IMG/VR virus record: IMGVR_UViG_3300029987_000017
Span: 1-39,384 of that record
DNA length: 39,384 nt
Strand: one strand, 5' to 3'
DNA from: a virus
The notes under the pieces were generated by a model. That model was given only the letters and a program-made list of their open reading frames with translations. It did no database searches and was not told where the DNA came from. Numbering within the stretch: the stretch's first letter is position 1; each line of letters starts with the position of its first letter. The position numbers and the translations under genes were made by a program. Positions 1 to 39,384 of this stretch are shown piece by piece.

Positions 1-2
1 TA

Positions 3-65
3 GGGCTACATACAGTTAATGATATAGATAATGAAACTCTATATGAGATAAAAATAATCAAATAA
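3..65 (+). CDS. 3' end of a gene cut by the window start
   Basis: Only the last 20 codons and a TAA stop are visible, in an open frame ending 13 bases before the next start codon. The encoded tail is charged and hydrophilic (it ends YEIKIIK). Nothing more can be said about the product. The assignment rests on the downstream gene having its own ribosome-binding site immediately after this stop. Confidence 0.4.
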   Translation, partial: GLHTVNDIDNETLYEIKIIK

Positions 66-78
66 GGGGGAAATAATA

Positions 79-198
79 ATGTTAATAATTTTAGGAATAA
101 TAATAAGTTTTACAGTATTATTCGTTGTATCGCTTTGTAGACTACAAACTAAATGCGAGATTAGAGAAAATGAAATATTTAAAACATATACGAGATAA
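79..198 (+). CDS. 39-aa single-pass membrane protein
   Basis: A GGGGG-containing ribosome-binding site at 66-70 precedes an ATG by 8 bases. The protein is 39 residues: residues 2-19 are an uninterrupted hydrophobic stretch (LIILGIIISFTVLFVVSL), followed by a basic and charged tail. That is the shape of a small inner-membrane protein with one helix. No family is recognised. It is one of at least three tiny membrane proteins in this window. Confidence 0.6.
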   Translation: MLIILGIIISFTVLFVVSLCRLQTKCEIRENEIFKTYTR

Positions 199-253
199 AT
201 AAATTAATATAACAATTTTTAAGTAAAAGGGAAATTTTAAAGGGTTTTTATGT

Positions 254-309
254 TTGAAAAACGGAGTAAACTGGAGTATGAGAGAGTAAATGGAAGTTTA
301 AAAATTGAA
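254..309 (+). repeat. Upstream element, copy 1 (matches 7383-7436)
   Basis: This is a stretch with TTGAAA at 254-259, a 17-base spacer and TATGAG at 277-282, followed by the words GAGAGAGTAAATGGAAG and AAAATTGAAT. The same words recur at 7383-7436 with TTGAAA, a 17-base spacer and TATATG. The conserved spacing suggests a promoter-like module, although this copy has a poor -10 box. Confidence 0.4.
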
Positions 310-411
310 TAATCAAAACTCTCTTATAAATAAATTTAGAAAAATATTCCAAAGAAAATATTGATAACAACAAATTAATGTATTAATATTAAATATAAGT
401 AGGTGAGAAAT

Positions 412-552
412 ATGGATACAAGTAAATTATCAATTAACGTTAGTTTTGAAGAACCAGTATACATAGATAAAAATACTGTTGAAATCTATTATACGGTAGG
501 TAATACAAAACAATCTAAGCCAATAGTAGCTAAATTTAATGTACAAGTTTGA
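412..552 (+). CDS. 46-aa hypothetical protein
   Basis: ATG lies 5 bases after the ribosome-binding sequence AGGTGAG at 401-407. The 46-residue product has alternating hydrophobic and polar residues consistent with a small all-beta fold (for example VEIYYTVG) and no cysteine pairs or membrane segment. It ends at a TGA 48 bases before the next gene. No family is recognised. Confidence 0.55.
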   Translation: MDTSKLSINVSFEEPVYIDKNTVEIYYTVGNTKQSKPIVAKFNVQV

Positions 553-600
553 AAAACAGCTAAGAATAATTAATAAATTAAAAAGAATGGAGATATATAA

Positions 601-1029
601 ATGAGTGAAAAAATATTAAGTAAAGAGGACATAAAAATATTTGATGCAATGTATGATTATATAAGAACTTATCAACTTGATAAACTAAGAGATGAAATTA
701 ATGAATTTAAAACGAATCCAAATCAAACTATAGGATATCCTAAAGATTTTAATTTAGTTGAAAAATTAAAACAAGCTGGCAAAATGTCTGAATATGAATC
801 AGAAGGTAAAAGATATAGTGATTTTTATAAAAGAGTAATGAATAGAGTACATGTCGATTATGAAGAAAATAGAAAATTATTAATAAAAGAAGAGTTGGTA
901 AAGTTAAAAGATGAAGTTAATGCAGATGATAGTATTGAATTAACTGTTAGTGAGATAGAAGAATTAATTAAAATAATTGATGATATTATTAAGGAAGATT
1001 CAGTTGAAAGTTTTAAAGAAAAGAAATAA
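601..1029 (+). CDS. Hypothetical helical protein, 142 aa
   Basis: ATG follows a GGAG ribosome-binding site at 590-593. The protein is rich in Lys, Glu and Ile and looks almost entirely alpha-helical. Residues from about 85 to 142 form heptad-like charged helices (EELVKLKDEVN, EIEELIKIIDDIIKED) that may coil. No catalytic motif or family is recognised. A short imperfect hairpin (1055-1069) follows the stop. Confidence 0.7.
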   Translation: MSEKILSKEDIKIFDAMYDYIRTYQLDKLRDEINEFKTNPNQTIGYPKDFNLVEKLKQAGKMSEYESEGKRYSDFYKRVMNRVHVDYEENRKLLIKEELVKLKDEVNADDSIELTVSEIEELIKIIDDIIKEDSVESFKEKK

Positions 1030-1054
1030 ATTAAATAATCAAACAAAAGATAAA

Positions 1055-1162
1055 ACCTCCTTTTGAGGTAATTCTAGTATATCTATATTGGTATTTTAGA
1101 ATTAGTTCACAAGTGAAAATCTATGTGAATTATAAAAATATAAGGATGACTGCAAAGGCAGT
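1055..1162 (+). other. Intergenic hairpins ahead of the terminase-like gene
   Basis: The gap between 1029 and 1183 holds three small stem-loops: ACCTC/GAGGT at 1055-1069, TTCAC/GTGAA at 1106-1117 and ACTGC/GCAGT at 1149-1162. None has the U-run of a standard terminator. They may shape the leader RNA of the gene at 1183, whose ribosome-binding site (AAAGGATG) lies just downstream. Functional meaning is inference. Confidence 0.3.
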
Positions 1163-1182
1163 AAAAGAAAGGATGATATTAA

Positions 1183-1941
1183 ATGAACAGTACACAATTA
1201 GGAAAAGCAAAAGTATTTTTTACAAAAGGTGATTTTGGCAAAATGCTAAAGTTGAAAGACATTGATAATCTATACATAGGAGAAATTAAAAAGAGTCAAT
1301 ATGGAGACGAAACTATCGAAGTGGAAATAATTACATCAATGGACAATGTTACAAATAATAGAGTTAAAACTATATTTAATAATGATATAAGAATTAGTTA
1401 TAGTAGTGATATTCCAAGTGGTAAGAATTATTATTTATCTTTTGATGTATCTAGAGAAGGAACAAATTATGGAGTATTATTCGAAGAGAACAACAATTCA
1501 GAATTAAAAATAATTAGATTTATTAAAATTACTGGAAATAAGTTAGAAGATATTGCTGATAAATTGATAGAATCAATAAAAGGAATTGATAATTGTAAAA
1601 TTATTATACCAACTATAAATATAGGTCAAGCAGTTGTAGATTATCTTCAAGAAAAAGGATTTGCTAATATTGTTGAATTAGATTTAGATGATATGAGATA
1701 TATAGCTGTTAACAATGCAAAACTTATCAATGATAAAGACACATTATTTAAATTAATTCCAAACAATTGTTCAAGTGATGATATGATTGAATTTATAAAA
1801 ACATCTAGAGAACTGGATAATACAGATATTGATGTAACATGTGATGGAAGACTTAGATTTAAAAGAAAATCAATGGAAGTTACAAGTACAAGAATATGTG
1901 CAGTATTTTATGCTTTAAGTAAATTAGGGTACAAATTATAA
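1183..1941 (+). CDS. Terminase large-subunit nuclease-domain-like protein
   Basis: The C-terminal ~170 residues resemble the RNase H-like nuclease domain of phage large terminases: a first strand ending in Asp (YYLSFDVSREG, about residues 86-96), a strand plus glycine segment (IIIPTINIGQAVVDYL), and a closing helix (TRICAVFYALSKLGYKL). It is a clear paralogue of the C-terminus of the protein at 35408, which shares IIIP, GQ, the EGF/KGF segment, ELDL and the LGYKL end. The strand-2 acid expected in active terminase nucleases appears to be replaced by proline, and the usual Asp near the C-terminal helix is not evident, so it may be catalytically dead. There is no ATPase domain. A hairpin and a 23-nt repeat shared with 38209-38231 follow it. 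The fold call is moderate; activity is unknown. Confidence 0.5.
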   Translation: MNSTQLGKAKVFFTKGDFGKMLKLKDIDNLYIGEIKKSQYGDETIEVEIITSMDNVTNNRVKTIFNNDIRISYSSDIPSGKNYYLSFDVSREGTNYGVLFEENNNSELKIIRFIKITGNKLEDIADKLIESIKGIDNCKIIIPTINIGQAVVDYLQEKGFANIVELDLDDMRYIAVNNAKLINDKDTLFKLIPNNCSSDDMIEFIKTSRELDNTDIDVTCDGRLRFKRKSMEVTSTRICAVFYALSKLGYKL

Positions 1942-1967
1942 ATAAATGGGTTATTTATAGGTAATGT

Positions 1968-2003
1968 GGGAAGTATAATTGCTTCCCTTAAATTTGAAAA
2001 TAA
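1968..2003 (+). repeat. Hairpin and 23-nt direct repeat, copy 1
   Basis: GGGAAG (1968-1973) pairs with CTTCCC (1982-1987) around an 8-base loop. Positions 1981-2003, which start with GCTTCCCTTAAATTTG, are identical to 38209-38231, where a hairpin also forms. The hairpin could be a weak terminator for the terminase-like gene. The identical arm and tail 36 kb away indicate a duplicated junction. Confidence 0.65.
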
Positions 2004-2050
2004 TTAACTTTATATGGTTTGGCAATAAATTAATAGAAGAAGGTGCAGAC

Positions 2051-3466
2051 ATGAAAATAGGGAATTTAGAAGTGTATGGGATTATATACAGAATAACAAA
2101 TATTGTTAATGGCAAAGTTTATATTGGACAAACCGCACAAGAAGGTGGTTTTTATAAAAGATATAATTACAAAGGTACAGGAATTGAAAGAGTATATAAT
2201 TACCATAAAGGTAGATTAAAAAGAAAATTAGACGCAAATAAACATTTATTAAGTTCTATAAAAACACATGGATTTAAAGCTTTTGAAATAGTAGAAGTAT
2301 TTGATATTGCTTTTTCCCAAGAAGAATTAAATATCAAAGAGCAATGTTGGATTTCTTATTATGATTCTGATAATAGGAAATATGGATACAATAAAAATAT
2401 TGGCGGTGGAAGTGGTTGTGGATTTCAACATACTGAGGAATCTAAAAATAAAAATAGAATATCTAAATTGGAAGTATCTTTACCTGTTATATGTGTTAAC
2501 ACAAATGAAACCTTTTTATCACTTAAACAAGCTGGTAAAAAATATAATATAGACAGAAAAACAATTAGTTTAGCATGTAAAGGAGAATATAGATATGCAG
2601 GATTAAATCCAATTACAGGTGAAAAAATGGTATGGATGTACTTAAATGATTATACAATACATAAAGCGGAAGAACGAATGGAAGATATAGAACTAAATGT
2701 ACAATTTAAAAAGGTAGTTTGTCTTAACAATAGAAAAATATTTTTAAGTATAGGTGATGCCAATACCTATTGTGGTTTTAGAAAAGACAGTGGAACGATA
2801 GGAAAATGTTGCAGGGGATTACAATCAACATCGGGTAGATTTCCTGATGGAACAAGATTGATTTGGGCTTATTATGAAGATTATATACATATGACAGATA
2901 TAGATATTCAAAATAAAATAAATAGTATTAAAAAAATGAATATAGAAAATTATATTAAAAAAGAAGTTAAGAAAAAAGTGATTTGTACAACATTTAATAT
3001 TGTTTTTAATTCTATCGCAGGAGCTGGGAAATTTTATCATATAGATAATGCTCATATAGGAAATTGTTGTCAAGGGAAACAAAAATATAGTGGAAAACTA
3101 TTTGATGGAACAAAATTACAATGGAAATACATAGAAGATTTAACTCCTGAAGAATACATAAAATATGATATAGAAAACAAATTAAAAGAATTGTATAATC
3201 AAGATTATACATATGATTCAAAAACAATTGTATATTGTAAAGAAAAATATGTTTGCGTTACTACAAATAAAAAATTTAATACGATTAAAGAAGCAGGAGA
3301 ATATTACAAAATAATATCTTATAGACATATAAACTCATGTTGTAATGGAACAAGAATTTATTGTGGTAAATTAGAAGATGGAACACCTTTGAAATGGAAA
3401 TATTCTGATGAATACATAAAACAAAAAGAATTATTACATAATGAAAATTTAGGACAAGCAATTTAA
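2051..3466 (+). CDS. GIY-YIG homing-type endonuclease with four NUMOD1-like repeats
   Basis: Residues 8-26 carry the GIY-YIG signature (GIIYRI and VYIGQT), so this is a divalent-metal endonuclease of the free-standing or intron-encoded homing class. The C-terminal two thirds contain four copies of a ~55-residue DNA-binding repeat. Each has a Cys-x-(N/T) strand, a phrase like F-S-I-x-x-A-G-x-Y, a Cys-Cys or Ala-Cys turn, and a closing W-x-Y-x-x-(D/E)-(Y/L). ATG 2051 is chosen because AGAAGGTG precedes it by 6 bases; the longer upstream frame has no ribosome-binding site and runs through the hairpin repeat. At 471 residues it is long for the class because of the four repeats. It sits directly after a terminase-like gene, a common homing target. 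Confidence 0.9.
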   Translation: MKIGNLEVYGIIYRITNIVNGKVYIGQTAQEGGFYKRYNYKGTGIERVYNYHKGRLKRKLDANKHLLSSIKTHGFKAFEIVEVFDIAFSQEELNIKEQCWISYYDSDNRKYGYNKNIGGGSGCGFQHTEESKNKNRISKLEVSLPVICVNTNETFLSLKQAGKKYNIDRKTISLACKGEYRYAGLNPITGEKMVWMYLNDYTIHKAEERMEDIELNVQFKKVVCLNNRKIFLSIGDANTYCGFRKDSGTIGKCCRGLQSTSGRFPDGTRLIWAYYEDYIHMTDIDIQNKINSIKKMNIENYIKKEVKKKVICTTFNIVFNSIAGAGKFYHIDNAHIGNCCQGKQKYSGKLFDGTKLQWKYIEDLTPEEYIKYDIENKLKELYNQDYTYDSKTIVYCKEKYVCVTTNKKFNTIKEAGEYYKIISYRHINSCCNGTRIYCGKLEDGTPLKWKYSDEYIKQKELLHNENLGQAI

Positions 3467-3514
3467 TACATAATAAATAAATTAAAATAAATTAAAATAA
3501 ATAATAATAAAACA

Positions 3515-3549
3515 AGGTATATAATTTCAATATTATGGTATAATAATAT
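3515..3549 (+). promoter_or_regulatory. Promoter-like repeat, copy 1
   Basis: AGGTATATAATTTCAA leads into ATGGTATAATAAT, which contains a perfect TATAAT at 3539-3544. Nearly the same sequence, with a one-base indel, occurs at 4412-4446 upstream of another gene. No standard -35 box is at 17 bases, so an extended -10 or an activator-dependent promoter is possible. It would drive the gene at 3598. Confidence 0.5.
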
Positions 3550-3597
3550 TATAAGATTCGAAATTAAAGTAAATGCAATTAAAAGGAGATAGAGAAT

Positions 3598-4308
3598 ATG
3601 ATAATTAAAAAAACTGAAAGTAAGGAATTAGAACAACTAGTAAAGAAGGTAATAAACAAAACGCCAATGAAGAAGAAATACGGGTTAGTAGATAAAGATG
3701 TTACTATTATAGAATGTTATGATTCAAGAACATTTTTTAAATGTGAAGATAGTGAATTTACTATAAGAATGTGGAACATAGAAAATATAAATGGTGGTAA
3801 ACAAGGAAGAGTTCAATGGACATTGTTTTTAGATGTTCCAGATGAAGAAGGAAGTCATGGAGAAGAATTAAGTTACGGAGTTAGCTTGGTTGATTATAGT
3901 GAGCCACAAATGGAATTCAGGGATTATACGTGCAATATAAATAGGACATATAATATAGGAATAATGACTCATGATTTTTTCTACGCCGAAGGTTCAATTA
4001 ATGATAGATTTAAAGAATTTTTAAATAGTAAATATGATGGTAAAACAGAAAATTATATTAAGCCATACGGTAGCACTGGCAATGACGGGAAATATATTAC
4101 ATCATTTTGCTTTAATATAGGGGTGTATAGCAATAAAGAACATAACAAATGTATAAATTCAATCAGTGTAGATTTCATGAAAGATGAAGATTATATCTAT
4201 AGTCTATATAAGAGTTTTAATGGATGTAAAACTAAAGATGGTTATGAGTTATTAAACAACATTATTGAATTTATGGATAATAATTTTAAAGTTGTAAAAA
4301 CTGCTTAG
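3598..4308 (+). CDS. Hypothetical protein, 236 aa
   Basis: ATG follows AAGGAGAT by 8 bases. The product has mixed alpha/beta character, with an aromatic-rich central part (QGRVQWTLFLDVPDEEG, about residues 68-84) and a hydrophilic C-terminus. No signal peptide, membrane helix or catalytic signature is seen. It is preceded by a TATAAT-containing promoter repeat and followed by a GAGAAGG/CCTTCTC hairpin, so it may be a single-gene transcription unit. No family is recognised. Confidence 0.75.
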   Translation: MIIKKTESKELEQLVKKVINKTPMKKKYGLVDKDVTIIECYDSRTFFKCEDSEFTIRMWNIENINGGKQGRVQWTLFLDVPDEEGSHGEELSYGVSLVDYSEPQMEFRDYTCNINRTYNIGIMTHDFFYAEGSINDRFKEFLNSKYDGKTENYIKPYGSTGNDGKYITSFCFNIGVYSNKEHNKCINSISVDFMKDEDYIYSLYKSFNGCKTKDGYELLNNIIEFMDNNFKVVKTA

Positions 4309-4312
4309 AGGT

Positions 4313-4363
4313 GAGAAGGCAATATACCTTCTCTGATCTTATATTAAGAGTTTTATAAAACTC
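4313..4363 (+). terminator. Hairpin plus 16-bp palindrome after the 236-aa gene
   Basis: GAGAAGG (4313-4319) and CCTTCTC (4327-4333) form a perfect 7-bp stem with a 7-base loop. A perfect palindrome, GAGTTTTATAAAACTC, follows at 4348-4363. The first is a plausible transcription terminator with a poor U-tract. The second could be an operator or a second stem. Confidence 0.5.
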
Positions 4364-4411
4364 ACATGCTATAAGAATGATAATAAATTAATATAAACAG
4401 TATTAATAAAT

Positions 4412-4446
4412 AGGTATATTAATTGCAAATTAATGGTATAATAGTA
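4412..4446 (+). promoter_or_regulatory. Promoter-like repeat, copy 2
   Basis: AGGTATATTAATTGCAA is followed by AATGGTATAATAG with TATAAT at 4437-4442. It aligns with 3515-3549 over its whole length with one indel and few mismatches. An AAATTAATATAAA box lies just upstream (4385-4397). The following gene starts at 4474, about 30 bases downstream, as expected for a promoter. Confidence 0.55.
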
Positions 4447-4473
4447 ATATGGGATTTGAAAGGGTGTGGTTAT

Positions 4474-4701
4474 ATGTATTTATATAAATTAATTTTACAA
4501 AAAGAAAAGACAAGTGAGATTATATATCTTTTAAATGATCAATACATAACCAATGATGCATTTAATAAAATCTGTGATATTGTAATCAAAGAATGCAAAA
4601 TAGGTGATGAAATTGAAAAAGATAATTTTTTAGAAGAAATACAATGGAATTATGGTTTTAGAGTAACTAAAATAGAATGTGAGAATACAATTAGTTTATA
4701 A
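4474..4701 (+). CDS. Hypothetical protein, 75 aa
   Basis: ATG 4474 lies downstream of the AAAGGGTGTGG ribosome-binding region. The longer TTG-initiated frame from 4423 is rejected because it starts inside the promoter -10 region. The product (starting MYLYKLILQKEK) is a small mixed alpha/beta protein with no recognised family. It has three cysteines but no CxxC pair. Confidence 0.6.
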   Translation: MYLYKLILQKEKTSEIIYLLNDQYITNDAFNKICDIVIKECKIGDEIEKDNFLEEIQWNYGFRVTKIECENTISL

Positions 4702-4725
4702 ATAATTAGAAGGTGGTATGAAAAT

Positions 4726-4869
4726 GTGATAATAGTATCATTTAGTAATGAAGAGATTATTGAAGCTATTAAAAATGAGGTTGAAAATAAAGTATCTTAA
4801 TTTAATGAAGACAGAAATGTTTTTAGTAAATTAACAAAAATCAAGAATGTGGCTATGACTAGGTTGTAG
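4726..4869 (+). pseudogene. Possible decayed small gene running into a noncoding element
   Basis: After AGAAGGTGG, a GTG at 4726 opens 24 codons (starting with IIVSFSNEE) closed by TAA at 4798-4800. The same frame then stays open for 22 more codons to a TAG at 4867-4869, inside the conserved element at 4851-4871. Either this is a 24-aa peptide or a small gene broken by a stop. The evidence is weak: length and frame continuity only. Confidence 0.25.
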
Positions 4870-4871
4870 CC
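4851..4871 (+). other. 21-nt conserved noncoding element, copy A
   Basis: The core CTATGACTAGGTTGTAGC is flanked so that GGCTA and TAGCC can pair as a 5-bp stem. It matches 34971-34991 at 19 of 21 positions and 30721-30741 at 18 of 21. All three copies lie within about 200 bases upstream of a short gene. Role unknown; possibly a structured leader RNA or a protein-binding site. Confidence 0.55.
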
Positions 4872-4972
4872 TTTTAATTTTCGCTAAAATCCAAATAAAA
4901 TTTGCATTTTAAGTTGATATTTATTTTCAATTAGCAAAATGTAAATAATTAAATAAATTAATAGAATTACTA

Positions 4973-5001
4973 TTGCATTGATTGGAAGTTTATGCTAATA
5001 T
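4973..5001 (+). promoter_or_regulatory. Sigma-70-type promoter for the 86-aa gene
   Basis: TTGCAT at 4973-4978, a 17-base spacer and TAATAT at 4996-5001. The predicted transcript start would be near 5008, immediately before the leader box ACAAATTAATATAAA and the AGGAG site of the gene at 5043. Confidence 0.45.
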
Positions 5002-5042
5002 TAGTTTAGACAAACAAATTAATATAAAAAGGAGAGATTAAA

Positions 5043-5303
5043 ATGGGATTCTTAGATTTAAAATATCAGATTGAAACACAGTTAATAATGTATGATGATA
5101 TTATTAAAAGATTATCACAAGAGTTCAATGTTGGAGAAACATATTTAAAAAAACTATGTAAAGATATAAATATTAAAACATCGAACTCTTATGCTATGGT
5201 TTTAAATTTAGTTTATACTGAATTATCTAATGGACTAAATATAAATCAAATAATAATTAAATATAATTTAAAAGAACAAATAAAAAAGGAGAAAAAATTA
5301 TGA
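5043..5303 (+). CDS. Hypothetical protein with possible helix-turn-helix, 86 aa
   Basis: ATG follows AAGGAGAG by 7 bases. Residues 20-43 (IIKRLSQEFNVGETYLKKLC) have the spacing of a helix-turn-helix, so DNA binding is possible but unproven. The rest is helical and lysine-rich. The stop overlaps the next start as ATGA, indicating translational coupling with the 88-aa protein. It heads a unit with its own promoter and a conserved upstream element. Confidence 0.65.
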   Translation: MGFLDLKYQIETQLIMYDDIIKRLSQEFNVGETYLKKLCKDINIKTSNSYAMVLNLVYTELSNGLNINQIIIKYNLKEQIKKEKKL

Positions 5304-5566
5304 AATTAAATAAAATCAACAATAATGAATTACAAGTAGGAAATATAGTTTATAGTAATTATACAGAAAAATATTACATAGTAGGATGTTTACCAAGAAT
5401 CATAAATGAGGATATGTCAAAATTTGCTTTGATTAGATTTGATGGTACAGGTTATTTCTATTTAAGTAATACAATAGAAGAGATTGTTAATAAAATGAAT
5501 ATGGATGGTGGAGAAACTGAGGCTTATAAAGTATTAGATTATGAAATTTATTTAAAACATGATTAA
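5300..5566 (+). CDS. Hypothetical protein, 88 aa
   Basis: Its ATG overlaps the stop of the preceding gene by four bases, so the two are translationally coupled. The N-terminus (LQVGNIVYSNYTEKYYIVG) resembles short SH3-like beta folds that begin with a V-G-x-x-V phrase in many phage proteins. No catalytic residues or cysteine clusters are seen. No named family is recognised. Confidence 0.7.
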   Translation: MKLNKINNNELQVGNIVYSNYTEKYYIVGCLPRIINEDMSKFALIRFDGTGYFYLSNTIEEIVNKMNMDGGETEAYKVLDYEIYLKHD

Positions 5567-5643
5567 ATGTAAGTCATTTTAAAAGTGATAGTTTAAATGA
5601 TTAAATAAGATTAAAATATATAATTAAAAGGAGAATGATTAAA

Positions 5644-6120
5644 ATGAAAAAATTAGAATTTGGTTATAATTGTAAGGATATTGTTACAGGATTTGAGGGG
5701 ATTTTAAAAGGTAGAGCTAAATTCATTACTGGATGTGATAGAGTTGAGTTGATAAGTGGAAAAGAATCTGAATGGGTAGATGCTCCAACACTTAAATTTT
5801 TAGATGAAGGTGTATATAAAGAATTAGAAGAAAATAGTTCTTGTAATAAATATGATGATATTGATCAGGCACTATATGAATTTGGTATGTTGGCAAAAGA
5901 TAAGATAACAAATTTCCAAGGGAAAATAATAACAATATCAATTAGTATAACTGGAGATATTTCTTATGGATTATCACCTGAATTTGCAAAAGAAAGTAGG
6001 AATAATGATGCTACTTGGTTTGATGAAGGAAGAATTGAAATTATAGATACAAAAAGGGACGAAATAAAAACTGATGGAAAAAGAACTGGTGGGGCAGTAC
6101 CTAATTTAAGATGTAGATAA
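5644..6120 (+). CDS. Phage protein with two tandem D-x-I/V-T-G/N-F domains, 158 aa
   Basis: ATG 5644 is preferred over ATG 5635 because the latter lies one base from the AAGGAG site. The protein seems to contain the same small beta domain twice: residues 7-33 hold DIVTGFEGILKGRAKFITGC, and about 79-110 hold DKITNFQGKIITISISITG. Each begins with Asp-x-(I/V)-T-(G/N)-F-x-G. This domain is common in phage hypotheticals, typically ending in a phrase like WFDE-x-R, which is present here near residue 128. Function unknown. The C-terminal tail is Gly/Arg-rich. Confidence 0.7.
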   Translation: MKKLEFGYNCKDIVTGFEGILKGRAKFITGCDRVELISGKESEWVDAPTLKFLDEGVYKELEENSSCNKYDDIDQALYEFGMLAKDKITNFQGKIITISISITGDISYGLSPEFAKESRNNDATWFDEGRIEIIDTKRDEIKTDGKRTGGAVPNLRCR

Positions 6121-6171
6121 ATGACGTGTTTTAAGGGGAATGGTTATCAATTAGAAAGGATAGGATTAATT

Positions 6172-6396
6172 ATGAATTTAACAAGAATGTATTTATATGA
6201 GATTGATAATTTAGATATTACAGAAATTAAAAGAAAAGGAATTAAAAAAGCTTGTGAAAAACAAATACCTAAAGCAATTCAATTTGATGAAAATGATTTA
6301 AATATTTGCCCTGTATGTAAGAAACATGTGGAGACTGATGATAAATATTGTAAGAATTGTGGTCAAAGAATTATATTAGATCTAATAAACGAGTAA
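6172..6396 (+). CDS. Zinc-ribbon protein, 74 aa
   Basis: The C-terminal half has a four-cysteine zinc ribbon: CPVC, then 12 residues, then CKNCGQ. The N-terminal half is a short charged region. ATG 6172 is chosen because AGAAAGGATAGG precedes it; the in-frame ATG at 6121 has no ribosome-binding site. Similar small zinc proteins are frequent in large phages and may bind nucleic acid or protein; the role here is unknown. Confidence 0.65.
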   Translation: MNLTRMYLYEIDNLDITEIKRKGIKKACEKQIPKAIQFDENDLNICPVCKKHVETDDKYCKNCGQRIILDLINE

Positions 6397-6410
6397 TAGG
6401 AAGGTGAATT

Positions 6411-6668
6411 ATGATATTTAAAATCAAAGAAAAAGAAAAACATAAAGTTGGCGATAAGAAAACAACTAAGAGATTTGCTATATTACCAACCAAAATAAAT
6501 TCAACAACTATAGTATGGTTAGAAAAATATTTTATACAATATGAATTAAGCAAGAATTTGAGGATAGAAAATTTTCAATGGTGTAACTATGAACATTGGA
6601 AAGAAATAGATAGATGGATAGAAAAACAAATTAAAATAAATATAGACAAGCAACGAGAAAAGTTGTAA
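6411..6668 (+). CDS. Hypothetical basic protein, 85 aa
   Basis: ATG follows AGGAAGGTG by 5 bases. The product is lysine-rich with several aromatic residues (FQWCNYEHWKEIDRW near residues 53-67). The segment TKRFAILPTKINSTTIVWLEKYF resembles the basic phage hypotheticals found next to zinc-ribbon genes. No family or active site is recognised. Confidence 0.65.
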   Translation: MIFKIKEKEKHKVGDKKTTKRFAILPTKINSTTIVWLEKYFIQYELSKNLRIENFQWCNYEHWKEIDRWIEKQIKINIDKQREKL

Positions 6669-6691
6669 AATAATATTCAAGGAGGGGTAAT

Positions 6692-6937
6692 ATGGGAAAA
6701 ATAAAAGCATTCTATAAACTTTCAGCTAAAAGACAAGCTATAGAAGAACAATTAGAAAACTATGATTTTGTAATCAATGAACTTAGAGCTGAAGCTAAGA
6801 AACTTAAAAAAGGAAGTTTAGAAAGACAAGACTTAATGAAAAAAGCTAGTGAAACAAATAATTGTGACGTATATAAAAAGCTTCAAACTGAATTAAATAT
6901 ATTGAATTTTTGTATTAATACTGTTTGGTATAATTAA
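6692..6937 (+). CDS. Hypothetical helical protein, 81 aa
   Basis: ATG follows GGAGGGG by 4-5 bases, a strong ribosome-binding site. The sequence is helical throughout with a charged central segment (NELRAEAKKLKKGSLERQDL, about residues 27-46), compatible with a short coiled coil. It is unlike any family I recognise. Confidence 0.65.
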   Translation: MGKIKAFYKLSAKRQAIEEQLENYDFVINELRAEAKKLKKGSLERQDLMKKASETNNCDVYKKLQTELNILNFCINTVWYN

Positions 6938-6967
6938 ATAAAATAAATAGTGAAGGAGGACAAGCAA

Positions 6968-7333
6968 GTGAAAGAATATACATTACAAGAAATATTCGAT
7001 TTACCTGAAGGAATAGAATTTATAAATGCAGATGCACACTTTGAAGTTAGAAATGGAGTTTTGTATAATTGGTTTAAGCCAAATGACAAACAAAGTGTAA
7101 GACTAACAAAAATGTATGTACATATGAAGTTTATAAAAGTCCAAGAACCAGTAAGTTTTATGGACGTTATTAATTCAAATAAATTATGTAGAGTTGAATA
7201 TGAAAACTGTGATACGCAAACAAATGAAGGTTTTCAATGTTTAGATAGTTTATTGCATTTTTTATCAAGTAAATATCCACCTTCAACACTAAGAGAGATT
7301 ATAAAAGATGGTAGATGGTATTTAGAAGAGTAG
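6968..7333 (+). CDS. Conserved phage protein, 121 aa
   Basis: A GTG start at 6968 is chosen because AAGGAGGA ends 7 bases before it; the in-frame GTG at 6950 overlaps that site. The sequence (KEYTLQEIFDLPEGIEF at the N-terminus, an EVRNGVLYNW strand, an FIKVQEPVSFMDV strand) matches the style of a phage hypothetical family with two beta-rich lobes. No catalytic motif is seen. It is followed by a palindrome at 7334-7350. Confidence 0.65.
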   Translation: MKEYTLQEIFDLPEGIEFINADAHFEVRNGVLYNWFKPNDKQSVRLTKMYVHMKFIKVQEPVSFMDVINSNKLCRVEYENCDTQTNEGFQCLDSLLHFLSSKYPPSTLREIIKDGRWYLEE

Positions 7334-7350
7334 TTGATAATAATTATCAA
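7334..7350 (+). promoter_or_regulatory. 17-bp perfect palindrome
   Basis: TTGATAAT, one central A, ATTATCAA: an exact inverted repeat starting right after the stop of the 121-aa gene. It is too AT-rich and short-looped for a good terminator and fits a dimeric repressor operator better. It lies about 30 bases upstream of the promoter-like element at 7383. Confidence 0.4.
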
Positions 7351-7382
7351 ATAAAATACTGATTTTATTGTGAAAGTTAGGC

Positions 7383-7436
7383 TTGAAAAACAGAGCATGA
7401 GTGAGTATATGGAAGTATGAGAGAGTTTAAAATTGA
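7383..7436 (+). repeat. Upstream element, copy 2, with promoter geometry
   Basis: TTGAAA at 7383-7388, a 17-base spacer and TATATG at 7406-7411, followed by GGAAGTATGAGAGAGT and AAAATTGAAT. The words and spacing are shared with 254-309. It would place transcription about 65 bases before the HD-domain gene at 7483. Confidence 0.45.
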
Positions 7437-7482
7437 ATTTCTAAGATTAAACAATAAATTATAAGAGGAGATATAAAATATA

Positions 7483-8046
7483 ATGTATGAAGTATTTGAG
7501 AAAGAATTAAATTATATATCAAATGAAAAATTAAAAGAATTTATAATAGAATGTTTAGAGAAAGCACCAGAATATTTTTATCATATTCCTGCAAGTTCTA
7601 GTGGTAAATATCATCCTAAACAAGATTTAGGTGAAGGGGGACTTGTTAGGCATACAAAAGCAGTTGTACAAGTTGCAATAGATCTAATTAGATGTGAACA
7701 GTTTGTAAAAGATGAGGAAGAAATTAAAGATATAATTGTCTCAGCTTGTTTATTACATGATGTAATTAAAAATGGTTTTGAAGATAGCGGTAAGACATTA
7801 ACTGAACATCCTTTATTAGCTTGTGATTTCATAACTGATATTTACAAATCTAAAGAATGGAGTTTTTATTCATCAATAATTAGTCTTATACAAATTAGTA
7901 TACAAACTCATATGGGTAAATGGAATACGGATAAAGAAGGTAATGAAGTTTTACCTGTTCCTGACAGTAGATTGGAAAAACTAGTTCATTTAGCTGATTA
8001 TATTGCTAGTAGAAAATATGTAGATATGAGTTTATTAGAGGAATAA
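7483..8046 (+). CDS. HD-domain metal-dependent phosphohydrolase
   Basis: This is an HD superfamily protein, likely acting on nucleotides or related phosphoesters with a divalent metal. Visible ligands are H57 (GGLVRH), H92-D93 (CLLHD), H109 (TEHP), H143 (QTHMGKW) and the H169/D172 segment (HLADYIASRK). The length of 187 residues is typical of compact phage HD proteins. ATG follows GAGGAG by 12 bases, rather long but the only candidate. It is the first gene after a promoter-like element and a palindrome. The substrate cannot be told from sequence; nucleotide-pool or signal-nucleotide hydrolysis is inference. Confidence 0.85.
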   Translation: MYEVFEKELNYISNEKLKEFIIECLEKAPEYFYHIPASSSGKYHPKQDLGEGGLVRHTKAVVQVAIDLIRCEQFVKDEEEIKDIIVSACLLHDVIKNGFEDSGKTLTEHPLLACDFITDIYKSKEWSFYSSIISLIQISIQTHMGKWNTDKEGNEVLPVPDSRLEKLVHLADYIASRKYVDMSLLEE

Positions 8047-8063
8047 AGAGAGGAGTTGATAAA

Positions 8064-8372
8064 ATGGAATGTACATATTGTGGTGCTGAATTAGAATATG
8101 AAGATAGTTACGGTAATAGAGATTATATAATATATGGTAACAACAATGGTAAAAGTGGCGATATTTATAGATGTCCTAATCATGAAGGTTTTGAAACCAA
8201 CGAAGAAGCATTAAATTATTTAAAAATTACGGAAGATGAACTAGGACAATATTTAAAAGATAATGGATTTGAGGATTGGGAAGAAATAGTTTGCGATAGC
8301 TCAACTCATAATGTTAGTGGTAGTTTTTATACTGATAAGCAAGGTAATCTATATGAAGGATATCCATGTTAA
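8064..8372 (+). CDS. Acidic zinc-ribbon phage protein, 102 aa
   Basis: The N-terminus has CTYCG at residues 3-7 and a second Cys plus His cluster (YRCPNHEGFET) near residue 35, a probable zinc ribbon of the Cys-Cys-Cys-His kind. The remainder is acidic, and the C-terminal phrase GSFYTDKQGNLYEGYPC is typical of conserved phage hypotheticals. ATG follows AGAGGAG by 10 bases. Function unknown. Confidence 0.7.
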   Translation: MECTYCGAELEYEDSYGNRDYIIYGNNNGKSGDIYRCPNHEGFETNEEALNYLKITEDELGQYLKDNGFEDWEEIVCDSSTHNVSGSFYTDKQGNLYEGYPC

Positions 8373-8409
8373 TAAATAAGAATAAATTAATATATAAGGA
8401 GTGATAATA

Positions 8410-8775
8410 ATGACAAATGTATTTAAAAAATTCATACTTAAACAAAAGTTAAAAGAAAATGGATTTCCATTTATAACAGTACATAAAGATATAATTCAAA
8501 AATATAGGGATACCACAAGAGATAATAAGAACCTAACAGATGACGAAATTGCTTTCAAATTAAATAGAAGTTACTATTGTGGAAGTACCGATAGTGTAAA
8601 TGAAAATAGAAGCATATTAAATTATGGATTCCTTAAAATAATAAAAGATAATAAAAGGAATCTAATAATAGATATACATAATTCAAGTCAAAATAGGAAT
8701 GGACGCATAAAGTTTCAGGTCAAAGACAAAATGACTGCAATTTATAATAGCATTTATGTTGGAGGTGAGATGTAA
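8410..8775 (+). CDS. Hypothetical basic protein, 121 aa
   Basis: ATG 8410 lies 8 bases after AAGGAG; an in-frame GTG at 8401 overlaps that site. The product is basic, with the segment NLTDDEIAFKLNRSYYCGSTDSV in the middle. Its stop overlaps the ATG of the dNMP kinase by one base (TAATG), so the pair is translationally coupled. No family is recognised. Confidence 0.7.
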   Translation: MTNVFKKFILKQKLKENGFPFITVHKDIIQKYRDTTRDNKNLTDDEIAFKLNRSYYCGSTDSVNENRSILNYGFLKIIKDNKRNLIIDIHNSSQNRNGRIKFQVKDKMTAIYNSIYVGGEM

Positions 8776-9332
8776 TGGCTAAGTTTAAAGTAATTTTAGT
8801 ATCAGGAAAAGCAAGAAGTGGCAAAGGTGAATTCTCAAAAATACTTAACCAAAAGTTAAAGTCACTAGATAATAAAGTAGTACAAACTTTATTTGCAAAA
8901 TACATAAAACAATATGCAATGGAATTAGGATGGGACGGAGTTACTAAAAATGAATATTGGAGAAATTTCTTACAAAAAATTGGAACTGAATTAATCCAAT
9001 ATGATTTAAATATGAAGGTATTTCACCCAAATAGGATTTCTGAAGATATACAAATACTAAGCCATTTTGGAATTAATTATTTCATAATAGATGATTGTAG
9101 ATTTAGAAGAGAAATATATTTTATGAAGGCTATGTTTCCAGACGATGTTATATCTGTGAGAGTAGAAAGTGACGATTCAAGAAGTGATCTTAATAAAGAT
9201 CAATTGGAACATCAGTCAGAAATAGACTTAGACAATTTCAAATTTGATTGTATTTTTCAAAACAATGGAACATTAGAAGATTTAAAAAAACAAGTCGGAT
9301 TATTTATACAATTAATGTTAATGGAGGAATAA
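8775..9332 (+). CDS. Deoxynucleoside monophosphate kinase-like
   Basis: The N-terminal P-loop is GKARSGKG (residues 11-18), preceded by a hydrophobic strand, as in phage dNMP kinases such as T4 gp1. These enzymes phosphorylate dNMPs, often hydroxymethylated or other unusual ones, to feed phage DNA synthesis. Further matches are a D-D-x-R-F-x-x-E strand (IIDDCRFRREI, about residues 111-121) and the length of 185 residues. The terminal P-loop residue is Gly rather than Ser/Thr, which occurs in this family. ATG overlaps the upstream stop. With the HD protein it suggests nucleotide-pool remodelling. Confidence 0.75.
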   Translation: MAKFKVILVSGKARSGKGEFSKILNQKLKSLDNKVVQTLFAKYIKQYAMELGWDGVTKNEYWRNFLQKIGTELIQYDLNMKVFHPNRISEDIQILSHFGINYFIIDDCRFRREIYFMKAMFPDDVISVRVESDDSRSDLNKDQLEHQSEIDLDNFKFDCIFQNNGTLEDLKKQVGLFIQLMLMEE

Positions 9333-9336
9333 ACAA

Positions 9337-9534
9337 ATGGAATTTTCAAAAGAAGAACTGAAAGAATTGAAGCACTGTATAAATTCTAACATCGGTTTAA
9401 GGATTCAATATGATTGTGTATTAGATGAAGGTAAAAGAAAAGAAGACAACGATAAATGGTTGAAACAAGACTATATTCTACTCGCTAGAATAGTAAAAGA
9501 ACTTGATACAATTAAGGAATTAGAAGAGTGTTAG
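9337..9534 (+). CDS. Hypothetical small protein, 65 aa
   Basis: ATG lies 4 bases after the kinase stop, with GGAGGAATAA as ribosome-binding region inside the kinase C-terminus, so the two are likely co-translated. The protein is acidic and helical (FSKEELKELKHCINSN) with no recognised family. It resembles the many short helical phage proteins that begin with a sequence like E-E-L-x-x-L. Confidence 0.65.
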   Translation: MEFSKEELKELKHCINSNIGLRIQYDCVLDEGKRKEDNDKWLKQDYILLARIVKELDTIKELEEC

Positions 9535-9608
9535 GTGGGCTATTTGCATTAACAATGACAGTATTAATATTCGGTGTAATATATTTAGAAGAAAATAAAA
9601 TTAAATGA
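9528..9608 (+). CDS. Possible 26-aa membrane peptide
   Basis: A GTG start overlaps the end of the preceding gene and opens 26 codons. Residues 2-19 (LGGLFALTMTVLIFGVIY) are hydrophobic, followed by LEENKIK. AAGGA lies 10 bases upstream. The shape is that of a tiny single-pass membrane peptide. The short length keeps confidence low. Confidence 0.4.
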   Translation: MLGGLFALTMTVLIFGVIYLEENKIK

Positions 9609-9653
9609 TAAATTAATGTATAAAATATTAAAATGATAAAGGAGAAATGTAAG

Positions 9654-9902
9654 ATGAATAAAGAATTAAAAGATGGATTAAAAAGTTCAATTATAGTAGG
9701 ATTACAAAGTTTCAAGTCAATAAATGAAGTGCTGAGAGCTGATTATGAAAGATATAAATTTAAAGGTGAGGGATTTAATTTAGCGACATACAGGGGAAAT
9801 ATTATATTGTTAGATGTAGAAGATGCTGATGAAGATATTGGTGCTTTTGATTTTGTAAAAAGACAAATTGACCAAATAAATGAATCTGAGGAGGGTAAGT
9901 AG
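9654..9902 (+). CDS. Hypothetical protein, 82 aa
   Basis: ATG 9654 is preferred because AAAGGAGAAATGTAAG precedes it; the longer frame from 9633 starts before that site. The protein begins MNKELKDGLKSS and contains a likely helix and a short beta hairpin (NLATYRGNIILLDVEDADED). Acidic C-terminus. No family is recognised. Confidence 0.65.
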   Translation: MNKELKDGLKSSIIVGLQSFKSINEVLRADYERYKFKGEGFNLATYRGNIILLDVEDADEDIGAFDFVKRQIDQINESEEGK

Positions 9903-9903
9903 T

Positions 9904-10062
9904 ATGTCAATTAGAGAAGTCCAAGAGAAAATCTTCAATGATATTCAAGAGTATATGGATTGGTATTCATTTCAATATCAGAACCAAACAGGAGTTAAAG
10001 TTACTGGACTTTGTGAAGCCGATGGAGAAAAGATGATTGCATCATACATAGAACTATATTAA
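9904..10062 (+). CDS. Hypothetical protein, 52 aa
   Basis: ATG 9904, after GAGGGTAAGTAGT, sits one base after the previous stop. The 52-residue product (starting MSIREVQEKIF) is helical and aromatic-rich (YMDWYSFQYQNQ) with no cysteine pairs. Probably co-translated with its neighbours. Function unknown. Confidence 0.55.
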   Translation: MSIREVQEKIFNDIQEYMDWYSFQYQNQTGVKVTGLCEADGEKMIASYIELY

Positions 10063-10081
10063 AACAAAGGAGAATTTAATT

Positions 10082-10255
10082 ATGAACATAATAAAAGCAA
10101 TTTTTGAGTTTGTTATAGATGGTATTAAAATCATATTCGATAAGATATGCCTTATGTTACTTATAATTTTCATTATTGAAATGTGTGGCTTGTCATTAGG
10201 GATTGTAGGTTCTGTGTTGAGGTTGATCTTAGGAAGTATAGGAATTGGATTATAA
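10082..10255 (+). CDS. 57-aa membrane protein
   Basis: An AAAGGAG site at 10065-10071 precedes ATG 10082. The 57-residue product has a short amphipathic N-terminus, then two hydrophobic stretches (ICLMLLIIFIIEMCG near residues 22-36 and SLGIVGSVLRLILGSIGIGL at the end). This fits a small membrane protein. Lysis or superinfection functions are conceivable but unsupported. Confidence 0.6.
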   Translation: MNIIKAIFEFVIDGIKIIFDKICLMLLIIFIIEMCGLSLGIVGSVLRLILGSIGIGL

Positions 10256-10303
10256 ATAAACTGGTAAGGTATTGATTAATTATTAAAGGAGAAATTGAAA
10301 GAG

Positions 10304-10690
10304 ATGAACGATTTAGAAAAATATCAAAAAGCATTAGATCGAAAGAAAGAGGACTATAAGCAAAATATTAAAAATGGAATAGAAATAAAGCATGAAATTG
10401 ATGAATTGAAATTAATAATAAGTAGATTTGAAAAAGGAATGAAATCTGTTCTCCCAGTAGGGACTACAATAACTTTTAAAGATGAAGACGAACAGTTAAT
10501 AGAAACTGTTATAGTGGAAGGGTATAAAGAACGACAAACTTTAATTCTGATGAGTGAATATTGGAGTAATCAAGAATTAAGCAAATGGTATATGTTTGAT
10601 TATAATTGTATGTATTCTGATACTTTAATAGAAGAATTTTGTAGTGAATATGAGGTTGAAGTTGTAGGAATAGAAGACAAGTCCAGATAA
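10304..10690 (+). CDS. Hypothetical protein with N-terminal coiled coil, 128 aa
   Basis: ATG 10304 is chosen because AAAGGAG (10285-10291) is 12 bases upstream; an in-frame TTG at 10295 is only 3 bases away. Residues 1-45 form a charged helix (DLEKYQKALDRKKEDYKQNI) likely to coil. Residues 50-128 look like a beta domain (VLPVGTTITFKDEDEQLI). No family is recognised. Confidence 0.7.
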   Translation: MNDLEKYQKALDRKKEDYKQNIKNGIEIKHEIDELKLIISRFEKGMKSVLPVGTTITFKDEDEQLIETVIVEGYKERQTLILMSEYWSNQELSKWYMFDYNCMYSDTLIEEFCSEYEVEVVGIEDKSR

Positions 10691-10739
10691 AAAGTTAATT
10701 TGATTGGGTTTTAATAAATTAATAAAAGGAGAGATTGAA

Positions 10740-11237
10740 ATGTTTTTTAGAAAAAATAAAATCAACAAAACAGAAAGGCTAGAAAATCCAGAAAATATAA
10801 TAAGCGAATTAACAACATTGGGGAAAATGATAAAAGAAAAGTCAAATTTTAAAGAACTACTAACTATAGAATTCCCATATGCAACATATGAAACACTTGA
10901 GTATCATTATAATTTATTAAATTATAATATTAGTAGAAAAAGATTTAACATTAATTTGGGTAATATTTCATATGGGGTTGAAGAAGAAGCAGATAGACAT
11001 ATATTTGTTTATATAAAAGTTGAAGATATTGTAATATATCATAATGCTAAAGAAAATTGTAATTCTGGATTATTTGAAAATGTAAAAAGTGGATGGAATC
11101 ATAATTCACCTAAAAAACTATTAGAACAAATTAGTAATGATATATTTATTTTTAGAAATGCTATTGACAATATAAACAAAAATAAAGGAAGCAAATGGAT
11201 AGATGAACAGTCAAGATTAGACAAAATGTTTGTATAA
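10740..11237 (+). CDS. Hypothetical protein, 165 aa
   Basis: ATG 10740 follows AAGGAGAG by 7 bases; an in-frame start upstream at 10704 lacks a site. The N-terminal 20 residues are very basic, and the central portion has a beta-rich acidic stretch (YGVEEEADRHIFVYIKVED). No metal-binding motif, membrane segment or known family is seen. The leader has the AATAAATTAAT box. Confidence 0.7.
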   Translation: MFFRKNKINKTERLENPENIISELTTLGKMIKEKSNFKELLTIEFPYATYETLEYHYNLLNYNISRKRFNINLGNISYGVEEEADRHIFVYIKVEDIVIYHNAKENCNSGLFENVKSGWNHNSPKKLLEQISNDIFIFRNAIDNINKNKGSKWIDEQSRLDKMFV

Positions 11238-11302
11238 AAAGGAAATAATAGGTTGATTTTATAAGAAAGTAATAAATAGTTATAAAAGGAGAAGTGATTG
11301 TG

Positions 11303-11659
11303 ATGAAATTAAATAATGATTGTGTAAGAGATATTTTGTTATATTTAGAAAATACATTAGATTATGATGTTTTTGTAGATATAAATGATATACAAAATAA
11401 TATAAATAAATATAATGAAAAAGAAGTAAGATATACTATGGACAAACTGATAGAGGTTGAATTAATTGTTGGAGAATATAGTGATAGTGAAATTGAATTT
11501 ATACATGAAATTACCTTTAGAGGACATCAATATTTAGAAAATATTAAAGATGATAAGATATGGAAATTAGTAAAGAAAGAAACCAGTAATTTAAAATCAG
11601 TATCTATAACTATCATGGCAGAAATAGCAAAAAATATAATATTAAAACAGATGTCATAA
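11303..11659 (+). CDS. DUF2513-family winged-helix-like protein
   Basis: The sequence fits DUF2513, a family common in Firmicute prophages: MKLNNDCVRDILLYLE at the N-terminus, a YTMDKLIEVELIVG helix-and-wing segment, HEITFRGHQYLENIKDDKIWK in the middle, and a serine-containing tail (SVSITIMAEIAKNI). The conserved I-T-x-x-G-H-x-(F/Y)-L and D-x-I-W phrases are present. Members look like winged-helix proteins and are suspected regulators, but no function is established. ATG 11303 is preferred over GTG 11294, which is too close to the ribosome-binding site. It is 48 bases from the sigma-like gene. Confidence 0.85.
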   Translation: MKLNNDCVRDILLYLENTLDYDVFVDINDIQNNINKYNEKEVRYTMDKLIEVELIVGEYSDSEIEFIHEITFRGHQYLENIKDDKIWKLVKKETSNLKSVSITIMAEIAKNIILKQMS

Positions 11660-11706
11660 AAAGTTAATCAAATATGGATTTAATTGTAAGTTTAAAAGGA
11701 GGATAT

Positions 11707-11979
11707 ATGAACAAAGTATTTGAAGAAGTAAATATAGAAAATTACATAGATAAATTACAAATTAATTATGAAGATAGTTTAATCAAAAAATTAGATTTAA
11801 GCAGAGCATTATCTCAACTAGAACCAATTCAAAAAGAAGTTATAAGATTAAGATTCTTTGAAGGTGAATCGCAGTATGGAGTTGCTAATATGTTATGGAA
11901 ATCACAAGCATTAATTTCAAGATTAGAAAAGAAGGCTATAAAGAAATTAAGAGAATATTATCAAGTAAGATTGTATTAA
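11707..11979 (+). CDS. Sigma-70 region-4-like transcription factor, 90 aa
   Basis: Residues about 34-86 match sigma-factor region 4: a first helix (ALSQLEPIQKEVIRLRFF), a GESQYGVANML helix and a recognition helix (ALISRLEKKAIKKLREYY). Region 4 contacts the -35 element, so a 90-residue stand-alone version suggests a phage middle or late activator or a small sigma factor. Regions 2 and 3 are absent. ATG follows AAAGGAGGATAT closely. It is adjacent to the DUF2513 gene, giving a likely regulatory pair. The fold is fairly confident; the activity is inference. Confidence 0.75.
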   Translation: MNKVFEEVNIENYIDKLQINYEDSLIKKLDLSRALSQLEPIQKEVIRLRFFEGESQYGVANMLWKSQALISRLEKKAIKKLREYYQVRLY

Positions 11980-12035
11980 GTAATATAAACCAAGTAAAAA
12001 TGTTATTTTATGAAAAATAGAAAGGAGATTATAAA

Positions 12036-12209
12036 GTGGAATTAAAGAAAAGATAAAGATATAATTCTTGTCCAGAACATAAAGATTGATTAAATAATGG
12101 AACAAGTCGGTGTGATTATTGCAAAGATAATTTTCATCTTAAAGGAAGTTTAAGTCTCTATTGTAGGTCAATTAAATGGGAAAATTATATAAAAGGATAT
12201 GAAGAGTAA
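12036..12209 (+). pseudogene. Zinc-binding small protein gene with two in-frame stops
   Basis: An intact AAAGGAG site 8 bases upstream leads to GTG 12036. The frame is coherent to a TAA at 12207-12209 (58 codons) but is broken by TAA at 12054-12056 and TGA at 12087-12089. Between and after the stops it reads like a real zinc protein: SCPEHKD, then NNGTSRCDYCKDNFHLKG, then LSLYC. The cysteine spacing and lack of frameshifts argue for a recently decayed gene, or for recoded stops. No start after the second stop gives a good alternative. Confidence 0.55.
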
Positions 12210-12251
12210 ATGAAATAAATGTTTTATTGGAAGTCGAAAGGAGATATAATG

Positions 12252-12392
12252 ATGTTTTCAGTATTAATAGAAGTGAATGTAACTGTAAATGATATGGATG
12301 AGGCAAGAGACATTGCTAAAGATATACATGATATTATAAGTGATGCAGGAATAACGAATAGTGTAAATGTTACTGATGAAATTTCAGAATAA
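12252..12392 (+). CDS. Hypothetical protein, 46 aa
   Basis: Two adjacent ATGs (12249 and 12252) follow AAAGGAG; 12252 gives the better 8-base spacing. The acidic product reads beta-alpha-beta: FSVLIEVNVTVNDMDEARDI, a helix, then a final strand NSVNVTDEI. It resembles a very small ferredoxin-like fold. No family is recognised. Confidence 0.6.
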   Translation: MFSVLIEVNVTVNDMDEARDIAKDIHDIISDAGITNSVNVTDEISE

Positions 12393-12407
12393 AAGGAGAT
12401 GAAAATA

Positions 12408-12884
12408 ATGATTAGAAAAGGAACAGTATTTATTCTTACAAGTAATATTAATGAAGCTTTAGGATATATTATTTCACAAATACCAGACAATTATAAATTC
12501 AATTATAGAAAGGAATTCAACAATTATTATTATATATCTATTAATGGCTATGACATTTACATAAAGCATACCATGAATGAAAACGCTAGAGGATATAAAC
12601 CTGAAATAGTATATATGATTCAAGGTGTAGAAATCAGAAAAGAAATCCTAGAAGATATTATAGAACCTATAACATTTTTATCTGTCAGGAAAGAACCTAT
12701 TAGAAAAATTAGATTTGTTGAAAGCATAGATGTAGGCGAACTTTTATATGATGAAGATGCTGAATTAATTCATTGTGATAAAGAAAAATTAGATAGATGG
12801 AATGATATGATAAATCCTAAAGAAATAAATAAGGATAAGTTCAAACAAGAATATGAATGTACTTGGATAGGAAAGGAGGAATAA
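12408..12884 (+). CDS. Hypothetical protein, 158 aa
   Basis: ATG 12408 lies 9 bases after AAGGAG; the in-frame ATG at 12399 touches that site. The product is mixed alpha/beta, with basic aromatic stretches early (FNYRKEFNNYYYISINGYDI) and an acidic C-terminus. No catalytic pattern is evident. The following gene starts 2 bases after the stop, so they share a transcript. Confidence 0.7.
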   Translation: MIRKGTVFILTSNINEALGYIISQIPDNYKFNYRKEFNNYYYISINGYDIYIKHTMNENARGYKPEIVYMIQGVEIRKEILEDIIEPITFLSVRKEPIRKIRFVESIDVGELLYDEDAELIHCDKEKLDRWNDMINPKEINKDKFKQEYECTWIGKEE

Positions 12885-12886
12885 TT

Positions 12887-13240
12887 ATGAGTAAAGATTT
12901 ATGGGATTTAGCTGAACGTGCAACTAAAATAGTAAAAGAACAAATTAAGACTGATATAAATGAAGATGAAATGACAGGGATTTTCTATCAAGAATTTTGT
13001 GAACCTACAGTAGCTGAAAAACAACATAACATTAAAATGGAATGGATGTTACATAATGGGTTCAAGAAGAGTTATTGTGGTGAGAGAAAAGAAGACATTC
13101 TTTCTTATAAAGATGAATATTCTTGGACTTATGAAGAAATTTTATTTGAATCATTGAAAAATATAAAAGCTTATAAACAATGGTATGATGGAGGAATAAC
13201 TGAAAATGAATTAGATAAATTGCTAGGATTATTAGTTTAA
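12887..13240 (+). CDS. Hypothetical protein, 117 aa
   Basis: ATG 12887 follows the strong AAAGGAGG site by 8 bases and starts 2 bases after the preceding stop. Composition is acidic and aromatic; the second half carries repeated W-Y pairs (EYSWTYEEILF, YKQWYDGGI). No known family or motif is seen. It ends the transcription unit before a promoter at 13298. Confidence 0.7.
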   Translation: MSKDLWDLAERATKIVKEQIKTDINEDEMTGIFYQEFCEPTVAEKQHNIKMEWMLHNGFKKSYCGERKEDILSYKDEYSWTYEEILFESLKNIKAYKQWYDGGITENELDKLLGLLV

Positions 13241-13297
13241 GTAAAATTCTAATTATAACTAGAAATAAATTAATATACAAAAAATAAATAGTACTTT

Positions 13298-13326
13298 TTG
13301 AAACTCCTTTGCATATACTTTAGTAT
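13298..13326 (+). promoter_or_regulatory. Sigma-70-type promoter inside an inverted repeat
   Basis: TTGAAA at 13298-13303, 17-base spacer, TAGTAT at 13321-13326. AAACTCC (13301-13307) at the promoter pairs with GGAGTTT (13342-13348), which contains part of the ribosome-binding site of the gene at 13354. An AAATTAATATA box lies just upstream. Confidence 0.55.
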
Positions 13327-13353
13327 AAGATTAAATGTAAGGGAGTTTTTATA

Positions 13354-13875
13354 ATGTTAACAATTGAACTTAGAACTATGGATATGGACGAGGTAATAGA
13401 GCTTTGGGAGACAGATAAGCAAAAACTAAAAATAAAATTATTAGACGATTATGAAGATTTGGTAAAAGAGTATAGGGAGCAAACTAAAATTTATACCCAA
13501 GAAAGTACTCAAGGTTCTGAAATATTCCTTAAATATCGCACTTTTACGAAAATCAATTATCAACTCGAATTAGATATTGACGAGAGAATAAGAGGTACAA
13601 TTAAATTTACGAATGATTTCAAAGAAAACATAAAAATAGCTTTAGAAGTTAATGAAGGAATGAGACATGAAAGATTAGCAACAAGATCACTTCAATTAAA
13701 AGAAATTATAAGCTTAAAAGCACATGAAATTGAAAAAACATTAAAATTATTAGGCGTTAAAGTAAAATATGATAAAGATTTTTCATTAAAAGCAGACGAA
13801 TGGTTACATGAAGACTTGCTGGAACTTAGAATACAAAAAATTGAAGATAATAAAGATTCTAATGATGAAAATTAG
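13354..13875 (+). CDS. Hypothetical helical protein, 173 aa
   Basis: ATG is 8 bases after AGGGAG. The protein is charged and largely helical with no cysteines in pairs, membrane segments or known motifs. Residues 30-60 and 90-130 may coil. It heads a short unit with its own promoter, and its ribosome-binding site can be sequestered by pairing with the promoter region sequence only in the DNA or a longer upstream transcript. No family is recognised. Confidence 0.75.
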   Translation: MLTIELRTMDMDEVIELWETDKQKLKIKLLDDYEDLVKEYREQTKIYTQESTQGSEIFLKYRTFTKINYQLELDIDERIRGTIKFTNDFKENIKIALEVNEGMRHERLATRSLQLKEIISLKAHEIEKTLKLLGVKVKYDKDFSLKADEWLHEDLLELRIQKIEDNKDSNDEN

Positions 13876-13942
13876 TTAATAAAATACTAAAGATTAAAAA
13901 TTAATAAACCAAACATAATTTAACAAATTAATGTAGGAAGTA

Positions 13943-13971
13943 TTGACTTTCAAGATTGGAAAGTTTATACT
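13943..13971 (+). promoter_or_regulatory. Strong sigma-70-type promoter for the ADP-ribosyltransferase-like gene
   Basis: TTGACT at 13943-13948, a 17-base spacer and TATACT at 13966-13971. Both boxes are one base from consensus with optimal spacing. The next start codon is at 14044, leaving a leader of about 60 bases. An AACAAATTAATGT box is immediately upstream (13921-13933). Confidence 0.7.
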
Positions 13972-14043
13972 TAATTTAAGGGTTAAGAGTGACAGATACA
14001 TAGAAATTAGATATAATATTAATAATTGAATGGAGTGAATACA

Positions 14044-14769
14044 ATGACTAAGAATAATATCTATGAAATGGCACACTCAAATAATATGTTGCAATTAATA
14101 CCTTTAAAAGTTTTGAAAAATAAAGAGTTTGAAAAAGTTATATCTAGTTATAATTTGGATATTAATAAATTTTACCAAGTCGAAGGTAAATTACACCCAT
14201 ACTGCTATGTAGGTGGTACGGTATATATTGAAATTTATGAAATAAGCAAACAATCATTTGAGGCATTCCAAATTAAGAAAAGAATTGAACAAACAACACA
14301 AGCTCATAAAAAATGTTTCGAAGAAAATGATTATAGCTATTTGTTTATACTTATAGATAAACCCCTTAGATTTGAATGGTATAAAAAATTATTTGATAAA
14401 ATTCCAGATGACCAAAAATATGAAGTGTTTATAGATATTTATTCTTCAAGTGAATATGGATTTAGGAATTTAGATAGGACGCTAGTTGAAGAAATATTTA
14501 AAGATCACACAACAGATAAAGAGCTATTTGATACTGACGTTATCCCGATATATAGAGGTGAAGATAGTAAATCTACTCCATATAAAAAAGCGTATTCGTG
14601 GACTACTAATTTAGAAACTGCTAAATGGTTTGCTAATAGATTTAGTAAGAATGGTAAAATATATAAAGGTCAAGTTAATGTGAAAGACATATTAGATTAT
14701 TTAGAAGGCAGAAGTGAATCTGAAGTGCTAGTATTCCCTGAAAATGTGTTTAACGTAGAGAGAATGTAA
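14044..14769 (+). CDS. Probable ADP-ribosyltransferase (R-S-E class)
   Basis: The last ~75 residues carry the pattern of arginine-type mono-ADP-ribosyltransferases, which move ADP-ribose from NAD to proteins. R171 lies in a YRGED strand, S185-W-T187 is in AYSWTTNLETAKWFANRF, and an E-x-E pair is E225/E227 in RSESEVLVFP. Phage members (T4 Alt, ModA, ModB) modify host RNA polymerase and translation factors. The N-terminal ~160 residues are unique. ATG 14044 follows TGGAGTG. It has its own strong promoter and is a single-gene unit, fitting early expression. The fold is likely; the target is unknown. Confidence 0.6.
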   Translation: MTKNNIYEMAHSNNMLQLIPLKVLKNKEFEKVISSYNLDINKFYQVEGKLHPYCYVGGTVYIEIYEISKQSFEAFQIKKRIEQTTQAHKKCFEENDYSYLFILIDKPLRFEWYKKLFDKIPDDQKYEVFIDIYSSSEYGFRNLDRTLVEEIFKDHTTDKELFDTDVIPIYRGEDSKSTPYKKAYSWTTNLETAKWFANRFSKNGKIYKGQVNVKDILDYLEGRSESEVLVFPENVFNVERM

Positions 14770-14818
14770 ATAAGCAAGTAAAAACTATATTTTACCAAAA
14801 TATGTGAGGGAAATAATA

Positions 14819-15028
14819 ATGAAACATATTACAACAATTCAATTAAATGATGGTAAAACAATAACACAAGAAACTGAAGATAAAACTCAAGAAGATTGTA
14901 AGGATTACTGGAAGAATTATATAAAATATTGGGGAAAAGTTCACGGAAATTGGAGTTGTGCAAGAGTGTTGGAAATTGAAGAAAAAAAGGAGTGTAATAA
15001 TGAAAAAGAATTTATGGGTTGTTTATAA
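14819..15028 (+). CDS. Hypothetical protein, 69 aa
   Basis: ATG 14819 follows GTGAGGG by 8 bases; an in-frame GTG at 14804 is part of that site. The product starts MKHITTIQLNDGKTIT and is mixed polar with two C-terminal cysteines. It overlaps the next gene by 29 bases in another frame, so the two are likely translated from one message. Family unknown. Confidence 0.6.
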   Translation: MKHITTIQLNDGKTITQETEDKTQEDCKDYWKNYIKYWGKVHGNWSCARVLEIEEKKECNNEKEFMGCL

Positions 15029-15209
15029 AAATGGATATATCGAGGACTATTGTTTAATATATGCTACAACAGGATTAGAAGTAGTATCTGAATATTGTAA
15101 AGAGTTTGATAAAGAAATGATGACAATAGACGAATTTTATGAAACGCATACTGTAGATATGATCACACATATCGGAAGTGAGAAGATAAAAGAAATAATA
15201 TTTGAATAG
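15000..15209 (+). CDS. Hypothetical protein, 69 aa
   Basis: ATG 15000 follows AAAAAGGAGTG and lies within the end of the preceding gene. The protein starts MKKNLWVVYKNGYIEDY, with a beta hairpin then acidic helices. No cysteine pairs, membrane span or family is recognised. Confidence 0.6.
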   Translation: MKKNLWVVYKNGYIEDYCLIYATTGLEVVSEYCKEFDKEMMTIDEFYETHTVDMITHIGSEKIKEIIFE

Positions 15210-15220
15210 GAGGAACTAAT

Positions 15221-15490
15221 ATGATAATAGGTATATGGGATGAAGATATTACAAGATTAATGGAATTAAAAGAAAATGATGAACTGAGTGAATCCGATGT
15301 AGAAGAAGTTGCAGATCATTACAACGAAACTATGGACGAAGTTTATGCTTGTTTAATAATTGAATCAATAGATAGTATAGATATGACTAAGGATGTTAAT
15401 TGTACTGACTGTGGAAAAGTTATTAGTTTGGATGAGGCTTCAGCTTTCAATGGTATTTGTGAAGAGTGTGACAATAAAGAGGAAGATTAA
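15221..15490 (+). CDS. Acidic zinc-ribbon protein, 89 aa
   Basis: The C-terminus has a CTDCGK and a CEECDN pair separated by about 14 residues, a four-cysteine zinc ribbon (near residues 61-84). The N-terminal 55 residues are strongly acidic and helical (ITRLMELKENDELSESDVE). ATG is preceded by AGGAGGA. Small phage zinc proteins of this kind often lack an assigned role. Confidence 0.65.
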   Translation: MIIGIWDEDITRLMELKENDELSESDVEEVADHYNETMDEVYACLIIESIDSIDMTKDVNCTDCGKVISLDEASAFNGICEECDNKEED

Positions 15491-15508
15491 TTTCTTCCTT
15501 ATAGGTTT

Positions 15509-15530
15509 AAATGAAATCTATCTTTCATTT
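15509..15530 (+). other. Perfect 8-bp hairpin upstream of the ribosome-binding site
   Basis: AAATGAAA (15509-15516) pairs with TTTCATTT (15523-15530) around TCTATC. The stem ends at the first base of the GGAGTGAGGTGAT ribosome-binding region of the next gene, so it may protect or regulate the leader, or attenuate transcription from upstream. Confidence 0.45.
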
Positions 15531-15547
15531 GGAGTGAGGTGATAAAA

Positions 15548-15787
15548 ATGGACAGTGTTCAAGAAATGTACTATGTTACAACTAATGATAATAATTTTGA
15601 TAATACAAGGTATTATTTAGTAAATCATAGAGAGAAGAGATGGTGTATTATACCAAAAGAATATCATGGTTTAGCAAAGAATTTATATGGACTTCATTTA
15701 AATTGTTCCTTATTAAACTATACAATTGAAGACAAAACTAAGGATTATGAATTAGTCGAGTTAGACAGAGTAGGTGGAGGAGATTAA
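15548..15787 (+). CDS. Phage protein, first member of a duplicated pair, 79 aa
   Basis: ATG 15548 follows GGAGTGAGGTGATA; GTG 15539 is within that site. Paralogous with the gene at 16593: both have YY-(V/L)-T near the N-terminus, a YLV-(N/S)-H strand, CIIPKEYH and NLYGLHLN in the middle, and a YEL-x-x-L-D end. The middle motif suggests a small beta domain. Function unknown. The two copies lie about 1 kb apart around a DUF3841 gene. Confidence 0.7.
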   Translation: MDSVQEMYYVTTNDNNFDNTRYYLVNHREKRWCIIPKEYHGLAKNLYGLHLNCSLLNYTIEDKTKDYELVELDRVGGGD

Positions 15788-15827
15788 ATTAAAACAATAA
15801 TTTTAAGATGAAAGGAGAAGATATTTA

Positions 15828-16079
15828 ATGAATAAAATGCCTTATGAAATGAAAATACCTAAACATTTATATGTAAAGACACTAAAGATAAGAGATTTAC
15901 AAAAACAACAAAGAAGAATAGAAGATAGTATATTAGAGTGGTTTATTGAAAGAAATATAGATGTAACTGACACAGAATTTGAGGATGTTATGGGAAATAT
16001 AACAAATGCAGACTTTGTTGATCTTGAGCATTTTCAAAGAAGTGTAAATGAATATTTGAGAAAATCTAAAAATAGTTAA
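15828..16079 (+). CDS. Hypothetical helical protein, 83 aa
   Basis: ATG follows AAAGGAGAAG by about 8 bases. Residues 14-40 are a basic amphipathic helix (KTLKIRDLQKQQRRIEDSI) followed by acidic segments. Possible nucleic-acid or protein contact, but no family is recognised. Lies between the duplicated 79-aa gene and the DUF3841 gene. Confidence 0.65.
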   Translation: MNKMPYEMKIPKHLYVKTLKIRDLQKQQRRIEDSILEWFIERNIDVTDTEFEDVMGNITNADFVDLEHFQRSVNEYLRKSKNS

Positions 16080-16103
16080 AACAATGATGAAAGGATTAAT
16101 ATT

Positions 16104-16592
16104 ATGAAGTATTATACATTACAAACATTAAAGGCATGGAATGAATCTAAAGAAAAAGGATATTTAGAAGGTAATAAAAATTTTATAATGGATGATGAAA
16201 AATACTATCAATGGATGATAAATCAGATGTCTAAGAGATTAAAAGATTATAATGGCGAATATCCTATTTGGTTATGGTTAACTCTTGATAATATTAACAT
16301 TATAGATGCACTTGAAGAAGATTATGTATTATTAGAAATAGAATTATCTGAGGATAAAGTGCTATTATCTAATTTTTATGCTTGGCATGATATTATAAAT
16401 GATGGCTACTTTGGAGATAATAAAGAACAATTAACACAAGAAGAAAATTGGGAAATATTATTTAATAAAAAGGAATTGGATAAATTAGGATTTACTTTTG
16501 ATGATGACGATATGCAAGGAGTTACTGGTAAAATTGATTTGGATAATATAAAGGTTTTGAAATATATTTTAAATGAAATGAGGGGAAAATAA
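16104..16592 (+). CDS. DUF3841-family protein
   Basis: The sequence fits DUF3841, a family of uncharacterised bacterial and phage proteins: an N-terminal YTLQTLKAWNESKEKGYL, a YYQWMINQMSKRL segment and the tryptophan-rich PIWLWLTLDN. The C-terminal half has a W-E-I-L-F-N helix. The length of 162 residues agrees with the family. It is immediately followed (0-base gap) by the second copy of the duplicated small gene. Biochemical activity is not known. Confidence 0.75.
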   Translation: MKYYTLQTLKAWNESKEKGYLEGNKNFIMDDEKYYQWMINQMSKRLKDYNGEYPIWLWLTLDNINIIDALEEDYVLLEIELSEDKVLLSNFYAWHDIINDGYFGDNKEQLTQEENWEILFNKKELDKLGFTFDDDDMQGVTGKIDLDNIKVLKYILNEMRGK

Positions 16593-16826
16593 ATGGATTA
16601 TGACCAACAAATATATTATTTAACGAATGGTAATGGAATGAAAGATATAACTTTTTATTTAGTTAGCCATCAAGAAAAAAGATATTGTATCATACCTAAA
16701 GAATATCATAAATTAGCACAAAACTTATATGGGTTACATTTAAATGCAGTAGAATCAACAATTGAAGACTTCACAAAAGGTTATGAATTAAGAACTTTAG
16801 ATAATTTTTCAGAATATGATATTTAA
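16593..16826 (+). CDS. Phage protein, second member of a duplicated pair, 77 aa
   Basis: ATG follows directly after the preceding TAA. It is a paralogue of the 79-aa protein at 15548: YYLTNGN, FYLVSHQEKRYCIIPKEYH and NLYGLHLN correspond one to one. Its ribosome-binding site (GAGGGGAAA) is inside the DUF3841 gene, pointing to coupled translation. The pair flanking DUF3841 suggests a local duplication or recombination. Function unknown. Confidence 0.7.
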   Translation: MDYDQQIYYLTNGNGMKDITFYLVSHQEKRYCIIPKEYHKLAQNLYGLHLNAVESTIEDFTKGYELRTLDNFSEYDI

Positions 16827-16845
16827 GAAGAAAGAAGGGAAATAA

Positions 16846-17094
16846 ATGGATAATAAATTTCCAATACTAGGTTCAAATCCAAAAGAATATATTAAATCGG
16901 ATTTAATAAAACCTCATGAAAACCAAGCACTTATAAATCATAGTCAAACATTAAAAAGGTTAGCAGAACGTGGAGGACTTAGTTGGGCAGAAATGTTATA
17001 TATTTTAAGGGATGAACCTTTTAATTATAGAATACAACTATCTGAAACTGATGCAAGAACTAAGGTATTAGAAATTATCAACTTATATAAGTAA
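16846..17094 (+). CDS. Phage protein, copy 1 of MDNKFPILGS family, 82 aa
   Basis: ATG follows GAAGGGAAATA. Close paralogue of the gene at 33508: identical MDNKFPILGS start, shared NHSQTLKRL, ERGGL and ARTKVLEIINL. The conserved ERGGL segment occurs in widespread phage hypotheticals that precede an alpha-helical tail. The two copies lie about 16.7 kb apart. No function is established. Confidence 0.75.
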   Translation: MDNKFPILGSNPKEYIKSDLIKPHENQALINHSQTLKRLAERGGLSWAEMLYILRDEPFNYRIQLSETDARTKVLEIINLYK

Positions 17095-17103
17095 TATAAA
17101 TAG

Positions 17104-17157
17104 GAGACATGTTCAACTTGTAAAGAATGGGATAGTTCTTTTGTAGGAAGAAAATAA
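17104..17157 (+). pseudogene. Fragment of a cysteine-pair protein
   Basis: A short frame without start, preceded by a TAG at 17101, reads ETCSTCKEWDSSFVGRK then stop. C-x-x-C-K-E-W is typical of the small zinc proteins in this window. It may be the 3' remnant of a deleted gene. Only 17 codons support this, so it may be chance. Confidence 0.2.
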
Positions 17158-17187
17158 AATATAAAAAATAAGGGAGGTTATCATTTT

Positions 17188-17481
17188 ATGAGAATATTAA
17201 AAGGTAATTTAGAGTATTGTAAGTCTGATAATTGTTGGAAAGTGAATGGTGAAAAATTAGATTCAGTACTTTATGATTATACAAATTTAAAACTAAAAAT
17301 TATTATTGACGAATTACCAAGAACAGAACATTGTTCAATTTGTAATGATTCATTTTATTTAGAAGAATTAACAAAATGTGATAAATGTGGTAAAATGATT
17401 TGTTATAATTGTTTTGATAATAATATTAATTACAATCGTGATAATAATGAGTGTATATGCAATTATTGTATTAATAAATAA
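17188..17481 (+). CDS. RING/treble-clef-like zinc-finger protein, 97 aa
   Basis: The C-terminal 50 residues contain four cysteine pairs in order: CSIC, CDKCGK, CYNCF, CICNYC, with the spacing of a cross-brace zinc finger (RING, FYVE or PHD type). The N-terminal half has a short beta hairpin with two isolated cysteines. ATG follows AGGGAGG. Such fingers in phages are uncommon; a protein-protein or DNA contact role is inference. Confidence 0.65.
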   Translation: MRILKGNLEYCKSDNCWKVNGEKLDSVLYDYTNLKLKIIIDELPRTEHCSICNDSFYLEELTKCDKCGKMICYNCFDNNINYNRDNNECICNYCINK

Positions 17482-17532
17482 AACTATTGTAGAATATTAT
17501 ATATATCATTAAAAATAAGAGGTGATAATAAA

Positions 17533-17781
17533 TTGAATAAAAATCAAAGAGAATTATTAAAAACATTAGAAATTATAGCAAATTCAACTATGGCTTTATC
17601 TGATTCTGAAAATATTACTAAAAGTTTAAGTAAAGAACAATTACAAGAGGTAATTGAAAAGTATTCAGATAAAATAACTGATTTCGATATAAAAGACCTT
17701 CAGCAAGAAGCATACAATTATGAAGCAAGTGCAAATGCTATTTTATTTCAGATTGAAGAAAGGTTAGAGATGGAAGATTAG
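17533..17781 (+). CDS. Hypothetical helical protein, 82 aa (TTG start)
   Basis: A TTG start at 17533 lies 7 bases after AGAGGTGA, and no ATG is near, so an unusual start codon is required. The product (MNKNQRELLKTLEIIAN) is fully helical and acidic at the C-terminus. No motif or family is recognised. Confidence 0.6.
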   Translation: MNKNQRELLKTLEIIANSTMALSDSENITKSLSKEQLQEVIEKYSDKITDFDIKDLQQEAYNYEASANAILFQIEERLEMED

Positions 17782-17854
17782 AAATAATTAACAATATTTA
17801 TATTAGAAGAATAATTAAAAGAGCCATTTTAAAGGCTTGGAAGGAGGAATAATA

Positions 17855-18226
17855 ATGGATAGAAGTGAAGAATTGAAAAATGATTTTAAGAATAATTTAA
17901 AATTAATATCTAATGATTTTGATAAAATGTATTATGCTATAAGAAATGAATTAGAGCAGGAAATATTGAATAGAAAAGAACGAATAGAAAAAATAGAAGC
18001 CGAAACACACGAAATCTATGGAAAACTAACTATTAACATTTGTATAAACTTAATTAAAAGTAGATTACCATTAAGAGTTAAATTGTTTAATAAAGTAAAA
18101 TATGGAGGAAAGGGTATCCACAGCAACAACCACATTTTATTGGGGTTTTATTTAAATAACTCATATAATTGTTTTGAATATACCTTTACTGTCGATGAAA
18201 TAAAAGAATTTTTAAAAATAAATTAA
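17855..18226 (+). CDS. Hypothetical protein with N-terminal coiled coil, 123 aa
   Basis: ATG 17855 follows AAGGAGGAA; the in-frame TTG at 17837 lies before that site and is rejected. Residues 1-60 are a charged helix (NELEQEILNRKERIEKIEAE), followed by a beta-rich part (NNHILLGFYLNNSYNCFEYTF). No family is recognised. An AGCC/GGCT stem precedes the ribosome-binding site. Confidence 0.7.
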   Translation: MDRSEELKNDFKNNLKLISNDFDKMYYAIRNELEQEILNRKERIEKIEAETHEIYGKLTINICINLIKSRLPLRVKLFNKVKYGGKGIHSNNHILLGFYLNNSYNCFEYTFTVDEIKEFLKIN

Positions 18227-18269
18227 ATTATAATAAAATGAAGAATCTAAAAAGATAGGAGATAAGTAA

Positions 18270-18587
18270 ATGAGAGAAATAAAAATGGTTTTAATGAAAG
18301 AAGGGATACAAACTGATGATGGATTAGTTATAACTAAAGAATTTATTTTAAATTCATTGAATACCTTTATAGGAGTACCAATAATATTAATTGATAAAGA
18401 TAAAGAATATGAAATTGGTATAATAAAGTATCCAGTAAATTATATAAATGGAGAAGTAATAGGGAATGCATTATATTATGAAGATAATTGTATTAAAAAT
18501 AAATTTGATAATTATAAAATTGATATATTAAATTTATTAATTGGTGGAAATAGCTTTATATATCGTTGTTGTGAAGTATATAAATAA
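18270..18587 (+). CDS. Hypothetical protein, 105 aa
   Basis: ATG follows AGGAGATAAGTA. The N-terminal phrase (GIQTDDGLVITKEFILNSLNTFIGVPI) and a later G-x-V-I-G-N strand loosely recall the beta fold of phage prohead-protease/DUF2213 proteins. However, the protein is too short and has no catalytic residues in evidence, so this is only a resemblance. Otherwise unrecognised. Confidence 0.6.
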   Translation: MREIKMVLMKEGIQTDDGLVITKEFILNSLNTFIGVPIILIDKDKEYEIGIIKYPVNYINGEVIGNALYYEDNCIKNKFDNYKIDILNLLIGGNSFIYRCCEVYK

Positions 18588-18608
18588 ATTAAAAGAAGGT
18601 GAGGAATT

Positions 18609-18758
18609 ATGAAGAAATCAATAATGTCAGAACAATTTAAATTATTCTTACAGGTACAAGGATATGATAGTAATAAATATGAATACATAAGTAAAGATTG
18701 TTATGATTATAAGGTTAAGAATATTCAAACTGGTGTAGTAGGTTATATTAGATATTAA
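18609..18758 (+). CDS. 49-aa hypothetical protein
   Basis: ATG lies 6 bases after the AAGGTGAGG site. The 49-residue product (MKKSIMSEQFKLFLQVQGYD) is mixed polar and aromatic, rich in Tyr, and ends QTGVVGYIRY. Its stop is 15 bases before the next ATG with GGAGGAA between, indicating co-transcription. No family is recognised. Confidence 0.6.
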   Translation: MKKSIMSEQFKLFLQVQGYDSNKYEYISKDCYDYKVKNIQTGVVGYIRY

Positions 18759-18773
18759 GGAGGAATAAATTAA

Positions 18774-19334
18774 ATGAATAAAGAAGATATAGAGTTTTTA
18801 AAAGAATTACAACATGAAATGCTAACTCAAGATACAGTTTGTCAAGCGAATCCAAGATTTTGGGTAGTAATGCAAACTGTAAGAGATTACTGGGTTGACG
18901 ATAGTGTAGATGGAGTATGTATTTATGATACTGATTCATGTGAAAATGTATTTGAAGGGGAACTAGAAGATTTATCAGTATGGTTAAAAGAAAACTTCGA
19001 AATGATAACAAAATGTGAATGTAATTTTGGTGATTTAGAAATAGTTTGTGAAGATGATAATGAATTTTATATTACAGACATATCAAAAATTAAAGACTTT
19101 CTAGAGAAATATGATTATAAAAGATATTCTATTTGTAATTATAGAGAAAGAGAAGAAATAGCACAAGATACAATGTTTCTAACTCTTAGGGAATGTAGAG
19201 AACATATAGAAAGAAATAAACATCATTATAATAAACCACATACATATGCAATGACGGCTTGGAGAAGTCCACAAGTAGAAAGATTATATAATATATTAGA
19301 AAACACTAATTGGATGGAACTAGAAAGTAAGTAA
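18774..19334 (+). CDS. Conserved phage protein, 186 aa
   Basis: ATG is preceded by AAGGAGGAATAAAT. The C-terminal third has the phrase HHYNKPHTYAMTAWRSPQVE, which I associate with a widespread family of phage hypotheticals. The N-terminal half has aromatic-rich segments (NPRFWVVMQTVRDYWVDD), and an acidic linker joins the parts. No catalytic residues can be named. Function unknown. Confidence 0.75.
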   Translation: MNKEDIEFLKELQHEMLTQDTVCQANPRFWVVMQTVRDYWVDDSVDGVCIYDTDSCENVFEGELEDLSVWLKENFEMITKCECNFGDLEIVCEDDNEFYITDISKIKDFLEKYDYKRYSICNYREREEIAQDTMFLTLRECREHIERNKHHYNKPHTYAMTAWRSPQVERLYNILENTNWMELESK

Positions 19335-19342
19335 GATTGTCA

Positions 19343-19369
19343 TTTTAATAGGAGTTAAATAAATTAAAA
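19343..19369 (+). repeat. Leader repeat TTTTAATAGGAGTTAA, copy 1
   Basis: A 27-base stretch with TTTTAATAGGAGTTAAATAA before the ribosome-binding site of the gene at 19389. It is matched, with a one-base deletion, at 20098-20123 before the next gene. The AGGAG in it is too far from a start codon to serve as the ribosome-binding site. Confidence 0.5.
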
Positions 19370-19388
19370 ATATAAAGGAGAAATTATT

Positions 19389-20078
19389 ATGAAACTAACA
19401 ATGATTGATAAAACTACAGGAGAAGAAGAAATTATACTTAGTAATTTAGAAACAATAGATATCCCTAAAAATATAAATAAACAAAAATTTAAAAGAGGTA
19501 ATCTAGTAAAGTTACTAAAAGGTCACACTATATGGTCTATGAATACGAATGGAGAGCATGAAGAAATTGAAATTGATAATAATGCTGGCAGATTGGCAAT
19601 AATAGAAGGATCTTATGCAGACTTATACTGGGGGAATAATAGAAAGGATTATTCTATTATATTTTTAGATACTGGTGGTTCATTGGCTTGGAAGCATGAA
19701 AGTGAATTGGAGTTTATAGAAGAAGGTGGAGAACATTTATTGAAACAAGCCAAAGAAACTTCTGATAAATTACATAAAATAAATACGGATTTAAAATGGA
19801 TCAAGGATAATTTTAATAATAATTATGAGGAGGGGTTATCAAGTGGCACTATTTTATATTTGTTTGATAAAATAGGATTTGATAGTTCATTTAATAGAAA
19901 TGGAGAATTCTATATACTATTTAGTAACTGGGAAGAACGTAAAAGTATATTTGAATTATTGTTTAAAGGTGATAAAGATGGAATGAATGAAGAAATTAAT
20001 AAATTTTATAAAGCAGAATTTAAAGATAAATATTTAGAAAGCTATAACAAATTGTTTAATGAAGTTAGCAAATTGTAA
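19389..20078 (+). CDS. Hypothetical protein with SH3-like N-terminal region, 229 aa
   Basis: ATG follows AAAGGAGAAATT. Residues about 38-115 look like a beta barrel of the KOW/SH3 sort (FKRGNLVKLLKG, GRLAIIEGSYADLYW, YSIIFLDTGGSLAWKHESEL). The C-terminal half is helical with a central linker. A similar beta segment is in the protein at 35408. No enzyme motif is seen. Function unknown. Confidence 0.7.
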   Translation: MKLTMIDKTTGEEEIILSNLETIDIPKNINKQKFKRGNLVKLLKGHTIWSMNTNGEHEEIEIDNNAGRLAIIEGSYADLYWGNNRKDYSIIFLDTGGSLAWKHESELEFIEEGGEHLLKQAKETSDKLHKINTDLKWIKDNFNNNYEEGLSSGTILYLFDKIGFDSSFNRNGEFYILFSNWEERKSIFELLFKGDKDGMNEEINKFYKAEFKDKYLESYNKLFNEVSKL

Positions 20079-20097
20079 AATTATGTTAAAATACTTC

Positions 20098-20123
20098 TTT
20101 TAATAGGAGTTAATAAATTAAAA
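20098..20123 (+). repeat. Leader repeat TTTTAATAGGAGTTAA, copy 2
   Basis: Second copy of the 19343-19369 element, upstream of the gene at 20143; the body TTTTAATAGGAGTTAATAAA is followed by TTAAAA. Two adjacent genes thus share a leader, suggesting either a duplicated promoter-proximal sequence or a common regulator. Confidence 0.5.
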
Positions 20124-20142
20124 TAAGAAAGGAAATATAAAA

Positions 20143-20508
20143 ATGAGAGACAATTATAAAATAATAAAAGCTAAAGTTAGTGCAAGTTGCAAATACTATT
20201 GCAGTTACTATGAATTAAATGTATGGTTTCAAGATAGTGATTTAAATGAAAGAGGATATACATATAATATTGGAATGTACGATATTAAAGAAAAAGCTGG
20301 CGTTAAAAGAGGAGATGGATTTAAAAAAGTACAAGCATTTTTAGATTCAGATGAAGGAAAACTATGGTTAGAAGATTCTTTATATAACCAAGATTTAAAG
20401 TGTGAAATAGATGAATTAAAAGATTCAATCCGATTAAGTATATATAAAATGGATTTAGAAACTTTAAAGAAATTTGATGAAGTTGGCAAATCAATGAGAA
20501 CTAAATAA
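20143..20508 (+). CDS. Hypothetical protein, 121 aa
   Basis: ATG follows AGAAAGGAAAT. Residues 1-45 are a beta-rich region with cysteines (SASCKYYCSYYELNVWF); the rest is helical and acidic with DSDEGKLWLED near residue 68. No family is recognised. A hairpin (20539-20556) follows the stop. Confidence 0.7.
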   Translation: MRDNYKIIKAKVSASCKYYCSYYELNVWFQDSDLNERGYTYNIGMYDIKEKAGVKRGDGFKKVQAFLDSDEGKLWLEDSLYNQDLKCEIDELKDSIRLSIYKMDLETLKKFDEVGKSMRTK

Positions 20509-20538
20509 ATTATTACTTTTATCAATTCTACAAATAGT

Positions 20539-20556
20539 ATATCTTACTAAAGATAT
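20539..20556 (+). other. 7-bp hairpin in the leader of the next gene
   Basis: ATATCTT (20539-20545) and AAGATAT (20550-20556) form a perfect stem with loop ACTA. It is about 35 bases upstream of ATG 20592. It lacks a U-run, so a leader or operator structure is more likely than a terminator. Confidence 0.35.
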
Positions 20557-20591
20557 GGTCATAATAATGATATATATTTAGGAGGTATTAT

Positions 20592-21008
20592 ATGGGAAAT
20601 ATAATGAATGTAAGGCAATGGATTGAAAATTTTAATAATGGAGAATTTAACGAAAAAGATAAAGCGACTCAATGTTATGCAGGTTGGTATGATTGGTTTT
20701 GCAGAGATACATCATTAAGAAATAAAACTTATTATATGAGCAATATAATAAGAAAAATCAAAGATTCTCCAAAGATAGGATTAGATACTCAATGTATTCT
20801 ATTTAGAAATCACTGTCCAATATCTCACCCACTATATGATTCATTTAAAATATCAAATATTACTAGTGGTGAAATTGTATATGAAGTCAATATAAAAAGT
20901 GGGTTTGAGAAAAACAAATTCACAGTATATGGAATAGAAAATATGTATCAAAAACCTTTGTTTGGATGCGATAGGCAAAAAGAATTAGTGAAATGGTTTA
21001 ATAGTTGA
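20592..21008 (+). CDS. Conserved phage/plasmid-type protein, 138 aa
   Basis: ATG follows TAGGAGGTATT. Residues 6-40 (VRQWIENFNNGEFNEKDKAT then AGWYDWFC) have a strongly aromatic, conserved look. Later NHCP and GCDRQKELVKWF provide conserved-looking Cys/His/Trp positions. It may be a small enzyme or inhibitor, but I cannot place it. Followed by a strong GC hairpin (21013-21027). Confidence 0.7.
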   Translation: MGNIMNVRQWIENFNNGEFNEKDKATQCYAGWYDWFCRDTSLRNKTYYMSNIIRKIKDSPKIGLDTQCILFRNHCPISHPLYDSFKISNITSGEIVYEVNIKSGFEKNKFTVYGIENMYQKPLFGCDRQKELVKWFNS

Positions 21009-21012
21009 AACT

Positions 21013-21027
21013 AGGGCAAACTGCCCT
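21013..21027 (+). terminator. GC-rich hairpin terminator-like
   Basis: AGGGCA and TGCCCT form a perfect 6-bp stem with loop AAC, followed by TGATATTT. It is the most GC-rich stem in an otherwise AT-rich area, 5 bases after the 138-aa gene. The U-tract is interrupted. Confidence 0.55.
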
Positions 21028-21109
21028 TGATATTTAAAATGGAGACAAGCATTTAAACCTTTAGCTTTGTATGAAAATAATAAAATTATATATTATTGGA
21101 GGAAAGTAT

Positions 21110-21424
21110 ATGGAAAAATTAATAACATTATCATATGAGGAATATTTAGATTTAGAAAAAAGAGCAAACCAAAAGGATAGCAACAAGACAATATCTATTG
21201 AAATAATTGATGATAACTTAGATAATAATATTAAATCAAAATGTGAATACTGTGAAGTTAAGGAATGGGATAAAAAACCATTAATGATAAATGATAAAGG
21301 TGACTATTATGTAGTGATAAACTCATGTAACTATCTTGAAGATAGCGTTGTCGGCAATTCTGTTGATTATTCATTGTTTGGGAAACAAATAAAATACTGT
21401 CCTATGTGTGGAAGAGAATTATAG
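21110..21424 (+). CDS. Zinc-ribbon protein, 104 aa
   Basis: ATG 21110 follows TTGGAGGAAAGT; the longer in-frame start at 21071 has no site. A split zinc ribbon is visible: CEYC near residue 45 and CPMCGRE at the C-terminus, separated by a beta-rich insert (GDYYVVINSCNYLEDSVVG). Such split ribbons are common in phage hypotheticals. Role unknown. Confidence 0.7.
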   Translation: MEKLITLSYEEYLDLEKRANQKDSNKTISIEIIDDNLDNNIKSKCEYCEVKEWDKKPLMINDKGDYYVVINSCNYLEDSVVGNSVDYSLFGKQIKYCPMCGREL

Positions 21425-21487
21425 TCTAAATAAAAATTTAATTTTAAGACAATAATTTAAAATAACAAATTAATATATAAATAAATG

Positions 21488-21516
21488 TTGACACATGAAA
21501 TTATTGGGAATATACT
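21488..21516 (+). promoter_or_regulatory. Near-consensus sigma-70 promoter
   Basis: TTGACA at 21488-21493 (exact), 17-base spacer, TATACT at 21511-21516 (one mismatch). Followed by a leader with AAACAAATTAATA and the start at 21574. This is the best promoter match in the window. Confidence 0.8.
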
Positions 21517-21573
21517 TAAGTAGTACCAAGGAAACAAATTAATAAAATAATAAATGAAAGAAGGAATGTTAAA

Positions 21574-21768
21574 ATGGCAAATAATAAGAATAAGAAAAAG
21601 GTTGTAATTGATTTTACAAAGAGAGTGAAGGAAAGTAAAAAGACTTTATTATTGGATGTTAACTTACATGAGTTAGAAAATAATATAGTAGATGGTTTGT
21701 ATGAATACTCAGGAAGAATCGTTAAAAAATTCGGGAAAAGCTATTATGAAGTTAAGAACAAAAAGTAA
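21574..21768 (+). CDS. Small basic protein, 64 aa
   Basis: ATG follows AAGGAATGTTAAA, a weaker site. The 64-residue product is very basic at the N-terminus (MANNKNKKKVVIDFTKRVKE), with an alpha/beta middle and a lysine-rich tail. A DNA- or RNA-binding role is possible from charge alone. The strong promoter upstream suggests high early expression. Confidence 0.65.
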   Translation: MANNKNKKKVVIDFTKRVKESKKTLLLDVNLHELENNIVDGLYEYSGRIVKKFGKSYYEVKNKK

Positions 21769-21866
21769 TTAGTTAGTAAGAAGATCGCATTACATATAAT
21801 ATTAAATTGAGGAACAAAAGATAAATTAAAAGAAAATGAGAAAGATATATAAGGAGAAATGAAAAT

Positions 21867-22145
21867 ATGACAATGTGTAGTGGAGAATTTCTTCAAGAGA
21901 GAATTGAAGAGTTCTGTAATAAGTATAGTCAAGATCAAGCATACATATGGCAAGTAATTAATAGAATACATACAAGAAATTATGGAAGAAACATCATGTG
22001 GGAGAAACAAAAAGAAGAACAGGAAAATAACTTAGGCGACATACCAATGAGTCAAGCTTTTGCTAAAGAGGTATTGGTACATAATGTTATATACATATTA
22101 AAAGGTTTAGAAAATTGTTGTGAGAATGGTTGGGAATTTGAATAA
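21867..22145 (+). CDS. Hypothetical helical protein, 92 aa
   Basis: ATG follows AAGGAGAAATGAAAAT. The N-terminus has FLQERIEEFCNKYS and the centre has IHTRNYGRNIMWEKQ; mostly helical with a hydrophobic C-terminal helix (FAKEVLVHNVIYILKG). No family recognised. Confidence 0.65.
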   Translation: MTMCSGEFLQERIEEFCNKYSQDQAYIWQVINRIHTRNYGRNIMWEKQKEEQENNLGDIPMSQAFAKEVLVHNVIYILKGLENCCENGWEFE

Positions 22146-22184
22146 AGCAAATAAATTAAATTAATTATGAGGGGATAGGATTTT

Positions 22185-22769
22185 ATGAATACTGAACAAG
22201 AAGAAAAATTAAAAGATTATGCAAGTCAACATATTGACGACTTAGAAATAATAGATCGAAAAACTGTTAGAATAAATGAACTAAAAGAAGAATTAAAACA
22301 CTATAAAAAAGAAACCGAGGAACTAAGAAAAATCAATGAAGCATCAGAAAGAGAAAATGAAGATTTACAAAATAATTCAATTAAATATTATAATGAAAGT
22401 AGACAACTAAGAGATGAATTAGAAAATATTAAATTAGTCTCAAAAGTAGACAAACAACATAATTTTAGTAACAATAGTATAATACTTGAACAATATGGAG
22501 AAATTGAAAAACTTAAAACAGATATAAAAAATTTAAATGAGGAAATTACTAATGTCACAATTTTAAAAGAAGAGATAAAAAAACATATCATAAATAATCA
22601 AGCTTTAAATTGTCAAATAAATGATAACTATAATAAAATTTCTAACATCGAAATAAAACTTATAGAATCAAAAAGCAACAATGATACACTGCAATATACT
22701 ATAGAAGAATTAAAAGAAATAATCAATAATTTAACAGATATAGTTAAAAGAACTACAAACTTGGTGTGA
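22185..22769 (+). CDS. Coiled-coil protein, 194 aa
   Basis: ATG follows GAGGGGATAGG. Nearly all of residues 3-190 have heptad patterns with Leu/Ile and Glu/Lys, as in EELKHYKKETEELRKINEA and IEKLKTDIKNLNEEI, so it should form a long parallel or antiparallel coiled coil. No globular domain is seen. Structural or scaffolding roles are inference. Confidence 0.8.
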   Translation: MNTEQEEKLKDYASQHIDDLEIIDRKTVRINELKEELKHYKKETEELRKINEASERENEDLQNNSIKYYNESRQLRDELENIKLVSKVDKQHNFSNNSIILEQYGEIEKLKTDIKNLNEEITNVTILKEEIKKHIINNQALNCQINDNYNKISNIEIKLIESKSNNDTLQYTIEELKEIINNLTDIVKRTTNLV

Positions 22770-22825
22770 AAATGGAAGTAAATGGAAATTTTAAAAGGAA
22801 ATAAATAAATAAAGGAGAGAATGAA

Positions 22826-23542
22826 ATGAATTTAGAAAATAGTTTAAAAGATTGTATATCAAAAGAATTAGAAAAGGGTGTAATAGAAAAGGTAATAGCT
22901 CAAAAATTAGAAGAGAGTGTAACTAAGGCACTTGAAGATATGTTTGGCTGGAATGGGGAAGTTAAAAAAGTTATAGAATCAAAGGTAAAAGCAGTAATGA
23001 TACCTTATTTAGAAAACTATGATTATAGCAAATACATATCAAAATTAGATAGTGTTTTAGTAGATGTATTAAAGAACTCAGCATTAGAAAATAAAAATAT
23101 GTTAGAGAATTTTAAAGAGTTAATGACAACAGAAAACATTCCGAACAAAATAGCTGTTACAGACATTTATAAAAAGTGGCAGGAATATTGTGAAAAAGAA
23201 ATAGATAAAGATAAAATTGATAATTATGACTATGAAGGTGGATATATAAATACAAGCTTAGGTGCAGAACTTGTAAATAGTGATTGGAGTGACTATGAAA
23301 ACTATATTGTTACATTTACCTGCGAAGAAGATGAAGAACTAAATGTAGAGTTCATGATTACTCGATGGAAGAAGTATGATAAAGAATTTAGATTAGAATG
23401 GAAAAAGACAAGTGATCTAAAATCATTAAGATACTTAAAGAAGTTTGATATGTATATGATGAATATAAATCAAACATATTCAAAAATAGAACTAGATGAA
23501 GAATATAGTAACGATGAAGTGTTTATTGAATATCAAGAATAA
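22826..23542 (+). CDS. Conserved phage protein, 238 aa
   Basis: ATG follows AAAGGAGAGAATGA. The N-terminal half is helical; the segment DMFGWNGEVKKVIESKVKAV, plus PYLENYDYSKYISKLD, belongs to a family of phage proteins I recognise as uncharacterised. The C-terminal half is beta-rich and acidic (NYIVTFTCEEDEELNVEF). No enzyme motif is seen. Lies after a coiled-coil gene. Confidence 0.75.
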   Translation: MNLENSLKDCISKELEKGVIEKVIAQKLEESVTKALEDMFGWNGEVKKVIESKVKAVMIPYLENYDYSKYISKLDSVLVDVLKNSALENKNMLENFKELMTTENIPNKIAVTDIYKKWQEYCEKEIDKDKIDNYDYEGGYINTSLGAELVNSDWSDYENYIVTFTCEEDEELNVEFMITRWKKYDKEFRLEWKKTSDLKSLRYLKKFDMYMMNINQTYSKIELDEEYSNDEVFIEYQE

Positions 23543-23623
23543 AAAAGTTGTTCAAATCTTGATTTTAAAAGAATGCTAATAAATTAATATAAAAAACAAT
23601 GAAATAAAGGAGAATAAATAATT

Positions 23624-23944
23624 ATGAAAAATTATGCGTGTGAAAAATGTGGAAGTATGGATTTGTTTATAAAGTCAAATGGAAGTCAAACAGGATTATA
23701 TTGTAATGTCTGTGGTAAATGGATTAAGTGGGTTAGTAAATCAGAATTACCTTTGGTTGAAAAGTTTATAGAAGAACAAAAGAAAGATATTTCCATTGCT
23801 TATTCAACTAATATACAAATGATAGCTAAATATCCTGAGATGCAATTAGATGAACTATTTACAAATTGGAGTCAAGATGTTAATCCTTATGCATTTGAAG
23901 AAGAAATAGTTGAAAGATTTATAGAATGGATGAAAAGACAATAA
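23624..23944 (+). CDS. Zinc-ribbon protein, 106 aa
   Basis: The N-terminus has a four-cysteine ribbon: CEKCGS near residues 5-10 and CNVCGKWIKW about 20 residues on, the classic treble of phage zinc proteins. The C-terminal part is helical and acidic. ATG is preceded by AAAGGAGAATAAATAATT. Function unknown. Confidence 0.7.
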   Translation: MKNYACEKCGSMDLFIKSNGSQTGLYCNVCGKWIKWVSKSELPLVEKFIEEQKKDISIAYSTNIQMIAKYPEMQLDELFTNWSQDVNPYAFEEEIVERFIEWMKRQ

Positions 23945-23997
23945 ATAAATTATTAATAAATTAAAATAAATAATATAATTTAAAGGGGATATATAAA

Positions 23998-24381
23998 ATG
24001 AGTAGATGTGCAGAATTTAAAGATTTAATAGGAAAGATATTAACTAATATTGAAGTTTCAAAAGAAAAAGATGAAATGATGTTTTATACTAATGAGGGTA
24101 TTACATATAAAATGTATCATTGGCAAGATTGTTGTGAAAGTGTAACTATAGATGATATAAATGGGAATTTAGACGATTTAATTGGAACACCTATAGAAAT
24201 GGCTGAAGAATCAACTAGTTTAGATAATCCTAAAGATGAAGAATGGAATGAAAGTTTTACATGGACATTTTATAAATTAGCTACTGTCAAAGGATATGTT
24301 GATATTAAATGGTATGGTGAGTCAAATGGATATTATTCTGAAGGTGTAGACTTTGAATTATTAGAAGAAGGAGAAATGTAA
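23998..24381 (+). CDS. DUF7448-like phage protein
   Basis: The core YHWQDCCESVTIDDINGNLDD near residues 40-60, then LIGTPIEMAEE, fits the phage domain I recall as DUF7448. The C-terminal half has a W-T-F-Y strand and a VDIKWYGESNGYYSEGV segment, also typical. ATG is preceded by AAAGGGGATATA. Role unknown. Followed after 2 bases by another conserved phage gene. Confidence 0.7.
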   Translation: MSRCAEFKDLIGKILTNIEVSKEKDEMMFYTNEGITYKMYHWQDCCESVTIDDINGNLDDLIGTPIEMAEESTSLDNPKDEEWNESFTWTFYKLATVKGYVDIKWYGESNGYYSEGVDFELLEEGEM

Positions 24382-24383
24382 TT

Positions 24384-24806
24384 ATGAAAAATTATAAAGT
24401 AGAAAAAGATTTTATTGTAGATGGTTTTAGATGCGTTATTTTAGGTATTTATATGGGGCATAGATGTGGTTACATAGCAATTCCAAAAGGACATAAATTA
24501 TATGGTAAAGATTATGATGAGATTGATATTTCTGTACATGGTGGTTTAACTTATGCTGAATACTCAGAGAATAGTTATCCAGTAGAATGCGAAGAACCTG
24601 TTTATTGGATAGGATTTGATTGTGCTCATGCTGGTGATGGTAAAGACTTCGAATTAATTAAATCTTTTTTGGGAAAAAATGATGATGTACAAATGATATT
24701 AGATATCGAAGCAATATATCCTATGCGTGGGATAATTAGAACTTTAGAATATGTTGAAAATGAATTAATTGATGTTGTAAGACAATTAAAGGAAGGTGAA
24801 TTTTAA
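24384..24806 (+). CDS. Conserved phage protein, 140 aa
   Basis: ATG lies 2 bases after the preceding stop. The sequence has GHRCGYIAIPKGHKLYGKDY, HGGLTYAEYS and GFDCAHAGD, a conserved block seen in many phage hypotheticals. The histidines, cysteine and aspartates could bind metal, but no function is established. Its TAA overlaps the ATG of the next gene, so they are coupled. Confidence 0.8.
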   Translation: MKNYKVEKDFIVDGFRCVILGIYMGHRCGYIAIPKGHKLYGKDYDEIDISVHGGLTYAEYSENSYPVECEEPVYWIGFDCAHAGDGKDFELIKSFLGKNDDVQMILDIEAIYPMRGIIRTLEYVENELIDVVRQLKEGEF

Positions 24807-25135
24807 TGTTTTATACATATGACCAAAATAATAGTGGTGGATATTTTATAGAAAATGAGAATGTAAGAGAATATTTAATTATTGAGGCAGACAACGTTCA
24901 TGAAGCAAATAGTAAAATGTTTGATATAACTGAAGATTATAGTGAATTTTGTGAATGTTGTGGTGCTAGATGGGATGTTATTTATGGAAGTGATAGTGAA
25001 GGAAAAGAAGAACCAATGATTTATAGTACACCCGTAGATGAAGTAGAAAAAGAAATGTTTAGAAATAGTTGCATTATTTATTATAAAAACGGAGATAAAA
25101 GAATAGTTGAATTTAAAGAAAGCGAAGATAAATGA
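24806..25135 (+). CDS. DUF7296-like phage protein with CxCCG
   Basis: ATG overlaps the preceding stop by one base. N-terminal FYTYDQNNSGGYF, then LIIEADNVHEANSKM and the cysteine cluster CECCGARWDV near residues 51-60 fit a phage family I recall as DUF7296. The cysteines suggest a bound metal. It and the previous two genes form a conserved phage cassette. Confidence 0.75.
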   Translation: MFYTYDQNNSGGYFIENENVREYLIIEADNVHEANSKMFDITEDYSEFCECCGARWDVIYGSDSEGKEEPMIYSTPVDEVEKEMFRNSCIIYYKNGDKRIVEFKESEDK

Positions 25136-25196
25136 TTAACTTAAAATAATGTTTTTAAAAGGAAATTAATAAATACGAAGGAGAAATATAAAGTAT

Positions 25197-25895
25197 ATGA
25201 TTTATAAAGTATGTTACACATGTAACGAGAAGATACCTGCTACAGCAGAATATTTTGATAGAAATAAAAATTGTAAAGATGGTTTAAGCCCAAACTGTAA
25301 AAAATGTACAAAAGAATATAATGCTAAAAGATATCAAGAAAAGAAGGATAAAATAAAAGCACAAACCAAAGAATATTATAAAAGTAATAAAGAAAAAATT
25401 AAACCATTTTTCAAAGAAAATAAGCGAAGATATTACGAAAAAAATATAGAAGAATATAAATTAGAGTCTATTAAATGGAGAGAAGAACATACAGAATATT
25501 TCAGAGAATATCATAAAAATTATCGCATGGAAAATCCTGATAAATGGGATGTGATAGTAAAAAGAAGAAAAGATAGAGTAGATAATCTGCCATATACTTT
25601 AACAGAGGAACAATGGGAATACATAAAGAATAAATTTGATAATAAATGTTGTTATTGTGGCGAAGACTTACCAATAACACACGATCATTTCATTCCAGTT
25701 ATAAAAGGTGGAGGATACACTTTAGATAATATAGTTCCAGCATGTAAAAGATGTAATTCTAAGAAACATGACGGAGACTTTTTAGAATGGTATCCAAAAC
25801 AAGATTTTTATAGTAAAGAAAGAGTAGATATTTTATTAAATCATTTAGAGAATATTGAACTTGAATGGGACAAAAATAATATAAATGAAATATGA
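25197..25895 (+). CDS. HNH endonuclease with N-terminal zinc finger
   Basis: Residues 150-195 form the HNH nuclease core: CCYCGEDLPITHDHFIPV, then GGYTLDN and CKRCNSKK, with zinc cysteines around the D-H-x-x-P catalytic strand. The N-terminus has CYTCNEK and a second pair CKKCTKEYN (treble-clef) followed by a very basic helix, typical of free-standing homing endonucleases or phage mobility enzymes. It probably nicks DNA at phage sites. ATG follows AAGGAGAAATATAAAGT. The length of 232 residues is typical. Confidence 0.85.
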   Translation: MIYKVCYTCNEKIPATAEYFDRNKNCKDGLSPNCKKCTKEYNAKRYQEKKDKIKAQTKEYYKSNKEKIKPFFKENKRRYYEKNIEEYKLESIKWREEHTEYFREYHKNYRMENPDKWDVIVKRRKDRVDNLPYTLTEEQWEYIKNKFDNKCCYCGEDLPITHDHFIPVIKGGGYTLDNIVPACKRCNSKKHDGDFLEWYPKQDFYSKERVDILLNHLENIELEWDKNNINEI

Positions 25896-25924
25896 TGACA
25901 AATTAAAGGGAGTTGAAATAAAAA

Positions 25925-26197
25925 ATGATGAATAAATTATATTTTGATAATAGTCTTGATATGCCAAATATGAACAAGCTTATTATATTAGCAAAAGCTA
26001 TTTCAGATCAAGGTTATGAAATCAATGAGATAAAAAGTACCCAAGATTATAATGTAAATATGTCTTTTTTCAGAGATGATTTTGATGGAATAGTCTCTTA
26101 TGAGAATGGTGGAAATTTAACATTACAATTATCAGATAATGAAGAATGTATTAAATTATTTACATTAATTAAGAATAAAATAGTGGATCTAAAATAA
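25925..26197 (+). CDS. Hypothetical protein, 90 aa
   Basis: Two ATGs (25925, 25928) follow AAAGGGAG by 11-14 bases, a loose fit. The product (MNKLYFDNSLDMPNMNKLIILAKA) looks alpha/beta with a short acidic hairpin (DDFDGIVSYENGGNLTLQL). No family recognised. Confidence 0.6.
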   Translation: MMNKLYFDNSLDMPNMNKLIILAKAISDQGYEINEIKSTQDYNVNMSFFRDDFDGIVSYENGGNLTLQLSDNEECIKLFTLIKNKIVDLK

Positions 26198-26227
26198 TAT
26201 TTTAAATTAATAAGGGAAGTGAATTAA

Positions 26228-26329
26228 ATGTGGTGGGAATATTTCTTAGCTTGGTTCATAGGGTTTGTTATGGGTGGTATAGTATGGTTTGAAATATATT
26301 ATAGAGTAAAAAATAAAGAGGAGAAGTGA
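26228..26329 (+). CDS. 33-aa single-pass membrane protein
   Basis: ATG follows AAGGGAAGTGAATTAA. The 33-residue product has a hydrophobic aromatic segment, residues 2-20 (WWEYFLAWFIGFVMGGIVW), then charged FEIYYRVKNKEEK. It is a small membrane protein of unknown role. Confidence 0.55.
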   Translation: MWWEYFLAWFIGFVMGGIVWFEIYYRVKNKEEK

Positions 26330-26335
26330 TAATTA

Positions 26336-26530
26336 ATGTTTGAGAATAAAAGAATACCAAACCCAAAGTTACATTTTAAACTAGAATTTGATATTAAAAC
26401 AGATGAAGATAATTTACTTAATGTACTAGAGAAGATACAGAAGATTATTAATGAAGAATTTAATAAAGTTAATTTAGTAGCAGAAGTAATGCCAACTATA
26501 ACTAAGTTAGATATACCTATAAGACAATAA
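26336..26530 (+). CDS. Hypothetical small protein, 64 aa
   Basis: The ribosome-binding site GAGGAG lies inside the end of the 33-aa gene, 11 bases upstream of ATG. The sequence has a beta-alpha-beta order (PKLHFKLEFDI, a helix from residue 23, then VAEVMPTITKLDI). No family recognised. Confidence 0.6.
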   Translation: MFENKRIPNPKLHFKLEFDIKTDEDNLLNVLEKIQKIINEEFNKVNLVAEVMPTITKLDIPIRQ

Positions 26531-26563
26531 TATAATGGGAGAAAAATTAGGAGGAATAAAGAA

Positions 26564-26797
26564 ATGAAAATTAAATACAAATTAGATTATATAATAGATG
26601 CAATATTAGATATTAATGAAAACGACTTAACAGAAGAAGCGTTAACTGCAATTAAGAATAGAGAACCTTTTGTAACTGATAAAGATAGAGAAGATCTAAT
26701 TGAAGGTTTAGCATTTAAGATGGGGATTAAGCCTAGTGAAATTAAAATCGAAAATGAAGATATTAGAGTTATAGAAGAAGTTGAGGAGGAGAAATAA
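26564..26797 (+). CDS. Hypothetical small acidic protein, 77 aa
   Basis: ATG follows TTAGGAGGAATAAAGAA. Acidic at both ends (VIEEVEEEK) with a helical middle. Its stop overlaps the ATG of the DUF5662 gene by one base (TAATG), which indicates translational coupling. No family recognised. Confidence 0.65.
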   Translation: MKIKYKLDYIIDAILDINENDLTEEALTAIKNREPFVTDKDREDLIEGLAFKMGIKPSEIKIENEDIRVIEEVEEEK

Positions 26798-27519
26798 TGT
26801 ATTATGAATATTTAAAATATGTACTAGAACATAAGAAAAATGTATTTATTGAATGTATGATTGTAAGTAAAGGATACTGGAATGAAAAATATGATAAAAG
26901 TAATAATAGGAGAATAGCTAGGGAACTATTTGTCCATGCTTTTACACATGATTTAAGTAAATTTAGTTCTAAGGAATTTAAGCCTTATGCTTGGAAGTTC
27001 TATGGTGGAAAACAAGCTTCAAGAAAATTATTAGAATTAACTGGAATGAGTGATAAGTGTATTTCACAAGAAGATGTAGAAGAACAGTTTAATAAAGCAT
27101 GGGAACATCATTATAAATCTAACTCTCATCATCCTGAGCAGTGGGAATTATTAAACATGCCTATGAAATATATAAGACAGATGGTCGTTGATTTAAAGGC
27201 TATGTCTAGAAAATTTGGTGGAACTGCCCAAGAATACTATCTACAGAATTATTATAAGTGGGATATGACTCATGAAACTAGACATAGAGTAGAAATAGGA
27301 TTAGATTTAATAAAAGAATATAATGACCCTATTTGTGAATGTAATGAAGAGTATTATATGAACATAGATGAACTAATAAAACAAAGTGAAGAACATTTAG
27401 AAAGAACAGGAAGTATTTATAAAGAAAATGTAAAAGATAATATAAATGACTTTTTAAAACATGCTTGTGAGGAGTATGGTATAGATATTTATGATTTAGT
27501 GAAAGGAGCTAAGAGATAA
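26797..27519 (+). CDS. DUF5662-family protein
   Basis: The sequence carries the DUF5662 pattern: FTHDLSKFSSKEFKPYAW near residue 50, the AWEHHYKSNSHHPEQWE block, and PMKYIRQMVVDLKAMSRKFG. The histidine/aspartate spacing (H-D ... H-H ... H-H-P) is reminiscent of an HD-like metal-dependent hydrolase, though DUF5662 has no assigned reaction. ATG overlaps the upstream stop. The C-terminal 60 residues are acidic and less conserved. Length 240 residues. Confidence 0.8.
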   Translation: MYYEYLKYVLEHKKNVFIECMIVSKGYWNEKYDKSNNRRIARELFVHAFTHDLSKFSSKEFKPYAWKFYGGKQASRKLLELTGMSDKCISQEDVEEQFNKAWEHHYKSNSHHPEQWELLNMPMKYIRQMVVDLKAMSRKFGGTAQEYYLQNYYKWDMTHETRHRVEIGLDLIKEYNDPICECNEEYYMNIDELIKQSEEHLERTGSIYKENVKDNINDFLKHACEEYGIDIYDLVKGAKR

Positions 27520-27520
27520 T

Positions 27521-27733
27521 ATGACTACGCTGATATGTAAAGAAACAATCGAAGCCGAACCAACTGACGATATAATTTTCACAAAGGATAGGCATTATAA
27601 AATGCACTACGTAGAAAATAGATGGACTAAAATAAAAGGGTTTATAGGCTATACTTTTGACGATGAAAAATTAAAAAGATGGATGAGTGAAGATTTTAAA
27701 GAGAAATATTTCGAAGAATCATATTTATTATAA
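27521..27733 (+). CDS. Hypothetical small protein, 70 aa
   Basis: ATG starts one base after the DUF5662 stop; AAAGGAG is within that gene. The 70-residue product has a beta-rich start (MTTLICKETIEAEPTDD) and an acidic tail. No motif recognised. Probably co-translated with DUF5662. Confidence 0.6.
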   Translation: MTTLICKETIEAEPTDDIIFTKDRHYKMHYVENRWTKIKGFIGYTFDDEKLKRWMSEDFKEKYFEESYLL

Positions 27734-27846
27734 ATAAAGAATGAGGCTATAAGACACTTTACAGACTTGGACAAGCAAGTAAAATATTAGTTTTATTTGG
27801 TTATTAATAAATTATATTAAACGAATAATGTAAAGGAAGTGAAAAA

Positions 27847-28749
27847 GTGAATGTATTAAGTTTGTTTAATGGAATAAGTTGTGGAAGAGTAGTATTAGAA
27901 AAAGCACAGATTGAAGTAGATAATTATTATTCAAGTGAGATTGATAAAGATGCAATGTTAATAGCTGATAAAAATTATCCACAAGATGTTAAAAATAAAT
28001 TAGGAGACGTTACTGAGTGGAAAAATTGGAACTTGCCCAAAATTGATTTAATATTAGCAGGAAGTCCATGTCAAGGATTTTCAAGAATAGGGAATGGATT
28101 GAATTTTGAACATAAACAAAGTAAATTATTTTTTGAATTTATTAATATCTTGAATTGGATAAAAGAAAATAATAATCCCAATGTTAAATTTTTATTAGAG
28201 AATGTGAAAATGAAACAAGAATGGATTGAGGTAATTAATGACTACATAGGAATTAAAGGTAAGCTTATAAATTCAAATTTATTTTCAGCACAAAATAGAG
28301 AGCGTTATTATTGGACAAACATAGAATACATACAAAATATAAATGATAAAGAAATATACATAGATGATATTATAGAGAAGCAAAAGGTTGAGGAAGGACA
28401 TTATTGCAAAGAGCATCAATTATTACATGCTGATGTTTGTAGAGAAGTCTCATGTAAATGGTCAAAAGGAACTCCTATATATGATTTCTACAATAAGAGT
28501 ATAAAGTATGGTAAATCAAATACTGTAGTTCCTCATTGCTTTAGAAGAGATAGATCAGCACCAAATATAATTAAAGATGATTACGGATTAAGAAGATTCA
28601 CAGAAATTGAGTGTGAAAGGCTACAAGGATTACCAGACAATTACACAAATGTAAAAGGGGTTTCATGTGGTAATAGATATAAAGCCATAGGGAACGGATG
28701 GAATATTGATACAATTGTACATATTATTAAAGAATTAAAAATAAATTAA
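27847..28749 (+). CDS. DNA (cytosine-5) methyltransferase, first of three
   Basis: Transfers methyl from S-adenosylmethionine to C5 of cytosine. Motif I is LFNGISCG, motif IV is GSPCQGFS with catalytic C75, motif VI is ENV at 118-120, and motif VIII is SAQNRERYYW. The target domain is followed by motif IX (RRFTEIECERLQGLP) and motif X (AIGNGWNIDTIV). The DNMT3-like FNGISCG start differs from the usual FSGIG. A GTG start follows AAAGGAAG. It forms a cassette with two more methyltransferases. Target site not predictable by eye. Confidence 0.95.
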   Translation: MNVLSLFNGISCGRVVLEKAQIEVDNYYSSEIDKDAMLIADKNYPQDVKNKLGDVTEWKNWNLPKIDLILAGSPCQGFSRIGNGLNFEHKQSKLFFEFINILNWIKENNNPNVKFLLENVKMKQEWIEVINDYIGIKGKLINSNLFSAQNRERYYWTNIEYIQNINDKEIYIDDIIEKQKVEEGHYCKEHQLLHADVCREVSCKWSKGTPIYDFYNKSIKYGKSNTVVPHCFRRDRSAPNIIKDDYGLRRFTEIECERLQGLPDNYTNVKGVSCGNRYKAIGNGWNIDTIVHIIKELKIN

Positions 28750-28777
28750 ATACATAAAAAGAAAGGAAGTTAAAAGA

Positions 28778-29740
28778 ATGGAAAAGAAAAAGTATTTTGA
28801 ATTATTTGCAGGAACAGGAATTGGAGGTATTGCGTTAGATAATATAGGTTGTGAAAATATAGGATATTCTGAATTTGATAAGTTTGCAATTAAAAACTAT
28901 AAAGCTAATTTCCCTAATAGAATTAATTATGGAGATATTACAAAAATTAACGAAAAAGAATTGCCAAATTTTGATATTTTAATTGGTGGATCACCTTGTA
29001 CTCAAGTTTCTATGATGTCTAAAACATGGTCGGAAGATAACAAAGTTAAGGGTTTAAAAGGTGAAGAAAGTTGCTTGTTCTTTGATTACATGAGAATATT
29101 AAATGAAAAATTACCTAGCTGGTTCATATTTGAAAATGTTAGAAATTTATCTAGTAGTAATAATGGAGAAGATTTTAAGGTAGTTATAGAAATGATGCAA
29201 GAAAATTATAATATAAAATATCAATTAATAAATACATCAGAATTTGGAATTCCACATTCAAGAAGAAGATGGTATATAATAGGTCAAAGAAAAGACTTAG
29301 GTGAATTTAATTTTGAATTTCCAAAGCCAGTAGAACTAAAATTAACAATGCAAGATTTATTAGAACCTAGTGTTGATGATAAATATTATTTAACTCAAAA
29401 AATGTATGATTGTATAATGAGTCCCGGAACAAAAGGTTGGATTAGTGGCAAGATGGAGATTAATTTACCTATAGCTAGAACGTTGACTTCAACAATGCAC
29501 AAGATGCATAGAGCTGATACTGATAATTACATATCTACAGAATACAAACCAGTAAACAAAACTAATGTTAGAAGGTTAACTCCTATAGAATGCTTAAAAC
29601 TTCAAGGATTACCTGATACATATAGAATAGTTATTAGTGACACACAAGCATATAGAATGATGGGTAATGCTATGAGTTTAAACGTAGTACAAGCAATTGC
29701 AGATAAATTAAAAGAATACATAGAAAATAATTTCAACTAA
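28778..29740 (+). CDS. DNA (cytosine-5) methyltransferase, second of three
   Basis: Motif I is ELFAGTGIGG, motif IV is GGSPCTQVS with catalytic C74 (T instead of the usual Q after PC), motif VI is ENV at 119-121, motif VIII includes SEFGIPHSRRRWYIIG, and motif IX is RRLTPIECLKLQGLP. Motif X is YRMMGNAMSLNVVQ. This one is more like HhaI-type bacterial enzymes than its neighbours. ATG follows AAGGAAG. The length of 320 residues is near the family minimum. No cognate endonuclease is adjacent. Confidence 0.95.
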   Translation: MEKKKYFELFAGTGIGGIALDNIGCENIGYSEFDKFAIKNYKANFPNRINYGDITKINEKELPNFDILIGGSPCTQVSMMSKTWSEDNKVKGLKGEESCLFFDYMRILNEKLPSWFIFENVRNLSSSNNGEDFKVVIEMMQENYNIKYQLINTSEFGIPHSRRRWYIIGQRKDLGEFNFEFPKPVELKLTMQDLLEPSVDDKYYLTQKMYDCIMSPGTKGWISGKMEINLPIARTLTSTMHKMHRADTDNYISTEYKPVNKTNVRRLTPIECLKLQGLPDTYRIVISDTQAYRMMGNAMSLNVVQAIADKLKEYIENNFN

Positions 29741-29751
29741 GGAGAAAATAT

Positions 29752-30705
29752 ATGGAAATAAATATAGTAAGTTTATTCGATGGACACAGTACAGGAAGAT
29801 TAGTATGCCAAAGAGCAGGAATTGATGTGGATAAGTATTATGCAAGTGAGATTGATGAAAATGCAATACATATTAGTAAAAATAACTTTGACGATATAAT
29901 TAGATTAGGTGATATAACTAAAATAGATAAAGAATTAATACAAAGTTTACCCAAGATTGATTTACTTATTGGAGGTTCACCTTGTCAGGGGTTTTCAAAA
30001 AATGGGTTATGTTTAAATTTTGAAGATATTAGAAGTAAATTATTTTTTGATTATGTAAGAGTTTTAGATTTAATTAGAAAATATAATAATCCTAATGTGC
30101 AATTTCTACTTGAAAATGTTGAAATGAAAAAAGAATGGAGGGACGTTATAAGTGATTATTTAAAATGTGAATATACATTGATTAATAGTAAACTTATTTC
30201 AGCACAAAACCGACCACGTTTATATTGGACAAGTACATATATAGAACCGCCAAAAGATAAACGAATTAAATTATTAGACATATTAGAAAAAGTTGATACA
30301 AGCAATTACATAAAATATAAAGGATTATTAATAGATCCTAACATAAGTGAGAAATGCTATAATTTAATAGATGTTGTTAATGGTGAGGTAAGAATAAGGC
30401 AAGCTACTAAGCAAGGGTATATTGTGGCAGAGAATGGAGATGGAGTTAATCTTCAGTTCCCAACAAGTAAGACAAGACGTGGACGAGTTATAAAAGACAA
30501 ATCAAACACCTTAGATTGTAGTTGTGATATATGTGTTTATTATGATGGCATAGTCAGAAAGTTTACTATTACCGAGTTAGAACGACTTCAGACATTACCA
30601 GATGGATATACATATGGATTAAGTGATAAAGCTAGAATAAAAGCTATTGGCAATGGTTGGACTGCTGATGCTATAGTAGATATATTGAAACAATATAAAT
30701 TTTAG
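29752..30705 (+). CDS. DNA (cytosine-5) methyltransferase, third of three
   Basis: It resembles the first enzyme more than the second. Motif I is SLFDGHSTGR, motif IV is GGSPCQGFS with catalytic C78, motif VI is ENV at 121-123, motif VIII is SAQNRPRLYW, motif IX is RKFTITELERLQTLP, and motif X is AIGNGWTADAIV. ATG follows AAGGAGAAAATA. The first and third enzymes may be duplicates with diverged target-recognition parts. Followed by a copy of the 21-nt conserved noncoding element. Confidence 0.95.
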   Translation: MEINIVSLFDGHSTGRLVCQRAGIDVDKYYASEIDENAIHISKNNFDDIIRLGDITKIDKELIQSLPKIDLLIGGSPCQGFSKNGLCLNFEDIRSKLFFDYVRVLDLIRKYNNPNVQFLLENVEMKKEWRDVISDYLKCEYTLINSKLISAQNRPRLYWTSTYIEPPKDKRIKLLDILEKVDTSNYIKYKGLLIDPNISEKCYNLIDVVNGEVRIRQATKQGYIVAENGDGVNLQFPTSKTRRGRVIKDKSNTLDCSCDICVYYDGIVRKFTITELERLQTLPDGYTYGLSDKARIKAIGNGWTADAIVDILKQYKF

Positions 30706-30720
30706 TAAAAACAAGAATGA

Positions 30721-30741
30721 GTCTATGACTGGGTTGTAGCA
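30721..30741 (+). other. 21-nt conserved noncoding element, copy B
   Basis: Reads GTCTATGACTGGGTTGTAGC then A; 18 of 21 positions match copy A (4851-4871). About 20 bases further on, a TTTGGAAATTGATAAATTA block (30773-30791) is shared with copy C (35022-35039, TTGGAAGTTGATAAATTA). The unit sits upstream of the gene at 30819. Confidence 0.55.
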
Positions 30742-30818
30742 ATTGAATTTCCAATTAAAAAATGTATTTTATTTGGAAATTGATAAATTATATAAAATGA
30801 TAGAGGAGAAAAATAAAA

Positions 30819-31211
30819 ATGAATGTATTAATATTTGACAAAGAAAATAAACAACAAGATTTTCAATATATAGCTAGAAATATAGAAACTGGTGAATTAG
30901 AAATAGGATATGTTGCAGTTGAAAAACCTTGGTATACAATGGAAGATCAATGGACTTACTATTTGATTAAAAATACATATGGTAGTAGAGGTATTTGTGG
31001 AGGAGCAACTGATTTAGGATTTAGTAAAGTTATTATTGATGAAGATACTATTAAACCATATAATCAAGTAGCAGAAATAGAATGGAATAAAGAACATGGT
31101 ATGTCCACTAAGCTTGTAGATAAATATGCAGTGTTTATAGATGAAGAAGAAAAAGAAATAGCTTTTATAGATATTGATGACTCTATTCCATATGAATTAT
31201 GGAATAATTAA
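30819..31211 (+). CDS. Conserved phage protein, 130 aa
   Basis: ATG follows GAGGAGAAAAATAAA. The sequence ([20 protein letters not shown], then [20 protein letters not shown] and [15 protein letters not shown]) resembles a widespread family of phage hypotheticals of about 130 residues. No catalytic motif can be named. Placed between the methyltransferase cassette and the recombinase element. Confidence 0.75.
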
Positions 31212-31221
31212 AATTAGAGAA

Positions 31222-31339
31222 TATAGTGTAGATAACTAAGTAGTATTTATAGTATTTTATATAACACTTTACTATAAGAATAAAACTATAATAACTTGAT
31301 ATATTGTTGTATATTTTATAGTAATTATAGCAAACTATA
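31222..31339 (+). promoter_or_regulatory. Cluster of six ACTATA/TATAGT boxes upstream of the recombinase
   Basis: Within 118 bases, TATAGT occurs at 31222, 31248 and 31317, and its complement ACTATA at 31271, 31285 and 31334. There are three boxes per strand. A weak promoter candidate, TTGATA at 31296 with a 17-base spacer to TAGTAA at 31319, overlaps the cluster. It could be the binding region of the recombinase (attachment or accessory arms) or of a regulator. Confidence 0.4.
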
Positions 31340-31378
31340 TGTAGATATTAATCGAAGTATAGGAGTGTATATGGAAAT

Positions 31379-33037
31379 ATGGAAGTAGTAAAGGTAAGAA
31401 CAGAAGATGATAAAGAGAGATATTTTGTAGCAGACGATGATGGGCTACCCATAGAATCAATATTGAAGTTTATAAGATTTAAAGATAATACTAATTTCGC
31501 AAGAAATACTTTGAGAATGTATTGTCAACATTTGAAGTTATACTTTGAGTATTTAGAACAAAGAGATTTAGACTTTCAAAAGGTAACTATTGATGATTTA
31601 GCTTTGTTTGTTAATTGGTTACAAAATCCTTATAAGAGTTTAAAGGTAATACCAACTAATAAAGTAGATTCAGCAAGAAGTCCAAGAACCATAAATATCG
31701 TGGTAAATACAGTTTTAGCTTTCTATGATTATATTTTAAGACATGAGGAATATAGCAATAATATTTCAGAGAGACTTAAAAAGTTTGTATCTACTCCAAG
31801 TAGAAATTTTAAAGGATTCTTATATGGAATTGCTCATGAACAAAAGAAAGTTACAAGCAATATATTAAGGCTTAAAGTTCCAAAGTCTAAACCTAAAACA
31901 TTAACTAAGGAAGAAATAACAATACTCATAAACACTTGTAATAATTTTAGAGATAAATTTTTATTAAACTTGCTTTATGAAACTGGCATACGCATCGGCG
32001 AAGCCTTGTCATTATGGATTGAAGACTTTGATATTAGTAATATGATAATTGACCTTAAAGACCGTGGTGAGCTTGAGAATAATGCTGAAATAAAAACAGT
32101 ATCAAGTCCAAGAAGAATTGATATATATCAAAATTTGGCTGATATGTTTATGGAATATATAGCTGAATATCATACAGAAGAAGTTGAAACTAATCATGTA
32201 TTTATAAAAATAAGTGGTGAAATAACTAAGACAGGAATAGCACAACTTAAAATTCCAATAAGAGACAAAATTGCTGAAATGGTTCAAAGGTCTATTGATA
32301 AAGCTAAGGAATTAAGTACAGAAGTAAATAATCCTAATAAGTATTTATTTAATATTTATGAAGGAAAATTAAGAGGAACTCCAATAAATAAAAGAACTTT
32401 TGTAGATTGTATTAAAAGACTAATTGAACAAAAAGATATTAGAAATGCTAATGGAGAGTTATATCATTTTAAACTTCATTCATTACGTCATACAAGAGCT
32501 AAAGAATATGTTGAACAAGGTATTGGGATTAGTATTATACAACAAATTTTAGGTCATAGAAGCCTTCAAATGACAGTTCATTATGCGACTGTTAGTGAAA
32601 ATATTCTTTACGAAAAATGGAAGGATACTGAGGACTTAGAACTTTTCAAAGTTGATACCAAAACTAACGACCTTGAAAAGATAGATTTAACTTCTGATAC
32701 TGGCGAGAATTTGATTAGATATGAATATGTTAAAAAGAATTTAGATGCAGTTAGAGTTCCTTTTGGAGTATGTTTTAAGCCTTCCAAATTACCTTGTAAG
32801 CAACAAATGAATCATTGCTTAACTTGTGCAAGTTTCTGTACTACAACTGAAAATATTCCCGAATATGAAGAAGAAATAGACAAGGTTAAAACCCAAATAG
32901 AAACTAGTAATAAGTTTGGTAGAGAACTTTGGGCTGAAAAGAATCAACAATATTTAGATATGTTAGAAAAGACATTAGAAAAAGTTAGACAATATAAATT
33001 AGTTCACAAGAATGGTAAGTCAAGGGAGGAATCTTAA
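31379..33037 (+). CDS. Tyrosine recombinase (Tn554 TnpA/TnpB-like)
   Basis: A tyrosine site-specific recombinase of the transposon type. Catalytic residues: R205 in GIRIGEAL, H367-x-x-R370 in HSLRHTRA, H393 in LGHRS, and Y402 in HYATV. Residues 30-140 form an N-terminal SAM-like DNA-binding domain. The C-terminus has a cysteine-rich segment (FGVCFKPSKLPC, then CLTCASFC, near residues 460-486), typical of Tn554-family recombinases, which work with the small helper TnpC. ATG follows AGGAG by 13 bases. A TnpC-like gene starts one base later. Moves or resolves an element; target unknown. Confidence 0.9.
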   Translation: MEVVKVRTEDDKERYFVADDDGLPIESILKFIRFKDNTNFARNTLRMYCQHLKLYFEYLEQRDLDFQKVTIDDLALFVNWLQNPYKSLKVIPTNKVDSARSPRTINIVVNTVLAFYDYILRHEEYSNNISERLKKFVSTPSRNFKGFLYGIAHEQKKVTSNILRLKVPKSKPKTLTKEEITILINTCNNFRDKFLLNLLYETGIRIGEALSLWIEDFDISNMIIDLKDRGELENNAEIKTVSSPRRIDIYQNLADMFMEYIAEYHTEEVETNHVFIKISGEITKTGIAQLKIPIRDKIAEMVQRSIDKAKELSTEVNNPNKYLFNIYEGKLRGTPINKRTFVDCIKRLIEQKDIRNANGELYHFKLHSLRHTRAKEYVEQGIGISIIQQILGHRSLQMTVHYATVSENILYEKWKDTEDLELFKVDTKTNDLEKIDLTSDTGENLIRYEYVKKNLDAVRVPFGVCFKPSKLPCKQQMNHCLTCASFCTTTENIPEYEEEIDKVKTQIETSNKFGRELWAEKNQQYLDMLEKTLEKVRQYKLVHKNGKSREES

Positions 33038-33038
33038 G

Positions 33039-33413
33039 ATGGTTGGAAGCACAAAAGGTTTAAATGAGTATGCTAAAAATAAAAGTAAAATAACATTAGA
33101 AAAAGTAGATAAAGCCATCCGAGAGCTGTCGCTTGGCGAACAGAAAATTAACTTTAATAGTGTTTGTAATCTAAGTGGTGTATCTAAAACTTTTATGTAC
33201 AATAATGCTGAAATTAAGAAAAGAATTGAAGAACTTAGAGATAAACAAACTGAAAAAGTTATAAAGCAAAGACTTAAATATGATAAAACTGATAAATCGA
33301 AAAATATTATTATAATGGCTAAGGATAAAAAGATTAAAGAATTGCAAGAAGAAAATAGAAAGCTCAAAGAACAATTAGAAGTTCTTAGAGGGAAATTATA
33401 TGAAAAGTTATAG
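33039..33413 (+). CDS. TnpC/DUF6262-like helper protein
   Basis: ATG 33039, one base after the recombinase stop, follows GGGAGGA. The 124-residue basic helical protein starts MVGSTKGLNEYA and has an INFNSVCNLSGVSKTFMY helix-turn-helix-like segment (about residues 38-55). It ends in a long coiled coil (IKELQEENRKLKEQLEVL). This layout matches the small third protein of Tn554-like elements, which assists recombinase. Its stop codon is the first three bases of a strong hairpin. Confidence 0.75.
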   Translation: MVGSTKGLNEYAKNKSKITLEKVDKAIRELSLGEQKINFNSVCNLSGVSKTFMYNNAEIKKRIEELRDKQTEKVIKQRLKYDKTDKSKNIIIMAKDKKIKELQEENRKLKEQLEVLRGKLYEKL

Positions 33414-33438
33414 ACTACATTGTTTATATGTAGTCTAT
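33410..33438 (+). terminator. Strong hairpin after the recombinase element
   Basis: ATAGACTACAT pairs perfectly with ATGTAGTCTAT over 11 bp around the loop TGTTTAT, and it begins at the stop codon of the TnpC-like gene. A GCCA/TGGC stem follows at about 33449. It marks the end of the recombinase transcript. The lack of a long U-run makes it an imperfect intrinsic terminator, but the stem is the longest found here. Confidence 0.65.
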
Positions 33439-33507
33439 GTATAAACTGCCATGACAAGTGGCTTTAAATACCTTGTACACGAGATATATTAGAAAGGGTG
33501 AAGTAAG

Positions 33508-33765
33508 ATGGATAATAAATTTCCAATACTCGGTTCAAAACCGAAAGAGTATATACCATTAGATATAATAAAACTACATGAAAAACAAGCAATTAGAAAT
33601 CATAGTCAAACATTAAAAAGGTTAACAGAACGTGGTGGACTAGGTTGGATTGAAGCTTTGTGTGTTTTAGAAGATAGAGAATATGATTTTCATATTAAAC
33701 TAACCGAAAAGTCTGCAAGAACTAAAGTATTAGAAATTATTAATTTATTAAATTGTGAGGTGTAA
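33508..33765 (+). CDS. Phage protein, copy 2 of MDNKFPILGS family, 85 aa
   Basis: Paralogue of the gene at 16846: MDNKFPILGS, NHSQTLKRL, ERGGL and ARTKVLEII are shared. The C-terminus is extended (LLNCEV). ATG follows AGAAAGGGTGAAGTAAG. It immediately follows the recombinase element, so recombination could have mobilised it, though this is inference. Confidence 0.75.
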   Translation: MDNKFPILGSKPKEYIPLDIIKLHEKQAIRNHSQTLKRLTERGGLGWIEALCVLEDREYDFHIKLTEKSARTKVLEIINLLNCEV

Positions 33766-33769
33766 TGTT

Positions 33770-34123
33770 ATGGAATTTGATAATATAGATGAGTTATTTG
33801 AACATATAAAACAAGAATGTCAAAAGAGTCTAGACGATATAACTCAAAAATATAAATTAAACACTGACGATGAAGAAAAATTGGATTTATTGATTAAGGA
33901 AATTATGAGTGATAATACATACGAAAATAAAGTATATCGTGATTATTGTATAGTATTTAATGAAAATGAAGATGTAGATACTATAAGAATTAAAGTAGAA
34001 CAAAAAGACAGACCTAACGGAGCAGATGATGATGATGCAATTAGAGAGTATATATTAAATAATTATGGCTACAGAGATTATGAAATCATTGAAATTAATA
34101 TGTTAGACAAAGTAACATTATAA
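33770..34123 (+). CDS. Hypothetical protein, 117 aa
   Basis: ATG 33770 follows GTGAGGTGTAATGTT; an in-frame start at 33755 is inside the preceding gene. The acidic product (MEFDNIDELFEHIKQEC) has a helical N-terminus and a beta part (KVYRDYCIVFNENEDVDTI). Four consecutive Asp occur late. No family recognised. Confidence 0.65.
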   Translation: MEFDNIDELFEHIKQECQKSLDDITQKYKLNTDDEEKLDLLIKEIMSDNTYENKVYRDYCIVFNENEDVDTIRIKVEQKDRPNGADDDDAIREYILNNYGYRDYEIIEINMLDKVTL

Positions 34124-34177
34124 ATGTTTGACTTTTAATATATGTATTTTATTGAAATATTAAAGGAGGAAAAGTTA

Positions 34178-34570
34178 ATGAAAGAAAGATTAAAAGAAAT
34201 TGTTAGTTATTTAGATTGTGATGTGTATTGGAAACAGTGTAATTTTCTTGATGAAGATACTTTAGAAAATGGTAAGGTTGAATTCTATAGTAGAGATGAA
34301 TGTAAAAATATTTCATTTAGAGAATTATTATTGTGGTATTTACCAAGGTTAGGTTATTGGCAAGATGCTCCTGATTGTAGTGAATGTAATGATGACTGTT
34401 CAAAATGTGAAGAAGGTGTTCGTGATAGAGAAGTAAAACAAAAACATAATGAATTGTTTCTTGAACTAATAGATATTTATGTGTTTTATAATTCTAACGA
34501 TTGTACTAAGTACAATGAATTAAAAAATAAGTTAAATGATTTTATTAATGGAGGTAAAAATTGTGATTAA
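34178..34570 (+). CDS. Cysteine-rich hypothetical protein, 130 aa
   Basis: ATG 34178 follows AAAGGAGGAAAAGTTA; an earlier in-frame start at 34142 has no site. The middle (DAPDCSECNDDCSKCEEG, near residues 66-83) has four Cys that could bind zinc or iron. The ends are helical. It overlaps the next gene by 8 bases. Function unknown. Confidence 0.65.
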   Translation: MKERLKEIVSYLDCDVYWKQCNFLDEDTLENGKVEFYSRDECKNISFRELLLWYLPRLGYWQDAPDCSECNDDCSKCEEGVRDREVKQKHNELFLELIDIYVFYNSNDCTKYNELKNKLNDFINGGKNCD

Positions 34571-34964
34571 TGTAGAAACGTTTTTGATAGATAGTAATTT
34601 AGAAATTGGTACATATGCTTTAGTAACCTATAATGATAAAACTGAAGCAACTTGGTTTTCTAGGCATGATTATGAGGGTAGAGATTGGTTCTTAGAGTCT
34701 CCTTGTGAATTATACAAAATTACAGAAGTTGATAAACCAGTTGAAGAGTTTGCAAAAGAATATATTGAAGGATTACTAGAAGATGATGCAGATGAACAGG
34801 AATATATTAATAAGTGGGTATTACCTATGATAATAGATAATGTATTGTACGAGATTGAAAATTTTCAATGTTCACCTTATTTACCTGAAGAAGTTGATGA
34901 TATTAAATTAATTACTGAACAAGAGTGTTTGGAACATCTGCTAAAGCTTAAAAATGAAAAGTAA
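34563..34964 (+). CDS. Hypothetical protein, 133 aa (GTG start)
   Basis: A GTG start at 34563 is 8 bases after TGGAGG (34549-34554); the in-frame ATG at 34536 lies before that site. The protein is acidic with a beta-rich start (TYALVTYNDKTEATWFSRHD) and a helical tail. It overlaps the previous stop, so it is translationally coupled. No family recognised. Confidence 0.65.
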   Translation: MINVETFLIDSNLEIGTYALVTYNDKTEATWFSRHDYEGRDWFLESPCELYKITEVDKPVEEFAKEYIEGLLEDDADEQEYINKWVLPMIIDNVLYEIENFQCSPYLPEEVDDIKLITEQECLEHLLKLKNEK

Positions 34965-34970
34965 TAATAA

Positions 34971-34991
34971 GGCTATAACTAGGTTGTAACC
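34971..34991 (+). other. 21-nt conserved noncoding element, copy C
   Basis: Reads GGCTATAACTAGGTTGTAAC then C, matching copy A at 19 of 21 positions. It is followed by TTGGAAGTTGATAAATTA at 35022-35039, shared with copy B, then by the AATATAAA box and a strong promoter. The start of the next gene is at 35131. Confidence 0.55.
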
Positions 34992-35052
34992 TATACATAA
35001 CCACATAAAAGATGTCTTTTATTGGAAGTTGATAAATTAATATAAATAAGTG

Positions 35053-35081
35053 TTGACATATATAAATTATGGTAGTAAACT
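35053..35081 (+). promoter_or_regulatory. Near-consensus sigma-70 promoter
   Basis: Exact TTGACA at 35053-35058, a 17-base spacer and TAAACT at 35076-35081. The gene at 35131 follows after a leader with AAACAAATTAATAG and AAAGGAG. The geometry matches the promoter at 21488. Confidence 0.75.
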
Positions 35082-35130
35082 AATCATATACCAACCAATT
35101 AAACAAATTAATAGAAAAGGAGAAATAAAA

Positions 35131-35406
35131 ATGTATAATTATAGTTTGGATTTTAGAATAACAGGTCAAGAGGCTAGAAAAGATATTCAAAGAGATGGAC
35201 TTAAATCAGAAAAAGAGTATTCCTTTGATGAATGGAAGGCTATTGTTAAGGAAGCGATTGAATCTATTGAAGAAAATGAAATGCAGTATATCACAACTAA
35301 TGTAATATTAAGAAAGGTTATAGAATTGCATAATGATTTTAAGCCTATAGATTGGAACGCTAGTATTTTTATTGAAATGGAAGAAAATAATGAAGGAGAA
35401 ATGTAA
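35131..35406 (+). CDS. Hypothetical protein, 91 aa
   Basis: ATG 35131 follows AAAAGGAGAAATAAAA; the in-frame start at 35050 overlaps the -35 box and is rejected. The product (MYNYSLDFRITGQEARKDIQ) is helical and acidic with no cysteines. It is the first gene downstream of a strong promoter and 1 base from the terminase-like gene. No family recognised. Confidence 0.65.
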   Translation: MYNYSLDFRITGQEARKDIQRDGLKSEKEYSFDEWKAIVKEAIESIEENEMQYITTNVILRKVIELHNDFKPIDWNASIFIEMEENNEGEM

Positions 35407-35407
35407 A

Positions 35408-36676
35408 ATGTGTGAAGAATTTAAATTAACAAAATGGTCAGAGGAATTAATTAAAAACAGACTAAAACATCAATGTAAACTAAATGATAATGCACAATTA
35501 AATACAATAATAAGTGTAGTAAATGATATTGTAAAAAACAGAAATCTCTATCACTCTGAAAAAGACTTTCCTAAAAATAGTGACGAATTAGGAAAATTGT
35601 GGTTGTCAGGATATACAAATGGATTAAAGGTAGGTGATAGAGTTCAATTTAAATACATACTAAATGTTGATGGAGCTGAAGATGAAGATATTAAAATGCT
35701 AAGAAGCTGTCAAGATGAATTCGCTATCATAACAGGATTTAAAAATAGAATTAAGGGTGAACTAGCAAAACATGTAACAGTAGATTTTGCTAATGAAGAA
35801 CTAGTTGAATTAAATGATTATCTATTCTTACCTATGCAATTCATTAAAGTAACAAGAGGACTAAGAGCCAAAGCAAATATTATTGATGAAGTTTGTGACA
35901 TAGACAAGATACAAGTGAAAGAAGTTTTGAGTAAATTTGATAAAACTAATGAAAATAATATCTATTTAACTCAAAAAGAAAGAAATGTTATAAGATGTGA
36001 TATTGAAAGAACACTACATAGTTTTGAGAATCAAGTAGATAGTTGTCTTAGAGATAATGAATTACAATTAGCCAAAGTTAATCATAATGTAGTAGATACT
36101 GCTAGAGGTATTTTAGATAAACTTCAATTTGCTGACTATGAGGACTTAGAAAATAGTAAATATTATCTTACTATAGATTTAGATAGACAAGGCGAGAATA
36201 AGGCTATATTATTTCATCAATATGAAAATAAATTAAAGATAGACAAATTTATTGATTTTTATGAAAGAGATTTCACTAAAATTGCAAAAAAGCTAATAAA
36301 TGAAATTAAACCATACAAAAATGGAAAGATAATAATTCCTAATGTTGTATTTGGACAAAATTTAATAGATTTTATAAAAGCTGAAGGATTTGAAGATATT
36401 ATAGAATTGGATTTAAAAGATTTAAACAAATGTAATATATATAATTTAGAATTATTCAATGATAAAAATAAAATATATAATCTATCAGATGTAAATATAG
36501 GAGGAAATGAATATCATACTGGGTTTATTAGATTAAAGAAGCAATTGGACAACCTAGTAATAAAGACAAATACTGAGGGTAGTTCTAGTAGATTTGATAT
36601 GAAAGATAAAGATATAGATAAGTATTGGATTATATGTGTTTTTTATACATTATATAAATTAGGTTACAAATTATAA
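35408..36676 (+). CDS. Protein with terminase-nuclease-like C-terminal domain, 422 aa
   Basis: The last ~170 residues are a paralogue of the protein at 1183 and resemble the RNase H-like nuclease half of a large terminase: YYLTIDLDRQG, the IIIPNVVFGQNLIDFI strand, the ELDL turn and the terminal CVFYTLYKLGYKL. Around residue 158 the phrase TRGLRAKANIIDE recalls the terminase Walker B strand, although a P-loop is not in this protein. The N-terminal 150 residues contain a KOW/SH3-like beta segment (KVGDRVQFKYI, FAIITGFKNR). Nuclease acids other than the first Asp are not clear. Directly followed by a P-loop protein, so the two may make a split terminase. Confidence 0.5.
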   Translation: MCEEFKLTKWSEELIKNRLKHQCKLNDNAQLNTIISVVNDIVKNRNLYHSEKDFPKNSDELGKLWLSGYTNGLKVGDRVQFKYILNVDGAEDEDIKMLRSCQDEFAIITGFKNRIKGELAKHVTVDFANEELVELNDYLFLPMQFIKVTRGLRAKANIIDEVCDIDKIQVKEVLSKFDKTNENNIYLTQKERNVIRCDIERTLHSFENQVDSCLRDNELQLAKVNHNVVDTARGILDKLQFADYEDLENSKYYLTIDLDRQGENKAILFHQYENKLKIDKFIDFYERDFTKIAKKLINEIKPYKNGKIIIPNVVFGQNLIDFIKAEGFEDIIELDLKDLNKCNIYNLELFNDKNKIYNLSDVNIGGNEYHTGFIRLKKQLDNLVIKTNTEGSSSRFDMKDKDIDKYWIICVFYTLYKLGYKL

Positions 36677-36715
36677 AATAAATTAATAGAACAAATAAAA
36701 AGGAGAGATAATAAC

Positions 36716-37756
36716 ATGAAAAAAGAATTAGTATTAAAAGAATGGCAAGCTGACATCATAAAGGATAAATCAAAAATTATTATGGTTAATACAAGTCGTG
36801 GAGGTAGTAAAACTTTTATATTAGCTAATAAAGTAATATATGAAAAGCCTAAAACAGTTTTATACATAAGTGATTATGCAAAACAATTAAATGTTCTAAA
36901 AGAAAATTTTGAAGAAATATTCCATTCAGATGAAACTATATGGAGAACTATTAAAGATTACAATTTTAGTCCAGATGAATTATTTATAAAGTTCATAACT
37001 GGTGAAACAGTAACAGTGTACAATAAGAATTTTGTAACAGACGAAGATGTAGAAATAGATATGGCATTGTTTGATAATGGATTACCACAATTAGACATTA
37101 AGGCTAAAAAGTATATATCTGTATTTACTATCAATTATCCTATAATGAATCTATTTAATAATAGAGGAGATATAAGTTATTATGCAGTAGGATTAGTACA
37201 TTTAGAACGTGGATTGTTTACAAGAGAAAGAATAGAAGGATTAAAAAATGAACTTTCACCATTGGCTTTTATGAAAGATATTGATGTCTGTAATGACTAT
37301 AATATTCTAGAAAAAGAATGGAAATCATTAGATGAATTTAAGAATGTAGAAGATAAACCAATAAGAGGATTAAGAGCAGGGAAATTCATAGAAGAATCTT
37401 GCAACATAAATAATGAAGATATTCAACATAATATTAATAAAATTGATTTTAAAAGTGAAATATTAAAAGAGAAACAAATAATAAATAAAGCAGTAGAAGA
37501 ATATAATTCGGTTATACTAGATAATCTTGATAACATAGAATATCTATTTAAAGATTATCATAAACCAGTCGAAATAAGCTATGATAACGAAGGATATTTA
37601 GAATTAAAAATTATTTTAAAAAATAACAACAATGAATCAAATTACGATTTTAGACACATAAGAAACAGTGGTTATGAAAATATAATAAATGATACAAAAA
37701 ATAAATTAAAAGGGTTTATTACTAGAATTATAGTAGCTAAAAATATAGAAATATAA
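36716..37756 (+). CDS. Terminase-ATPase-like P-loop protein, 346 aa
   Basis: The N-terminus looks like a large-terminase ATPase: the adenine-binding stretch LKEWQADII, then a P-loop NTSRGGSKT (K32, T33) with a Ser before Lys as in some terminases, and KPKTVLYISDYAKQ. Residues 90-140 correspond to the IKFITGETVTV strand and the Walker B-like IDMALFD and VFTIN strands. ERIEGLKNELSPLAFMKDID (171-190) matches a late ATPase motif. The phrase IRGLRAGKFIEES near residue 217 also recalls Walker B. The usual nuclease domain is missing and may be supplied by the upstream gene. ATG follows AAAGGAGAGATAATAAC. Confidence 0.55.
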   Translation: MKKELVLKEWQADIIKDKSKIIMVNTSRGGSKTFILANKVIYEKPKTVLYISDYAKQLNVLKENFEEIFHSDETIWRTIKDYNFSPDELFIKFITGETVTVYNKNFVTDEDVEIDMALFDNGLPQLDIKAKKYISVFTINYPIMNLFNNRGDISYYAVGLVHLERGLFTRERIEGLKNELSPLAFMKDIDVCNDYNILEKEWKSLDEFKNVEDKPIRGLRAGKFIEESCNINNEDIQHNINKIDFKSEILKEKQIINKAVEEYNSVILDNLDNIEYLFKDYHKPVEISYDNEGYLELKIILKNNNNESNYDFRHIRNSGYENIINDTKNKLKGFITRIIVAKNIEI

Positions 37757-37768
37757 AGGAGAATGATT

Positions 37769-38188
37769 ATGACATTAGATAAATGTTTTAGGAAAGAATT
37801 ATGGAGGGTCATAGAAGAATCAAAAAAAGGTACTAATTTTAATTCACAAAAGCAATTCGATAATCTACATACTATCTTAAAGAAAAATTATTCAATAGAT
37901 GATATTGAAATGTTATTACAAGAATTTAATTGTGTAGTTAATGAGTATATTGGTAGTAAAGAATTTAAAGAACTATTTAAAGTAAATGGTGGATTTATTC
38001 AAGAGTCAAAAGATGCAGTATATTTAGATTTTGCAAGCTGGTTAGTTGGACAAGGTATAGAAATATATGACAGATTCTTTAAAAAAGGTAATGAAGTGGT
38101 AGTAGATTATATAAGAGATAATAAAATTAATAGTGAGAACTATGAATATGAGTGTTTAATGTATGCGTTCTTTAATATGAATGCTTAA
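37769..38188 (+). CDS. DUF4240-like protein, 139 aa
   Basis: ATG 37769 is 7 bases after AAGGAG; ATG 37763 is too close. The pattern (helical N-terminus, then YLDFASWLVGQGIEIYDRFF, then VVVDYIRDN) fits DUF4240-type proteins with a W-L-x-x-x-G core. No catalytic residues are known. It lies 12 bases after the terminase-like gene and 21 bases before the repeat hairpin. Confidence 0.5.
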   Translation: MTLDKCFRKELWRVIEESKKGTNFNSQKQFDNLHTILKKNYSIDDIEMLLQEFNCVVNEYIGSKEFKELFKVNGGFIQESKDAVYLDFASWLVGQGIEIYDRFFKKGNEVVVDYIRDNKINSENYEYECLMYAFFNMNA

Positions 38189-38197
38189 TATGACCAT

Positions 38198-38231
38198 GGG
38201 GAGTTTCGGCTTCCCTTAAATTTGAAAATAA
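38198..38231 (+). repeat. Hairpin and 23-nt direct repeat, copy 2
   Basis: GGGGAG pairs with CTTCCC (38210-38215), with one G-U pair. Positions 38209-38231 are identical to 1981-2003, beginning GCTTCCCTTAAATTTG. As with copy 1, an endonuclease gene begins within about 60-70 bases downstream (here 38285). Confidence 0.65.
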
Positions 38232-38284
38232 ATTAAATTGATATAGATTGTGAACAAATTAATATAAGAAAGAAAGTGGAATAT

Positions 38285-39384
38285 ATGAGGAAAGTGTTTT
38301 TAGATGATTTGCCTAAATGGGAAAAACATAAAGGAAAAGGAGGAGGGAGAGATGGAACTATTAATTGGCTAAAATCTATTGGTTATAAAATAAGATTTGT
38401 ATATAATAATATTAAGGGTATAATTAAAATAATTGACTATATTTCTTCAAAAAGTGAATTAAAGATAGAATATAATAATAAATATTTTTATATAGGAATT
38501 GATAAAATTAAAAAATGTCAGTTAGGTAGAATATTAGAAATATACACATCGGAATTTAAAATAGAAATAGGAACAAGATTTCAAGATGATAAAAGAGATA
38601 TTGTAATTACAACAAGAGCAAAATTTAAAGATAAAAATGGACATTGGAGAAAATATTATAAATATAAATGTTATAAATGTAGATTCGAATGTGGAGAAAA
38701 TTGGAGTATAAAAGAAAAAATACATAAAGATGAATTATGGATTTTAGAGAGCGATTTGATAAAAGGTACAAATTGTTCATGTTGTGGAGGTAATAGAATA
38801 GTAGTCAAAGATATAAATTCAATATATTATACTGATAAATGGATTATTTCATATATAGGTGAGGAATGTGCTAAGATACATAAACACGGTAGTAATGAGA
38901 AAGTACAAGTTACTTGTCCTGATTGTGGAAGAGTTAAGGTTAAAAATATGTCTATAGATACTATTTATAATAATCATTCAATAGGATGTTCTTGTGGAGA
39001 CGGATATAGTTATGGTCATAAATATATCTATAAACTTTTAACCCAATTGAATCAAAAATTCATAGATAACCAAACATTTGATTGGTGTAAGTTTTATAAT
39101 ACATATAAACAAAAAGAAGTAAGTGGAGAATATGATTTTGTTTTAGAAAATATAAATTTAATTATAGAAATGGATGGTGGATTTCATAGAAAAGACAATA
39201 ATATGTCAGGACAAACCAAAGAAGAATCTAAATTCTTAGATGATGAAAAAGATAGATTAGCTAGTGAATACGGATATAAGGTTGTAAGGATATCTGATGA
39301 AGGAGATATAAAACAAAATATATTAGATTCTGATTTAAGCAAATTATTTGATATATCCAATATAGATTGGCTAAAATGTGAAGC
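38285..39384 (+). CDS. Zinc-ribbon PD-(D/E)XK-like endonuclease (3' end outside window)
   Basis: ATG follows GAAAGTGGAATAT and opens at least 366 codons to the window edge. The N-terminal region is followed by zinc pairs CYKC, CSCCGG and CPDCGR, then CSCGDG. A nuclease-like core follows: GEYDF with D284, IIEMDGGFHRKD with E295-x-D297, and a YKVVRI strand. This resembles the zinc-ribbon PD-(D/E)XK enzymes that act as free-standing homing endonucleases in phages. It sits after the duplicated hairpin, as the GIY-YIG gene does. Reaction and site unknown. Confidence 0.7.
   Translation, partial: MRKVFLDDLPKWEKHKGKGGGRDGTINWLKSIGYKIRFVYNNIKGIIKIIDYISSKSELKIEYNNKYFYIGIDKIKKCQLGRILEIYTSEFKIEIGTRFQDDKRDIVITTRAKFKDKNGHWRKYYKYKCYKCRFECGENWSIKEKIHKDELWILESDLIKGTNCSCCGGNRIVVKDINSIYYTDKWIISYIGEECAKIHKHGSNEKVQVTCPDCGRVKVKNMSIDTIYNNHSIGCSCGDGYSYGHKYIYKLLTQLNQKFIDNQTFDWCKFYNTYKQKEVSGEYDFVLENINLIIEMDGGFHRKDNNMSGQTKEESKFLDDEKDRLASEYGYKVVRISDEGDIKQNILDSDLSKLFDISNIDWLKCE

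Follow-up and report, generated by a model that had tools for sequence, protein, structure and literature searches.

Promoter-early stem-loops (PeSLs) were reportedly defined in papers by Arbiol in 2010 and Comeau in 2014. Two accounts describe them as stem-loops with promoters through which genes are shuffled in T4-like phages (PMC4503421, PMC3950731). A PeSL has a stem-loop and a promoter-like sequence in intergenic space, flanking genes that are shuffled around the stem-loop, and many copies; a related motif is present in the haloarchaeal virus HGTV-1. A second precedent is found in PMC2988022, according to which T4 endonuclease genes are accompanied by hairpins, terminators and late promoters; segB and mobE of T4 and seg43 of Aeromonas phage 25 have a hairpin and a promoter-like signal before a free-standing endonuclease, with the hairpin sequestering the ribosome-binding site or lying in the gene. 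How expression signals come along with free-standing endonuclease genes is not settled outside T4.

The cassette described here was found in an IMG/VR virus record of 39,384 bases (G+C content, 25.7%), the whole of which was analysed and is referred to as the window. As in PeSLs, its stem-loop is intergenic and has different genes on both sides in different relatives, and a putative promoter lies beside it; unlike them, it is present in one or two copies per record, has a different promoter-like motif and is carried by uncultured AT-rich phages. Because it is PeSL-like in its anatomy and swapped neighbours but has few copies, we have not filed it as a member of that group. It differs from the described segB, mobE and seg43 hairpins in lying ~45-65 nt upstream of the start codon and in recurring before two nuclease families and once without a nuclease. 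With intrinsic terminators, it has in common a G+C-rich stem and a four-base loop, whereas its U-tract is interrupted and its 3'-side sequence is invariant.

An identical repeat at two hairpins

The sequence GCTTCCCTTAAATTTGAAAATAA occurs exactly twice in the window, and no extra site appeared when three mismatches were allowed. Dinucleotide shuffles gave an expectation of 0.02 matches, and 0 of 100 shuffles had two, so that the identity of the two sites, first pointed out in the initial annotation, is beyond chance. Eight 23-mers occur twice in the window, GCTTCCCTTAAATTTGAAAATAA being the only one outside coding paralogues at 16.8/33.5 kb. Each copy opens with the 3' arm of a hairpin, which bears out the hairpin linkage claimed for both, and then runs on as TTAAATTTGAAAATAA. 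The repeat is the core of a longer module (hairpin and leader, ~85 nt) that ends at the next start codon. Nuclease genes had been placed about 50 bases behind the repeats, and the gaps are indeed 47 nt at site 1 (ATG at 2051) and 53 nt at site 2 (ATG at 38285). The features of the two sites are as follows.

1968..1987, + strand: hairpin of site 1, 8 bp, loop TAAT (GGGAAGTA-TAAT-TGCTTCCC)
1981..2003, + strand: 23-nt repeat, copy 1 (3' arm and tail)
2004..2050, + strand: leader to the nuclease start codon, site 1, with AAATTAATAGAA at 2027-2038
38198..38215, + strand: hairpin of site 2, 7 bp, loop TTCG (GGGGAGT-TTCG-GCTTCCC)
38209..38231, + strand: 23-nt repeat, copy 2
38232..38284, + strand: leader to the nuclease start codon, site 2, with TTGATATAGATT and AAATTAATATAA at 38256-38267

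Genes around the two sites

1183..1941, + strand: 252-aa ORF preceding site 1, with weak terminase-nuclease likeness
2051..3466, + strand: GIY-YIG homing-type endonuclease gene, 471 aa (PHROG homing-endonuclease families)
35390..36676, + strand: 428-aa ORF, C-terminal part homologous to the 252-aa ORF
36716..37756, + strand: 346-aa ORF, weakly terminase-ATPase-like, with a Walker-A-like stretch by eye
37763..38188, + strand: DUF4240 gene (Pfam), directly upstream of site 2
38285..39384, + strand: PD-(D/E)XK (DUF559-like) homing-type endonuclease gene, truncated by the end of the window

Site 1 lies between the 252-aa ORF and the GIY-YIG ORF and site 2 between the DUF4240 gene and the PD-(D/E)XK ORF, and the two sites thus precede endonuclease genes of different families, as had been noted. 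The GIY-YIG ORF matched no Pfam family at E 0.01; the PD-(D/E)XK ORF matched Pfam DUF559 (E 7.9e-5) as well as PHROG homing endonuclease families, and its product is 523 aa long in record G005. A position downstream of terminase-like genes, also claimed for both repeats, holds directly for site 1, whereas at site 2 the terminase-like ORFs precede the DUF4240 gene, which intervenes. The terminase likeness is itself weak, since none of these ORFs matched Pfam or PHROG at E 0.01 and the best stretch in a seven-protein search reached E 0.0012 against three sibling-phage large terminases, a marginal value in a search that gave unrelated proteins E values of 0.067 and above. The idea that these genes are pieces of the phage's own terminase was rejected because separate large terminases of ~600 aa are present in 3 of 7 records, including G001 and G006. 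The 252-aa and 428-aa ORFs are homologous (38% over 180 aa), and the presence of such homologues upstream at both loci fits an old duplication of the region; the 252-aa ORF has no relative in 50,697 phage records. Elsewhere in the window, positions 16829-17086 and 33491-33748 are coding paralogues with 76% DNA identity, as are, in a second pair with the same identity, positions 27845-27956 and 29756-29867.

Copies in other phages

An exact 20-mer scan of IMG/VR returned five contigs and a relaxed 17-base scan returned 18 stretches; both used exact patterns only and may have missed more diverged copies. A profile built on five copies scored 7 of the 18 stretches clearly, namely, those five contigs, L083 and L086. 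With identical DNA counted once, there are six distinct copies in IMG/VR phage records: W1 (site 1; also in G003 and G004), W2 (site 2; also in G005), G1, G2, G5 (or G5a, the second copy in G005) and G6 (L086). By profile and pattern, G001, G002 and G006 have one copy each and G005 and the window two, although the records may be incomplete; the sequence is therefore not one that recurs many times per record in the manner of an ordinary terminator, which had been named as the outcome that would speak against a special role. G005 carries both loci in one 84-kb record. The G6 hairpin (L086:1031-1070, in a record of 116,623 bp) has no endonuclease gene beside it, and the cassette hence also exists without such genes.

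W1, G1, G2 and G5 are in the same neighbourhood and have a small upstream gene in common, and G6 has other upstream genes in common with G1, G2 and G5. W2, with its identical copy in G005, represents a second locus, whose ORFs of 428, 346 and 141 aa resemble ORFs of W1/G5, G2 and G1.

A stem was found in 8 of 43 stretches examined, comprising seven copies of the described records and the viral contig L092. This contig looks unrelated; its 9-bp hairpin, which stands before a non-endonuclease gene, ends with the same letters (profile E, 0.0039), but the leader is missing and the base composition differs by eye. It is likely a look-alike and was left out of the six copies. Among 25 GTDB stretches with an 18-base pattern, none had a stem of at least 6 bp ending in that CTTCCC, and bacterial copies were rejected. 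Chance was taken to explain a 21-base hit (E 0.3) in Bacillus phage Mater, within its portal gene, and 14 weak hits to phages.

A conserved module with exchanged neighbours

Over the 21 aligned columns that run from the G closing the 3' arm (GCTTCCCTT) through GAAAAT (TTGAAAAT), the six copies agree in 20, and the loops vary (TAAT, TTCG, TACA, TTAG) while the 7- to 8-bp stems stay paired. Coding potential in the stretch labelled Box B was rejected by eye, as the loop lengths shift the frame between copies. When the five endonuclease-linked copies are compared pairwise, the module up to the next start codon is 79.0 to 92.9% identical in all 10 comparisons. The 150 nt to its left are 59.3 to 68.7% identical in 9 of 10 pairs, the exception being W1/G5 (86.2%), which have the same 252-aa ORF; the 150 nt to its right are 60.4 to 68.5% identical in 7 of 10 pairs, with W2/G1 (70.8%), W2/G2 (74.8%) and G2/G5 (91.3%, a common 109-aa ORF) as exceptions. 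For comparison, shuffled 300-nt sequence from one pair only gave a mean of 64.1% and a maximum of 68.5% in 50 trials, a noise level at or close to which most of the flanks lie. The module is sharply bounded by its hairpin and a start codon.

In the pair G5 and G2, the block that opens with the hairpin and closes with the 109-aa ORF is 90.4% identical over 417 nt between G005 and G002, and the 300 nt on either side of this block are 63.3 and 67.8% identical. The stop codon of the 109-aa ORF and the ATG of the next gene overlap; that gene is of the GIY-YIG type in G005 and of the PD-(D/E)XK type in G002. The ORF has no relative in 50,697 phage records. Its coordinates (92% identity) are as follows.

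L052:3001-3330: 109-aa ORF
L053:3001-3330: 109-aa ORF

This block with unrelated flanks is, on sequence comparison, the best evidence that the module has moved as a unit, and a neighbourhood comparison showed that the genes on both sides of the module differ between relatives. The initial annotation had proposed duplication or recombination at the repeat, and this stands in part: the 417-nt block indicates that the surroundings recombined at the module in relatives, and the upstream homologues are compatible with duplication, as discussed above.

Promoter-like motif, hairpin tail and interpretation

The leader contains the motif AAATTAATANAA, which occurs 12 times in the window, always on the coding strand, where 1.64 occurrences were expected.

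Sites 1 to 6: 201-212, 2027-2038, 4385-4396, 4955-4966, 5016-5027, 10716-10727
Sites 7 to 12: 21536-21547, 23581-23592, 35034-35045, 35105-35116, 36680-36691, 38256-38267

Across the window and four sibling records, it was found at 228 places, with a wider conserved core, and 143 of these have a ribosome-binding-site-like start within ~90 nt, often at 20-40 nt, a distance for which there is no control. From this phage-wide, oriented occurrence, we infer that the leader's motif (AATAAATTAATA) is promoter-like. No conserved second block accompanies it at the 228 places, and sigma-70-like pairs were no commoner than in shuffles. A search for the RNA polymerase beta family, as distinct from single-subunit polymerases, found none in 7 of 7 records. 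A direct-repeat/complement rule general to AATAAATTAA places was rejected (15 of 1,127, versus 12.0 in shuffles).

With roughly even confidence, we read the module as a PeSL-like cassette, composed of a stem-loop and a promoter, that sits where transcription units meet and modules recombine, with endonucleases as the commonest cargo seen. The stem-loop would close the upstream transcription unit or cap its RNA, ending or slowing transcription, and would be followed within ~45 nt by the promoter-like motif and then by the ribosome-binding region of the next gene. Homologous recombination through the conserved stretch could then exchange upstream genes, the 109-aa ORF and the two endonuclease families, and endonuclease genes would gain a ready-made expression signal from the cassette. 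Against this reading stand the T-poor tail, a weak terminator at best by the counts given below, the invariance of that tail beyond what termination demands, the ordinary frequency of sigma-70-like pairs, and the absence of a second block at the motif and of a beta family in the records. A general shuffling cassette would also predict many copies and not one or two per record. Given the swapped neighbours on both sides and the endonuclease-free copy, cassette-guided module exchange becomes testable in another phage group.

A simpler account, to which we give distinctly less weight and which we regard as rather unlikely, is that of an ordinary intrinsic terminator of the terminase-like cluster, kept by descent and in a duplicate, behind which endonucleases were inserted. 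Both window hairpins are stable and G+C-rich and pass a terminator scan, the common neighbourhood of W1, G1, G2 and G5 and the upstream genes of G6 are what descent would leave, and in the apparently unrelated L092 a hairpin with the same tail letters precedes a non-endonuclease gene. The tail (TTAAATTT), however, is a poor, interrupted U-tract with 5 T in 8. In five records, hairpins with 6-7 T of 8 after the stem were enriched (25 of 124, versus 5 of 124 in reversed sequence), whereas those with 5 T hardly were (14 versus 10), so that this tail would make a weak terminator. In addition, the 3' arm and tail do not vary among the six copies despite changed loops and neighbours, which exceeds the needs of termination, and conservation extends across the leader as far as the start codon, beyond what a terminator calls for.

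Still less probable, in our view quite unlikely, is a cis-regulatory RNA in which GUUUUUAAA of an upstream box pairs with UUUGAAAAU behind the hairpin and closes a larger structure. The box, AAAATCTCGTTTTTAAA...ACAAGTA, precedes the hairpin in G5, G6 and G1; in G1 the two are separated by a DUF4240-like gene.

L042 near 3859, - strand: upstream box
L037 near 5881: upstream box
L105 near 5607: upstream box

Its presence in three records (G005, G006 and G001, exactly those returned by a tighter pattern) and the minimum-energy fold of L086, which forms the pairing with GGAG, speak for such an RNA; the larger structure predicted in G006 also covers the ribosome-binding site. Against it, the box is missing at W1, W2 and G2, the pairing is absent from the G005 fold, both strands are invariant and show no covariation, and the folds are no better than shuffles for L086 and G005 (z, -0.36 and -0.67) and only slightly better at the window sites (-1.36 and -1.77). 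A relaxed box pattern found 27 stretches, of which only that of G005 has the full box followed by the hairpin. There was no Rfam match, and the window sites do not belong to the sibling leader RNA family described below (model R2 with filters off: E 2 at 38196-38236 and E 7.3 at 1997-2033).

Relation of the cassette to endonuclease genes

Five of the six copies precede a homing-type endonuclease ORF (GIY-YIG or PD-(D/E)XK), two of them via the 109-aa ORF; the endonuclease-type ORF behind G1 is broken into pieces in its record. Viewed from the endonucleases, 25 endonuclease-like ORF starts were examined in six records, and 3 of them have the hairpin no more than 130 nt away, or 5 of 25 when starts reached through the 109-aa ORF are counted. 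Among 54 non-redundant leaders of PD-(D/E)XK relatives, drawn from 80 of 103 endonuclease relatives, only that of L149, whose DNA is identical to site 2, has the hairpin directly; leaders were taken from the first in-frame ATG, which is probably mis-set in some, for example, L155, L169 and L182. The link to endonucleases is thus real at this locus but is not general to these endonucleases.

The suggestion that the endonucleases use the repeat as an insertion, homing or operator site, a recognition-like sequence marking their entry, is not supported and is, in our view, the least probable of the readings: five of six copies precede an endonuclease of one of two families, an endonuclease-free copy exists, and I-TevI is reported to bind a homing-site-like operator over its own promoter (PMC2988022), but free-standing endonucleases in that account cut hundreds to thousands of bp from their own gene, same-family endonucleases in the same records are mostly without the sequence, two unrelated nuclease folds would need one common site, and the right flank of the endonuclease-free L086 copy is without a match. 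L086 matches the endonuclease loci on its left side and is unrelated on its right, and a clean empty-site pair was not found. The best reading is that endonucleases use the cassette rather than define it.

A three-way-junction leader RNA in sibling phages

Many endonuclease leaders of sibling phages contain a different structure, an outer stem with two hairpins, often present twice. The loop of hairpin 1 in most cases holds a six-base palindrome, and that of hairpin 2 shows complementarity to a stretch farther downstream, at the ribosome-binding site or close to it. For this analysis, 53 of the 54 non-redundant leaders were examined, one of <90 nt being dropped. In a structure search, a score of at least 60 was reached by 18 of the 62 leaders but by none of the 248 shuffled sequences; the palindromic loop is present in 14 of the 18, versus 1 of 9 shuffled matches of any score, and a few of the 18 (L207, L175, L191 and L188) look like chance.

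An initial covariance model, R1, captured a single helix and was set aside. Model R2, built from seven sequences, was run on 91 sources totalling 1.10 Mb and gave 20 matches at E 0.05, of which 13 are outside the seven training loci, two of these being identical. In 19 distinct rows, which include the training rows and were fitted by the model, 92.9% of cells pair and two-sided changes number 105; neither figure was attained in any of 500 shuffles, and sliding the partner reduces pairing to 44-52%. The locations are as follows.

L111:10472-10567; L033:11633-11727, - strand; L014:11542-11634; L015:2829-2923: leader RNA
L016 ~13560-13682; L027:4102-4191, - strand; L112:10817-10918 and 14803-14892: leader RNA
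L117:5730-5838; L118:553-631: leader RNA
Leaders of L159, L173, L176, L183, L189, L193 and L222: leader RNA

The genes behind this RNA include PD-(D/E)XK and GIY-YIG types, a fragmented HNH gene (Pfam HNH, E 2.4e-6) and, in G002, a 555-aa ORF that matched no Pfam family and looks primase-like only by eye. At the leader RNA places, Rfam returned no match in the two sets of stretches searched, and literature listings on endonuclease leader RNAs held nothing matching. The structure is a candidate new RNA family and, being strongly covarying, a second and more striking candidate for keeping endonuclease genes in check. In the window, the model found no convincing match (best E, 0.25).

Side by side, the leader RNA and the hairpin/promoter cassette raise the tentative and rather doubtful idea that free-standing endonuclease genes of this phage group spread as cargo behind interchangeable 5' regulatory modules of either kind. 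If this were true, the 5' module and not the nuclease would be the conserved recombining unit, and unrelated nucleases would drop into the same regulated slot.

Two described RNAs were also observed in sibling phages, namely, the Rfam skipping-rope RNA at L015:5591-5669 (E 2.2e-12) and the Rfam drum RNA at L111:4753-4863 (E 8.8e-8).
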